From: Chromatiales bacterium USCg_Taylor | GTDB lineage: Bacteria > Pseudomonadota > Gammaproteobacteria > JACCXJ01 | Assembly: GCA_002007425.1 (NCBI GenBank) | Contig: MUGK01000001.1 | Location: forward strand, 1 to 43,901 | Direction of reading: 5' to 3' | Length of the DNA stretch: 43,901 bases | In this document: positions 1 through 43,901 of the stretch, piece after piece | Layout: every line of letters starts with the position of its first letter | How positions within the stretch are numbered: the first letter of the stretch is position 1 | Program-made: the position numbers and the translations under genes | The notes under the pieces: generated by a model | The model's input: the letters and a program-made list of their open reading frames with translations, nothing else | Database searches by the model: none | What the model was told of the DNA's origin: nothing

Positions 1-384
1 AGAGCGGACTATAGGTTCGAGCGCTTTGACAGGGATGAGCGATTCGCGGCGGGAGTCAGGGAGTTGGATACGCACCGGGTCCTTATAGGCATGAGCTTGT
101 TCGACCCTTCCGGCTTAAGTGCCTCCTTGACGCCCACGTACTGGCATCAAGACGGCACGTTTGAGGGATTCTTCGATCACACCGCCGTTCGGTCCGGTCG
201 CGATGACTTCTGGACCGTCGATGCGGCGGTCAGTTACCGTCTGCCGAAGCGGTATGGTTTCATCTCCATTGGAGCGACAAATCTCTTCAACGAGGAGTTC
301 AAATTCTTCGAGATCGACGTGGACAACCCAACGATTCAACCGGTCAGGACGTTTTTTGTGAGGGTCACGTTGGCGTTCCCTTAG
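1..384 (+). CDS. C-terminal part of a TonB-dependent-receptor-like outer-membrane protein (5' truncated by window)
   Basis: The frame is open from base 1, so the gene starts outside the window; the TTG at 64 in the ORF track is internal. About 127 residues are visible. They alternate polar and hydrophobic residues as in outer-membrane beta strands. They include the segment SIGATNLFNEEF, typical of the last strands of TonB-dependent receptors, and end in VRVTLAFP, close to the terminal aromatic strand recognised by the Bam machinery. The role of the family is energised uptake of siderophores, vitamins or other ligands across the outer membrane; the ligand cannot be told from this piece. It could instead be another large barrel protein. 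No partner gene follows directly. Confidence 0.6.
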   Translation, partial: RADYRFERFDRDERFAAGVRELDTHRVLIGMSLFDPSGLSASLTPTYWHQDGTFEGFFDHTAVRSGRDDFWTVDAAVSYRLPKRYGFISIGATNLFNEEFKFFEIDVDNPTIQPVRTFFVRVTLAFP

Positions 385-514
385 GTCGGGAAGTCCTGTA
401 TGTCGTGAGCTGCTGCTCACGTGGGTGCTGAGACTTGGCGGAGGCTGGTCTCGGCAAAAGAGAGGCGCTCCACGTAACGCCGTGGGAGCTGTACACAAGC
501 AACCGGAGGGTGTT

Positions 515-1075
515 ATGTACAAGACAGCAATGAGAGTGATGATGATCGGCATGGTCGCTATGCTGGGAGTCGAGGCCGAGGCGCACTATATGTATGTAAG
601 CGGCAGGTACTACTATCATAGCATCGGTTGTTATGCGGAAATTGGGACTCGTTTTCCCCCGAATCGCTGGGAAGTCGAATGCCAAGTGAACGCGACCAGG
701 GTGGAGCTGCTGTGTCCAGACGGGTCTACAGTAACCTTAAACTTAGATACTCCGGTAAGCCTCAGTGCCCATGTTCAAAAATCGGCAGGTAAAAAATCGG
801 CGGAAGTGCTCGTCGATGATAGCTCTCTTCTGAACCTTGGTGCTTGTGCCCCGGAACGCGCTCTGGTCCGTAACATGGTAGGAACGGTCACTATATATAT
901 GTGTAACGGTACAGGCAAGGATCCATGTTCGAGCCGCCTGAAGACGAGTACCGCAATGTCCACGTGCTCCCTTCCCGAGGGGTACAGTATCTACGACTAT
1001 TCGCCGCCTGATCCTGAGTTCCCCTGGCAGTTTACCTGCAACGATCTCCCTCTATTCCCACAGCACAACAATTGA
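515..1075 (+). CDS. Cys-rich exported protein of unknown function
   Basis: The ORF track opens at 425, but the ATG at 515 is the better start: GGAGG lies about five bases upstream and the translation then begins with a signal peptide (MYKTAMRV, a hydrophobic stretch, then AEA before HYMYV). The mature protein of about 163 residues has eight cysteines spread along its length, an even number that suits disulfide bonds in the periplasm or outside. It has an aromatic N-terminus (YMYVSGRYYYH) and an acidic, proline-rich tail. I do not recognise a family. A non-coding stretch of about 130 bp separates it from the receptor gene upstream, and a hairpin lies downstream before the c-di-GMP gene. The codon and base use look less GC-rich than the core genes. 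Confidence 0.6.
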   Translation: MYKTAMRVMMIGMVAMLGVEAEAHYMYVSGRYYYHSIGCYAEIGTRFPPNRWEVECQVNATRVELLCPDGSTVTLNLDTPVSLSAHVQKSAGKKSAEVLVDDSSLLNLGACAPERALVRNMVGTVTIYMCNGTGKDPCSSRLKTSTAMSTCSLPEGYSIYDYSPPDPEFPWQFTCNDLPLFPQHNN

Positions 1076-1260
1076 AACGCCGCCCAGGGTGTTGGGGGAC
1101 GTCCGAGCACTGTGGGTGGCAATCCTAAGGAAGATCCGCCTGACGACGCGATCGACGAGAGACTCGATTGATCGTGCCAAGGAAAATGGAGTCTGAGTGA
1201 ATTTTTGACGTTGATAGAATACGATGTAAGGGTGGGTACTTTAGCCGAAGGCATCTCAAA

Positions 1261-1300
1261 GTAGGTGGGTTGGGCGTGCTGTTTGCGCCTAACCCACCGA
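1261..1300. repeat. REP-like imperfect palindrome upstream of the GGDEF gene
   Basis: GGTGGGTTGGGCG (1264-1276) pairs with CGCCTAACCCACC (1286-1298) across a 9-base loop. That is a 13-bp stem with one G-T wobble. No T run follows, so it is a poor intrinsic terminator. Palindromes of the GGGTT...AACCC type are scattered in many proteobacterial genomes and are mobilised by RAYT transposases, remnants of which occur at 12.1-12.8 and 14.1-14.2 kb here. It lies about 20 bases before the start codon of the next gene, so it could also affect that gene's translation. Confidence 0.45.
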
Positions 1301-1321
1301 CGTGAGGCGGGGGCACCAAGG

Positions 1322-3262
1322 ATGTTTCGAGTCTCCTTACGCTATGGGATCCCTCTCCTCATCGTCGTATTCACGGCGGACCTCGCGGCGTACACGGTGC
1401 ACAAGGAATGGGGTGCCGCGGAAGCCGTCGTCCGGGGAGAAGCGGTTTCGCAGATCATAAGCCGCATGACACTGCTCCAAGAGCAGTTAAGTTATTCATA
1501 CGCCACGGGTGACCGCGAGCGCATTGCACAGGAGATGTCACTCCTCGGCAGTGCTCCGGAGCCGCAGATTGCGATATTGGCAAACGATAACGCCATCGTG
1601 CTGGGCGCAACGAAGGGCGAATGGGTCGGTCGATCGCTGGCGGAGGCGGCACGGGCGCAATGGCCACGCTGGCCGGGCGAGCCGTTGCAGGCCATCATCG
1701 ATCGGGTACGAGCGCAACTTTCCGGTGAGCTGTTCCTGGCTGCCGGTGGCCGCTATGTATTGGGAGTATACCCGGTTAAGTTGGATGCCCGCGCCGATGC
1801 GCTTCCACCGAAGCGGGTAGGTGTTTTGGTTGTGCAAAGAGACCTCTTGCACGAGCTCGCCCATGCGCGGCGCACGGTCGAGAAACATAGGCTAGAGATG
1901 GCCGGTGTGCTCGTTGGCCTGGCCGTGGTGCTCGGGGTCCTGATTCATCTCTTGGTGACGCGGCGACTGAACGCCTTGTCGATCGCCACGCAGAAATTTT
2001 CCGGAGGCAACCTGGAGGCGCGCGCCGGTTTGCGCGGGAGGGATGAGGTCGCAGTCTTGGGCCGGGCATTCAACCGCATGGCGGAGCAGGTTGCGGACAG
2101 CCAGAAGCAGCTTGAGCGCCGCGTGCAGGAACGGACGGCGGAGCTGGACCGGACCGTCTCTGATCTGCAAAAGGAGATTGCGGAACGCCGGCGTGCCGAG
2201 GCTGCCCTGTTTGAAGAAAAGGGACGCATCGAAGTCACACTGGCGTCCATCGGGGATGCCGTTATCACCACCGATGTCGCCGGTCAGGTCGACTACCTGA
2301 ATCGGAGCGCCAAGCAACTGACAGGCTGGTCTAAGGACGAAGCTGCGGGTCGAAACCTCCGCCAGGTGTTCCACATCATTGATGAAAGCTCGCGTGATCC
2401 GATCGAGGACCCCGTGCAGCGCTGCTTCCAGGATGATGGCAAGATCGTCGGCCTTGCGAACACTACCCTATTGATCTGCCGCGACGGGCGGGAGCTGTCA
2501 TTGGACTATTCGGCGTCCCCGATCCACGACCACGCGGGCACGACGATTGGAGCGGTGTTGATCTTTCGCGACGTGACCGAGGCACGCCGAGCGGAGCGCC
2601 AGTTGAACTATCACGCCTCGCACGATGCGCTGACGGGGCTCGTCAATCGTCGGGAGTTCGAGCGCCGGCTGGAGCGCATCCTCGCGACGGCTGCGCAGGG
2701 GGAGGAGCATGGCGTAATCTACCTTGACCTTGATCAATTCAAGGTCGTCAACGACACGTGTGGGCATGTCGCGGGGGACGAGCTATTGCGCCAGGTCGGC
2801 GCCGTGCTCGCGACCCAGCTGCGCAAGCGCGATACGCTCGCGCGCCTTGGCGGCGATGAGTTCGGGGTTCTGCTTGAACACTGCGAACAGGGGCAGGCCC
2901 TGCGGATCGCCCACCTGATGCGCGAGGCCTTGCAGGATTTCCGCTTCGTGTGGCAAGAGCGAGGCTTCGCAGTTGGCGCAAGCTTCGGACTTGTACCTAT
3001 CGGGCCACTCACCCATACCCTCGCCAGCGTCTTCAGGGCCGCGGACGTTGCATGCTATGCGGCCAAAGAGCAAGGCCGCAACCGCGTGCACCTCTATTAC
3101 CCCGACGATCATGATCTCGCGCAGCATGGGTGCCGCGCATTCAGGAGGCATTGGCCAACAGCCGATTCTCGCTCTACTACCAGCCGATCATTGCGCTTGG
3201 CTGGAGTGGTCGGCCCCACGGCGAGGTGCTCTTGCGTCTTCTTAACCGCGACGGCGATTTGA
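1322..3262 (+). pseudogene. Sensor diguanylate cyclase part (TM-HAMP-PAS-GGDEF) of a frameshifted GGDEF-EAL protein
   Basis: The start is taken at the ATG at 1322 (MFRVSLRYGI), because the upstream extension reads through the palindrome. Order of parts: transmembrane helix (about residues 5-25), periplasmic sensor region, second helix (about 195-215), HAMP (TRRLNALSIA...), coiled coil, PAS domain (SIGDAVITTD...GQVDYLN), then GGDEF from HDALTGL at about residue 434. The catalytic motif is canonical (ARLGGDEFG), and an RxxD inhibitory site (RKRD) sits five residues before it. The domain would make c-di-GMP at the membrane in response to an outside signal. At about 3128 the frame is lost, so the reading continues as nonsense to 3262 while the EAL domain resumes in another frame. 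The cyclase half could still be made as a separate protein. Confidence 0.85.
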
Positions 3263-3867
3263 TACCGCCCTCGGCGTTTATCCCGGCAGCGGAACGCTAC
3301 AATCAGATGCAGGCCATCGACCGCTGGGTCATTCGCACCGTTTTTTCGGGATTGCGTGACCCGCATTGGGTCCCCCTGCCAGGCCGTGTTGCCATCAACC
3401 TCTCGGGCCAGTCCCTGGGCGACCGGCAGTTTCTGGATTACGTCGAGCAGCAGGTGGAGCACTGGTCGGTCCCCCTGGATCGGATCTGCTTCGAGATTAC
3501 CGAGACGGCCGCCATCAGCAATCTCAGTAACGCTAGGCGCTTTTTGTCGGCCCTCAAGCCGCGCGGGTGCCGCTTTGCTCTCGATGATTTCGGCAGCGGC
3601 CTGTCGTCGTTCGCTTATTTGAAGACACTGCCCGTCGACTACTTGAAGATCGACGGCGGTTTCGTCAAAGACATGGTCGCAGATCCTATCGACCATGCCA
3701 TGGTTGAAGCGATCCACCGAATCGGCCATGTGATGGGTATTGAAACGATCGCGGAATCTGTCGAGACCGCACCCATTTTGGCGCAGCTTAAGGTGATTGG
3801 CGTGGACTACGCCCAAGGTTACGCGGTAGGGAAGCCGAGACCGCTGGGAGAGGTAGCTCACAGCTAG
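3130..3867 (+). pseudogene. EAL phosphodiesterase part of the same split GGDEF-EAL gene
   Basis: The reading begins WVPRIQEALANSRFSLYYQP, which in intact relatives follows the GGDEF domain through a short linker. Conserved EAL-domain segments are all present: EVLLRL (the EVL variant of EAL), INLSGQSL, FEITETAA, ALDDFGSGLSSF, LKIDGGFV, IAESVET and AQGYAVGKP, so metal- and substrate-binding positions look preserved. The domain hydrolyses c-di-GMP. The only start is a GTG at 3130 without a ribosome binding site, so separate translation would be weak. The frame change relative to the cyclase half equals loss of one base modulo three; a 13-base loss between two TGG triplets would explain both the frame and the missing linker residues (inference). 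The gene ends convergently with kdpE, about 80 bp away. Confidence 0.8.
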
Positions 3868-3949
3868 GATCGCTACCTGGCGGAACGGGATGCATGAGCC
3901 CCCTCCGGGAGCTGGTTCTCTCCGAGCTGCTCCGGCACACGATTCGGGA

Positions 3950-4663
3950 TCAAGCAGAGACGAATCGGTAGCCAATGCCTGTCTCAGTGATCAGCTGCTT
4001 GGGTCGTGCCGGATTATCTTCGAGTTTTTGCCGCAGGTGCCCCATGTAGATGCGCAGGTAGTGGCTGCGCTCCACATAGGCCGGTCCCCAGACGTCGCGT
4101 AGCAGTTGCCGGTGCGTCAGCACCTTCCCTGGATGGCTCAAGAGGACCGCGAGCAGACGAAACTCGATTTGGGTCAGGTGGACGCCTTGGTCGCCCTTGG
4201 AGACTCGGCGATTCGCCAGGTCTACTACCACGTCACCAAACCGCACCAGGGGACCTTGCTCTTCGCCGGCTCGGGCGGAACGGCGCAGCGACGCGCGAAC
4301 CCGCGCCAGCAACTCGGCCACGCCGAAGGGTTTGCTCAAGTAGTCGTCCGCGCCAGCGTCGAGCGCCTCGACTTTATCATGCTCCTCGACACGCGCGGAC
4401 AGAACGACGATGGGCATCGTGCTCCAGGCGCGTACCTCTCGAATGAAGTCCGTGCCGTCACCGTCAGGCAGACCCAGATCGAGAATGACGAGATCGGGCT
4501 TGCGCGTGCCGGCTTCAATCAAGCCGCGTTGCAGGGCGTCCGCCTCGAACACACGGAAGCCTTCCGCTTCCAAAACGTGGCGCACGAAGCGCCTGATCTC
4601 CTTTTCGTCCTCGACGATCAGCAGAGCGCTGTGCGTTTCGATATGGCCCTCTCCCGGATTCAT
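3950..4663 (-). CDS. kdpE: KdpE, response regulator of the potassium-limitation two-component system
   Basis: The 237-residue OmpR-family regulator has a receiver domain with acidic pocket (VEDEKE), phospho-acceptor aspartate in VILDLGLPDGDG and the KPF motif. It is followed by a winged-helix DNA-binding domain (HLTQIEFRLLAVL, THRQLLRDVWGP, YLRIYMGHLRQKLE, TGIGYRF) that matches KdpE closely. Its start ATG overlaps the kdpD stop as ATGA, the usual coupling of these two genes. In known systems KdpD phosphorylates KdpE under low potassium or osmotic stress and KdpE then activates kdpFABC. This gene is intact although its partner kinase gene is broken, so it could be an orphan or be phosphorylated by another kinase. 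Confidence 0.93.
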   Translation of the reverse strand: MNPGEGHIETHSALLIVEDEKEIRRFVRHVLEAEGFRVFEADALQRGLIEAGTRKPDLVILDLGLPDGDGTDFIREVRAWSTMPIVVLSARVEEHDKVEALDAGADDYLSKPFGVAELLARVRASLRRSARAGEEQGPLVRFGDVVVDLANRRVSKGDQGVHLTQIEFRLLAVLLSHPGKVLTHRQLLRDVWGPAYVERSHYLRIYMGHLRQKLEDNPARPKQLITETGIGYRFVSA

Positions 4664-5160
4664 GGCCGCGCTTCGGGCTCCACCACCGGCTGTTCATCCA
4701 GCGGCAGGGTAAAGATAAATCGCGCGCCGTGGGGCGGGCGATGCTCCGCCCAGATTTTTTCATCGTGCGCCTCGATGATCGCCTCGCAGATCGCGAGCCC
4801 CAGGCCGGTGCCGGGAATGATGGATTCTCTTTGACCACGCGCGAACTTCTCGAAGATGACCCGTTCCTGGCCGGGTGGTAGACCCGGACCTTGGTCCCAC
4901 ACCTCGACGCGCAGGACTTCGTCCGCCTTGTTTGCCGTGACGCCGATGGCCGTTCCAGGCGGCGTGTACTTGGTCGCGTTCTCGAGCAGATTCACCAGCA
5001 CGCGCTCGATCAGAAGCGCGTCGCATCTGACCAAGGGAAGATTTGCGGGCAGGTCCAGTTTGAGCGGGTGTTCGGTCAACGCCGGATCGAGCCCCTTCAG
5101 CGCGCTCCCGACTATTTCCTCGATCGATTGCCAGTCCTTGCGCAGCTTGACTTCACCGGA
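4660..5160 (-). pseudogene. kdpD: kdpD, fragment 3 of 3: C-terminal HATPase domain
   Basis: The reading frame continues directly from the central kdpD fragment after an in-frame TAA at 5161-5163. The codons right after the stop read SGEVKLRKDWQS, the normal continuation of KdpD after MARL. The stop stands where a glutamate codon is expected (GAA or GAG to TAA or TAG; here TAA). The fragment carries the ATP-binding domain: N box NLLENATKYTPP, G1 box DQGPGLPPG, F box FEKFARG and G2 box GTGLGLAI. Alone it could start only at the ATG at 5079 and would lack the phosphorylated histidine, so it cannot be a working sensor. It overlaps kdpE by four bases. Confidence 0.85.
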
Positions 5161-5988
5161 TTACAGCCGGGCCATCTCCAGCAGATTGTTCACCAGCTTG
5201 CTGGTGCGCAACGCCTGCTCGCGAATCACCCCGGCCTTCTCGGCATGTTCGGATTGTGTCGCCGCCAATTCTAACGACAGTGTTTCGGCCAAGCCCACGA
5301 GCGCCGTGAGCGGCGTGCGCAGGTCGTGCGAAAGCGCCGCCAACAGCGTGTTCCGCAGCCGCTCAGATTCCATCTTGATTAAGGTGTCCTGGGCGACGGA
5401 TACGAAATGGATGCGTTCGAGCGCGATCGCGACCAACGCCGCGAAGGTGTCGAGAAGGCGGCGTTGCTCGGGGATCATGAGCAGGCGCGCTTTGCTCGGC
5501 TCGACCACCAGCACGCCGCGCACCCGCATGGGCGCTTTGAGCGGCAGGTAAAGCTGCGGGTTTGCCGGCAGTGTGTCGGTGCCGGCTCCGGCCGGCTCGT
5601 TCTTGTCGTAGCACCACTGCGCCACCGCCAAGTCGTAGGCCGGCATGGCGCCATGCGCGGCCGGCACTTCCAGCTTGTCGGACGGATCGGGCAGTAGGAT
5701 CGCTGCCTTGGCGCGGAAACTCGACTCGACGAACTTATCGCTGATCTCGACCACCTGTGTCTCGACCAAGGCCGAGGACAGCGCCTTGGCCATCTCGCTT
5801 AGGCTGCGGGCACGCTCTTCTCGATAGCCTGCCACCCGCGCTTGATAGCGCAACCCGGCAGTGAGATGTCCGGTCACCAAACCGACAATCAACATGACCG
5901 CAAACGTGAACAGGTACTGTACGTCGCTGACCGCGAAGGTGAACCGCGGCGATACAAAGAAGAAGTCAAACGAGGCCACGCTGAGCAC
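5161..5988 (-). pseudogene. kdpD: kdpD, fragment 2 of 3: membrane segments, GAF and histidine-acceptor region
   Basis: The central part of KdpD begins in the middle of the four-helix membrane block (VASFDFFFVSPRFTFAVSD, then FTFAVMLIVGLVTG). It continues through a GAF-like cytoplasmic region and reaches the dimerisation/acceptor motif LSHDLRTPLTALVGLAETL, whose histidine is the autophosphorylation site. It ends with MARL and a premature TAA. The true upstream end of this reading is near 6012, where one base is missing: the coding strand reads GGCGCGGCCCG where GGCCGCGGCCCG would restore RLGRGPSALAAVLSVASF across the junction with fragment 1. Confidence 0.85.
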
Positions 5989-7364
5989 GGCGGCAAGCGC
6001 CGACGGGCCGCGCCCAACCGGTAGGCGATGAACACCACGCCCAGCAGGAACAGCATCACGATGTTGGCGAGATCGAAGTGGCGTAAGAGAGGTGCCGCCA
6101 CGACCGTAATACCGATGCAGGTGACGGCCGCGTACAGATAGCCTCGCAGCCGCGCCGGAGCCTTGGCACCCTCGCGCAGCTCAACCTCCACAGCGGTCAT
6201 GCGACGCACGCGATCTTCCTCGCGCGCCACGGCTATGAGGTCGATGTCCGGTGCCTGCGCGCCCAGCCGCAGGCTGAACGGCTGTCGCCCCCACCAGCGG
6301 AGCGGCGCGCGCGTGCTGCGCCCCACGACGATCCGGCCGAGATTGTTGCGGCGCGCGTAATCGAGCACCGCCTCGACCGCATCCTGCGTCGGGAGGGTCG
6401 CCGTCTCGGCGCCCAGGTCCTGCGCCAGCTTGAGGGTTTTGAGAATGGCGCGCCGCCGCGGCTCCGGCAGTCGTTGCAGCTCGAGGGTTTCCACGTACAC
6501 GGCGTGCCACGTGGCATCGAGCTTGGCGGCCAGTCGCGCCGCCGTGCGCACCACCTTCTCGTCCACGTCGCTCGGTCCGATGCAGGCGAGCAGCGTGTCG
6601 CGCGTATGCCAGACCTGCTCGACCGCGGTGGTGCGGCGAAACGCCCGCATCTGATCGTCGACGCGGTCGGCGGTCAGTCGCAGCGCCAGCTCGCGCAGCG
6701 CGATCAGATTACCCTTGCGGAAGAAGTTCTGGATCGCGCGCTCGGCCTGCTCGGGCAGGTAGACCTTGCCCTCGCGCAGCCGCAACAGCAGATCGTCCGG
6801 CGTGAGATCGACCAGCACGATCTCATTCGCCTCGGTGAACACGCGGTCCGGCACTGTCTCCGACACACGGATGCCGGTGATGCCGCCGACGATGTCGTTC
6901 AGGCTTTCGATGTGCTGCACGTTGACAGTCGTGAGCACATCGATGCCCGCGGCCAGCAGTTCCTCCACGTCCTGCCAGCGCTTGGGGTGGCGGCAGCCCG
7001 GCGCGTTTGAGTGCGCCAGTTCATCGACCAGCAGCGCCGACCAGGGCCGGCGCTTGAGCGCCGCATCGAGGTCGAATTCTAGTAATCGGCGCCCGCGATG
7101 TTCGACTTCCCTGCGCGGCAAAAGCTCCAGATCCTCCATCAACACCGCGGTTTCGCTGCGGCCGTGGGTTTCGACCACGCCGATCACCACATCCAGTCCC
7201 TGCGCCCGCAGCCGCCGCGCCTCCAACAGCATCGCGTAGGTCTTGCCGACCCCGGGCGAGGCGCCGAAGAAGATCTTGAGCTTGCCGCGGCGTGCCTGCT
7301 GCTCGGCGATCTGCACCCGTTCGAGCAGCTCGTCGGGGTTGGGGCGGCGATCGTCTTGGGTCAT
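5889..7364 (-). pseudogene. kdpD: kdpD, fragment 1 of 3: N-terminal KdpD and USP domains
   Basis: The fragment starts nine bases after the kdpC stop. The KdpD domain shows a Walker A motif (GASPGVGKTYAML), a Walker B-like LLVDELAHSNAPG and VVETHGR, all typical of the KdpD signature. A universal-stress-protein-like domain follows (LLACIGPSDVDEKVVRTA ... GRIVVGRSTR) and then the first membrane helices (YLYAAVTCIGITVVAAPLL, IVMLFLLGVVFIAYRLG). From about 6012 the translation turns into arginine-rich nonsense because of the single-base loss. In intact KdpD these domains sense intracellular potassium and bind nucleotides. Truncated N-terminal KdpD pieces are known in some bacteria, so a residual function cannot be excluded, but the two lesions mean no full sensor is made from this sequence. 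Confidence 0.88.
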
Positions 7365-7373
7365 GTACCGCTG

Positions 7374-7946
7374 TTATCGGGTGCCATCGAGCTTGACGTT
7401 GAGCGCGAGCACATTGACGCGCGGTTCCCCGAAGATGCCCAGCCACGGACGCACGGCGTGCTGCTCGACGAGCCCCTTGACCTTCTCGGCCGGCAGGTTT
7501 CTGGCCTGCGCCACGCGCGTAATCTGATAGTGAGCCGCGGCCAGCGAGATGTCCGGATCGAGGCCGCTTCCCGATGCGGTCACCAGATCGATCGGCACCG
7601 GCTTGTCGCTGCTCGGATCGGCGGCCTTGAGCGCCGCGACGCGTGCCTTGACCGCGTCGGTGAGCGCCGGGTTGAGGGGGCCAAGGTTCGAGCCGCTGGA
7701 GACCGCGGCGTTGTTGGGATGAGGACCGGTGGCCGAGGGGCGGCCCCAGAAATTCTCGGGCGAGGTGAACTGCTGGCCGATCAGCGCCGAGCCGGCCGGC
7801 TTTCCCTTCACCATCACGATGGAACCGTTGGCTTCGTGCGGAAACAACAACTGGCCGACACTGGTCACCGCGAGCGGATAAACGACCCCCGTCAACACAG
7901 TGAGTGTTGCGAACAATGTCAAAGCGGGACGTAGCAAAGCTTTCAC
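7374..7946 (-). CDS. kdpC: KdpC, accessory subunit of the Kdp potassium-transporting ATPase
   Basis: The product has 190 residues, the usual KdpC length. One N-terminal transmembrane helix (LTLFATLTVLTGVVYPLAV) is followed by a periplasmic domain with the family signatures SALIGQQF, FWGRPSATG and SGLDPDISLAAAHYQ. The GTG start has a good ribosome binding site (AAGGAGGAA) and lies 12 bases after kdpB. KdpC is the single-span subunit that stabilises the KdpFABC complex and raises its apparent ATP affinity. The gene shows no lesion, in contrast to kdpF, kdpB and kdpD. Confidence 0.93.
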   Translation of the reverse strand: MKALLRPALTLFATLTVLTGVVYPLAVTSVGQLLFPHEANGSIVMVKGKPAGSALIGQQFTSPENFWGRPSATGPHPNNAAVSSGSNLGPLNPALTDAVKARVAALKAADPSSDKPVPIDLVTASGSGLDPDISLAAAHYQITRVAQARNLPAEKVKGLVEQHAVRPWLGIFGEPRVNVLALNVKLDGTR

Positions 7947-7958
7947 TGCATTTCCTCC

Positions 7959-9419
7959 TTACACCAGACCCAGCGCCGCGAGGCCCAGGTCGATGATCTT
8001 GATGCCGACAAAGGGGACGAGAATTCCGCCCAGACCATAGATCGCGAGATTGCGTCGCAGCACCACGGCCGCTCCCATAGGTCTATACTCGACGCCCTTG
8101 ATCGCCAGCGGGATCAACACCACGATGATCAACGCGTTGAAGATCACGGCTGAGAGAATGGCCGAGGCTGGACTCGCCAGTCCCATGACGTTGAGCGCGT
8201 TCAACTGCGGATAGGTCACCACGAACATGGCCGGGATGATTGCGAAGTACTTGGCCACGTCGTTGGCGATGCTGAAGGTGGTCAGCGCGCCGCGCGTCAT
8301 CAGCATCTGCTTGCCGACCTCCACCACTTCGAGCAGCTTGGTCGGATTCGAATCGAGGTCGACCATGTTCCCGGCCTCCTTGGCCGCCTGCGTGCCGCTG
8401 TGCATGGCGACCGCGACGTCGGCCTGCGCCAGCGCCGGTGCGTCGTTGGTGCCGTCGCCGGTCATGGCCACGAGGCGTCCCTCGCCCTGGTACTGGCGAA
8501 TCAACGCGAGCTTCGCCTCCGGTGTCGCTTCCGCCAGGAAATCGTCCACGCCGGCCTCGGCGGCGATTGCGGCCGCGGTCAAACGATTGTCGCCGGTGAT
8601 CATCACGGTTTTGATGCCCATGCGGCGCAGCTCGGCGAACCGTTCCTTGATCCCGCCCTTGACGATATCCTTAAGCTCGATCACCCCGAGCACACGCACG
8701 CCGTCGGCGACCACGAGTGGGGTGCTGCCGCGCCGCGACACGTCGTCCACGAGCTGAGACACCTCATTGGGGAAACTACCGCTGTTGGTTTCGACGTGGC
8801 GGCGAATGGCATCCGCGGCGCCCTTGCGGATCTGGCGACCCTCAAGATTGACACCGCTCATGCGTGTCTGTGCCGAGAACGGCACGAACGTCGCGCCGAG
8901 CGCGCGGATGTCGCGCTCGCGCAAATTGAAGCGCTGCTTGGCCAGCACCACGATGCTTCGCCCTTCGGGGGTCTCATCGGCGAGCGATGCGAGTTGCGCG
9001 GTGTCGGCGATCTGCTGTTCGGTCACGCCGCGCGCCGGCAGGAACGCGCTCGCCTGACGATTGCCGAGCGTGATGGTGCCGGTCTTGTCGAGCAGCAGCA
9101 CGTCCACGTCGCCGGCCGCTTCCACCGCGCGCCCGGAGGTGGCAATTACGTTCGCCCCCAGCATGCGGCTCATACCGGCGATGCCGATAGCCGAGAGTAG
9201 CGCGCCGATGGTGGTCGGGATCAGGCACACCAGCAGCGCCACCAGCGCGGTGAGCGTCACCGGTTGGCCGGCCTTGGCCGCCTCCACGCTGAACAGCGAG
9301 TAGGGCAGCAACGTGACGGTCGCAAGCAGAAAAATCAAAGTGAGCGCCACCAGCAGGATGGTGAGCGCGATCTCGTTCGGCGTCTTCTGGCGCTTCGCAC
9401 CCTCGACCAGCGCAATCAT
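7959..9419 (-). pseudogene. kdpB: kdpB, C-terminal fragment with catalytic P and N domains
   Basis: This is the larger part of the P-type ATPase subunit. It resumes at [20 protein letters not shown], exactly where intact KdpB continues after NPGEAFIDR. Present are the phosphorylation motif DKTGTITLG, the nucleotide-binding region, the hinge motif [18 protein letters not shown] and the C-terminal membrane helices. Separate translation from the ATG at 9419 would give a protein lacking the actuator domain and first membrane helices, which could not pump. The frameshift is a single-base loss near 9440 (coding AACCCGGCGAGG where AACCCGGGCGAGG restores the frame). If that base is a sequencing error the gene is fully normal. 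Confidence 0.88.
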
Positions 9420-10024
9420 GCGGTCGATGAAGGCCTCGCCGGGTTGACGGTGATGCGCACCACGATCCAGTCGGACAGCACCGTGGTGCCCCCGGTGACG
9501 GCCGAGAAGTCACCGCCCGCTTCACGAATGACGGGTGCGGATTCGCCGGTGATCGCGGCTTCATTAACCGAGGCAGCGCCTTCGATGACCTCGCCGTCGG
9601 CCGGGATCATGTCGCCGGCCTCGACCAGCACCACGTGGCCGCGCCCCAGCTCCGTGCCCGGCAGCAGATCCACCGTGGCGCCATGGCGCGGCTCGCGCAG
9701 CTTCTTGGCCACCACGAACTTCTTGGCACGGCGCAGCGCCGCAGCCTGGGCTTGGCTCCTGCCCTCGGCCAGCGCCTCGGCGAAATTGGCGAACAGCACC
9801 GTGAACCACAGCCACAGGGTCGTGAGGCCAATGAACCACGCCGGTGCTTCGCCCTGACCACCGAGCGCTTGCACCCACAGCCCGGTGGTGAAGATACTAC
9901 CCACGTACACGACGAACATCACCGGGTTCTTGAACTGAACCCGCGGGTCCAGCTTGCGGAAGGCGCCGACCAGGGCCGGCGTGATCAGGGTCGGATCGAA
10001 CATGGAAAGTTTCTTACGAACCAT
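9416..10024 (-). pseudogene. kdpB: kdpB, N-terminal fragment with actuator domain
   Basis: The best start is the ATG at 10024 ([13 protein letters not shown]), with GAGGTG about six bases upstream. The track's GTG at 10033 overlaps that ribosome binding site. The piece carries the first membrane helices ([37 protein letters not shown]) and the actuator domain with AADGEV-type loop [12 protein letters not shown] and the TGES motif (ITGESAPV), the serine of which is the regulatory phosphorylation site in E. coli KdpB. It ends in [12 protein letters not shown] followed by out-of-frame residues. It overlaps the C-terminal fragment by four bases only because of the frameshift. Confidence 0.87.
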
Positions 10025-10034
10025 TATAGTCACC

Positions 10035-11828
10035 TCAGTTTCCGGCCCACAGAATTAGATGCTCGACCGCCGGCCCAAGGGCCAGGACCGGGATATAGGT
10101 CAGCGCGCCCACCAGCAGTACCGTGCCGACCAAGAGTCCCACGAACAGCGGCCCGTGCGTGGGCATGGTGCCGGGTCCGTGCGCCAGGCGTTTCTTCGCT
10201 GCGAGCGAACCGGCGATCGCGAGTACCGGGACGATCACGGCGAAGCGCCCGAACCACATGGCCGCTCCCAGCCAGCCGTTGTAGAACGGCGTGTTGGCGC
10301 CCAAGCCCGCGAAGGCGCTGCCGTTGTTGTTGGCGGCGGACGAAAACGCGTACAGGACTTCCGAGAAGCCGTGCGCACCCGGATTGAAGATGGTCGCCTT
10401 GCCGGCGCTCGCCATCACCGCGATCGCCGTGCCGAGCAGTACCAGCGCCGGCGTCATCAGGATACCGATCGAGACCATCTTCATGTCGAACGCCTCGATC
10501 TTCTTGCCGAGGTATTCCGGCGTGCGGCCGATCATGAGCCCGGCGACGAACACCGCCATGATGGCGTAGAGCAACATGCCGTACAGGCCCGAGCCGACGC
10601 CGCCGAACACCACCTCGCCCAGTTGTATCATCCACATCGGCACCAGTCCGCCGAGCGGCGTGTAGGAGTCGTGCATTGAGTTGACCGCCCCGCACGAGGC
10701 GGCGGTGGTGATGGTGGCGAACAGCCCCGAGGCGCTGATGCCGAAGCGCGTTTCCTTGCCTTCCATGTTGCCGCCGGATTGCAGTGCGCTGACCGTGTGA
10801 TCGACGCCGAGCTTGGCGAGCACCGGGTTGCCCTGCTGCTCGAACGTCATGGCCGCGACCGCGGCGCCGATGAAGATAACCGTCATCGCTGCCAGGACTG
10901 CCCAGCCCTGGCGCGTGTCCCCGGCCGCCCGGCCGAATGCATAGACCAATCCCGCCGGGATCACGAAGATCGCCAGCATTTGCAGGAAGTTGGTCAGGAC
11001 GGTTGGGTTCTCGTACGGGTGCGCCGAGTTGGCATTGAGGAAACCTCCACCGTTGGTGCCGAGCATCTTGATCGCTTCCTGCGAGGCAATCGGTCCCATC
11101 GGCAGGGTCTGCTTGGTCGTCGTCAGGGTTTCATTGACCGGATTGCCCGCGGCATCCTTCACCGGCTGCCCGGCGGCGTCAGGCTTCGGCGCCCCGTACG
11201 TCGTCGGTTCGAGCGTGGTGACCTCCTGGTAGGCGGAGAAGTTCTGGATCACCCCCTGGCTCACCAATACCAGCGCAAAGACAAACGACAGCGGTAACAG
11301 CAGGTAGGCCGTGATGCGATAGAGATCGGCCCAGAGGCTGCCGATGGTTTGCATAGAGTGACGCGCGAAGCCGCGAATCAGGGCGAACGCGACGGCGATG
11401 CCGGTTGCGGCCGAGAGAAAATTCTGCACCGCAAGCGCGAGCATCTGGGTGAGATAGCTCATGGTCGCCTCGCCGCCGTAGCCCTGCCAATTGGTGTTGG
11501 TCACGAAGCTGATGGCGGTGTTGAAGCTCGAATACGGCGTGACGTTCGGCATCCGCTGCGGATTGAGCGGTAGCCACAACTGCAGGCGCTGCAGCGTGTA
11601 AACCACGAGCACGCCGACCACACTGAACAAGAGAACGGCCAGCGCGTACTGACGCCAGTTCATTTCGTCTTGGATCCCGCACACGCGGAACACACCGTTC
11701 TCGAGCCGTGCGAGCGGCTGCCAGCGCGTCGTTTCCATCAATTTGGTCAGGTACAGGCCAAGCGGCTTGACCGTCGCGAGCAGCACGACGAGAAAAGCCG
11801 CCAACAGCAACCAGGATTGAGTGGTCAT
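10035..11828 (-). CDS. kdpA: KdpA, potassium-binding channel-like subunit of the Kdp ATPase
   Basis: The 597-residue protein is slightly longer than E. coli KdpA. All four selectivity-filter regions of the superfamily of K+ transporters are visible: [34 protein letters not shown] and NNNGSAFAG. About ten hydrophobic helices are spread over the chain. A lineage-typical insert between the first and second filter regions is rich in [15 protein letters not shown]-like sequence. The start ATG directly abuts the restored kdpF stop codon (TAA then ATG) and kdpB follows after 10 bases. In the complex KdpA takes K+ from the periplasm and feeds it to KdpB. The gene is undamaged. Confidence 0.95.
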
Positions 11829-11917
11829 TTAGAGATCCTCCGCCTTGATCAGGGCGTAGACGAGTAGCCCAGTAACAGCACCGCGATCACGGCACCGATA
11901 ACATAGATCGCACTCAT
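11829..11917 (-). pseudogene. kdpF: kdpF, frameshifted small membrane subunit of the Kdp ATPase
   Basis: ATG at 11917 has GGAGG upstream and starts MSAIYVIGAVIAVLLLGY, a single hydrophobic helix as in KdpF. One base is then missing near 11863: the coding strand reads GGCTACTCGTC, and GGCTACCTCGTC would give LVYALIKAEDL and a TAA immediately before the kdpA ATG, which is exactly the KdpF C-terminus. As written, translation ends after 22 residues at a TGA near 11849. KdpF stabilises the complex but is not strictly essential in E. coli, so this lesion would be milder than those in kdpB and kdpD. Too short for the ORF track. Confidence 0.8.
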
Positions 11918-11918
11918 A

Positions 11919-12014
11919 TCATTTCCTCCGAGGCATCAGCCGCTCGCAACCGATGGCAAGCGCAACGGTTAAAAGAAAGAACGCGCCGATCAACGCACAC
12001 CAGACGATATCCAT
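11919..12014 (-). CDS. Small single-span membrane protein leading the kdp operon
   Basis: This is an ORF of 31 residues with ATG at 12014 and a clear ribosome binding site (CGGAGGACCT). It starts MDIVWCALIGAFFLLTVAL and ends with a short charged tail containing CERLMPR. It is one membrane helix followed by basic residues. Its TGA lies one base before the kdpF ATG, and its 3' end supplies the kdpF ribosome binding site, which implies translational coupling. Small ORFs with a similar hydrophobic stretch and CERL ending precede kdpF in many proteobacterial kdp operons (from memory, not searched), but their function is not established. It could be an extra Kdp subunit or simply a leader peptide. 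It is intact. Confidence 0.65.
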   Translation of the reverse strand: MDIVWCALIGAFFLLTVALAIGCERLMPRRK

Positions 12015-12103
12015 AGGTCCTCCGACTTGAATGACACGGTTCAAAGACTACCCGAAGACTACCAACTTGGGCATCAACTCGGTGAAAAGAATATGGGCTA
12101 CGG

Positions 12104-12120
12104 TATAAAAATGGTGTAAA
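12104..12120 (-). promoter_or_regulatory. Putative KdpE-binding box of the kdp operon
   Basis: On the minus strand the sequence reads TTTACACCATTTTTATA, about 90 bases upstream of the first ORF of the operon. It agrees at 13 of 17 positions with the E. coli kdpFABC KdpE site as I remember it (TTTATACTTTTTTTACA), and is an A/T-rich island in GC-rich DNA. No convincing -35/-10 pair could be picked between it and the operon. Confidence 0.45.
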
Positions 12121-12844
12121 TGCGATCGGCGTGCTCGGGGCTCAACCTGCGGTGTTCACCCTCGCGCGATTCGGGGACACGGATCGCTTTGGCCGCTGTG
12201 CCGCTGCACCTCATCCAGCGATGCAACAACCGCGCTGCCTGTTTCTTCGAGGAGGACTACTGGTTCTATCTCGACCCCCTAGGCGAGCTCTCGGGTAAGT
12301 CGATTGCGCAGTGCATGCCTATGTGCTGATGACCACTCACGTGAATCTGCTCCTCACGCCAGACAAGGCAGACAATGCCTCGTTGCTGTTGAAACAACTG
12401 GGCCAGCGCTACGTTCAGTACATCAACCGCAGCTATTGTCGCAGCGGTACCCTTGGGGAAGGCCGCTTTCGGTCTAGCGTTGCACGAGAGGAGGACTATG
12501 TGCTCGCCTGCTACCGGTATATCGAAGTGAATCAGGCGCGGGCAGAGATAGTGAAGCACCCGCGGTACTACCGTTGGTCGAGCTACCGGATCAACGCCGA
12601 AGGGCAGGCATCGAATGTGATCACTCAGCATGAACAATACCGAGCACTGGGGCGCTCAGAGGAAGCGCGCCGGGAAGCCTACCGGGTCCTTGTTCAAAAC
12701 CGAGCTGAGGTGCTACGGGACACCCGTGCGGCGACAACGCAAAATACTTCACAGCGTTTTTCGCGACAGAAAGGTGGAGAACCAATGGCTGCGAGAGCCG
12801 CAAAGCCTGTTGGACGGCAGCAGCCCACGCGATCTCCTGCTTGA
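12120..12844 (+). pseudogene. REP-associated tyrosine transposase (RAYT, Y1/HUH family), frameshifted remnant
   Basis: Two frames together give the RAYT order: PLHLIQRCNNRAACFFEEDYWFYL in the first frame, then CAVHAYVLMTTHVNLLLTP, GQRYVQYINRSYCRSGTLGEGRFRSS, CYRYIEVNQARAEIV and HPRYYRWSSYR in the second (from 12305). One base is missing near 12305. The catalytic HUH pair, normally HVHLLLTP, reads HVNLLLTP, so the second metal-binding histidine is lost as well. The nucleophile tyrosine region (RYIEVNQ) is still present. RAYTs move or domesticate REP palindromes. The C-terminus dissolves into sequence overlapping the antitoxin stub downstream. This copy is dead by at least two independent changes. 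Confidence 0.8.
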
Positions 12845-12905
12845 GGGGTCTTGGCCTAACTTGCTGCGCGTTCGGCAGTTCACCGAAATGATGGCAGGCT
12901 TATAA
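12745..12905 (+). pseudogene. C-terminal stub of a MbcA/ParS/Xre-type antitoxin
   Basis: In frame with the TAA at 12903-12905 the sequence reads VFRDRKVENQWLREPQS, then LLDGSSPRDLLLEG and a final helix VRQFTEMMAGL. This is the toxin-binding C-terminal domain of the Xre/MbcA/ParS antitoxins (pattern: W-L-x-x-P-N/Q-x-x-L-x-G-x-x-P-x-D-L-L). No N-terminal DNA-binding part precedes it; upstream the frame runs into the RAYT remnant. It ends five bases before the RES gene, the usual antitoxin-toxin order. Either the antitoxin was cut down by rearrangement with the RAYT element, or a shorter antitoxin is made from an unrecognised start. Confidence 0.6.
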
Positions 12906-12910
12906 AAAGC

Positions 12911-13549
12911 GTGATCGAAGATATCCCTAAGGAATTCTTTCGCTCCATCACCTTTCGTTATGCCTCCCAAGAAGACAACATAGAGGTTCTCGTGGAGATG
13001 GGCCTCCAGCCCGAGAATAGTGAAGAGATGCTTGCTTTCTTGCGGGACCGTCACAAGGAGGACTCTCTCGAATCGCTTTTAGACAAGCCGTTTGAGGCGA
13101 AACTGCAGCTTATTCCGCAGCCCACCCGCTTTTCCGATGGCACGATCCGGGTTTTCTACAGTGCTCCGGAGGTGGACACCGCCGAAGTCGAGGTCCGGGA
13201 TTTGTATCTCACGCATGCGTTTGGCAACACCAGGGAATGGCGCACGGTCTATTACATGAGCTTCTCCTGCGATTATGCTGGAGACACTAAGGACCTGAGG
13301 CCCCATGTGGCAACGCTGCCGTGCCTTATCCAGGATGAAGAACCAGGATGCCCGGGTTGTCATCGCATCGCGGCTGAAGCTGTAAGGGATGGACTGAATG
13401 GGCTTTTAACACCGTCGGCAAGAAAACCGGGTGGAACCTGCCTTCCCGTGTTTCGACGGGAAGCTCTGTCAAACCCCAGAAAACACGAGTGGGTTGCATT
13501 TAGGTTCGATCCTGAAACAGGCTTGGTTTCGCCCTCAACATCTTCCTGA
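12911..13549 (+). CDS. RES-domain toxin (predicted NAD+-degrading)
   Basis: The product has 212 residues from a GTG start with no good ribosome binding site. The RES-family landmarks are in order: TRFSDGTIRVFYSAPEVDTAEVEV (Arg at about 73, Tyr 83, Glu 92/94) and later EAVRDGLNGLLTPSAR (Ser about 169) with PVFRREAL near the end. Arg, Glu and Ser are the residues that name the family. Studied members (MbcT, Res toxins) degrade NAD+ and are held by an Xre/MbcA-type antitoxin, the stub of which lies just upstream. The toxin looks full length and keeps the key residues although the antitoxin is truncated, so it may be silent, weakened by changes I cannot see, or held by an antitoxin elsewhere. Confidence 0.75.
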   Translation: MIEDIPKEFFRSITFRYASQEDNIEVLVEMGLQPENSEEMLAFLRDRHKEDSLESLLDKPFEAKLQLIPQPTRFSDGTIRVFYSAPEVDTAEVEVRDLYLTHAFGNTREWRTVYYMSFSCDYAGDTKDLRPHVATLPCLIQDEEPGCPGCHRIAAEAVRDGLNGLLTPSARKPGGTCLPVFRREALSNPRKHEWVAFRFDPETGLVSPSTSS

Positions 13550-13630
13550 AATGAGCAATTGCTGTGGACCATGTATTCTGACTTTACAAACTCTCCCCAG
13601 CCAAGCGGCGGTGCCCACGCCGTAACGCTG

Positions 13631-13920
13631 CGTCAACGCACAGGGCTTTAGCTTGCGTGCGCTGCGCCATCAATCAGCGCCATAAGCTCGAACACCTATG
13701 TCGCTACATCACCCGGCCCGCCATTGCCAACGAACGACTCAACCGCAATCGCGACGGCCAAGTCGTGCTGCAACTCAAGAGCCCCTATCACGACGGGACC
13801 ACCCATATCGTAATGGAACCCCTGAAGTTTATGCAGCGATTCGCCGCGCTGGTTCCCCGTCCAAGGCTGCGTCTCATTCGCTTCCATGGTGTGCTCGCAC
13901 CTAACGCCAAGCTACGTCCC
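13631..13920 (+). mobile_element. IS91-family (Y2 rolling-circle) transposase remnant, C-terminal part
   Basis: The translation from 13657 reads QRHKLEHLCRYITRPAIANE, then GQVVLQLKSPYHDGTTHIVM and PRPRLRLIRFHGVLAPNAKL. These segments belong to the C-terminal half of IS91/IS801/ISCR-like transposases. The preceding GFSL segment (about 13643) is out of frame by a small deletion. Beyond AKLRP the sequence no longer matches and the ORF tail to 14073 is meaningless. The N-terminal half is absent here; a piece of the N-terminal half of the same type of transposase lies at 30439-30591. IS91 elements transpose by rolling circle and can carry along flanking DNA. Confidence 0.75.
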
Positions 13921-14093
13921 GCAGGGGCTAAAGGGGCCAGGCTCAGATATTTTCACAATGGTAGCTCTCCCTGCTCAGCGATGGCTTACCCCGTGACATT
14001 AGCGTCTAGTCGCGGCCGGCCCCGCGGCCTCGCCTCGCGCCGTTGCCCCGTCATGCGCTCAATCTTGGCATAGAAACGTCGCCCAAAGGCTGG

Positions 14094-14230
14094 CTAGGGT
14101 ATCAGCGCCAGCCGTAGGTCACGGAGGGTCTCCGGATCGAGAGGGGACCGGAACCGGTAAGCGACGCGTCGCGCGTTGTCGGCCGCCCCCAATGCCAGGT
14201 AGACCGGACGAGGAGCGCCAGCGGCGGCCC
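14094..14230 (-). pseudogene. Second RAYT transposase scrap (C-terminal end)
   Basis: The minus strand reads VYLALGAADNARRVAYRF, RSPLDPETLRDLRLAL, then a stop. This resembles the C-terminal end of RAYT transposases (LYLALGxxxxERRxAYRxLF ... LDxETLxxIR), with a few bases missing after AYR. Together with the 13921-14093 stretch, in which I see no gene, it fills the gap between the IS91 remnant and the MMPL gene. The match is short and made by eye. Confidence 0.4.
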
Positions 14231-14296
14231 ACCCGACCCGGCTGCGCCCCGACGACCAGGCGCGGCTCAAGGGTCTGATCGAGGAGGCGGGCCGGC

Positions 14297-16630
14297 TTAC
14301 CTGCGGCCCACCGGCGGGTCGGCGTCGGGCCGGGCGCGGAACAGGATCCACAGCGCCGCCGGCAGGGCGGTGAAGTCGGCCAGCATCGAGAGCAGGAAGG
14401 CGAGCGCGGCGAGCAAGCCGAACTCGCGCATCGGCGGCAGCTCGGCCAGCATGAAGGCCAGGAAGCCGCCGGCGTTGATCAGCGTGGCGAAGAGGATGGC
14501 GCGCCCGGCTACCTGCAGCGTGTGCCGCATCGCCTGCTCGACCGTGCCGTCCCGCCGCCCCTCGAGGTAGTGGTAGAAGAAGTGGATTTGATCGTTCACC
14601 GACGCGCCCAGCACGGTCGAGGCGATCAAGATGGTGGCGATGTTCAACATCAGGCCGGTAGCGCGCATGAACAGGAACATCACCAGGATGGCGAAGATCG
14701 ACGGGATGATCGCCATCAGCCGTGCGGTGCCGCTGCGGAAGACGACCAGGAAAGCGCCGAAGATCACGACTACCGTGAGCGCGAAGCTGTGTACCAGCGT
14801 CGGCACCAAGTTCTGCGCCGTCTTGGCGTTGAGGGGCGCCAGGCCGACGGTCTCGATCGCGAACGCGGCGAGCGCCGGGGTCGCCGCTAGCGTCTCGCTC
14901 CAGATCCGCCGCACCGAGGCGTTGAGGCGCTGGAAGCCGGGATCGTCGACGACGTGCGAGATCACCGTCACCTGCGTCTGCGCCAGCTCGTGCGGCTGCA
15001 CGAAGCGTTGCAGCATCGGCTCCTGCGGCACCAGGCCCTCGAGGTCGGTGGCGAGTTGCTCGACCGCCGCCGGATCCTGCGGCCAGGCGTCGCCCTCGCC
15101 GCTCAAATAGCGGATCAGGCGCAGGATGCTGGTCGGACCGATCGCGGCGCCGACGTCGGGATCGGCCTCAAGCGCCTGCTGGAAGCGGTGTAGCCCGTTG
15201 AGCACGTCGGGCTCGGAGACGCTCCCGAGATCGCCGCGCAGCCACACGTGGGTGACCGAGAGCCCGGGGGTGATCGGACCGAGGCGTTTGCTGTCGCGGT
15301 AGAGCGGCGCCGAGTGATTCATGTGCTCGACCGGCTCGGTAAGCAGCGGCATCGGCGCCAGCAGGCCCGGGAAGCCGAACAGCGCCGCGGCGCCGGCGGC
15401 CGACAGGGCCAACGCCGAGCCGACCAGCGGCCAGCGCCAGCGGTAGCTGAAGCGCGGCAGCCACGCCGTCAGGCGGTCAAAGCCGATGCTCGCGGCGCGC
15501 CGCTCCTGCTGCGTCGGCGTGCGCAACGCCGCTTGTAGGGCCGGCAAGAGCGTGAACACGATCACCCAGGAGGCGGTGACGCCGACGGCGACCCAGATGC
15601 CCATCTCGCGGATGGGCCGGATGTCCGACACCGCCAGCGCCGCGAAGCCGGCCGCGGTGGCGAACATCGAAGCCGTGCAGGGGACAAACTTGTTGCACAG
15701 CGCGAACACCTGGTGTGCGGCGACCGGCCGCGCCAGTGGGCGTTCGACGAAGCGCGAGTGCAGGTAGACGAGCGTGGCCGTGGCGGTGACCAGGATGGTC
15801 ATCGGCACCATAGGCGAGACGATGGTGAAGGTGCCGCCGGTGACCCCAATGTAGCCGACCGAGACGGCGAGACAGACGCCGAGCGTGATGAGGAAGGCAA
15901 CCAGCGTGCGCGCCGAGCGGTAGAGGGCGACATTCAGCGCGACGACGAAGGCGGTGAAGACCAGGAAGTAGATCGGCGCGGAGCGCTGCGTCTCGTCGAG
16001 ATACACGTTGACATACGGCTGGCCAAGCCGGTGCAGGCCGGCGATGGGACCGAGGCGCGCCGCGACGCCGGCGATCGCCTGCTCGATCTCGTCGAGCAGC
16101 AGCAGGCGGTCGGCGCTGCCGCGCACTTCGAAGACCAGCGCCAGGGCGATGTAGCCGCTGCCGAGCAGGCCCTGGCGGCGGAACTGGTCGGTGCCGGTGG
16201 CAAATTGGCGCAAGGCGGTGAGGCTCTCGGGGGTGGGCTCGAAGCCGGCCTTGGCGCGCCGGTACACCGACAGCACCGAGTTGGTGGTTACGCGCGGGTT
16301 GGTCTGGATGGCGCGCTCGAGCGCGTCGAGCTTGGTGATCACCTCGGGCGCGAGCGGGTCCGGCGTCTCGACCAGCAGCAGCGCGTACTCGCCGCCGCCG
16401 AACACCTGCTCGAAAGCGCGCGTGGCCACGTAGTCGGGATCGGTGGCGACGATCAGCCTGTCGATCGAGTTGTCCTGTCCGACCTTGGCGGCGTAGTAGG
16501 CGCTCGGCGGAAGCAGCAGCGCATAGCAGGCGATCACCCACCAGCGCCGCTTGATCAGCGCCGCGAAAAAGCGCGCCAGCGCGCCGCCGGCTTCGGTGGA
16601 GGTATCGATGGCGAGTCGCTTGACGCTCAT
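14297..16630 (-). CDS. MMPL/RND-superfamily exporter (COG1033 type)
   Basis: The 777-residue membrane protein has the two-fold repeat of the RND superfamily: helix 1 (WWVIACYALLLPPSAYY), a large periplasmic loop, a five-helix block (FLVFTAFVVALNVALYRS ... VSPMVPMTILVTATATLVYLHSRF), then the same order again (helix at about 400, loop, LVHSFALTVVVIFGAFLVVF ... ATILIASTVLGASVNDQIHF ... ALWILF). It is shorter than AcrB-like drug pumps and lacks a membrane fusion partner nearby, which fits the MMPL-like group of lipid or hydrophobic-compound exporters (the group that includes HpnN). The substrate cannot be inferred. It lies 87 bp downstream of rhlE on the same strand and may be read from its own promoter. 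Confidence 0.82.
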   Translation of the reverse strand: MSVKRLAIDTSTEAGGALARFFAALIKRRWWVIACYALLLPPSAYYAAKVGQDNSIDRLIVATDPDYVATRAFEQVFGGGEYALLLVETPDPLAPEVITKLDALERAIQTNPRVTTNSVLSVYRRAKAGFEPTPESLTALRQFATGTDQFRRQGLLGSGYIALALVFEVRGSADRLLLLDEIEQAIAGVAARLGPIAGLHRLGQPYVNVYLDETQRSAPIYFLVFTAFVVALNVALYRSARTLVAFLITLGVCLAVSVGYIGVTGGTFTIVSPMVPMTILVTATATLVYLHSRFVERPLARPVAAHQVFALCNKFVPCTASMFATAAGFAALAVSDIRPIREMGIWVAVGVTASWVIVFTLLPALQAALRTPTQQERRAASIGFDRLTAWLPRFSYRWRWPLVGSALALSAAGAAALFGFPGLLAPMPLLTEPVEHMNHSAPLYRDSKRLGPITPGLSVTHVWLRGDLGSVSEPDVLNGLHRFQQALEADPDVGAAIGPTSILRLIRYLSGEGDAWPQDPAAVEQLATDLEGLVPQEPMLQRFVQPHELAQTQVTVISHVVDDPGFQRLNASVRRIWSETLAATPALAAFAIETVGLAPLNAKTAQNLVPTLVHSFALTVVVIFGAFLVVFRSGTARLMAIIPSIFAILVMFLFMRATGLMLNIATILIASTVLGASVNDQIHFFYHYLEGRRDGTVEQAMRHTLQVAGRAILFATLINAGGFLAFMLAELPPMREFGLLAALAFLLSMLADFTALPAALWILFRARPDADPPVGRR

Positions 16631-16717
16631 GGTTCCGATGACGGAATTGCCGCTTCGTAAAACACCGCGCGCGGAGCAAACAATTCAAACTCGCACTTCT
16701 TCGCAAAAGTAGCTTGC

Positions 16718-18037
16718 TTAGCCCCTCATCCCGCTCGGCCTCCGCGGTGTGCGTCCGGGGTGGCTCGGCCGGAAACCGACATGCTTGCCGTGCGGCCGGT
16801 GTATGGCATCGGAACCGGCACGTCCGCGCGGCCCGTTCTGACCCCGATGCGGCGGCTTGGGTTTACGCGCCACCGGTTTGGGGCCGGTGGGCTCGAGCCC
16901 CGGGATCACCTGCCGGTCCAGTTTCTGGGCGGTCAGTCGCTCGATGCGCCCGAGCTTAATCCCATCTCCCGGCCCTACCAACGAGATGGCGGTACCGGGA
17001 ACGCCGGCGCGGCCGGTGCGCCCGATCCGATGGATATAGTCCTGCGCAACCACGGGAAGGTCAAAGTTGATCACATGGCTGATATCCTTGATGTCGAGCC
17101 CACGGGCGGCCACGTCGGTCGCGACGAGGACACGCAGCTTACCCCTACGCAGGCGTTCCACGGTGCGATTCCGGGCGCTTTGCCGCATGTCCCCGTGTAA
17201 AGCAGCCGCCGCGTGCCCATCCGCTTCGAGGGTTCCGGCCAGGTTTTCGGCCCCGCGTTTAGTCGCGGTAAAAATGATGGCCTGGTAGACCTTCGTATCT
17301 TGTAGCAGGTGATCGAGAAGGGCGTGCTTGTGTTTCGTATCATCGAAACGGTGCATCCGCTGCTCGATCAAGCGGTGGCGCTCCTTGATGCCGGCGATCT
17401 GGACGCGGACCGGATCCTGTAACAAGCGCTGCGCGACCCGCAGGATGTCCCCTTCCAAGGTGGCCCCGAACAGCAAGCTCTGACGCCCGGCCGGCGTGGC
17501 CGCCGCGATGCGCTCGACGTCCTCGATGAAGCCCATGTCCAGCATGCGATCGGCCTCGTCGAGGACCAAGACCTCCAACCGGGAGAAGTCGAGTCGGCCT
17601 CGCTCCATATGATCGAGCAAACGCCCCGGCGTGGCCACCAGGACGTCCAGGAGCCTGCCGAGCAGTTGTTGTTGCGGCGGATAGGCGACACCGCCCACGA
17701 TGGTCCCGAACGAGCAACGCGTGAAGCGGCCGAGCTGCCGGATCGATTCGTTGATTTGGTTGGCCAACTCGCGCGTCGGGGTCAGGACTAGCACCCGCGG
17801 GCCGCGGCCGCGCGCCTTGGATGGCGTCAGCAAGCGCTGCAAGGCGGGCAACACGAAAGCGGCCGTCTTGCCCGTGCCGGTCTGCGCCGAGGCCATGACG
17901 TCACGGCCCTCCAGGGCGAGCGGTATAACCTGACGCTGCACCTCGGTGGGCAAACGAAAGCCGCTGGCTTCGATAGCGCGTAGCAGCAAAGAATCGAGAT
18001 GTAATTCTTGAAATGACAAAGCATAATCCTCGTCCAC
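16718..18037 (-). CDS. rhlE: DEAD-box ATP-dependent RNA helicase, RhlE-like
   Basis: The product has 439 residues. Conserved helicase motifs in order: Q motif (GFRLPTEVQRQVI), I (AQTGTGKT), Ia (PTRELA), GG, Ib (TPGR), II (VLDEADRML), III (here GAT instead of the usual SAT, within LLFGATLEGD), IV (IIFTATKRGAE), V (ATDVAARGLDI) and VI (YIHRIGRTGRAG). A basic, Pro/Arg/Gly-rich tail of about 70 residues follows, as in RhlE/SrmB types that act on ribosomal RNA or decaying mRNA. The ATG lies at 18037; about 250 bp without a gene separate it from the SPFH gene upstream. The SAT-to-GAT change affects the motif that couples ATP hydrolysis to unwinding. The subfamily (RhlE versus SrmB/DbpA) is a judgement. 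Confidence 0.85.
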   Translation of the reverse strand: MDEDYALSFQELHLDSLLLRAIEASGFRLPTEVQRQVIPLALEGRDVMASAQTGTGKTAAFVLPALQRLLTPSKARGRGPRVLVLTPTRELANQINESIRQLGRFTRCSFGTIVGGVAYPPQQQLLGRLLDVLVATPGRLLDHMERGRLDFSRLEVLVLDEADRMLDMGFIEDVERIAAATPAGRQSLLFGATLEGDILRVAQRLLQDPVRVQIAGIKERHRLIEQRMHRFDDTKHKHALLDHLLQDTKVYQAIIFTATKRGAENLAGTLEADGHAAAALHGDMRQSARNRTVERLRRGKLRVLVATDVAARGLDIKDISHVINFDLPVVAQDYIHRIGRTGRAGVPGTAISLVGPGDGIKLGRIERLTAQKLDRQVIPGLEPTGPKPVARKPKPPHRGQNGPRGRAGSDAIHRPHGKHVGFRPSHPGRTPRRPSGMRG

Positions 18038-18294
18038 CGACCACCGGCGGAAACTTGAGCCAAGTATCTGAACCGAGTCACAGGGGATCCGCGGAAGCCG
18101 CGCCCGGGAGGCACCGGTACCGCAGGCTTGGAGACACTGTATAGGCAGCTACCGCTGTGGTGAGGGGAGCCCGCCGGGTTCCTTACCGCTTTATTGCCCG
18201 CTGAAGGGCCTTCATTAATAGGGCGGCGGGTGAGGACTATACGCAAGTCAAGCCATGGGTTCAAGGCGAGCCGTCATAATTGATGCTTGCGCCG

Positions 18295-19158
18295 CTACGG
18301 GCGGCTTCGGCCCATGAGTCCTTGTACGGCCTGAATAAGATCTGCGGGCAATACGACGGTTTTACTGCTGGGTGACGCCGCCAGATCCTTGATCGCCATG
18401 ATATAGCGTTCCCCCAAAAGGAAATAGGCGGGCAAATCGCGATCGGAGATCGCATCGGTCACTTTCTTAATCGCTTCCGACGCGCCGCTGGCGAGGGTAA
18501 TTTGCGCCGCGGCGTCGCGTTTCGCGGCTTCCAAGCGCGCCTCCGCCTGAAGAATGGCCGCCTGTTTCTCCCCTTCCGCCTTGATGACGGCCGCTTTTCG
18601 CTCGCGCTCGGCGGCCGCCTGTTTTTCCATCGACGTTTGCATCGATGCCGACGGTTTGATGTCCTGGATTTCAACGGATTTCACCGTTAGCCCCCAGTCG
18701 GCCACGTCGTCGGAAATCGACTCCTTCAGCCTCACCTTGATCTGATCGCGTGAGGACAGCGCATGGTCGAGTTCCATCTCGCCGATGATCGATCGCAACG
18801 TGGTTTGGGTAATATTCGTGACTCCGGAGCGAAAGTCCGTGATGCCGTAGACCGCCTTGACGGTGTCGGTCACCTTCACGAAGGCGATCGCATTGGTAAT
18901 GATGACAACATTGTCGCGCGTGATCACATCTTGCTCAGGTATATCGAGGATGAGATCCTTGGTGGGCACCCGGTAGGCTACCCGATCGATGTACGGGATC
19001 AGAAACCGCAATCCCGCCGTCAAGGTCGTATTGAATTTTCCCAGCCGTTCGACCACCCATTCTTCGCCTTGCGGCACGGTGCGCACCGCTTTGGCAATCG
19101 TGACCAGGATAATAATGAATACCGCAAAGGCAATCAGTGTAAATTCTGTAAATTCCAC
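18295..19158 (-). CDS. qmcA: SPFH/stomatin-family membrane protein (QmcA-like)
   Basis: The product has 287 residues. One N-terminal helix (FTLIAFAVFIIILVTIAKAV) is followed by the SPFH/band-7 domain (VPQGEEWVVERLGKF, GLRFLIPYIDRVAYRV, LDIPEQDVITRDNV) and a long Ala/Glu/Lys coiled coil (MEKQAAAERERKAAVIKAEGE). In E. coli QmcA (YbbK) is paired with an NfeD-type protein (YbbJ), and the same pair occurs here: the nfeD gene ends 12 bases upstream. The family forms membrane microdomain scaffolds and helps regulate membrane proteases such as FtsH. Confidence 0.88.
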   Translation of the reverse strand: MEFTEFTLIAFAVFIIILVTIAKAVRTVPQGEEWVVERLGKFNTTLTAGLRFLIPYIDRVAYRVPTKDLILDIPEQDVITRDNVVIITNAIAFVKVTDTVKAVYGITDFRSGVTNITQTTLRSIIGEMELDHALSSRDQIKVRLKESISDDVADWGLTVKSVEIQDIKPSASMQTSMEKQAAAERERKAAVIKAEGEKQAAILQAEARLEAAKRDAAAQITLASGASEAIKKVTDAISDRDLPAYFLLGERYIMAIKDLAASPSSKTVVLPADLIQAVQGLMGRSRP

Positions 19159-19170
19159 GGTCCCTCCCCG

Positions 19171-19611
19171 CTATGAAAGCTTTTCGACCTTGAGTGTCTG
19201 CCCCACGACATCCACTATTTTAGCGCGTTCGCCGGAGGCGATCCGTTCATCCGCGATCACCGGCCAGGTCTCCGATCCGAGTATCGGTTTTTGAAATCGA
19301 ATCGTACCCCGTTGCATCTCGGATACCTCCTGGACGATCAGACCCCGTTCCCCGACAACGGCCTCCTTTGAGAGGCCCGACCGGGTCCGATGCGGCGCCG
19401 GAAATAGCTTGAACCAGAGCACGGCCATCCCGACGGACAGCCCTCCCCAGAGCGAGATCTCCTGCGCGAGGCTGAGATCGACATAGGCGGCCACGATGCC
19501 CACCAGCACGGCCGCGACACCGAACCACAGGATAAAGAACGTCGGGCCCAAAAGCTCGATCAGCATTAGTCCAATCCCACCGACGATCCAAGCCCACCAA
19601 GGTATTTGCAT
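19171..19611 (-). CDS. NfeD-like membrane protein (YbbJ type)
   Basis: This short NfeD protein (146 residues) has two or three helices at the N-terminus (WWAWIVGGIGLMLIELLG, FFILWFGVAAVLVGIVAAY, ISLWGGLSVGMAVLWF) and a C-terminal OB-fold of about 60 residues (VVGERGLIVQEV ... WPVIADERIASGERAKIVDVVG). It lacks the ClpP-like protease domain of long NfeD proteins. It lies 10 bases after dnaQ and 12 before the SPFH gene, and NfeD/SPFH pairs act together at the membrane. The pattern suggests read-through transcription from dnaQ. Confidence 0.85.
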   Translation of the reverse strand: MQIPWWAWIVGGIGLMLIELLGPTFFILWFGVAAVLVGIVAAYVDLSLAQEISLWGGLSVGMAVLWFKLFPAPHRTRSGLSKEAVVGERGLIVQEVSEMQRGTIRFQKPILGSETWPVIADERIASGERAKIVDVVGQTLKVEKLS

Positions 19612-19621
19612 GAGGCGAATC

Positions 19622-20398
19622 CTATTGATGACTAGCGCAAGAGTCAGAATATTGCTCTATAAGTGACTCCAGCGGGGACACCGGTCCATCATCGGTCTCT
19701 TCACGCCGCCACAGGCACCGGCCGCCGCTCGCGCGATCGATAATCTCCAGAAGCCTGTGGTGCTCCTTCCGCTCCCCCTCACTAGGAATGATCACGGGTA
19801 GCGGCGGCCGTTTTTCGGCGCGGATCGATTCTATTTTCTTTCTGACGGCAGGCCTAAAGTCATCCAGGAGCAGATCGGCTTGTCCGCCGGTAATCGCAAG
19901 ATAAACATCGGCAAGGATCTCCGCATCGAGCAAGGCGCCGTGCTGTATGCGCGCCGAGTTGTCGATCTGGTAGCGCTTGCACAAGGCGTCCAAGCTATTC
20001 TTTTGTCCAGGATGTAACTCGCGTGCCAGGGCCAGAGTGTCGATCACCGCACAGACTTCCTCGATCCGCCCCCACTCCGGCCCGAGCCGCCGGAGCTCGC
20101 TGTTGATAAAGCCGACATCAAAGGCGGCGTTGTGGATGATAAGCTCGGCGCCTTGGATGAAGTCTAAAAATTCCTTCGCGATGTCTGCGAATCGTGGACT
20201 GTCCTTGAGTTGCGCGAGGGTAATACCGTGCACCTCCACCGCGCCGGGATCGATGTCCCGGTCCGGGCAAAGATAATAATGAAACCGGCGCTCGCTCACT
20301 CGCCGATTGACGAGATCCACGCAGCCAATCTCGATGATTCGATGACCCTCTCCCGGCTCGAGGCCCGTGGTTTCCGTATCTAGTACGACCTGGCGCAT
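19622..20398 (-). CDS. dnaQ: DNA polymerase III epsilon subunit (proofreading 3'-5' exonuclease)
   Basis: The track starts at 20443, but the ATG at 20398 fits the family N-terminus (MRQVVLDTETTGLEPGEG) and is preceded by AGGAAG; this gives 258 residues against 243 in E. coli. Exonuclease motifs: Exo I DTETTG, Exo II HNAAFDVGFIN, Exo III with HGALLDAEILADVY (His and Asp catalytic). The C-terminal about 70 residues are the linker and alpha-subunit-binding tail. DnaQ removes misincorporated bases during replication. It follows rnhA by 10 bases on the same strand; in E. coli these two genes are divergent neighbours. Confidence 0.95.
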   Translation of the reverse strand: MRQVVLDTETTGLEPGEGHRIIEIGCVDLVNRRVSERRFHYYLCPDRDIDPGAVEVHGITLAQLKDSPRFADIAKEFLDFIQGAELIIHNAAFDVGFINSELRRLGPEWGRIEEVCAVIDTLALARELHPGQKNSLDALCKRYQIDNSARIQHGALLDAEILADVYLAITGGQADLLLDDFRPAVRKKIESIRAEKRPPLPVIIPSEGERKEHHRLLEIIDRASGGRCLWRREETDDGPVSPLESLIEQYSDSCASHQ

Positions 20399-20408
20399 TA
20401 GAGCTTCC

Positions 20409-20921
20409 TTAGTCTGTCGTCGCGTTCCTATCGCCGCTTGCACGAGCAGCTAAAAGCCGGTCGATCGCGCGATTTGCCAAGCGATCGACACGCTCGTTTT
20501 CAACGTGCCCCGAGTGGCCCTTCACCCATTGCCACGTTATATCGTGGCGCGACGCTGCGGCGGCCAGCCGTTGCCAGAGATCGACGTTTTTAACCGGCTG
20601 TTTATCCGCAGTACGCCATCCGCGCCGCTGCCAGCGCGGGAGCCACTCGGTGATACCGTTTTTTACGTAGGCCGAGTCGGTCGTCAACCGGACCCCGCAA
20701 TGGTGCTTCAATGCTTCGAGTCCCCGAATAGCGGCCATGAGCTCCATGCGGTTGTTGGTCGTAAACGGCTCGGCGCCGCTCAGCGTCTTCTCCTTTCCCC
20801 TATAGCGTAGCAAGACCCCCCATCCCCCGGGTCCGGGATTCCCGCGGCAAGCGCCATCGGTAAACATCTCAACGCAGATTTCATCCGAGGTCTCGTGCGC
20901 AAAGCCTGGACGAGCGGCCAT
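20409..20921 (-). CDS. rnhA: Ribonuclease HI
   Basis: The start is placed at the ATG at 20921, one base after the methyltransferase stop (TAGcATG), rather than 20966 which overlaps that gene; this gives 170 residues. Catalytic acidic residues are visible in [34 protein letters not shown] and [10 protein letters not shown], with the basic-protrusion region [20 protein letters not shown] typical of bacterial RNase HI. It degrades the RNA strand of RNA:DNA hybrids. The 15 or so residues before the first strand are longer than in E. coli, so the real start might be further in. It belongs to the gloB/yafS/rnhA/dnaQ cluster. Confidence 0.94.
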
Positions 20922-20922
20922 G

Positions 20923-21687
20923 CTAGGGCTCGACTCGTTGCACGGACGAGCCGGCGACGCCACCATGGAGAACTCTACGCTGCGCGTGCCGCCGCGCCCC
21001 GATCGGCGTCATCGCCTCGATACGCTTTTTCCCGACCAGGAGATACACCCCGCCGAAACCGAGCCAAGCGCCGATACGCTCGCTAATCTCCCATCGCCGC
21101 TCGGCCGGCGCGTTAGCCCAGGGCGCGCGCACATTGAACCGGCGCGATTGCACAATATCAAATCCAAGATTGCGCAGCCGAGCTTGAAGCCGCCCCATCG
21201 CCAAGAACCGCCCACACCAAGGTACGCGCTTTCCCCACGCGCTGCAAAGGCGCCACAGCCCCCATAAGCTCCATGGATTGAATCCCAAGATCACCACGTG
21301 ACCTTCGCCCGCAAGAACGCGTTCGGTTTCGCGCAAGACTTCCATCCCGTCCGATTGGAACTCCAAGACATGCGGCAGGACGATCACATCGATACTGCGG
21401 GTTTGCAGCGGTAGCGCCCCCGCCGTGCATAATGGATGACCAAGCATTGCGATAGGCAATTGCGGGTCGATATTGAGCACGATTCGATGCGCGATGCGGC
21501 TGCCCGCAAACAGGTCGGCCGCGCCGAGCGCTCCGATTTGGACGATATGAAAACCGAACAGGCCCGATAAAACCGGGCCGAGCTGGGCGCGTTCGGCTTG
21601 CAATACGGAATGCCCGAGAGGGCCTTGAAACCATTCCACCAGCCGCGTCCACAAGGAAAGCGATCGATCGTCGCTGATCAGAACCAT
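20923..21687 (-). CDS. Class I SAM-dependent methyltransferase, YafS-like
   Basis: The product has 254 residues. The SAM-binding pattern is diverged: [17 protein letters not shown] stands at the position of motif I (a glycine-rich loop is weak). Next come [19 protein letters not shown] as motif II/post-I and [23 protein letters not shown] as motif III, the usual layout of the Methyltransf_11 group. Its place between gloB (divergent) and rnhA is that of E. coli yafS, which is annotated as a methyltransferase of unknown substrate. The start is 77 bases from the gloB start, so the two genes share a divergent promoter region. Confidence 0.8.
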
Positions 21688-21764
21688 GATGGATCCGGCA
21701 TGTCGCGACTGTATACTGGCCTCGTCATACTGGCCGCATCGAGGTCATCCGCGGAGATAAAAGC

Positions 21765-22529
21765 ATGGTCGATGTCTTTCCGGTCGCTGCACTGAAGGAC
21801 AATTATATCTGGTTCATTCGCAACGGAGACATCGTCGTGGTTGTCGATCCTAGCGATGCCGTGCCCGTCGATCAAACCTTGGCCGCACAGGGGCTCAAGC
21901 TCACGGCCATACTCGTCACCCATCATCACTGGGATCACGTCAATGGCATTGAATCGCTGGTCGAGCGTTACCGCGTGCCCGTCTATGGCCCAAAGCTCGA
22001 GACCATCCCCCAATGCCGCCATGGGGTGATCGACGGCGACACGATCGCGTTTCCCGATCTCGATCTAGCATTCAAGGTTCTGGGCGTCCCCGGCCATACC
22101 TCCGGCGCGGTCGCTTATTTCGGCGCGGAGTCGTTATTCAGCGGCGATACCCTGTTCACGGCCGGCTGCGGGCGGCTATTCGAGGGAACGGCTGAACAAA
22201 TGTATACCTCCCTCACCAAGCTCATGAGCCTGCCGCCCCAGACACGCCTTTACTGTGGTCACGAGTATACGCGCGCTAACCTCGCTTTCGCCCGCGCGGT
22301 CGAACCCGACAACACGGCCATCGCCGCGCGCATCCGGGAGACCGCGGCACGGCGTGCCCACGGATTGCCGACGGTGCCTTCGACCTTGGACCTAGAACGG
22401 CAGACGAATCCCTTCGTGCGCTGTTCGGCGCCCGAGGTCAAGCGCGCGGCCGAAAGGCAAGCGCGGCGGCCATTGTGCTCCGATACTGAGATATTCGCGG
22501 CTTTGCGCCAGTGGAAAGACATTTATTAG
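21765..22529 (+). CDS. gloB: Hydroxyacylglutathione hydrolase (glyoxalase II)
   Basis: The product has 254 residues, as in other GloB proteins. The binuclear metal site motif THHHWDHVNG is intact, with further ligands in PGHTSG, FSGDTLFTAGCGRLFEGT and YCGHEYT. The C-terminal glutathione-binding helices follow (NPFVRCSAPEV). It hydrolyses S-lactoylglutathione to lactate and glutathione, the second step of methylglyoxal detoxification in the cytosol. GGAG lies eight bases before the ATG. A TATACT hexamer at 21712-21717 and a 9-base direct repeat (ATACTGGCC at 21713 and 21727) lie in the short divergent spacer shared with the methyltransferase. Confidence 0.95.
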   Translation: MVDVFPVAALKDNYIWFIRNGDIVVVVDPSDAVPVDQTLAAQGLKLTAILVTHHHWDHVNGIESLVERYRVPVYGPKLETIPQCRHGVIDGDTIAFPDLDLAFKVLGVPGHTSGAVAYFGAESLFSGDTLFTAGCGRLFEGTAEQMYTSLTKLMSLPPQTRLYCGHEYTRANLAFARAVEPDNTAIAARIRETAARRAHGLPTVPSTLDLERQTNPFVRCSAPEVKRAAERQARRPLCSDTEIFAALRQWKDIY

Positions 22530-22679
22530 GACTGCTAACAAATCTCGCTGGTCGCCCAGTGAGTAAATACATGTTTTGCAAAATCATACTGTTATAGCTT
22601 ATTCATCGCATTTTTCTATAGATTTAGCAAACGCTTGAAGGGTTGACACCCCTGTTTGGCCTGCCTAGCATCCTTGCAA

Positions 22680-23927
22680 ATGCGACGGGGCAACCATCGT
22701 TCAATAATAATAAGTTGCACCCCCCTCTTCCTCTGCGGCTGTCTGGCGGTGCCGCAGGTAGAGGACCCGGCGCAGTCTCTCCCGCCGCGTACCGCGAACC
22801 CCGGCGTATTCGATTCCGCCTACCGCTCGGGGCCCCTCGACGAATTACGCGCTCGCCTTACTGCACGCCTTGCGCAAGCGCCCCTCTCCCACGAACCGTA
22901 CGATGATCTTTGGGAACGGATCCGGGGGGGATTTACGCTACCCCAACGGGCCCCGCCATCGAAAGGGCCTCGGCCGGGGCTGCGGCAGCCCTACCTCGAC
23001 CAATTGGCCGAGCGGGCGCGTCCTTACCTGCATCACATCGTTGTAGAACTGGAACGGCGCGCTATGCCCACCGAAATCGTGCTGTTACCGATCATTGAGA
23101 GCGCCTATCGTCCGGAAGCGTATTCGCCCAGCCACGCCGCAGGCATCTGGCAGCTGATCGCGGGAACGGGAAAGCGCTTTGGCCTTAGACAGAGCGCGTG
23201 GTACGACGGACGGCGCGATGTCCTCGCTTCCACCGGCGCGGCGCTGGACTATCTGGAGAACCTCCATGACCTCTTCAAGGGGGACTGGCTGCATGCATTA
23301 GCGGCGTACAACTGCGGAGAAAAAACCGTTCAGACGGCCATCCACCGTAACCGCCGCGCGGGCCGCTCGACGAGTTATTGGTCGCTCGACTTGCCGGCGG
23401 AAACGAAAAAGTTCGTGCCTAAGCCCTTAGCGGTGTCGAGCATCGTCGCCGCGCCTGCGGAGTATAACGTCAGCCTCAAACCCATCGCGAATAAACCTTA
23501 CGTTTCCGAAGTGGAAATCGGAGCACCCATCCGCCTCGTCCGGGCGGCGGCGCTGGCGCAAATGAGCGTGACCGAATTGCGGCGACTGAATCCGGGCGGG
23601 ATCAAGGACACGACCGGCCCAACGGGACCGCATAGATTAGCATTGCCGGTCGCAAACGCGGATATCTTGAAGCGCGAGATCGCCCGCTCGGTGAGTCCCC
23701 CTCTCGCGGTGGCCAGCGCGCCTAATTTTTTACCCGCCGTTCTTGCCGTGAAGGCGCGGCGCGCGGGCGTGCGCCACACGATCCGGGCGGGAGACTCGCT
23801 GTCGCTGATCGCGAATCAATACCGCGTCAGCGTCCGCCAGATCTTGCGCTGGAATCGGATAAACCAACAAAAGGTGTTACTTCCGGGGAAGGTTTTGTTG
23901 ATTTATCCGCATCGGAGCTCGGCATAA
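22680..23927 (+). CDS. mltD: Membrane-bound lytic murein transglycosylase D (lipoprotein)
   Basis: I prefer the ATG at 22680 over the TTG at 22656 because it gives a lipoprotein signal (MRRGNHRSIIISCTPLFLCG then C; lipobox LCGC); no clear ribosome binding site supports either. The SLT domain contains the catalytic glutamate in LLPIIESAYRPEAYSPSHAAG, then GIWQLIAGTGKRFGL and ALAAYNCGE, all typical of MltD. One LysM repeat (HTIRAGDSLSLIANQYRVS ... GKVLLIYP) ends the protein, about 415 residues in total. It cleaves peptidoglycan strands at the outer membrane. The last about 108 coding bases are repeated at 39554-39661, marking one border of the accessory region. Confidence 0.9.
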   Translation: MRRGNHRSIIISCTPLFLCGCLAVPQVEDPAQSLPPRTANPGVFDSAYRSGPLDELRARLTARLAQAPLSHEPYDDLWERIRGGFTLPQRAPPSKGPRPGLRQPYLDQLAERARPYLHHIVVELERRAMPTEIVLLPIIESAYRPEAYSPSHAAGIWQLIAGTGKRFGLRQSAWYDGRRDVLASTGAALDYLENLHDLFKGDWLHALAAYNCGEKTVQTAIHRNRRAGRSTSYWSLDLPAETKKFVPKPLAVSSIVAAPAEYNVSLKPIANKPYVSEVEIGAPIRLVRAAALAQMSVTELRRLNPGGIKDTTGPTGPHRLALPVANADILKREIARSVSPPLAVASAPNFLPAVLAVKARRAGVRHTIRAGDSLSLIANQYRVSVRQILRWNRINQQKVLLPGKVLLIYPHRSSA

Positions 23928-23958
23928 GCCGCTTGCGGCCGAGGTCTCCATTCCGCTT
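23819..23958 (+). repeat. Direct repeat A: mltD 3' end plus spacer (left border of accessory region)
   Basis: These 140 bases align without gaps to 39554-39693 with about six mismatches by eye. The copy covers the last part of the mltD LysM repeat, its stop codon and the first about 30 bases downstream, including the short palindromic GCCGCTTGCGGC spacer. A third, shorter copy of the spacer is at 30592-30660. The mltD reading frame is intact only here. Confidence 0.9.
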
Positions 23959-24040
23959 CGCGTACACCTTCCCTGGCGTGCGCGAAACGGGCATTAACGG
24001 GTCGCGTTGTGCTGCGGTATTCCGTCTGGCCGACAAGGCG

Positions 24041-25627
24041 TTACGGTTGGGGTTGCTCGCCGTCCTTAGTGATCTTGATGAAGCTCCCGTCGAACTTCTG
24101 CAAGAAGAGCTGATCGAATGGCTCGTTGAAGGTACCGATATAGTCCCTTATCACCCCAATCGCCACTTGTTCGCCGAGCGTGATGGACGCTGAATGGTCG
24201 GAGCGCCAATGCACGCCCGCGACATTGCGACCGATACCGATGTTCATCGCCAATTTGTTGAGCTCACCGCCGACGGTGAGATCGTCCTTGTCGAGCCCCT
24301 GATACGGAACGAGGCTTGCGCCATCGCTTGACGGCACAACGGGCGCTAAGCGTTTACGTGTGCCTGGGTCGAGCAGATCGGTAATCTTCTGCGAGACGTC
24401 GAACCAGGCCTTGAGCACCGTCACACAGGCACCCGCGACTGTGGCATGGCCGGCACCGTAGGCAGGATGCACGGGTGAACCCTCCGGGAAGCCCATCGGC
24501 AGTAGATACGTCCCGTACTGCGCGAACACGGTGTCGAGGGCACTCGAATCGGTCGCGACCGCTGCATGGATCCCATAATCCTTCACACCGGTTTTTTGCA
24601 GGTGTAGGCGCGCGGCGAATACCTCAGGCCGCAGCCGTCGGTGGACCGACCATTTCTGGTACCACACAGCGCGCAACGCATGCCGTGCGACCTCGGGAAG
24701 CAAGGCCTGAAGATGGGGGTTACCGAGAGTGCCGAAGGGATCCTCATTAAGGATGGGACCACCGGCACGGTACGGGTTACCGGCATCGACCCGTGCCCCG
24801 CCGTTCAGTAATATCAACATAGCGTTGAAATAGGCTTGGTAGAGGAGGTCGACGTGCACCCATTGGCCAAGGTCGCGGCCGTTGCGGATGTAGCGAAGGT
24901 CGGGATCGACCACGTCGGGCTCCTGCGAGAACCCATGCTGTACTGAGAGCCAGTCAGCCAGATCCACCATGTAGTCCTTGCCCGAGACCACCGTTCGCAT
25001 GCGCTGGTCGATCTCTTGGGGCCCAAGGTAGCATCTCTGTAGGAGGAACTGAGACATGTAAGGGCCCTTCTCTTCTCCGAGGGTGGTCCCACGGAAGAGA
25101 AGTTGCGGAGTGACGCGCCCCGACGCATCCTTCGGGCCCTTGAAGTCGGCACCGAACCGGTCTAAATCCGCGACGGCCTCTTTGATGATGGGGTGATCCT
25201 CGTTGTAATCGGCAAAGTGAATGTCGCGCGCGAGTGCCATCCAGTAGTTTTCGGCGATCTCGGCGGCGATTTCCTTGCTGACGAATGTGGGTGCCGCGGG
25301 TATAGCGAGATGCTTCGGATCGGGTCCGATGAGCTCGATGCCTAGTCCGTTTTGCGGATTGACCAGACCCCGGCGAGGCCCAAAGCCATTGGCGCGGCTG
25401 CCCAACGGTATCGCGTTGAAGTCCGCTTGATTTCCGGTAGTGATGGCATTAACGAGGGCGTTAAACGCCGCCGGGACGACTTCCCCTAGCGACGTATGCG
25501 GTAGGCCTTTGGAATAGCTCGCACGTAGATCTGCGTAAAGTGACTCATCGCCATTCGGCGTCTGGGTCGCTAAGGGCTGCGAATCCCAGAAATTGGCGTT
25601 GTCGAGACGGCGGGTCGGTATTAGCAT
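24041..25627 (-). CDS. Vanadium-dependent haloperoxidase (bromoperoxidase type, PAP2 superfamily)
   Basis: The product has 528 residues; ATG at 25627 with an excellent ribosome binding site (AAGGAGGAA). The vanadate pocket is recognisable: Lys325 and Arg331/Arg333 in KWSVHRRLRPE, His394 in AYGAGHATVAG, Arg467, His473 and Asp477 in GRNVAGVHWRSD. The eight-residue spacing from Lys to the second Arg fits the bromoperoxidase rather than the chloroperoxidase type. The serine of the usual PSGH motif is alanine here (GAGH). Such enzymes oxidise halides with hydrogen peroxide. No signal peptide is visible, so it should be cytosolic unless exported another way. It is the first gene inside the repeat-bounded region and is separated from the cytochrome/porin pair by about 240 bp in which I see no gene. 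Confidence 0.8.
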   Translation of the reverse strand: MLIPTRRLDNANFWDSQPLATQTPNGDESLYADLRASYSKGLPHTSLGEVVPAAFNALVNAITTGNQADFNAIPLGSRANGFGPRRGLVNPQNGLGIELIGPDPKHLAIPAAPTFVSKEIAAEIAENYWMALARDIHFADYNEDHPIIKEAVADLDRFGADFKGPKDASGRVTPQLLFRGTTLGEEKGPYMSQFLLQRCYLGPQEIDQRMRTVVSGKDYMVDLADWLSVQHGFSQEPDVVDPDLRYIRNGRDLGQWVHVDLLYQAYFNAMLILLNGGARVDAGNPYRAGGPILNEDPFGTLGNPHLQALLPEVARHALRAVWYQKWSVHRRLRPEVFAARLHLQKTGVKDYGIHAAVATDSSALDTVFAQYGTYLLPMGFPEGSPVHPAYGAGHATVAGACVTVLKAWFDVSQKITDLLDPGTRKRLAPVVPSSDGASLVPYQGLDKDDLTVGGELNKLAMNIGIGRNVAGVHWRSDHSASITLGEQVAIGVIRDYIGTFNEPFDQLFLQKFDGSFIKITKDGEQPQP

Positions 25628-25871
25628 GGTTCGTTCCTCCTTCAGTTCCTCATGTATGTGAACGGTGGTTTCAGTTGGTCCTGGTTAAGGCACGAACTGA
25701 TACCTCTGTGTTGCTGCGCGCCGGTGCGCGTATGAACCGGTGGTGCACGAGACACGATCAGGTGAGCCTCGTGGCACTGCGTGGTTACGCGACGGACGGG
25801 TAGAGTACCGTGGGCGGCTTGCGAGCGCAGTGACTTTTTGCACAGCGCATTTGTGAAATATTCACGCTACT

Positions 25872-27422
25872 TCAGAATTTAATCATCCACTCCATACGCA
25901 ATCCGTAAGAAAGCCCGTCGCTTTCCCGGCCGGCCACGAAAGAATCCAAGCGCAGCACATGGTGCTCACCGATCGCGCGCTGATAGCGGGCCCCAAAACC
26001 TAGGACACCTTCATCTCTCCCGCTTTTGGTGCTCGTGCGGGCGCCGAGCTCCAAGATAAGTTGGCTATCGATGCCATCGAGAAACATCTGGTAGCCGATC
26101 GCCGTACCAATGGTATCGTCGATCGGCTGCCCGAGAGGCACTCCGTAACGGCCCATTCCCACTGGGCCATACAAGATGCCGAGGTTTGCCAGGGGGCCAC
26201 CTTGATCTGGGCTCCGCGCAGCCGACGTGAACTGGTCAATGTTCCAGAAGGTATTGAAATAGGCGATATTGTCGGAACCAGGCAACGTGCTAGACAGTTG
26301 AGAGAGGAGGAGTACTCCGCGCCCCACTGCTGGCGTTTCGTCGCGTTCCGGAATAGAGGCATTAACCCTGAACGTTGTGTTCAGCCAGCTGAAGCGTTGG
26401 GTCGATGCAGCGCCCACATACCAGGCATTTCCATCGCGATCGTCGTCAACATAAATGAAATCCAGCGAAACGGTGTTATCCCATGCGGTGTCTGCTTCCG
26501 AGAACAAACCAAACAGGTGCGCAGAGTGGTCATTGTTTTTGTTGGCTAGGTCGTTGTTGCCTCGATTGATATGATTCCAGCCATATACCCCAGTCATGCG
26601 GAGGTTCGACACACCGTCAAACACAAGGGAGTTGCGGGTGATTCCGACCATATCAATGATGTCGTTCAGTAGGATCCCATCCTGGAGCAGTACTGGCTGG
26701 CGACCAATGGAAAAGCCGACGTCAAAGGTGCCGGAGTCGGTCGGATCCAACCCCGGGAAGATCTCACCGATATCACCTTCAAAAAAGAGTTGGGTCAGCC
26801 TGGCGTTTAGGTCTTGCTGCCATCCCTCATCTTCGTTGGGTTCGAAATTGTAGCCTGTATAGTCCCCGGTTTCGCGATCGACTGGCCGCATGGAGAAGAG
26901 CAGCCGCTCAGTTCCCGAGAGGTTTACGTTACCGTGCAAATCAAGCCGGTTGCTCCATTCAGTGGTCCTTTCATCGCCGCTCTCGAAGCTCTGGAAGGCA
27001 CTGCGGAATGTTCCGAATAACAAAAACCAAGGTTGGAGCATTTGACCGGTCGGTGTTTTAATACCGGGCTGGATTGGTCCGTTTCCGAGAAAAGGACTAC
27101 CGAACTCAAGAATCGGTCGCAAACGTTCCACCGGATCTACGGGATATTGCACAACCTCATCAGGCAGACGCCATGGGTCGTCATCCGTCACCGCTTGGTC
27201 GCGATAGAAATCGACGGCATTACGACCTTCGGGCACGGTTGTTTCTGTTGCGTGATTCTGGGCCTTCGGTACGTTTGACTGATTGCTTTGCGGCTGATGC
27301 CCTTGTGCTAAAGCACGACTACTCACAAAGATCGCGAACATTGTTAGCAATCCCAAGTGCCGTCTCACCCTGGTTTTATTCGATAACAAGATTTCGTTCC
27401 CAAAGTACGCGGTAAAGATCAA
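25872..27422 (-). CDS. Outer-membrane beta-barrel protein paired with the multiheme cytochrome
   Basis: The reading frame is 516 residues from 27422. A signal peptide fits a later start better: TTG at 27389 or GTG at 27368 (VRRHLGLLTMFAIFVSSRALA before QG). The GTG lies just after the cytochrome stop, implying coupling. The mature part has a low-complexity N-terminal region and then alternating strands (RLLFSMRPVDRETGDYTGY, FDVGFSIGRQPVLLQDGILL, SHLFG-type turns). It ends in GLRMEWMIKF, a terminal aromatic barrel strand. It resembles alginate-export/DUF1302-like porins, without a firm family. A barrel gene overlapping a periplasmic multiheme cytochrome gene recalls porin-cytochrome conduits for electron transfer across the outer membrane (inference). 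The base composition is visibly less GC-rich than in the core genes. Confidence 0.7.
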   Translation of the reverse strand: MIFTAYFGNEILLSNKTRVRRHLGLLTMFAIFVSSRALAQGHQPQSNQSNVPKAQNHATETTVPEGRNAVDFYRDQAVTDDDPWRLPDEVVQYPVDPVERLRPILEFGSPFLGNGPIQPGIKTPTGQMLQPWFLLFGTFRSAFQSFESGDERTTEWSNRLDLHGNVNLSGTERLLFSMRPVDRETGDYTGYNFEPNEDEGWQQDLNARLTQLFFEGDIGEIFPGLDPTDSGTFDVGFSIGRQPVLLQDGILLNDIIDMVGITRNSLVFDGVSNLRMTGVYGWNHINRGNNDLANKNNDHSAHLFGLFSEADTAWDNTVSLDFIYVDDDRDGNAWYVGAASTQRFSWLNTTFRVNASIPERDETPAVGRGVLLLSQLSSTLPGSDNIAYFNTFWNIDQFTSAARSPDQGGPLANLGILYGPVGMGRYGVPLGQPIDDTIGTAIGYQMFLDGIDSQLILELGARTSTKSGRDEGVLGFGARYQRAIGEHHVLRLDSFVAGRESDGLSYGLRMEWMIKF

Positions 27423-29484
27423 CTAATTTGTCGCCGATGGCACGTGCACTGAGTCCGTACTCAAAACCCACTCCCGAAATGGCATGGATCAAATGCGGAG
27501 GGAGCTGGCCCGCCACGAGCTTGATGTTTAAACGATAAGGCGTGCGACCGGTGAGGAGTTTGGGATCGACGTGGTAACTTGCCCAGCGATGCCCCAGCGC
27601 CTCGATGTTTTTCTTCTGCAGCCGGAGATCGCGAATGCCGCCAAACAGTACCGATGGCGTGTGCGAGGGCCGCATGTAGATCAACGGATTTAAGGAGTAG
27701 TTGGCCGGTATCACCTGCTCGCGCTCTCCTCCATGAACCGTACCGACCAAAATTGGAGACCGCAGATTGAAGAGCTGTTCGTCTCTTGGTATGGCGCCAT
27801 TGTGTACGTACAAGGAGTGCGTGTCGCGAACGTCTCCGTTAGGGTCCAGATCGCCGGAGCGCAAAATTACCGTTCCGTCGGCGTCGGTCACCGTGACCTG
27901 CAAGAAGACGTTGCGCTCGGCAATCAACCCCGAGGGCACGCTGTGGCCGTCGGTCAGGTTCTTAACTTCGACGTCGAACTTAAGGCCTTCTTCTTTTTCA
28001 GTGATTTTTATTTCACCGAGACCGTAGCCATTACGCAATAAGGTAGTGGCACGGGCTCGGTTCTCGGCCAGTAGCGCCAGTTGCTGATCGATAATTTCCC
28101 GGGCCGCAATACGTTCTTCGGGATCTGCCCAAATGCCGGGAAATTTTGCGTCGTCAGGCACGCTTTTTTCGAATGCTTCGGATCCCCACCCGGCTGCGAC
28201 GTCAAAACTCAACCATTCCTCTGGCGTGGCAAACTCCTGCGCCTCTGGGTTGACGGGAAAGATGCCTGGATGGACCACGGAACTATCGGGTCCCGGGAAC
28301 ATATGATTAGTGCGTCGAGCGGGCCGGGTTGGCACACCGCGGACGATCGCTGCGGAAGCGGGCGGGTACTCCGACGGGATACCGGAGGTCGGACCCATGT
28401 GACAGCCTTGACACGTCACTCCCCGTTTAGCCGCCGGTGTTTGCTTGTATTCACTAAACAGATCCTCAAACCGAATGCCGTTAGCTAAGCGTACATCGTG
28501 GCAGCGAGCACAAAACCCCGGTTGGGAAACCTGCTCAAGAAGACGTGCCTCGCGATGGGTTTTGGGGGGGTTGTCTGAATGAGAATCGAGCACACGTTGC
28601 AGCTCATCACCTTTGCGGGGACCGTAAATGGGGATGCGGATATCGCCGGGTTCAAGGGGAAAACGGCCGGTGATTTTGCCATAGGCCTCGGGAACTCGGT
28701 GACAGACGACACAGGTGATCCCCTCTAAAGCCACCTTCGCACGGTTCTTATTGCTGGTGAGAATTGGCTCGCCGGTAAACATGCCCACTTGGGTGTGACA
28801 TCGCTCGCAGAAATCACCCAAGGTCCCCTTAGTCAATTTCACCAAAGTCGCCTGATAGGCCAGGAAGGTAGGACTTATCTGAGCGAAAGCATGTCGCGAA
28901 ACAGACCATTCACGGTAGATTTGCAGGTGGCAGGCGCCGCACTCTTGCGCAGATGGGAATTCGGCCTTTTTAAACAGTTCTTCGTGAGACTTATCCCCCG
29001 ATTCACTATTAGCATTGGCGACCATCGTATGGTCAGCATCCGATGAAATTCTCTTAGGGCCGAGCTCGTAACGGATGAAATTAATCAGATGCCATATTTC
29101 TTCCTTCGCTAGATGATTTTTGAAACTGGGCATAGGGGATCTGCCGGTCCTGATTTTCGTGTAAATCGCGCCGTCAGACTGCCCTAAAACCTCGGAGCTC
29201 GTCAGGTTTGCGACCGTATTGCCAAGAGCAGCGGCTACCGGGCCATCCCCTTTTCCGGTTTTTCCGTGGCACTGTTGACATTCTCGCAGATAGAGATTTT
29301 TACCCATCGCCACAGAGGACGCGTCCGCCGTAATCGGATTTGCGATTCGTGCAAGACGCGGTGAAACTCGCCAGTTATTGGACCGTTCTTGCTCAGCCGT
29401 TGCGGGTTTCTGTATCAGGATTAAACTGATCACAAACACAATGGCAGTGACAATGTAGTACCAGCGTAATGATTGGTTTCTCAT
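27376..29484 (-). CDS. Exported six-heme cytochrome c
   Basis: The product has 702 residues. An N-terminal signal/anchor (YYIVTAIVFVISLILI, then PATAE) is followed by six CxxCH heme sites: CQQCH (69), CGACH (182), CERCH (226), CVVCH (258), CARCH (325) and CQGCH (358). The first lies in a class I cytochrome c domain with a likely methionine ligand (SPMPSF, about 118). The other five form a cytochrome c554-like block. The C-terminal about 230 residues are heme-free beta structure beginning NLTDGHSVPSG, common in multiheme cytochromes. The overlap with the barrel gene suggests a shared electron pathway at the cell envelope. No reductase catalytic motif was recognised, so donor and acceptor are unknown. 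Confidence 0.85.
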   Translation of the reverse strand: MRNQSLRWYYIVTAIVFVISLILIQKPATAEQERSNNWRVSPRLARIANPITADASSVAMGKNLYLRECQQCHGKTGKGDGPVAAALGNTVANLTSSEVLGQSDGAIYTKIRTGRSPMPSFKNHLAKEEIWHLINFIRYELGPKRISSDADHTMVANANSESGDKSHEELFKKAEFPSAQECGACHLQIYREWSVSRHAFAQISPTFLAYQATLVKLTKGTLGDFCERCHTQVGMFTGEPILTSNKNRAKVALEGITCVVCHRVPEAYGKITGRFPLEPGDIRIPIYGPRKGDELQRVLDSHSDNPPKTHREARLLEQVSQPGFCARCHDVRLANGIRFEDLFSEYKQTPAAKRGVTCQGCHMGPTSGIPSEYPPASAAIVRGVPTRPARRTNHMFPGPDSSVVHPGIFPVNPEAQEFATPEEWLSFDVAAGWGSEAFEKSVPDDAKFPGIWADPEERIAAREIIDQQLALLAENRARATTLLRNGYGLGEIKITEKEEGLKFDVEVKNLTDGHSVPSGLIAERNVFLQVTVTDADGTVILRSGDLDPNGDVRDTHSLYVHNGAIPRDEQLFNLRSPILVGTVHGGEREQVIPANYSLNPLIYMRPSHTPSVLFGGIRDLRLQKKNIEALGHRWASYHVDPKLLTGRTPYRLNIKLVAGQLPPHLIHAISGVGFEYGLSARAIGDKLVDLYRVLWERNLVIE

Positions 29485-29619
29485 CTAAAAACCGGTGCTT
29501 TAGTTAACTCAGTGACTCTCGTATTGAATCAGGTGATCTCTTGACCGTTGCCCGACTCGGTGATGACTTTCACGGGGCGGGGCCAATCCGCAGCAATTTT
29601 TTTACGCTGCCTAAGGATA

Positions 29620-29679
29620 CGAAGTGCACTTCGCTTGTTCAGTGACTTTGCGTACAAACATTCTGTGACAGATTCACAG
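29620..29679. promoter_or_regulatory. Two palindromes upstream of the cytochrome gene
   Basis: CGAAGTGCACTTCG (29620-29633) is a perfect 14-bp palindrome. CTGTGA-CAGAT-TCACAG (29663-29679) is a 6-5-6 inverted repeat that resembles a CRP/FNR-type site with a spacer one base short, and GACAGA...TCTGTC overlaps it. They lie 136-195 bases before the cytochrome ATG and could be operators; they could also belong to the edge of the IS3 remnant that starts next to them. Confidence 0.35.
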
Positions 29680-29689
29680 TCTGTCCCGG

Positions 29690-29886
29690 GGGCGCAGTAC
29701 CGGGTGCATCCGACGCAAATCAGCCAGTGGAAGCGCCAACTCGGAGCGGAGGCGAAGGAGACCTTCGGGAGCCGACGCCTCAAGAAGGTGCGGTACCAAG
29801 AGGTGGTGCAGGCGTCGGTATATGAGGAGATCGGGCGGCTGACGATGGAGCTTGAGTGGGTAAAAAAAACTGCGGGCCTCGGCTGA
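29690..29886 (+). mobile_element. IS3-family transposase OrfA remnant
   Basis: The frame reads AQYRVHPTQISQWKRQLGAE, then EEIGRLTMELEWVKKTAGL, the helix-turn-helix and leucine-zipper parts of IS3/IS911-type OrfA. The N-terminal start of OrfA and the whole OrfB integrase are missing, so this is a dead fragment. It marks a past insertion between the cytochrome gene and the truncated haloperoxidase. Confidence 0.75.
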
Positions 29887-29962
29887 GGTACAGCCGACTT
29901 ACATGCCAGAACATCAAAGATATGAGCCCGCGTTTTGCGCTCAAGAGTGTGGCGGGACCTTT

Positions 29963-30001
29963 AGGAAAAGGACACCGGTGGCGCTCCCGCCACCGGTGTC
30001 C
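29963..30001 (-). terminator. Rho-independent terminator of the truncated haloperoxidase gene
   Basis: On the minus strand GGACACCGGTGGCG pairs perfectly with CGCCACCGGTGTCC (14-bp stem, 29970-30001) over a GGAG loop and is followed by TTTTCC. It begins eight bases after the frameshift-corrected stop (30009) of the haloperoxidase remnant. Stem strength is high, though the T run is short. Confidence 0.7.
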
Positions 30002-30008
30002 CATTACT

Positions 30009-30440
30009 TCACGACGGCAGAGGCACTGGCGATTTCGTCATCCCACTGCCGAAGATGTCCTCGGCGATGTCACGCCAAGTGGAACACCGCCAACGTTTTG
30101 TGTGTAATCAGGCTTACCGTTGTTACCGATAGCGAAGGCGTCAAACACCCAATGCACGCCCAAATACACGCGGCTGGGGCCGTTCTCCTCGATCATCTGC
30201 CACAGGCCGTTTGGGAAGTTGCGGACGTGTTTTGGCCGCACGGTTCCGTTGTTGTCCTTGTTCACGCCATTGTGTTCATCGGACACAAACGTGAGATCTT
30301 GGAACCGAGCGTCCGGATTTTTATCGCCAACAGCAGTGCCATAGAACAGACGCGTCATTTGAAATGCCGCTGCGCCGAACGTGGCATGCCCGGAGGGGTA
30401 GGCCGGAAACGGCGGCGTAAAATTCTTGGCCTTGCCCGTT
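30009..30440 (-). pseudogene. Second vanadium haloperoxidase/PAP2 gene, truncated and frameshifted
   Basis: The minus strand reads NFTPPFPAYPSGHATFGAAA, then TFVSDEHNGVNKDN, RNFPNGLWQMIEENG, SRVYLGVHWVFDAFA and NVGGVPLGV. These are the C-terminal third of chloroperoxidase-like vanadium enzymes with an intact PSGH and R-x5-H-x3-D set. Everything upstream of NFTPPF is missing; an IS91-type transposase fragment takes its place at 30439. Near the end one base is lost: GGCGTGACATC should carry an extra base to read on as DIAEDIFGSGMTKSPVP with a stop at 30009, directly before the terminator. As written it ends at 30038. It is a different subfamily from the enzyme at 24-25.6 kb. Confidence 0.75.
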
Positions 30441-30591
30441 ATTGTATATGGACGACCTGCAAGACCGGCACGAGCAGCTGGGGATGTGCAGCGAACAGAA
30501 AGCGCAGCGGGATCGGAAACGAGAGCACCCACTGCCGCAGCGGCACCCGAAGGATGACGTGATCGGCAAGGTGGGCGGCGGTTTCTGCCAT
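30439..30591 (-). mobile_element. IS91-family transposase remnant, N-terminal-side part
   Basis: The minus strand from the ATG at 30591 reads MAETAAHLADHVILRVPLRQ, then WVLSFPIPLRFLFAAHPQLL and VPVLQVVH before a stop at 30439. This block follows the zinc-ribbon region in IS91/ISCR-type transposases. It is too short for the ORF track. It joins the haloperoxidase remnant on one side and the duplicated mltD-spacer copy on the other, so it sits exactly at a module junction. Confidence 0.7.
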
Positions 30592-30813
30592 GCACCGAAG
30601 CTCCGCATCAGCCGCTTGCGGCCGAGGCCTCCATTTCGTTTACGGCCGCAAGGTGGCCGCGAGTAGATACAGTATCGCCGCCAAATAAACCACCGCGCTC
30701 AGCCCGAGCTCAACAGAGATCATCATGGCCAGCACCCAGCAGTATTAATAGCACGCTTACGACCAGCGCCTGAATCAGTGTGGCCAGCAACATGAGGTAA
30801 CCGAGGTCCAGGA
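30592..30813. repeat. Repeat copy C: mltD-spacer plus pieces of the 804-residue membrane gene
   Basis: Bases 30592-30736 align to 39644-39788 (tail of mltD, spacer, 3' end of the membrane gene). Bases 30738-30813 align to 40278-40353, so about 490 bases of the parent are deleted inside this copy. Several point differences and a broken frame show that it is a decayed, non-coding duplicate. It separates the haloperoxidase/cytochrome module from the toxin-antitoxin/efflux module. Confidence 0.88.
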
Positions 30814-30998
30814 AATCGGAGGGTGACATTCCGGATTTGTATGACGGTAAAACGCAAATCGCCGCGATTGGCGAAACGAATACCCGTTTTTCATTTCGTT
30901 CGGTAAACTCTAATAAATCGGCTTATGTGTATTTTGAGGGGTTGTTAGCTAGCGGGAAAGAGAGGTGCTAAAGTTGAAATGCGCGAGGAGATACCAAA

Positions 30999-31222
30999 AT
31001 GTCAGTCCCTGATCCTCTTATTACCACCTCTCCGGACCGGCTGAGCGGGACAGCTGTCTTCGCGGGAACAAGAGTGCCTGTACCGACTCTCGTGATTACC
31101 TCGAAGCGGGGGATTCTTTGGATGATTTCTTAGCAGACTTTCCGAGCGTCTCCCGCGACCACGCTATTGCCGTGCTGGAACTTGCGAAGTCTGCGCTTCT
31201 TGCCAGGGCAGTAGCGGCGTAA
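30999..31222 (+). pseudogene. DUF433 antitoxin gene, frameshifted
   Basis: ATG at 30999 follows AGGAG. The first frame reads MSVPDPLITTSPDRLSGTAV, then FAGTRVPVPTLV. After a one-base loss (CTCGTGATTACC for CTCGTGGATTACC) the other frame continues DYLEAGDSLDDFLADFPSVS and ends ELAKSALLARAVAA with TAA at 31222. This is the complete DUF433 pattern (about 75 residues), a predicted antitoxin usually paired with a DUF5615 PIN-like protein, which follows. As written the protein stops at a TAG near 31130. Confidence 0.75.
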
Positions 31223-31237
31223 CTTACGGCACTTGGT

Positions 31238-31411
31238 GTGCGAATTCTCCTGGATGGTTGCGTACCGAAACGCCTTGCCAGGGAATTGTCAGTGCACGAG
31301 GTTCAAACAGCCCCTGAGATGGGCTGGGGTGATCTGGATGACGGCCCCCTGCTAGATGCCCGGACGCCTCGATGCCTTGGTCACAGTCGACAAGAGTCTG
31401 CCTAAACAAGC
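31238..31411 (+). pseudogene. DUF5615 PIN-like toxin gene, frameshifted and truncated
   Basis: From the GTG at 31238 the frame reads VRILLDGCVPKRLARELSVH, then EMGWGDLDDGPLLDA. The family sequence continues in another frame as GRLDALVTVDKSLPKQ (31356 onward), which needs two bases lost or one gained at about 31358. The acidic residues of the PIN-like fold (LLD, ALVTVDK) are there, but after LPKQ the match ends and the sequence leads into repeat D. Together with DUF433 it is a dead toxin-antitoxin pair. Confidence 0.65.
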
Positions 31412-31544
31412 TTGTGAAGAAATCGTCGCGAGCAGTCTCCCCGCGAGGCGCACGGCGCACAGGACCGTTTCGCCCGGAGCCAAACGGCGCATAAGCCCCG
31501 AAGGGGCGAGTCTCAAGGATGGGGCGAGCAACCGGAGTGTCAGC

Positions 31545-31620
31545 AGCGGCGCGCGCTCGGAGATAGTCTGCAAGGCGGCCGGGTAAGGCCGGCCCATAAA
31601 ATAAGCCAGTGGCGCGATGA
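31545..31620 (-). repeat. Repeat copy D: 76-bp fragment of the 804-residue membrane gene
   Basis: This stretch aligns to 39840-39915 with about two mismatches and encodes IAPLAYFMGRPYPAALQTIS in the minus direction, as in the intact gene. It ends 11 bases before the stop codon of the RND pump, so it lies exactly at the distal edge of the efflux operon. Confidence 0.85.
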
Positions 31621-31631
31621 TCGTCCAGGCT

Positions 31632-34600
31632 CTACAAACCACTCTTGCGTCGTTCCTTGGTTTCTTGCAATTCCCCTTGCGGCGGGTTTAGGGTAGTCGC
31701 ACGCCGATGAATCGATGAACGGCCGGAGGCGTGCATGCGCAGCCGTTGGACGAACCGCTCCAGGCTCACGTAAAAGGTCGGGGTGATGTACAGCGTCAGA
31801 AACTGCGAGAACAAGAGCCCGCCCGCGACCGCGATCCCGAGGGGCTGGCGTGCCTCGCCACCTGCGCCATAACCAAGCGCAATGGGCAGGGTCGCGAGGA
31901 TCGCCGCCATCGTGGTCATCATGATTGGTCGGAAGCGAACCAGGCAGGCCTCGACGATGGCCTGCTCTGCCGGCAGATTTTTTTCACGCTGGAGGGTGAG
32001 TGAGAAATCCACCATCATGATCCCATTCTTCTTGACTAGACCCACGAGTAGAATGATCCCCACGAAGCTGAACATATTGAGCTCCTGGTCGAAGAGCAAA
32101 AGCATGACCAGTGCCCCAAATCCAGCCAAGGGCAGCGCCGTGAGGATGGTGAGCGGATGGCCGAGATGTTCGTACAGGATCGCGAGGATCATGTACACCA
32201 CCAGGACGGTGATACCCAGGAGGATCGGCAGATCGCGTGTCGATTCCTCGAAACTCTTGGCGCTGCCGCTCAGGACGCTGCTGATGCCGGACGGGAGCGC
32301 CTCCCGCATTGCCTCCCGGATGGCCGAAAGCCCCGCCCCGATTGATTGCTCCCGCCCCAGGTTGAACGACAGCGTGACCGAGGGAAGTTGTCCGAAATGC
32401 TCGATCGAGATCGGCCCGACCCCTTGCCTTATGTCCGCGATGCTGGCGAGCGGTACCAGGCGGCCCATTCGGCTCTGCACGTAGAGGGCGTCGAGCGCAT
32501 TGACGTCGCGCTGGAAGGCCGAATCAAGCTGAATAAACACGGGATATTGGTCATTGGCGCCATAAATCGTGCTGATCTCGCTCCCTCCAAAGGCGGAGCC
32601 GAGCACAGTTTCGATTTCCTGTGGGCTGACGCCCAGGGACGCTGCGCGCTCGCGCCGTATGTGCACCTGGATCTCGGGGTTGGCGAGCTCCAGGCTGCTG
32701 CTCACGTCCTCAATCATCGGCAATGCCTCGAGTCGAGCCTCGATCGCTTGGGCGGCCGGGTAGAGGGACGTCAGATCGGAGCCCCGCAGGACGACTTGAA
32801 ATTCCCCTGCGCCGGTGATCGAGCCCATGCGGATCGCCGGCGGATTTTGCAGCACGAGTTCCATACCCTCGACGGCACGCGCGGCTCGACGCAGCTCCTG
32901 AATGACTTCGTCGGCACTGGCTTCCCGATCGGCCGCGGGTTTCAATCGGACGATGATGCGTCCGACATTGCCCCCGCTCACCCCTCCGAACCCCTGTCCC
33001 GCGGTGGACATCAGCGATTCGACGTTGCGGTTGGCTCGCACCACTTCGGTGAGCGCCAGTTGCCTCTTGACCAGCTCCGGAAATGGAGTTCCCTCGGGCG
33101 CGCGGGTACTGCCGTTAATGGTCCCGGTGTCCTGACTCGGGATGAAGCCCTTCGGGACCGCGGTGTAGAGCCAGCCGGTCGCAACCAGAATCGCTGCCGA
33201 TGCCATGAGCATCGAGCCACGATGACCCATGGCGACTTGGAGGCTCTTGCCGTAAAAGGCTCTGGAACGCTCGAACAGCGCATCAAAGGCGCGGTAAACA
33301 GGCCCGTCTGCCCTGGTGGACTTGAGGAACAAGCCGCACAGCATGGGGGTGAGGCTCAGGGAAATGAGCCCGGAGATCAGAACGGCCACGCCTACGGTGA
33401 CCGCGAACTCGGCGAACAGGCGACCGAGGATCCCGGCCATGAACAGGATCGGGATAAATACGGCAGCCAACGATATCGTCATGGACAAGACGGTGAAGCC
33501 GATCTCGCGCGTGCCATCGAGGGCTGCGGTCAAGCGGTCCTTGCCCATTTGCATGTGCCGGCTGATATTTTCCAGCACCACGATGGCGTCATCCACCACG
33601 AAACCCACCGCCAAGGTCAACGCCATCAGCGACAGGTTGTTTAGACTGTAGCCGAGGAGATGCATCACGGCGAAGCTCCCGAGCACCGACGTGGGAAGGA
33701 TCAGAACCGTGATGAGGGTCGATGACAGATTGCTCAGGAACATGAGCACCACGCCGGACACGAGGACGATCGCGAGCACCAGGGTGAAATTCACGTCGTG
33801 GATCGACGCGCGGACAAACTCTGAACGATCGAGCAGCACGCGTAATTCAACTCCCGCCGGGAGCTGGGCGCGTACCTCGGGAAACACTTCCCGGATCCCG
33901 TTGACGGTCTCCACCGTGTTGGCACCGGGCTGCCGCTGTACAGCGAGAATGATCGAGCGCTCGCCGTTGAACCAGCTCAAGGCCTTGTCGTTCTCCACGC
34001 TGTCTTCGGCGCGGCCGATGTCCTTGAGACGGACCGGAATACCGTTCTGGAAGGCCACGATCACGTCTCGGAAATCCGCGGCTGTCTTGAGATCGGCGTC
34101 GGCCGTTACTGCATAAGCACGCTCGGCGCCGTCCATGATCCCAGCGGGGCGGTTACTGTTGGCTTCCTGGACTGCCTCGACTACTTGATCGAATCCGAGG
34201 TTACGTTGGGCCAAGGCATTGGGATTGAGATACAAGCGTACCGCGTATTTTTGGGCCCCGTAGACCACCACCTGAGCGACCCCCGGGAGCATCGACAATC
34301 GCTGGGTCAGACGGGTGTCGGCGAACTCGTTCAGCTCCGGGAGGGGCAAGGTCTCTGCGGTCAAGGCGAGGATCAGGACAGGGCTGTCCGCTGGGTTGGT
34401 TTTGCGCAACTGAGGTGGATCGATCCCGTCGGGAAGCCGGCGCATGGCGCTCGCGATCGCGCCCTGCACGTCCTGGGCGGCCGAGTCGATATCGCGATCG
34501 AGCCGGAATTGCAAAGCGATACGGGTCGAGCTCGAGCCGCTCACCGAGCTCATGGAATCGATACCGGAGATCGTGGAAAACTCCCGCTCCAGAGGCGTTG

Positions 34601-34790
34601 CTACCACTCGCGCCATGGTTTCGGGATCCGCTCCAGGGAGGTTTGCGGTGACCTGAAGGGTGGGGAAATCGACGCTGGGCAACTCATTGACCGGCAGCGT
34701 GCCGAATGCGAATAAGCCAAACAAGCATAAACCTGCGGTCAGTACTGCCGTCGCTACCGGACGTTCGATGAAGATCCTGGACAGGTTCAT
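31632..34790 (-). CDS. RND multidrug/solute efflux permease (HAE-1 type)
   Basis: The 1052-residue inner-membrane pump starts MNLSRIFIERPVATAVLTAG, the N-terminus of AcrB/MdtB/MexF-type transporters. The proton-relay aspartates are in VGFVVDDAIVVLENI, and the two halves of the fold with large periplasmic loops (LPGADPETMARVVATPLERE; FGGVSGGNVGRIIVRLK) are complete. The start ATG overlaps the stop of the membrane fusion protein as ATGA. With the upstream MFP and TolC-like genes it makes a full tripartite pump. Substrates cannot be read from the sequence; the MdtABC-like layout and an adjacent two-component system suggest an envelope-stress or metal/drug-responsive pump. The stop at 31632 lies next to repeat D. 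Confidence 0.92.
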   Translation of the reverse strand: MNLSRIFIERPVATAVLTAGLCLFGLFAFGTLPVNELPSVDFPTLQVTANLPGADPETMARVVATPLEREFSTISGIDSMSSVSGSSSTRIALQFRLDRDIDSAAQDVQGAIASAMRRLPDGIDPPQLRKTNPADSPVLILALTAETLPLPELNEFADTRLTQRLSMLPGVAQVVVYGAQKYAVRLYLNPNALAQRNLGFDQVVEAVQEANSNRPAGIMDGAERAYAVTADADLKTAADFRDVIVAFQNGIPVRLKDIGRAEDSVENDKALSWFNGERSIILAVQRQPGANTVETVNGIREVFPEVRAQLPAGVELRVLLDRSEFVRASIHDVNFTLVLAIVLVSGVVLMFLSNLSSTLITVLILPTSVLGSFAVMHLLGYSLNNLSLMALTLAVGFVVDDAIVVLENISRHMQMGKDRLTAALDGTREIGFTVLSMTISLAAVFIPILFMAGILGRLFAEFAVTVGVAVLISGLISLSLTPMLCGLFLKSTRADGPVYRAFDALFERSRAFYGKSLQVAMGHRGSMLMASAAILVATGWLYTAVPKGFIPSQDTGTINGSTRAPEGTPFPELVKRQLALTEVVRANRNVESLMSTAGQGFGGVSGGNVGRIIVRLKPAADREASADEVIQELRRAARAVEGMELVLQNPPAIRMGSITGAGEFQVVLRGSDLTSLYPAAQAIEARLEALPMIEDVSSSLELANPEIQVHIRRERAASLGVSPQEIETVLGSAFGGSEISTIYGANDQYPVFIQLDSAFQRDVNALDALYVQSRMGRLVPLASIADIRQGVGPISIEHFGQLPSVTLSFNLGREQSIGAGLSAIREAMREALPSGISSVLSGSAKSFEESTRDLPILLGITVLVVYMILAILYEHLGHPLTILTALPLAGFGALVMLLLFDQELNMFSFVGIILLVGLVKKNGIMMVDFSLTLQREKNLPAEQAIVEACLVRFRPIMMTTMAAILATLPIALGYGAGGEARQPLGIAVAGGLLFSQFLTLYITPTFYVSLERFVQRLRMHASGRSSIHRRATTLNPPQGELQETKERRKSGL

Positions 34791-35911
34791 GACTGTGGCT
34801 CCCCGGTCGGTTTGACCGCTTTGCCGGGGGTAAGGTTAAAGGGAAGCTCGGTGATCACCAGTTCGCCGCCTTTCAATCCCTCCCCGATGACGGCCAGGTC
34901 TTCGACCTGCCGCAAGACCTGGACCGGTCGCAGCCTCGCCTTTGCATCGTCCACGACATAGACATAAGAGCCTTTTTGTCCCGGTCGGACCGCGCTTGCA
35001 GGCACGACCACGGCGTCGGGCTCGATTTTCAGGATGAGTTGCGCAAGGATAAACTCTCCCGGCCACAATGCCTGGTCCCGGTTCGGGACCCGTGCTTTCA
35101 AGAGCACGGTACCGGTCTCGGGGTTCACCGTGTTATCGATGAAGACGACCTTGCCTTCGGCCACACCGACACGGCCCTGTTCACGGTAGATCGCAACGCG
35201 CATGTCACCCGATTCGGCCTGGCGCCGGACCTCCTCGAGATAGTGCTGGGGGATATTGAAGGCGACCTGCACCGGTTTGATACCCATGATCACGACCAGC
35301 GGCGTCGCCCCGGCGGTATTGACCAGGTTCCCTTCCTTGACCGCAAGGCTACCCGTTCGGCCGGTGATCGGGGCGCGAATCTCGCTGTAGCCAAGTTCCA
35401 CCCGAACCATCTCCACCTGGGCGCGATCGGCCTTCACGGTGGCAGCGAGACCTTCCATAGAGGCGAGCGCTTGCTCGTACTCCTGGCGTGTGATGTATTC
35501 ACGTTCTGCGAGCGGTTTGAGACGTTCCCGCTGCGCCCGTGCTTCCAGCAACTGCGCCTCATCGCGGGCCAGGGTGGCCTGTGCCTGATCGAGGGTAGCC
35601 CGCGCGGCCCGGTCATCGATACGAAACAACAGTTGACCTTTTCTTACATCCTCGCCTTCGCGAAACAATACCTCCTCGAGCACCCCATTCATCTGGGGGC
35701 GCACCTCGACCCTGTGCTCCGGCTCGACGCTCCCTACCGCCTCGGCGATGACCGGCATCGGCTGCACCTTCGCGGCGACGGTCTTGACCGCGATTACTTC
35801 CTCGGGGGCGGCCTTATCGGCTACGGCGCCAACCGTCGTATCGTTACCCAGCCGGAGATAAAGGCCGATAGCGACGACGAGCAACACCCCTATCAGCAGG
35901 ATCCTTGTCAT
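34787..35911 (-). CDS. Membrane fusion protein of the RND pump
   Basis: The start is placed at the ATG at 35911 (MTRILLIGVLLVVAIGLYL), which overlaps the TolC-like gene's stop as ATGA, instead of 35995; this gives 374 residues. One N-terminal helix is followed by the lipoyl-like half motif (VGSVEPEHRVEVRPQMNGVL), the alpha-hairpin coiled coil (QAQATLARDEAQLLEARAQR), the second lipoyl half (ELGYSEIRAPITGRTG) and the beta-barrel and membrane-proximal domains. The adaptor bridges the RND permease and the outer-membrane channel. No lipobox is visible, so it is anchored by the helix. Confidence 0.9.
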   Translation of the reverse strand: MTRILLIGVLLVVAIGLYLRLGNDTTVGAVADKAAPEEVIAVKTVAAKVQPMPVIAEAVGSVEPEHRVEVRPQMNGVLEEVLFREGEDVRKGQLLFRIDDRAARATLDQAQATLARDEAQLLEARAQRERLKPLAEREYITRQEYEQALASMEGLAATVKADRAQVEMVRVELGYSEIRAPITGRTGSLAVKEGNLVNTAGATPLVVIMGIKPVQVAFNIPQHYLEEVRRQAESGDMRVAIYREQGRVGVAEGKVVFIDNTVNPETGTVLLKARVPNRDQALWPGEFILAQLILKIEPDAVVVPASAVRPGQKGSYVYVVDDAKARLRPVQVLRQVEDLAVIGEGLKGGELVITELPFNLTPGKAVKPTGEPQS

Positions 35912-37386
35912 GACGAAAGTGACGGTAGCAAGGCGCCGCGCGCGTGCGTCAGACGCGCGAGGGCGGTGTACCAGTCGAACTGCGATTGTATCCATTGAAC
36001 TTGCGCGTTTGCCTCGTCCGACTGGGCGGTGAGCAGATCGAGCAGGCTGCCGACTCCCGACCGATAACGCGCCAGTGCCACCGCGCTCGACTGGTCAGCA
36101 CTTCTCAATACGCCGGAGCTGGTATCGATTCCGGTCATGGCGGTGTTCAGATCGTAGTAGGCCTGCCAGACCTCCAGCGAGCTCTGGCGATGCAGTCCAT
36201 CTCGCGCCGCTTCGGCTTGCTCCGTTTCAGCCTCCGCGAGGCGCACGCTATAGGTATCGCGAAAGCCGGTGAAGAGCGGGATCCGCAGGTTGACGGCGAT
36301 GCTGTAGCTGTTCGAGGTTACCCGCTCCTCGTCGAGAAACCCCGTGCGGCCGCCATTGACGGCGAGCTCGAGCGTCGGTAGTCCCGCCGCCTTTGCTGTC
36401 TGCACCCCGGCGCGAGCGGCACGCACCTGGGCCTCGGCCGCCACGAGATCGGGCCTCATCGATTTGGCCTGATCGAGGATGAGATCCAGCGATTCGGCGA
36501 CTCTTGCAAGCGGCGGTTGAACGGGCCAGGGCAGCAGGTTCACCCGCGTACTGACCGGCATCCCCAGCGCTACTGCAAGCTGGCCCCGTGCCTTGGAAAG
36601 CTCCCCTTCGGCGCGCTGCACGGTCAGGCGCGCCTGACCCACGGCGGTCTCGGCGCGGTAGACATCACCGATGGTGGCCAAACCCGCTTGGCGCCGAATA
36701 TTTGCCGCACTCAGGCTGGCTTGCGCGCTCTTCAATGCCTCTTCGTTGGCCGACACGAGCCGCTCCACGCCCAGCACCTGGTAGTAGGTCTGCTCGACCA
36801 GCAGCACCACATCCTGCAACACGCGATTCTGTTGGAGATTGGACGCCAGCAACCGGTAGCGAGCGGCTTCCACCTCTCCTTCGCGGGCACCGAAGTCGAA
36901 GAGGACATAGGCCAGGCTCACCGAAGGGCCATAGCGTGTCTGCTCGGGAACGGACGCGCCGGCGCTGGAGAGCGACCTGCTATGTGTGAGGTTGGCGAGC
37001 CCGTCGAGTTGCGGCCAGTACAGCGAGCGCGCGATCCCGAGCTCCGCGGCTTGAGCGCGTGCCACGGCCCACGCCTCTCGGGTCTCCGGGTTATTCATAA
37101 GGGCGAGGTCGGTGATCTGGGCGAGGGAGAGAGGGCCTGAGATCTCCGCGCCACTGCCATGCCTGGGCTCAGGTACCTTCGGAAGCGGCTCGCGGGCCTG
37201 CCAGGGGACCTCGGGTGCCGATGAGGTCTCGGTCTCGGTGTCGAACGGATCGGTAACACGCAGGTGGTCAAAGAAACCTCCCGCCATTGCCGGCCCCATG
37301 GCCCCCAACATGACATACGGCACGGCAAGCCTGAGGAGCGCGAGTAAGCGCGGCCGCCTCAAGCTGCTTACGGTCCGGCTCGTCAT
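35908..37386 (-). CDS. TolC-family outer-membrane efflux protein
   Basis: The product has 492 residues with a signal peptide (LLALLRLAVPYVMLGAMGPAMAG). Two OEP repeats are visible: LAQITDLALMNNPETREAW, then ARSLYWPQLDGLANL and VSLAYVLFDFG in the first, and RAARAGVQTAKAAGLPTLEL, LRIPLFTGFRD and ALARYRSGVGSLLDLLTAQ in the second. These alternate long helices and barrel strands as in TolC. There is no lipobox, unlike OprM-type lipoproteins. It starts seven bases after the sensor kinase stop and overlaps the fusion protein gene, so it is second-tier in the same operon as the regulators. Confidence 0.9.
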   Translation of the reverse strand: MTSRTVSSLRRPRLLALLRLAVPYVMLGAMGPAMAGGFFDHLRVTDPFDTETETSSAPEVPWQAREPLPKVPEPRHGSGAEISGPLSLAQITDLALMNNPETREAWAVARAQAAELGIARSLYWPQLDGLANLTHSRSLSSAGASVPEQTRYGPSVSLAYVLFDFGAREGEVEAARYRLLASNLQQNRVLQDVVLLVEQTYYQVLGVERLVSANEEALKSAQASLSAANIRRQAGLATIGDVYRAETAVGQARLTVQRAEGELSKARGQLAVALGMPVSTRVNLLPWPVQPPLARVAESLDLILDQAKSMRPDLVAAEAQVRAARAGVQTAKAAGLPTLELAVNGGRTGFLDEERVTSNSYSIAVNLRIPLFTGFRDTYSVRLAEAETEQAEAARDGLHRQSSLEVWQAYYDLNTAMTGIDTSSGVLRSADQSSAVALARYRSGVGSLLDLLTAQSDEANAQVQWIQSQFDWYTALARLTHARGALLPSLSS

Positions 37387-37392
37387 CGATTC

Positions 37393-38721
37393 TTACCGGT
37401 GCTCAAGACCCGAGTGGCTCGAACCACGCGGGAGGGTAAGGAGCGCTTCAAGCCCGCCGCCATGGGCGTTGTTCAAGGCGAGCTCTCCCCCGTGCAGATG
37501 GGCGATGTTGCGGGCGATGGCGAGGCCTAGACCGGTTCCTCCGCTTTCCCGACTGCGCGATGACTCGAGGCGATAGAAGGGCTCGAACACCCGCTCGAGC
37601 TCGGCTTTCGGTATCCCCGGTCCAGCATCGAGGACGCGGATCTGAAGCCGCCTGCCGTCGTCGTCCACCATCACCGCGGCGCGCTGGCCGTACTTGACCG
37701 CGTTGTCCACCAGGTTGCCGATGCAGCGCTTCAAGGCCAGGGGTTTGCCGCTATAAGGCTCCACTACGCGGCCTCCGACCGCCACGCATTGCCCCATCTC
37801 TTCCGCATCCGCTTGGATGCTTTCAATGAGTGCCATGATGTCCACCGGTTGGAAAACCTCGCGGTCGCTCATGCCGCGAGCGAAATCCAGGGTCGCGTTG
37901 ACCATGGTTTCCATCAGTTCCAGGTCGGCCGCGAATTTGGCCTTCAGCTCCGCGTCTTTCAGCATCTCGGCGCGCAGCCGCAGGCGGGTGACCGGGGTCT
38001 TGAGATCGTGAGACATCGCCGAGAAGATCCGCACGCGGTCCTGCAGCAGGCGCACAAGCTGCGATTGCATGTGGTTGAAGGCCGAGGCCACGTGTCGCAC
38101 CTCCGAAGGCCCGTTCTCCTTCAGGGGCGGGCGGTTGATGTCGCGTCCCAGATCTTCAGCGGCTTGCGCAAGGACAGACAGCGGGCGCGTCACCCAGCGC
38201 ACCGCCACCAACGCCGCGATGACGATCGCCCCCGCCAGTGCCGGCCAGGTCCAGAACAGGCGATCGGGCGAGCTGGTCCAACCACGACGATAGCCGAGCG
38301 TCACCCAATGACCGTCCGTCAAGCGCGCCTGCACGAGGTAAGATGTGCCGGTCGCGCCCTGATCGGCCAAGACGACCTTGAGGGCGCGACTGCCGAGCGC
38401 TCGGCGCACCCAGTCTTCAAATGTCGCCAGCGCCGGGTGTTGTTGTCTGCCGGCCCCGGTGCGCTGTGCTGCCGCCGGATCGAGCGAAGCAAACCACCGG
38501 CGGGTGTTGAGGATGGCGACGACTTTCCCGCGCTCGGCGGGCGCCAGCGTGTCGAGGAGACTCACGGTATCGGCGATCCGCTGGGCCGCCTGGGCCGCGT
38601 CGGTTTGCGCAAAGACCCTGTCCACCTCCCAGGCATGGATCGCCGCGCCTACCCCTCCCGCCACCAGGAGGCCCAGCACCTGGATCAGGATCATCCTGCC
38701 GAACAGAGACTTGGGAAGCAC
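37393..38721 (-). CDS. EnvZ-like sensor histidine kinase
   Basis: The product has 442 residues from a GTG that overlaps the regulator's stop (TAGTG). First helix at about 10-28 (MILIQVLGLLVAGGVGAAI), periplasmic sensor domain of about 120 residues, second helix (LFWTWPALAGAIVIAALVAV), HAMP (VRWVTRPLSVLAQAAEDL), acceptor histidine in FSAMSHDLKTPVTRLRLRAE. ATP-binding boxes: LVDNAVKYG, VLDAGPGIP, FEPFYRLESSRS and GGTGLGLAIA. It should autophosphorylate and pass phosphate to the OmpR-like regulator encoded just upstream, controlling the efflux genes downstream. The signal is unknown. Confidence 0.92.
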   Translation of the reverse strand: MLPKSLFGRMILIQVLGLLVAGGVGAAIHAWEVDRVFAQTDAAQAAQRIADTVSLLDTLAPAERGKVVAILNTRRWFASLDPAAAQRTGAGRQQHPALATFEDWVRRALGSRALKVVLADQGATGTSYLVQARLTDGHWVTLGYRRGWTSSPDRLFWTWPALAGAIVIAALVAVRWVTRPLSVLAQAAEDLGRDINRPPLKENGPSEVRHVASAFNHMQSQLVRLLQDRVRIFSAMSHDLKTPVTRLRLRAEMLKDAELKAKFAADLELMETMVNATLDFARGMSDREVFQPVDIMALIESIQADAEEMGQCVAVGGRVVEPYSGKPLALKRCIGNLVDNAVKYGQRAAVMVDDDGRRLQIRVLDAGPGIPKAELERVFEPFYRLESSRSRESGGTGLGLAIARNIAHLHGGELALNNAHGGGLEALLTLPRGSSHSGLEHR

Positions 38722-39457
38722 TATCTCACTACTTCCACTCTAGCGCAGAGCACGTATCCCTCCCCGCGCACGGTCTGGATGATGGCAGGCTCCCGCGGGT
38801 CGTCGCGGAGCCGCTGGCGCAGGCGGCTCACCTGGGCGTCTATGCCGCGTTCGAAGGGATCGGTTTCTCGCCCCTTCGTCAGCTCCATAATCTGGTCGCG
38901 ACTCAAAACTCGGTTGGAGTGATTGAGCAGTATCCGCAGCAACCGGTATTCGGCGCCGCCTAGCGGAACGACGACGCCGTCGGCGGAGGTCAACTGGCGC
39001 AGGACGGGATCCAGCGTCCAACCGGCGAACCGGATCAATCGTGCGTCTTCCGGCTGTAGGTTGCGGGGCAGGCTTCGGGACCGGCGCAGTACGCTCTTCA
39101 CGCGCGCCAGCAGCTCACGCGGATTGAAGGGCTTGGGCAAGTAATCGTCGGCGCCCATTTCCAGACCGATGATGCGGTCTATCTCCTCGCCACGCGCGGT
39201 TAACATGATCACCGGCGTGTCCATCCGTGCTCGGATCTCGCGACACAGCGCGAGCCCATCCTCGCCGGGCAACATGAGGTCGAGCACGACGAGGTCCACG
39301 CGGCTCGATTCAAGGGCTGCCCACATCGCTTTTCCGTTGGGCACCGCATTGGCACGATAACCGTTCTGCTCCAGATAATGCACAAGAGCGTCCGGATCTC
39401 GCGATCATCGTCAACGACGAGAACGCTGTCTTTGGTCACGGTGTTTTTATATCGCAT
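38721..39457 (-). pseudogene. OmpR-type response regulator, frameshifted near its N-terminus
   Basis: ATG at 39457 gives MRYKNTVTKDSVLVVDDDREI, a normal receiver start, then the frame is lost. One base is missing next to 39386: CTCTTGTG in place of CTCCTTGTG, which would read RTLLVHYLEQNGYRANAVPN. The rest (ORF 38721..39383) has the phospho-acceptor in LVVLDLMLPGEDG, TAR and the KPF lysine. It also has a complete winged-helix domain (LGGAEYRLLRILLNHSN, DQIMELTKGRETDPFERGID, QTVRGEGYVL). Restored length is about 245 residues. A protein starting at 39383 would lack the acidic pocket and could not be phosphorylated normally. It leads the five-gene regulator/kinase/efflux operon. Confidence 0.85.
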
Positions 39458-39515
39458 GGCAGGGTGGTATGCGAGTGCTGTTTGTAACTTAGTGTGAGCC
39501 CGACGGGGTTTGTCA

Positions 39516-39540
39516 CCTCACGTTACAAAAAAACGTGAGG
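39516..39540. promoter_or_regulatory. Inverted repeat upstream of the response regulator gene
   Basis: CCTCACGTT and AACGTGAGG form a perfect 9-bp inverted repeat around ACAAAAA. A related half, TTTGTAAC-TTAGT-GTGAG, lies at 39481-39497, so TTTGTAAC/GTGAG elements recur in both orientations. They sit 24-83 bases before the regulator's ATG, where an autoregulatory operator for the operon would be expected. It could alternatively be the terminal structure of the inserted module, since repeat B begins 13 bases further on. Confidence 0.4.
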
Positions 39541-39553
39541 CATTAGGGCCGCG

Positions 39554-39693
39554 ATACCGCGTCAGCGTCCGCCAGATCCTGCGATGGAATCGGATAAACC
39601 AACAAAAGGTGTTACTTCCGGGGACGGTTTTGTTGATTTATCCGCATCGAAGCTCGGCATAAGCCGCTTGCGGCCGAGGCCTCCATTCCGTTT
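39554..39693 (+). repeat. Direct repeat B: second copy of the mltD 3' end plus spacer (right border)
   Basis: Gap-free counterpart of 23819-23958 at a distance of 15,735 bases. It encodes RVSVRQILRWNRINQQKVLL as in mltD but has no upstream gene attached. Its end overlaps the TAA of the membrane gene at 39692. The junction mltD-spacer-membrane gene seen here is therefore probably the ancestral chromosome order before the accessory DNA arrived. Confidence 0.9.
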
Positions 39694-42106
39694 ACAGCCG
39701 CAAGGTGGCCGCGAGTACGTACAGTAGTGCCGCCAAATAAACCACCGCGCTCAGCCCGAGATCAATAGAGATCACCATGGCCAGCACCGCGCCCAACACC
39801 GAGGCACAGCCGTTGATGCCCCAAGCCCAGGGAATCAAGAGCGGCGCGCGCTCGGAGATAGTCTGCAAGGCGGCCGGGTAAGGCCGGCCCATAAAATACG
39901 CCAGGGGCGCGATGACCATGAGCGTGATCGCGATCTTCGCCGCATCGTTCCAGGCGAGCGTGGCCGCAAAGAGCATCGGCAACATGGCTTGGTAGATCAA
40001 GGTAATTACGACGATCGCGGTGACGGCGCGCTTTACGGCCGCTTGCGGCGTGGCATGGCGCGCTAAGGTCATGCTCCCAGCCCCGGCGAAGACCAGGAAT
40101 CCCGTCAGCACCACCGACATCGCGTACAGCGGATGAGACAAGTAAAGCACGAAGCGTTGGAAGAATCCCACTTCGATAAGCATGAAGCCGAGCCCGACGG
40201 CAAAAAAATAGCACGCCGACTTGACCTTTAATGCCCTTGGGCCCGAAGGCCCGCGCCGGTTAATGAAACGCAGGGGGAGCAGTATTAATAGCACGCTTAA
40301 GACCAGCGCCTGAATCAGTGTGGCCAGCAACATGAGGTAACCGAGGTCCAGGAGCGCGTAGCCCCCCGCGCCCCGCGACGCGAAAGCCTCCTTGAGGACG
40401 GGCCACTTGAACCACTGAAAGAAATACGGCCGATCATCGGTTGCGGGTTTGATATCGAACTTGTAACGATCAGCAAAGACGTCTGCATCGTCTCCAAGTA
40501 ACGCCTCGGCCGCGGTGAAAAAATACGGTTCTGGGAGCAGGTTATAGCGGTTCGCCTCGTGCGCTTTCATTCCCGGAAGGTAGGCCAGATCGAAGGAGCG
40601 CGTGCGGCAAAACTCGCGCAGCTCACGCAAGTCAGCCTGGCGAAACTTCCCGTTCTTGACGAGCAAGGTCGAGGTTCTCCAACCCCGGAGCCACGCAAGC
40701 TGGCGCGCCGGGTGCTCGACGCCCTCGGCGCGCAAAGCCGCAACGGCCGTGGCAAAGAGCTTGAGCTCATCGCGGGGCGGCACCTTCACCCAGCGGGTCA
40801 CGGCCAGCAGCCCGTCGGGGGCGAGATTTCTAAGCGTTTGGCGAAACGCCTCGACGGTATAGAGATAGCTCTCATTGAGCGCGTAGAGACCCGACGCGGA
40901 GGTATTGAATGCCTCCAGCAACGCGATCTGGATGATATCGAATGACTCCGCGGCGGTGGCGATATACCCCCGCGCTTCCGCGACGTGGATGTGGACGGGA
41001 TCGCGCGCATACAGCGCCCCGGTGTAGTCACGGTAGTGGTCGCGCACCAAGCCGATGACCTGCGAATTCTGCTCGACCGCGTCAATTCGGCGGGCCCGAT
41101 GGTAAAGCGCTTGCAGCACCTCCATGCCGCCGCCCGCCCCCAAGATCAAGACCCGCGGGTTCTTGAGCAACCGGTAGGGCGCGGCGCTCGGCATATAGGC
41201 CAGGAAAGCAAGCGGCCTCAAGTCACCGTCGAAGCGCGTGATCGCCGTCATGGCGTCAGCGTCCGTGAACAGGGCGAGTTGCTCGGGCGGAAGCGCCGGG
41301 GTGTTAAGGCTCAGTCCCGGCGCAATACGAAACGGGACTTTCGGGCTTTCAAGCACCTGTAGTAAGCCCAGCGGCCCCGAGCGTTCAGTCACGATGCGGG
41401 TCCCGACGACCTTCAAGGCCTGTTGCAAACCCTTGTATTCCTGCGGCCGCAACTCCGCCCAGGGTTGCGACAGGGCGAGGGGCGCCAGCAGTGCGCAGAG
41501 CGCCAGGTATGCGCTCACGCTGCGCGGCCGGCATCCCAGAGTCGACCACGCCAGGGCCGCTGCGATTAGAGCGACGCATCCCAAGAGCTTCAAGGTCGCG
41601 CCCGGCGATAAAGCATGCAATACCAGCACGACTCCCAAGGCCCCGAGGCCGGCCCCAAAGAGATCCACGGCGTAGACGCGATGCAGGTGGCGTTTATGAC
41701 GCACGATCGCGATCGCGATGCAATTCGATGCAAAAAAGAAGGGTAAGGACAGCAACAAATACATGGTCGCCATTCGCACGACCTGTTGCCCTTCCCAAAG
41801 CATCTGCGCGGGGTTGACGAGCAGCGTCTGGGCAGCCAAAAAACAGCCGACGGAGCTGATGCCGAAGAGGACCGCGTTGATGACGTAGGCAAGCTCCGGC
41901 GCCCGCTCGATAAGACGCGACGCGAGCAAAATAAAGGTCCCGCTCACACCATACCCGAGGAGCGCCAGGCTCATCACCATGTACGCGAGATGATGCCAGG
42001 AGACGATGGAGAGGAGTCGTATCGATAGGACCTGGTAAGCTAAGGATGCTCCCGAGATCAGGAACACGGTAAACAGGAATCCGCGCGACGGTTGGTTCTC
42101 GTCCAT
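39692..42106 (-). CDS. Large membrane protein with a spermidine-synthase-like (SAM-type) domain
   Basis: The product has 804 residues. Order: about six N-terminal helices (FLFTVFLISGASLAYQVLSI ... LKLLGCVALIAAALAW), and a soluble central domain of about 350 residues with a nucleotide-binding glycine loop (PRVLILGAGGGMEVLQAL), an acidic strand end (RRIDAVEQNSQV) and a motif region like polyamine aminopropyltransferases (FDIIQIALLEAFNTSASGLY). A second set of about six helices follows (YLMLLATLIQALVLSVLLIL ... SAVVYLAALLYVLAATL). Membrane-fused spermidine-synthase-like proteins are widespread, but their reaction is not established. The canonical aspartate pair of true spermidine synthases is not obvious. 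Fragments of this gene occur at 30592-30813 and 31545-31620. Confidence 0.75.
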   Translation of the reverse strand: MDENQPSRGFLFTVFLISGASLAYQVLSIRLLSIVSWHHLAYMVMSLALLGYGVSGTFILLASRLIERAPELAYVINAVLFGISSVGCFLAAQTLLVNPAQMLWEGQQVVRMATMYLLLSLPFFFASNCIAIAIVRHKRHLHRVYAVDLFGAGLGALGVVLVLHALSPGATLKLLGCVALIAAALAWSTLGCRPRSVSAYLALCALLAPLALSQPWAELRPQEYKGLQQALKVVGTRIVTERSGPLGLLQVLESPKVPFRIAPGLSLNTPALPPEQLALFTDADAMTAITRFDGDLRPLAFLAYMPSAAPYRLLKNPRVLILGAGGGMEVLQALYHRARRIDAVEQNSQVIGLVRDHYRDYTGALYARDPVHIHVAEARGYIATAAESFDIIQIALLEAFNTSASGLYALNESYLYTVEAFRQTLRNLAPDGLLAVTRWVKVPPRDELKLFATAVAALRAEGVEHPARQLAWLRGWRTSTLLVKNGKFRQADLRELREFCRTRSFDLAYLPGMKAHEANRYNLLPEPYFFTAAEALLGDDADVFADRYKFDIKPATDDRPYFFQWFKWPVLKEAFASRGAGGYALLDLGYLMLLATLIQALVLSVLLILLPLRFINRRGPSGPRALKVKSACYFFAVGLGFMLIEVGFFQRFVLYLSHPLYAMSVVLTGFLVFAGAGSMTLARHATPQAAVKRAVTAIVVITLIYQAMLPMLFAATLAWNDAAKIAITLMVIAPLAYFMGRPYPAALQTISERAPLLIPWAWGINGCASVLGAVLAMVISIDLGLSAVVYLAALLYVLAATLRL

Positions 42107-42127
42107 CCCCGCGGCCCGCCGCAGAGC

Positions 42128-42886
42128 CTAGTGATCCCCGGTCAAGGGGACGAACCGCACCGGGAGGAGCTGGCGGGTGGTGACGCTGCCGTCGCCCGCC
42201 TTCTCCACCAACACCAAGTACTGGGTCAAAAACCCGCCGACCGGCATGACCAGCTTGCCGCCGGGCTCGAGCTGTCTGACCAGCGGCGGAGGTATATGAT
42301 CACCGGCTGCGGTGACCATGATCCCGTCAAAGGGGGCGTGTTCCTCCCACCCGAAGTAACCATCGCCGATGCGCGTGTGCACGTTGTGCTTGCCCAAGCG
42401 CCGCAGACGCTCGCGGGCCAGCTTCGCTAAGGGCTCGATGATCTCGATCGTGTAGACTTCCTTAACCAACTCCGCTAGCACCGCGGCCTGATAGCCCGAT
42501 CCTGTGCCGATCTCCAGCATCACGGCGGTGGATTTCACATCGAGGAGACCGGTCATTAAGGCGACGATGTAAGGTTGCGAGATCGTTTGACCGTAACCGA
42601 TCGGAAGGGGCTGGTTGAGGTAAGCATGCCCCTGATAGTCGTCGGGTACGAAGCGATGCCGCGGCACCTTGCGCATGATCTCGGCCACGGCGGGGTCGAG
42701 TGGCCCGACCATGCTAGCGGTCCAGCGAAACTCTTCCTCGATCGTATCGACCATCCGCAGCCGCGCCGGGCCATACTCATCCGGCTCGCCGGCGCCCACT
42801 CCGCGCGCCGCGATGAGAAGGATCCCGAGCGAGCATAGTGCGGCTCGCCTCAGGCGATACGCGCGCCGAGGAATAGTGCGACTCAC
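42128..42886 (-). CDS. pcm: Protein-L-isoaspartate O-methyltransferase with export signal
   Basis: The track's 316-residue frame starts inside endonuclease V. The GTG at 42886 overlaps that gene's stop as GTGA and gives 252 residues with a signal peptide (RLRRAALCSLGILLIAARGVGAG). The catalytic domain shows PRHRFVPDDYQGHAYLNQPL, GYGQTISQPYIVALMTGLL, LEIGTGSGYQAAVLAEL and DGIMVTAAGDHIP, all Pcm hallmarks. The enzyme methylates isoaspartyl residues in aged proteins with SAM so that they can be repaired. Cytosolic Pcm has no leader; this form would act in the periplasm or be membrane-tethered, where the SAM supply is uncertain. It ends 21 bases before the membrane gene on the same strand. Confidence 0.88.
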   Translation of the reverse strand: MSRTIPRRAYRLRRAALCSLGILLIAARGVGAGEPDEYGPARLRMVDTIEEEFRWTASMVGPLDPAVAEIMRKVPRHRFVPDDYQGHAYLNQPLPIGYGQTISQPYIVALMTGLLDVKSTAVMLEIGTGSGYQAAVLAELVKEVYTIEIIEPLAKLARERLRRLGKHNVHTRIGDGYFGWEEHAPFDGIMVTAAGDHIPPPLVRQLEPGGKLVMPVGGFLTQYLVLVEKAGDGSVTTRQLLPVRFVPLTGDH

Positions 42887-43530
42887 GGGCCGGAGGCGAT
42901 GCGGTGGGCCCAACGTGTCGTCTCCGGTAAGCGGTATTTTGTAACGCATGACATCACCAACCAAAGCGCTGTTTCGAGGCACACCCGATGGCCCACGGAG
43001 ACATAGAGCGGTTTCACTCCCGTTCGTGTGCGGAGCGCGGCGCCGATGATCTCGTCCCGATCGCGCAACGGCGTCCACCCCCCCCTCTGAACGGGCACGG
43101 GCGCATGCTCACCGATTAGCCGTGTCTTGGCAACTCCAATCGATGGCGTATCGGTGAGGACGCCCAAATGCGAGGCCAGACCGAAGCGCCGCGGATGCGC
43201 GTAGCCCTGAGCATCACAGAGCAGCAGATCGGGTGCTCGGGCGAGCCGGGCCAGAGCCTCCAGCACCACCGGCACTTCGCGAAACGAGAGTAAACCCGGT
43301 ATATAGGGAAACTCGGCCGGGCGCTCGACCACAACCTGCTCGACCAGCGTAAGGTTCGGGTAGCGTAAGATCACGACCGCCGCGCGCGCCACGGCCCCGC
43401 GCTCCTTGAAACCGACATCGATCCCCGCGACCCGCTGCACCGCACCCAGCCGATCGCGGCGCACCACCTTTGCGCACCACTGCCGTTGAATGGCGACGGC
43501 TTCTTTCGGGCTGACATCCCAGCGGTGCAT
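42883..43530 (-). CDS. nfi: Endonuclease V (deoxyinosine 3'-endonuclease)
   Basis: The start at the ATG at 43530 (MHRWDVSPKEAVAIQRQW) gives 215 residues, close to E. coli Nfi (223); the track's 43686 start would run through the apt promoter region and into apt. Catalytic acidic residues appear in VAGIDVGF, LLSFREVPVVLEAL and LLLCDAQGYAHPRRFG. The substrate-pocket segment PYIPGLLSFRE and the C-terminal YVSVGHRVCLETA are conserved. It nicks DNA (or RNA) near inosine arising from adenine deamination. It is divergent from apt, another purine-related gene, with 70 bases between the starts. Confidence 0.93.
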   Translation of the reverse strand: MHRWDVSPKEAVAIQRQWCAKVVRRDRLGAVQRVAGIDVGFKERGAVARAAVVILRYPNLTLVEQVVVERPAEFPYIPGLLSFREVPVVLEALARLARAPDLLLCDAQGYAHPRRFGLASHLGVLTDTPSIGVAKTRLIGEHAPVPVQRGGWTPLRDRDEIIGAALRTRTGVKPLYVSVGHRVCLETALWLVMSCVTKYRLPETTRWAHRIASGP

Positions 43531-43600
43531 GGCAGAGATCTTCGTCTGGCCGGGGATAAAAAATATCATTATGATGGCATAAACGATAATTCTCTCGGCC

Positions 43601-43901
43601 ATGGATAGACTCAAAGCCAAGATCCGCAATATACCGGACTTCCCCAAGCTCGGGATCCAATTCAAAGACATTACCCCGCTGGTCAAGGATCCCGCGACGC
43701 TGCGGCTGGCGGTGCATCAGCTCCTCCACCCCTTCCTCGGCGAACGACTCACGGCCGTGGTCGGAATGGAAGCGCGCGGATTTATCTTCGGCAGCCTGGT
43801 TGCCTGGGAGCTCGGAGTCGGGTTTGTCCCCTTGCGCAAACCCGGCAAGCTTCCTTATAACGTGGCGCGAACCGATTACGATCTCGAGTACGGATCGGCC
43901 G
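43601..43901 (+). CDS. apt: Adenine phosphoribosyltransferase (3' end beyond window)
   Basis: The ATG at 43601 opens a frame that runs off the window: MDRLKAKIRNIPDFPKLGIQ, then FKDITPLVKDP, AVVGMEARGFIFGS and VPLRKPGKLPY. These are the N-terminal and flexible-loop signatures of bacterial Apt, about 100 of the usual 175-180 residues. It salvages adenine to AMP using PRPP in the cytosol. It is missing from the ORF track. A TATGAT hexamer at 43570-43575 is a reasonable -10 element, but no matching -35 is evident. Confidence 0.92.
   Translation, partial: MDRLKAKIRNIPDFPKLGIQFKDITPLVKDPATLRLAVHQLLHPFLGERLTAVVGMEARGFIFGSLVAWELGVGFVPLRKPGKLPYNVARTDYDLEYGSA

Follow-up and report, generated by a model that had tools for sequence, protein, structure and literature searches.

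A conserved pair of a PHC-type multiheme cytochrome and a new predicted outer-membrane barrel family, with a six-heme form in a methanotroph lineage

Two overlapping genes of Chromatiales bacterium USCg_Taylor, one for a six-heme c-type cytochrome and one for an outer-membrane barrel protein, raise the question of whether they belong to a known porin-cytochrome system, to a new one, or adjoin each other by chance. They lie in a stretch of 43,901 nucleotides (contig MUGK01000001.1, positions 1 to 43,901), which we call the window and whose relevant features are collected in Table 1. Both reading frames are open and overlap on the reverse strand, as the initial annotation had described. An alternative TTG start of the barrel gene at 27389 stands immediately before the signal peptide and reduces the overlap to 14 nt, a length also present in several relatives; judged by sequence, it is the likelier true start than 27422. 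From the overlap we infer that the two genes are cotranscribed.

Table 1. Features of the cytochrome-barrel locus, in positions of the window or residues of the cytochrome.
Feature	Position	Strand	Basis or remark
Vanadium bromoperoxidase-type haloperoxidase, intact, without obvious signal peptide	24041..25627	-	sequence match, E 8e-85
Outer-membrane beta-barrel, 516 aa / 516 codons, putative new family	25872..27422	-	open ORF, predicted fold, relatives
Overlap of cytochrome and barrel genes	27376..27422	-	47 nt as called, TTG start 27422
Six-heme c-type cytochrome, 702 aa / 702 codons	27376..29484	-	open ORF, motifs, Pfam, PDB sequence matches, relatives
Cytochrome: signal peptide	residues ~1-30		
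Cytochrome: class I heme domain	residues ~45-140		
Cytochrome: pentaheme PHC block	residues ~175-370		
Cytochrome: heme-free C-terminal domain, candidate Ig-like part	residues ~375-702		
ORF like IS3-type transposase OrfA, probable mobile-element remnant beside the pair	29548..29886	+	translation, by eye
Broken vanadium chloroperoxidase, upstream of the pair	30041..30595	-	76% identical to the intact enzyme of locus L035

The foreign look that had been ascribed to this DNA is borne out by its composition, with a G+C content of 53-56% over 25.5-31.5 kb, whereas both flanks lie mostly at 58-70%. Together with the IS3-like transposase piece and the broken chloroperoxidase upstream, the low G+C makes a recent acquisition of the pair region likely. 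The left end of the window and the part at 12-13.5 kb are also of lower G+C. The genome encodes PmoA, subunit A of pMMO (E 1e-120 against solved pMMO chains), which marks the host, by its gene content, as a methanotroph.

The cytochrome contains exactly six CxxCH motifs (CQQCH, CGACH, CERCH, CVVCH, CARCH and CQGCH). Pfam annotates a class I/cbb3-type cytochrome c domain at residues 58-137 (E 6e-13) and a cytochrome c554 domain at residues 181-262 (E 2e-8), and no domain past residue ~370. The solved chains closest to the class I part were deposited as 'cytochrome c552' (7o9u and 9vr0, E ~1e-18). A profile of 40 relatives, run with hmmsearch, matched a single solved structure, the Thermochromatium tepidum c552 (5ze8), with an E-value of 9.7e-17; a second stretch of the profile, weak on its own, aligns to the corresponding part of 5ze8 and holds a conserved H-x-PTG motif. 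Foldseek with the model of the L082 fusion protein described below found the same structure at E 4.5e-9, in a match that spans 561 columns with a TM-score of 0.68 by target, and the C-terminal region is beta-rich in the predicted fusion model. All 40 cytochromes scanned also match NF040886, the model of Geobacter ExtKL, below its cut-off; the window protein reaches ~48 of the required 250 bits and was thus taken as homologous to ExtKL, yet not as a member of that family.

The T. tepidum pentaheme cytochrome was reportedly described by Chen and co-workers in 2019 as a five-heme domain followed by an Ig-like domain. The initial annotation had recognised the class I domain, the c554-like block and the heme-free C-terminus correctly, but the layout that it could not match is largely explained: the heme block and, more tentatively, the heme-free beta domain have the PHC fold of 5ze8 and, distantly, of ExtKL. 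The fold of the cytochrome is therefore already known, and only the fused N-terminal class I domain is unusual.

For the barrel, AlphaFold2 with 65 aligned relatives predicted an 18-strand beta-barrel (pLDDT 82, pTM 0.75) with strands from 132 to 515. The nearest folds to this model are MOMP, OprD/Occ, AlgE and chitoporin, at ~10% identity and a TM-score of ~0.5 by query. The window barrel gave no meaningful match in Pfam, NCBIfam or the PDB sequences; none of the 65 barrels matches a Pfam porin, and none of the NCBIfam porins matches either. The MtrB_PioB domain (PF11854) was found neither in the 65 barrels nor anywhere in the window genome. Going by the prediction, the barrel would represent a new family of 18-strand porins other than MtrB, and its OprD/MOMP/AlgE fold, if modelled correctly, is that of a substrate-type pore. 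The family is missing from both Pfam and NCBIfam.

Such a fold would also suit a plain substrate porin that adjoins an unrelated cytochrome by chance. A scan of genome contigs detected 345 relatives, and among the best 80 of these a barrel is encoded directly downstream in 78, the remaining two being located at contig ends, so that all 78 testable loci carry the pair. At least 14 phylum-level groups are represented, among them Planctomycetota, Acidobacteriota, Nitrospirota and marine Alphaproteobacteria (Nisaea and Thalassobaculum, for example). Half of the unfused pairs overlap, and in 65 of the 78 the two genes are no more than 50 nt apart.

In three loci, L074 and L111 of Acidobacteriota and L082 of Saprospiraceae, cytochrome and barrel are encoded in a single reading frame. 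The junction runs into the mature N-terminus of the barrel (...SRITDNYIPLQLDGFP...) and the barrel signal peptide is lost, which identifies these proteins as true fusions and not as read-through. L074 and L111 group as sisters in the tree, with unfused relatives between them and L082, so two fusion events would be the simplest reading.

Two whole-genome surveys point the same way. Across 369 genomes from the class, a full-length cytochrome occurs in five, and the barrel occurs in precisely the same five. For the phylum, 399 genomes were surveyed, and each of the three cytochromes that they encode is adjoined by a barrel; a fourth barrel of the phylum set starts 152 bases from a contig end, and neither survey found an orphan barrel away from a contig edge. 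Cytochrome and barrel distances are correlated (Mantel r 0.82, a value that no permutation out of 2000 attained). Within the class, PHC relatives at a greater distance (L007, L011, L014, L018, L021 and L022) have no barrel within the ~1.5 kb examined, and the tie to the barrel is therefore specific to this PHC subfamily.

The initial annotation had likened the pair to porin-cytochrome conduits and had named a barrel without cytochrome association elsewhere as the finding that would speak against this. What we found is a conserved unit, with complete adjacency in the testable loci, three fusions and no orphan barrel. Chance adjacency is refuted by these data together with the co-occurrence surveys, and we give it almost no credence. 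The literature searched, which comprised a minority of the subscription journals, contained no description of the pair.

The window raises a second possible partner. The intact haloperoxidase that had been noted beside the pair is real: its product matches vanadium bromoperoxidases of the red-algal type (E 8e-85), and the gene lies ~245 bases downstream of the barrel on the same strand. If the pair were part of a halide or haloperoxidase system that serves this enzyme, the gene should recur with it, and vanadium chloroperoxidases are indeed found near the pair in two other loci (L035 and L040), besides the broken one in the window. These belong to another haloperoxidase branch, however, and differ in position (downstream in L035, upstream in L040). 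The bromoperoxidase of the window is absent from all 83 other loci searched, and the wide flanks of L037 and L041 hold no haloperoxidase at all. Moreover, haloperoxidases work with peroxide and do not require an electron donor. The proposed link between pair and haloperoxidase was thus not upheld by the survey of all loci, the haloperoxidase was rejected as the partner of the pair, and a joint system is highly improbable. The chloroperoxidases near L035, L040 and the window pair are a curiosity and lend a joint system no support.

In other lineages the pair often heads a cassette that encodes an NADH-type reductase, an Fe-S protein, a di-heme cytochrome b, and tetra-/octaheme and decaheme cytochromes. 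A c554-type tetra- or octaheme cytochrome was found near the pair in 55 loci, a cNMP-binding/4Fe-4S protein in 47, a deca- or hexaheme cytochrome in 43 and an FAD/NAD/2Fe-2S reductase in 32. A membrane protein, also in 47 loci, has four near-invariant histidines in two HX13H pairs and can be read from this pattern as a di-heme cytochrome b. The cassette would span both membranes.

The cassette genes are absent from the methanotroph loci and, at this locus, from the window genome. The six-heme cytochromes form one clade in the tree (support 100/99), comprising the window, a related gammaproteobacterial MAG, Methylobacter, Methyloglobulus with two copies and other Methylococcales, and the nearest relative of this clade is a pentaheme Nitrospinota sequence. 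Its named members are methanotrophs. The tree indicates that the class I domain was acquired once, within the six-heme lineage. Six methanotroph-related loci encode, directly after the barrel, a protein for which several membrane segments are predicted and which has a single CxxCH; it was searched for and not found in the window genome. By description only, this protein recalls the inner-membrane monoheme cytochrome of a MtrAB-type cluster of Methylobacter (PMC13322032).

To see how the two proteins may sit together, a natural fusion was modelled with AlphaFold2, the structure prediction of cytochrome and barrel that had been suggested at the outset. The model reached a pTM of 0.85, with a poorly ordered linker (pLDDT <50 at 602-615 and 626-634), from an alignment in which only 17 rows contain both proteins, namely the three true fusions and 14 stop-codon read-throughs, one of which reaches only part of the barrel. 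As parts of ~560 and ~440 residues would not be expected at this pTM if they were freely placed, a definite interface is very probably part of the prediction, pTM being the one measure from which it is read. That cytochrome and barrel form one complex is, in our judgement, highly likely. Because the termini of the barrel are periplasmic, the periplasmic mouth is the most likely position of the cytochrome.

We propose that the pair is an outer-membrane redox complex which exchanges electrons with a small soluble substrate entering the pore, an explanation to which we assign, as a whole, a probability of roughly 0.6. In this model a pentaheme cytochrome of the periplasm, bearing an Ig-like domain at its C-terminus, would dock on a dedicated 18-strand porin. 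A substrate (for instance a chelated metal, an oxyanion or a redox shuttle) would pass through the pore to reach a heme located at the inner mouth. For most bacteria, the proposed source of the electrons is NADH or the quinone pool through the co-encoded membrane chain; in the methanotroph version the fused N-terminal class I domain would probably take them directly from the periplasmic cytochrome c pool. A soluble partner in the pore is preferred because an 18-strand pore without a redox centre of its own cannot carry electrons across the membrane. Taken separately, an exchange of electrons with the outside is reasonably probable, the flow presumably being outward, and the odds of a soluble over a solid partner fall slightly short of even.

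An alternative that overlaps with this explanation, differing mainly in the site of the chemistry, is that the barrel only feeds a catalytic multiheme reductase in the periplasm and no electrons leave the cell. We regard it as unlikely: the substrate-porin fold would agree with it, as would the selenite/tellurite channel function proposed for Geobacter ExtI (PMC5877670), but at least six conserved non-motif histidines (H167, H198, H310, H394, H405 and H514) are available for the five hemes, so that none of the hemes has an evident free site for catalysis.

Quite unlikely, too, is a wire like MtrAB, in which the heme block would be partly inserted in the barrel and pass electrons to a solid or a partner cell. 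The fusions, the conserved pairing and the confident placement of both parts in the fusion model speak for such a wire, yet MtrB is a 26-strand barrel, wider than the 18 predicted strands of substrate-porin fold found here, into whose lumen one would not expect a compact five-heme protein to fit. The MtrB/PioB domain is absent and the window encodes no surface cytochrome alongside the pair. For Methylobacter, a separate MtrAB-type porin-cytochrome cluster has been proposed to act in growth on electrodes (PMC13322032), which counts in favour of a wire.

A third alternative gives the barrel no transport role and lets it anchor or export the cytochrome to the outer membrane. Loss of ExtI does alter the membrane distribution of several heme proteins in Geobacter (PMC5877670), but the conservation of the barrel, above all in the segment LGTG-PG-LPTGAVWQP that precedes the first strand, exceeds what an anchor needs, and we consider this distinctly improbable.

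Returning to the complex with a soluble substrate, the suggestion in the initial annotation of a new envelope redox system is retained in part: the conserved porin-cytochrome unit is supported, the unmatched layout and the haloperoxidase link are not. What is new is the barrel family, its obligate pairing with a PHC subfamily, the natural fusions, the cassette and the six-heme form of the methanotroph lineage. Already known are the cytochrome fold and porin-cytochrome pairing as a kind, and the pair matches no catalogued system of electron export. A wider and more tentative proposal, about which we remain doubtful, is that of a new widespread class in which a pentaheme cytochrome caps an 18-strand pore, exchanges electrons with soluble compounds that enter by it, and is fed by an NADH-to-outer-membrane chain of its own in many phyla or, in aerobic methanotrophs, through the fused class I domain.

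The cytochrome-porin systems known so far are mostly those of bacteria that reduce metals or oxidise iron, and most of the carrier groups found here are not known for extracellular electron transfer. In methanotrophs the pair would offer an electron route when oxygen is scarce, which bears on the occurrence of aerobic methane oxidisers in anoxic settings. The function is directly testable, since Thalassobaculum litoreum, Nisaea denitrificans, Sulfidibacter corallicola and Methyloglobulus morosus are cultured carriers.

With MtrAB, PioAB and MtoAB the pair shares an outer-membrane barrel co-encoded with a multiheme cytochrome, and differs in having six hemes instead of ten and 18 predicted strands in a substrate-porin fold. 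The cytochrome scored 23.8 bits against a cut-off of 192 with the decaheme MtrA/DmsE model TIGR03508, and membership of the barrel in the MtrB/PioB family was rejected on the missing PF11854 match and the strand number; the initial annotation, which could not match the layout to MtrAB, is borne out here. Cyc2, in which a short monoheme domain stands at the N-terminus of a single polypeptide, is likewise ruled out. Three relatives resemble it in joining cytochrome and barrel in one polypeptide, whereas their cytochrome is a multiheme PHC of >500 residues and nearly all members have separate genes.

The five-heme domain aligns with that of T. tepidum c552, and the candidate Ig-like C-terminal part does so weakly when taken alone; identity is ~15%, and the window protein has the additional N-terminal class I heme domain. 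The PHC family groups ExtKL and Gsu2801, includes an immunoglobulin-like domain and has structural homology to the T. tepidum protein (PMC11976967). The dedicated barrel partner sets our pair apart from T. tepidum c552 and the PHC family, and PHCs of cable bacteria have no porin nearby (PMC11976967).

The closest parallel is the ExtI-ExtKL pair of Geobacter, which acts in selenite/tellurite reduction (PMC5877670) and in metal respiration (PMC6148476). Both systems combine a pentaheme cytochrome and a porin in one cluster, here in every testable locus, accompanied by additional multiheme cytochromes as well as a cytochrome b and an Fe-S protein (extHIJKL / extHIJKLMNOPQS). They differ in the gene order, which here is cytochrome followed by barrel, and in the accompanying genes, here an NADH-type reductase and a cNMP/4Fe-4S protein, with no rhodanese found. 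ExtI has been placed in the phosphate-selective porin O/P family (PMC5877670), a described family that distinguishes it from the present barrels, which match no Pfam porin. The selenite/tellurite phenotype of ExtI mutants (PMC5877670) and the metal phenotypes of extHIJKL in Geobacter (PMC6148476) would fit a similar mode of action in a distantly related pair. The best reading is that the pair would function like ExtI and ExtKL while standing outside that system.

A conserved multi-gene redox cassette flanks the pair, upstream or downstream, in loci of other genomes carrying its relatives (L027-L114). It encodes an FAD/2Fe-2S reductase, a c554-type cytochrome, a double cNMP-binding/4Fe-4S protein, a di-heme cytochrome b-like membrane protein and a deca/hexaheme cytochrome, and was apparently not described in the literature searched. 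In six methanotroph loci (L036-L041) the gene directly after that of the barrel encodes a protein that has several predicted membrane segments and carries a single CxxCH motif; its L037 copy matched no family in Pfam or NCBIfam.

Vanadium haloperoxidases of two different branches, one copy being broken, are found close to the six-heme version of the pair in three of nine loci; none was found near the pentaheme versions.

Elsewhere in the window, among kdp-like genes for potassium transport, the KdpB-like ATPase gene is split into two overlapping frames, which suggests a frameshift or an assembly error. A GGDEF/EAL-type signalling protein is likewise broken into two overlapping ORFs, possibly a second such frameshift.

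Coordinates of the features described
Feature	Location
Redox cassette, example	L094:9668-17635
Membrane protein with one CxxCH, example	L037:11682-12560
Vanadium haloperoxidases	window 24041-25627 and 30041-30595; L035:4500-6020; L040:4995-6449
Potassium-transport (kdp-like) genes	window 7374-11828
KdpB-like ATPase frames	window 7959-9419 and 9416-10033
GGDEF/EAL-type protein	window 1265-3867 (ORFs 1265-3262 and 3130-3867)
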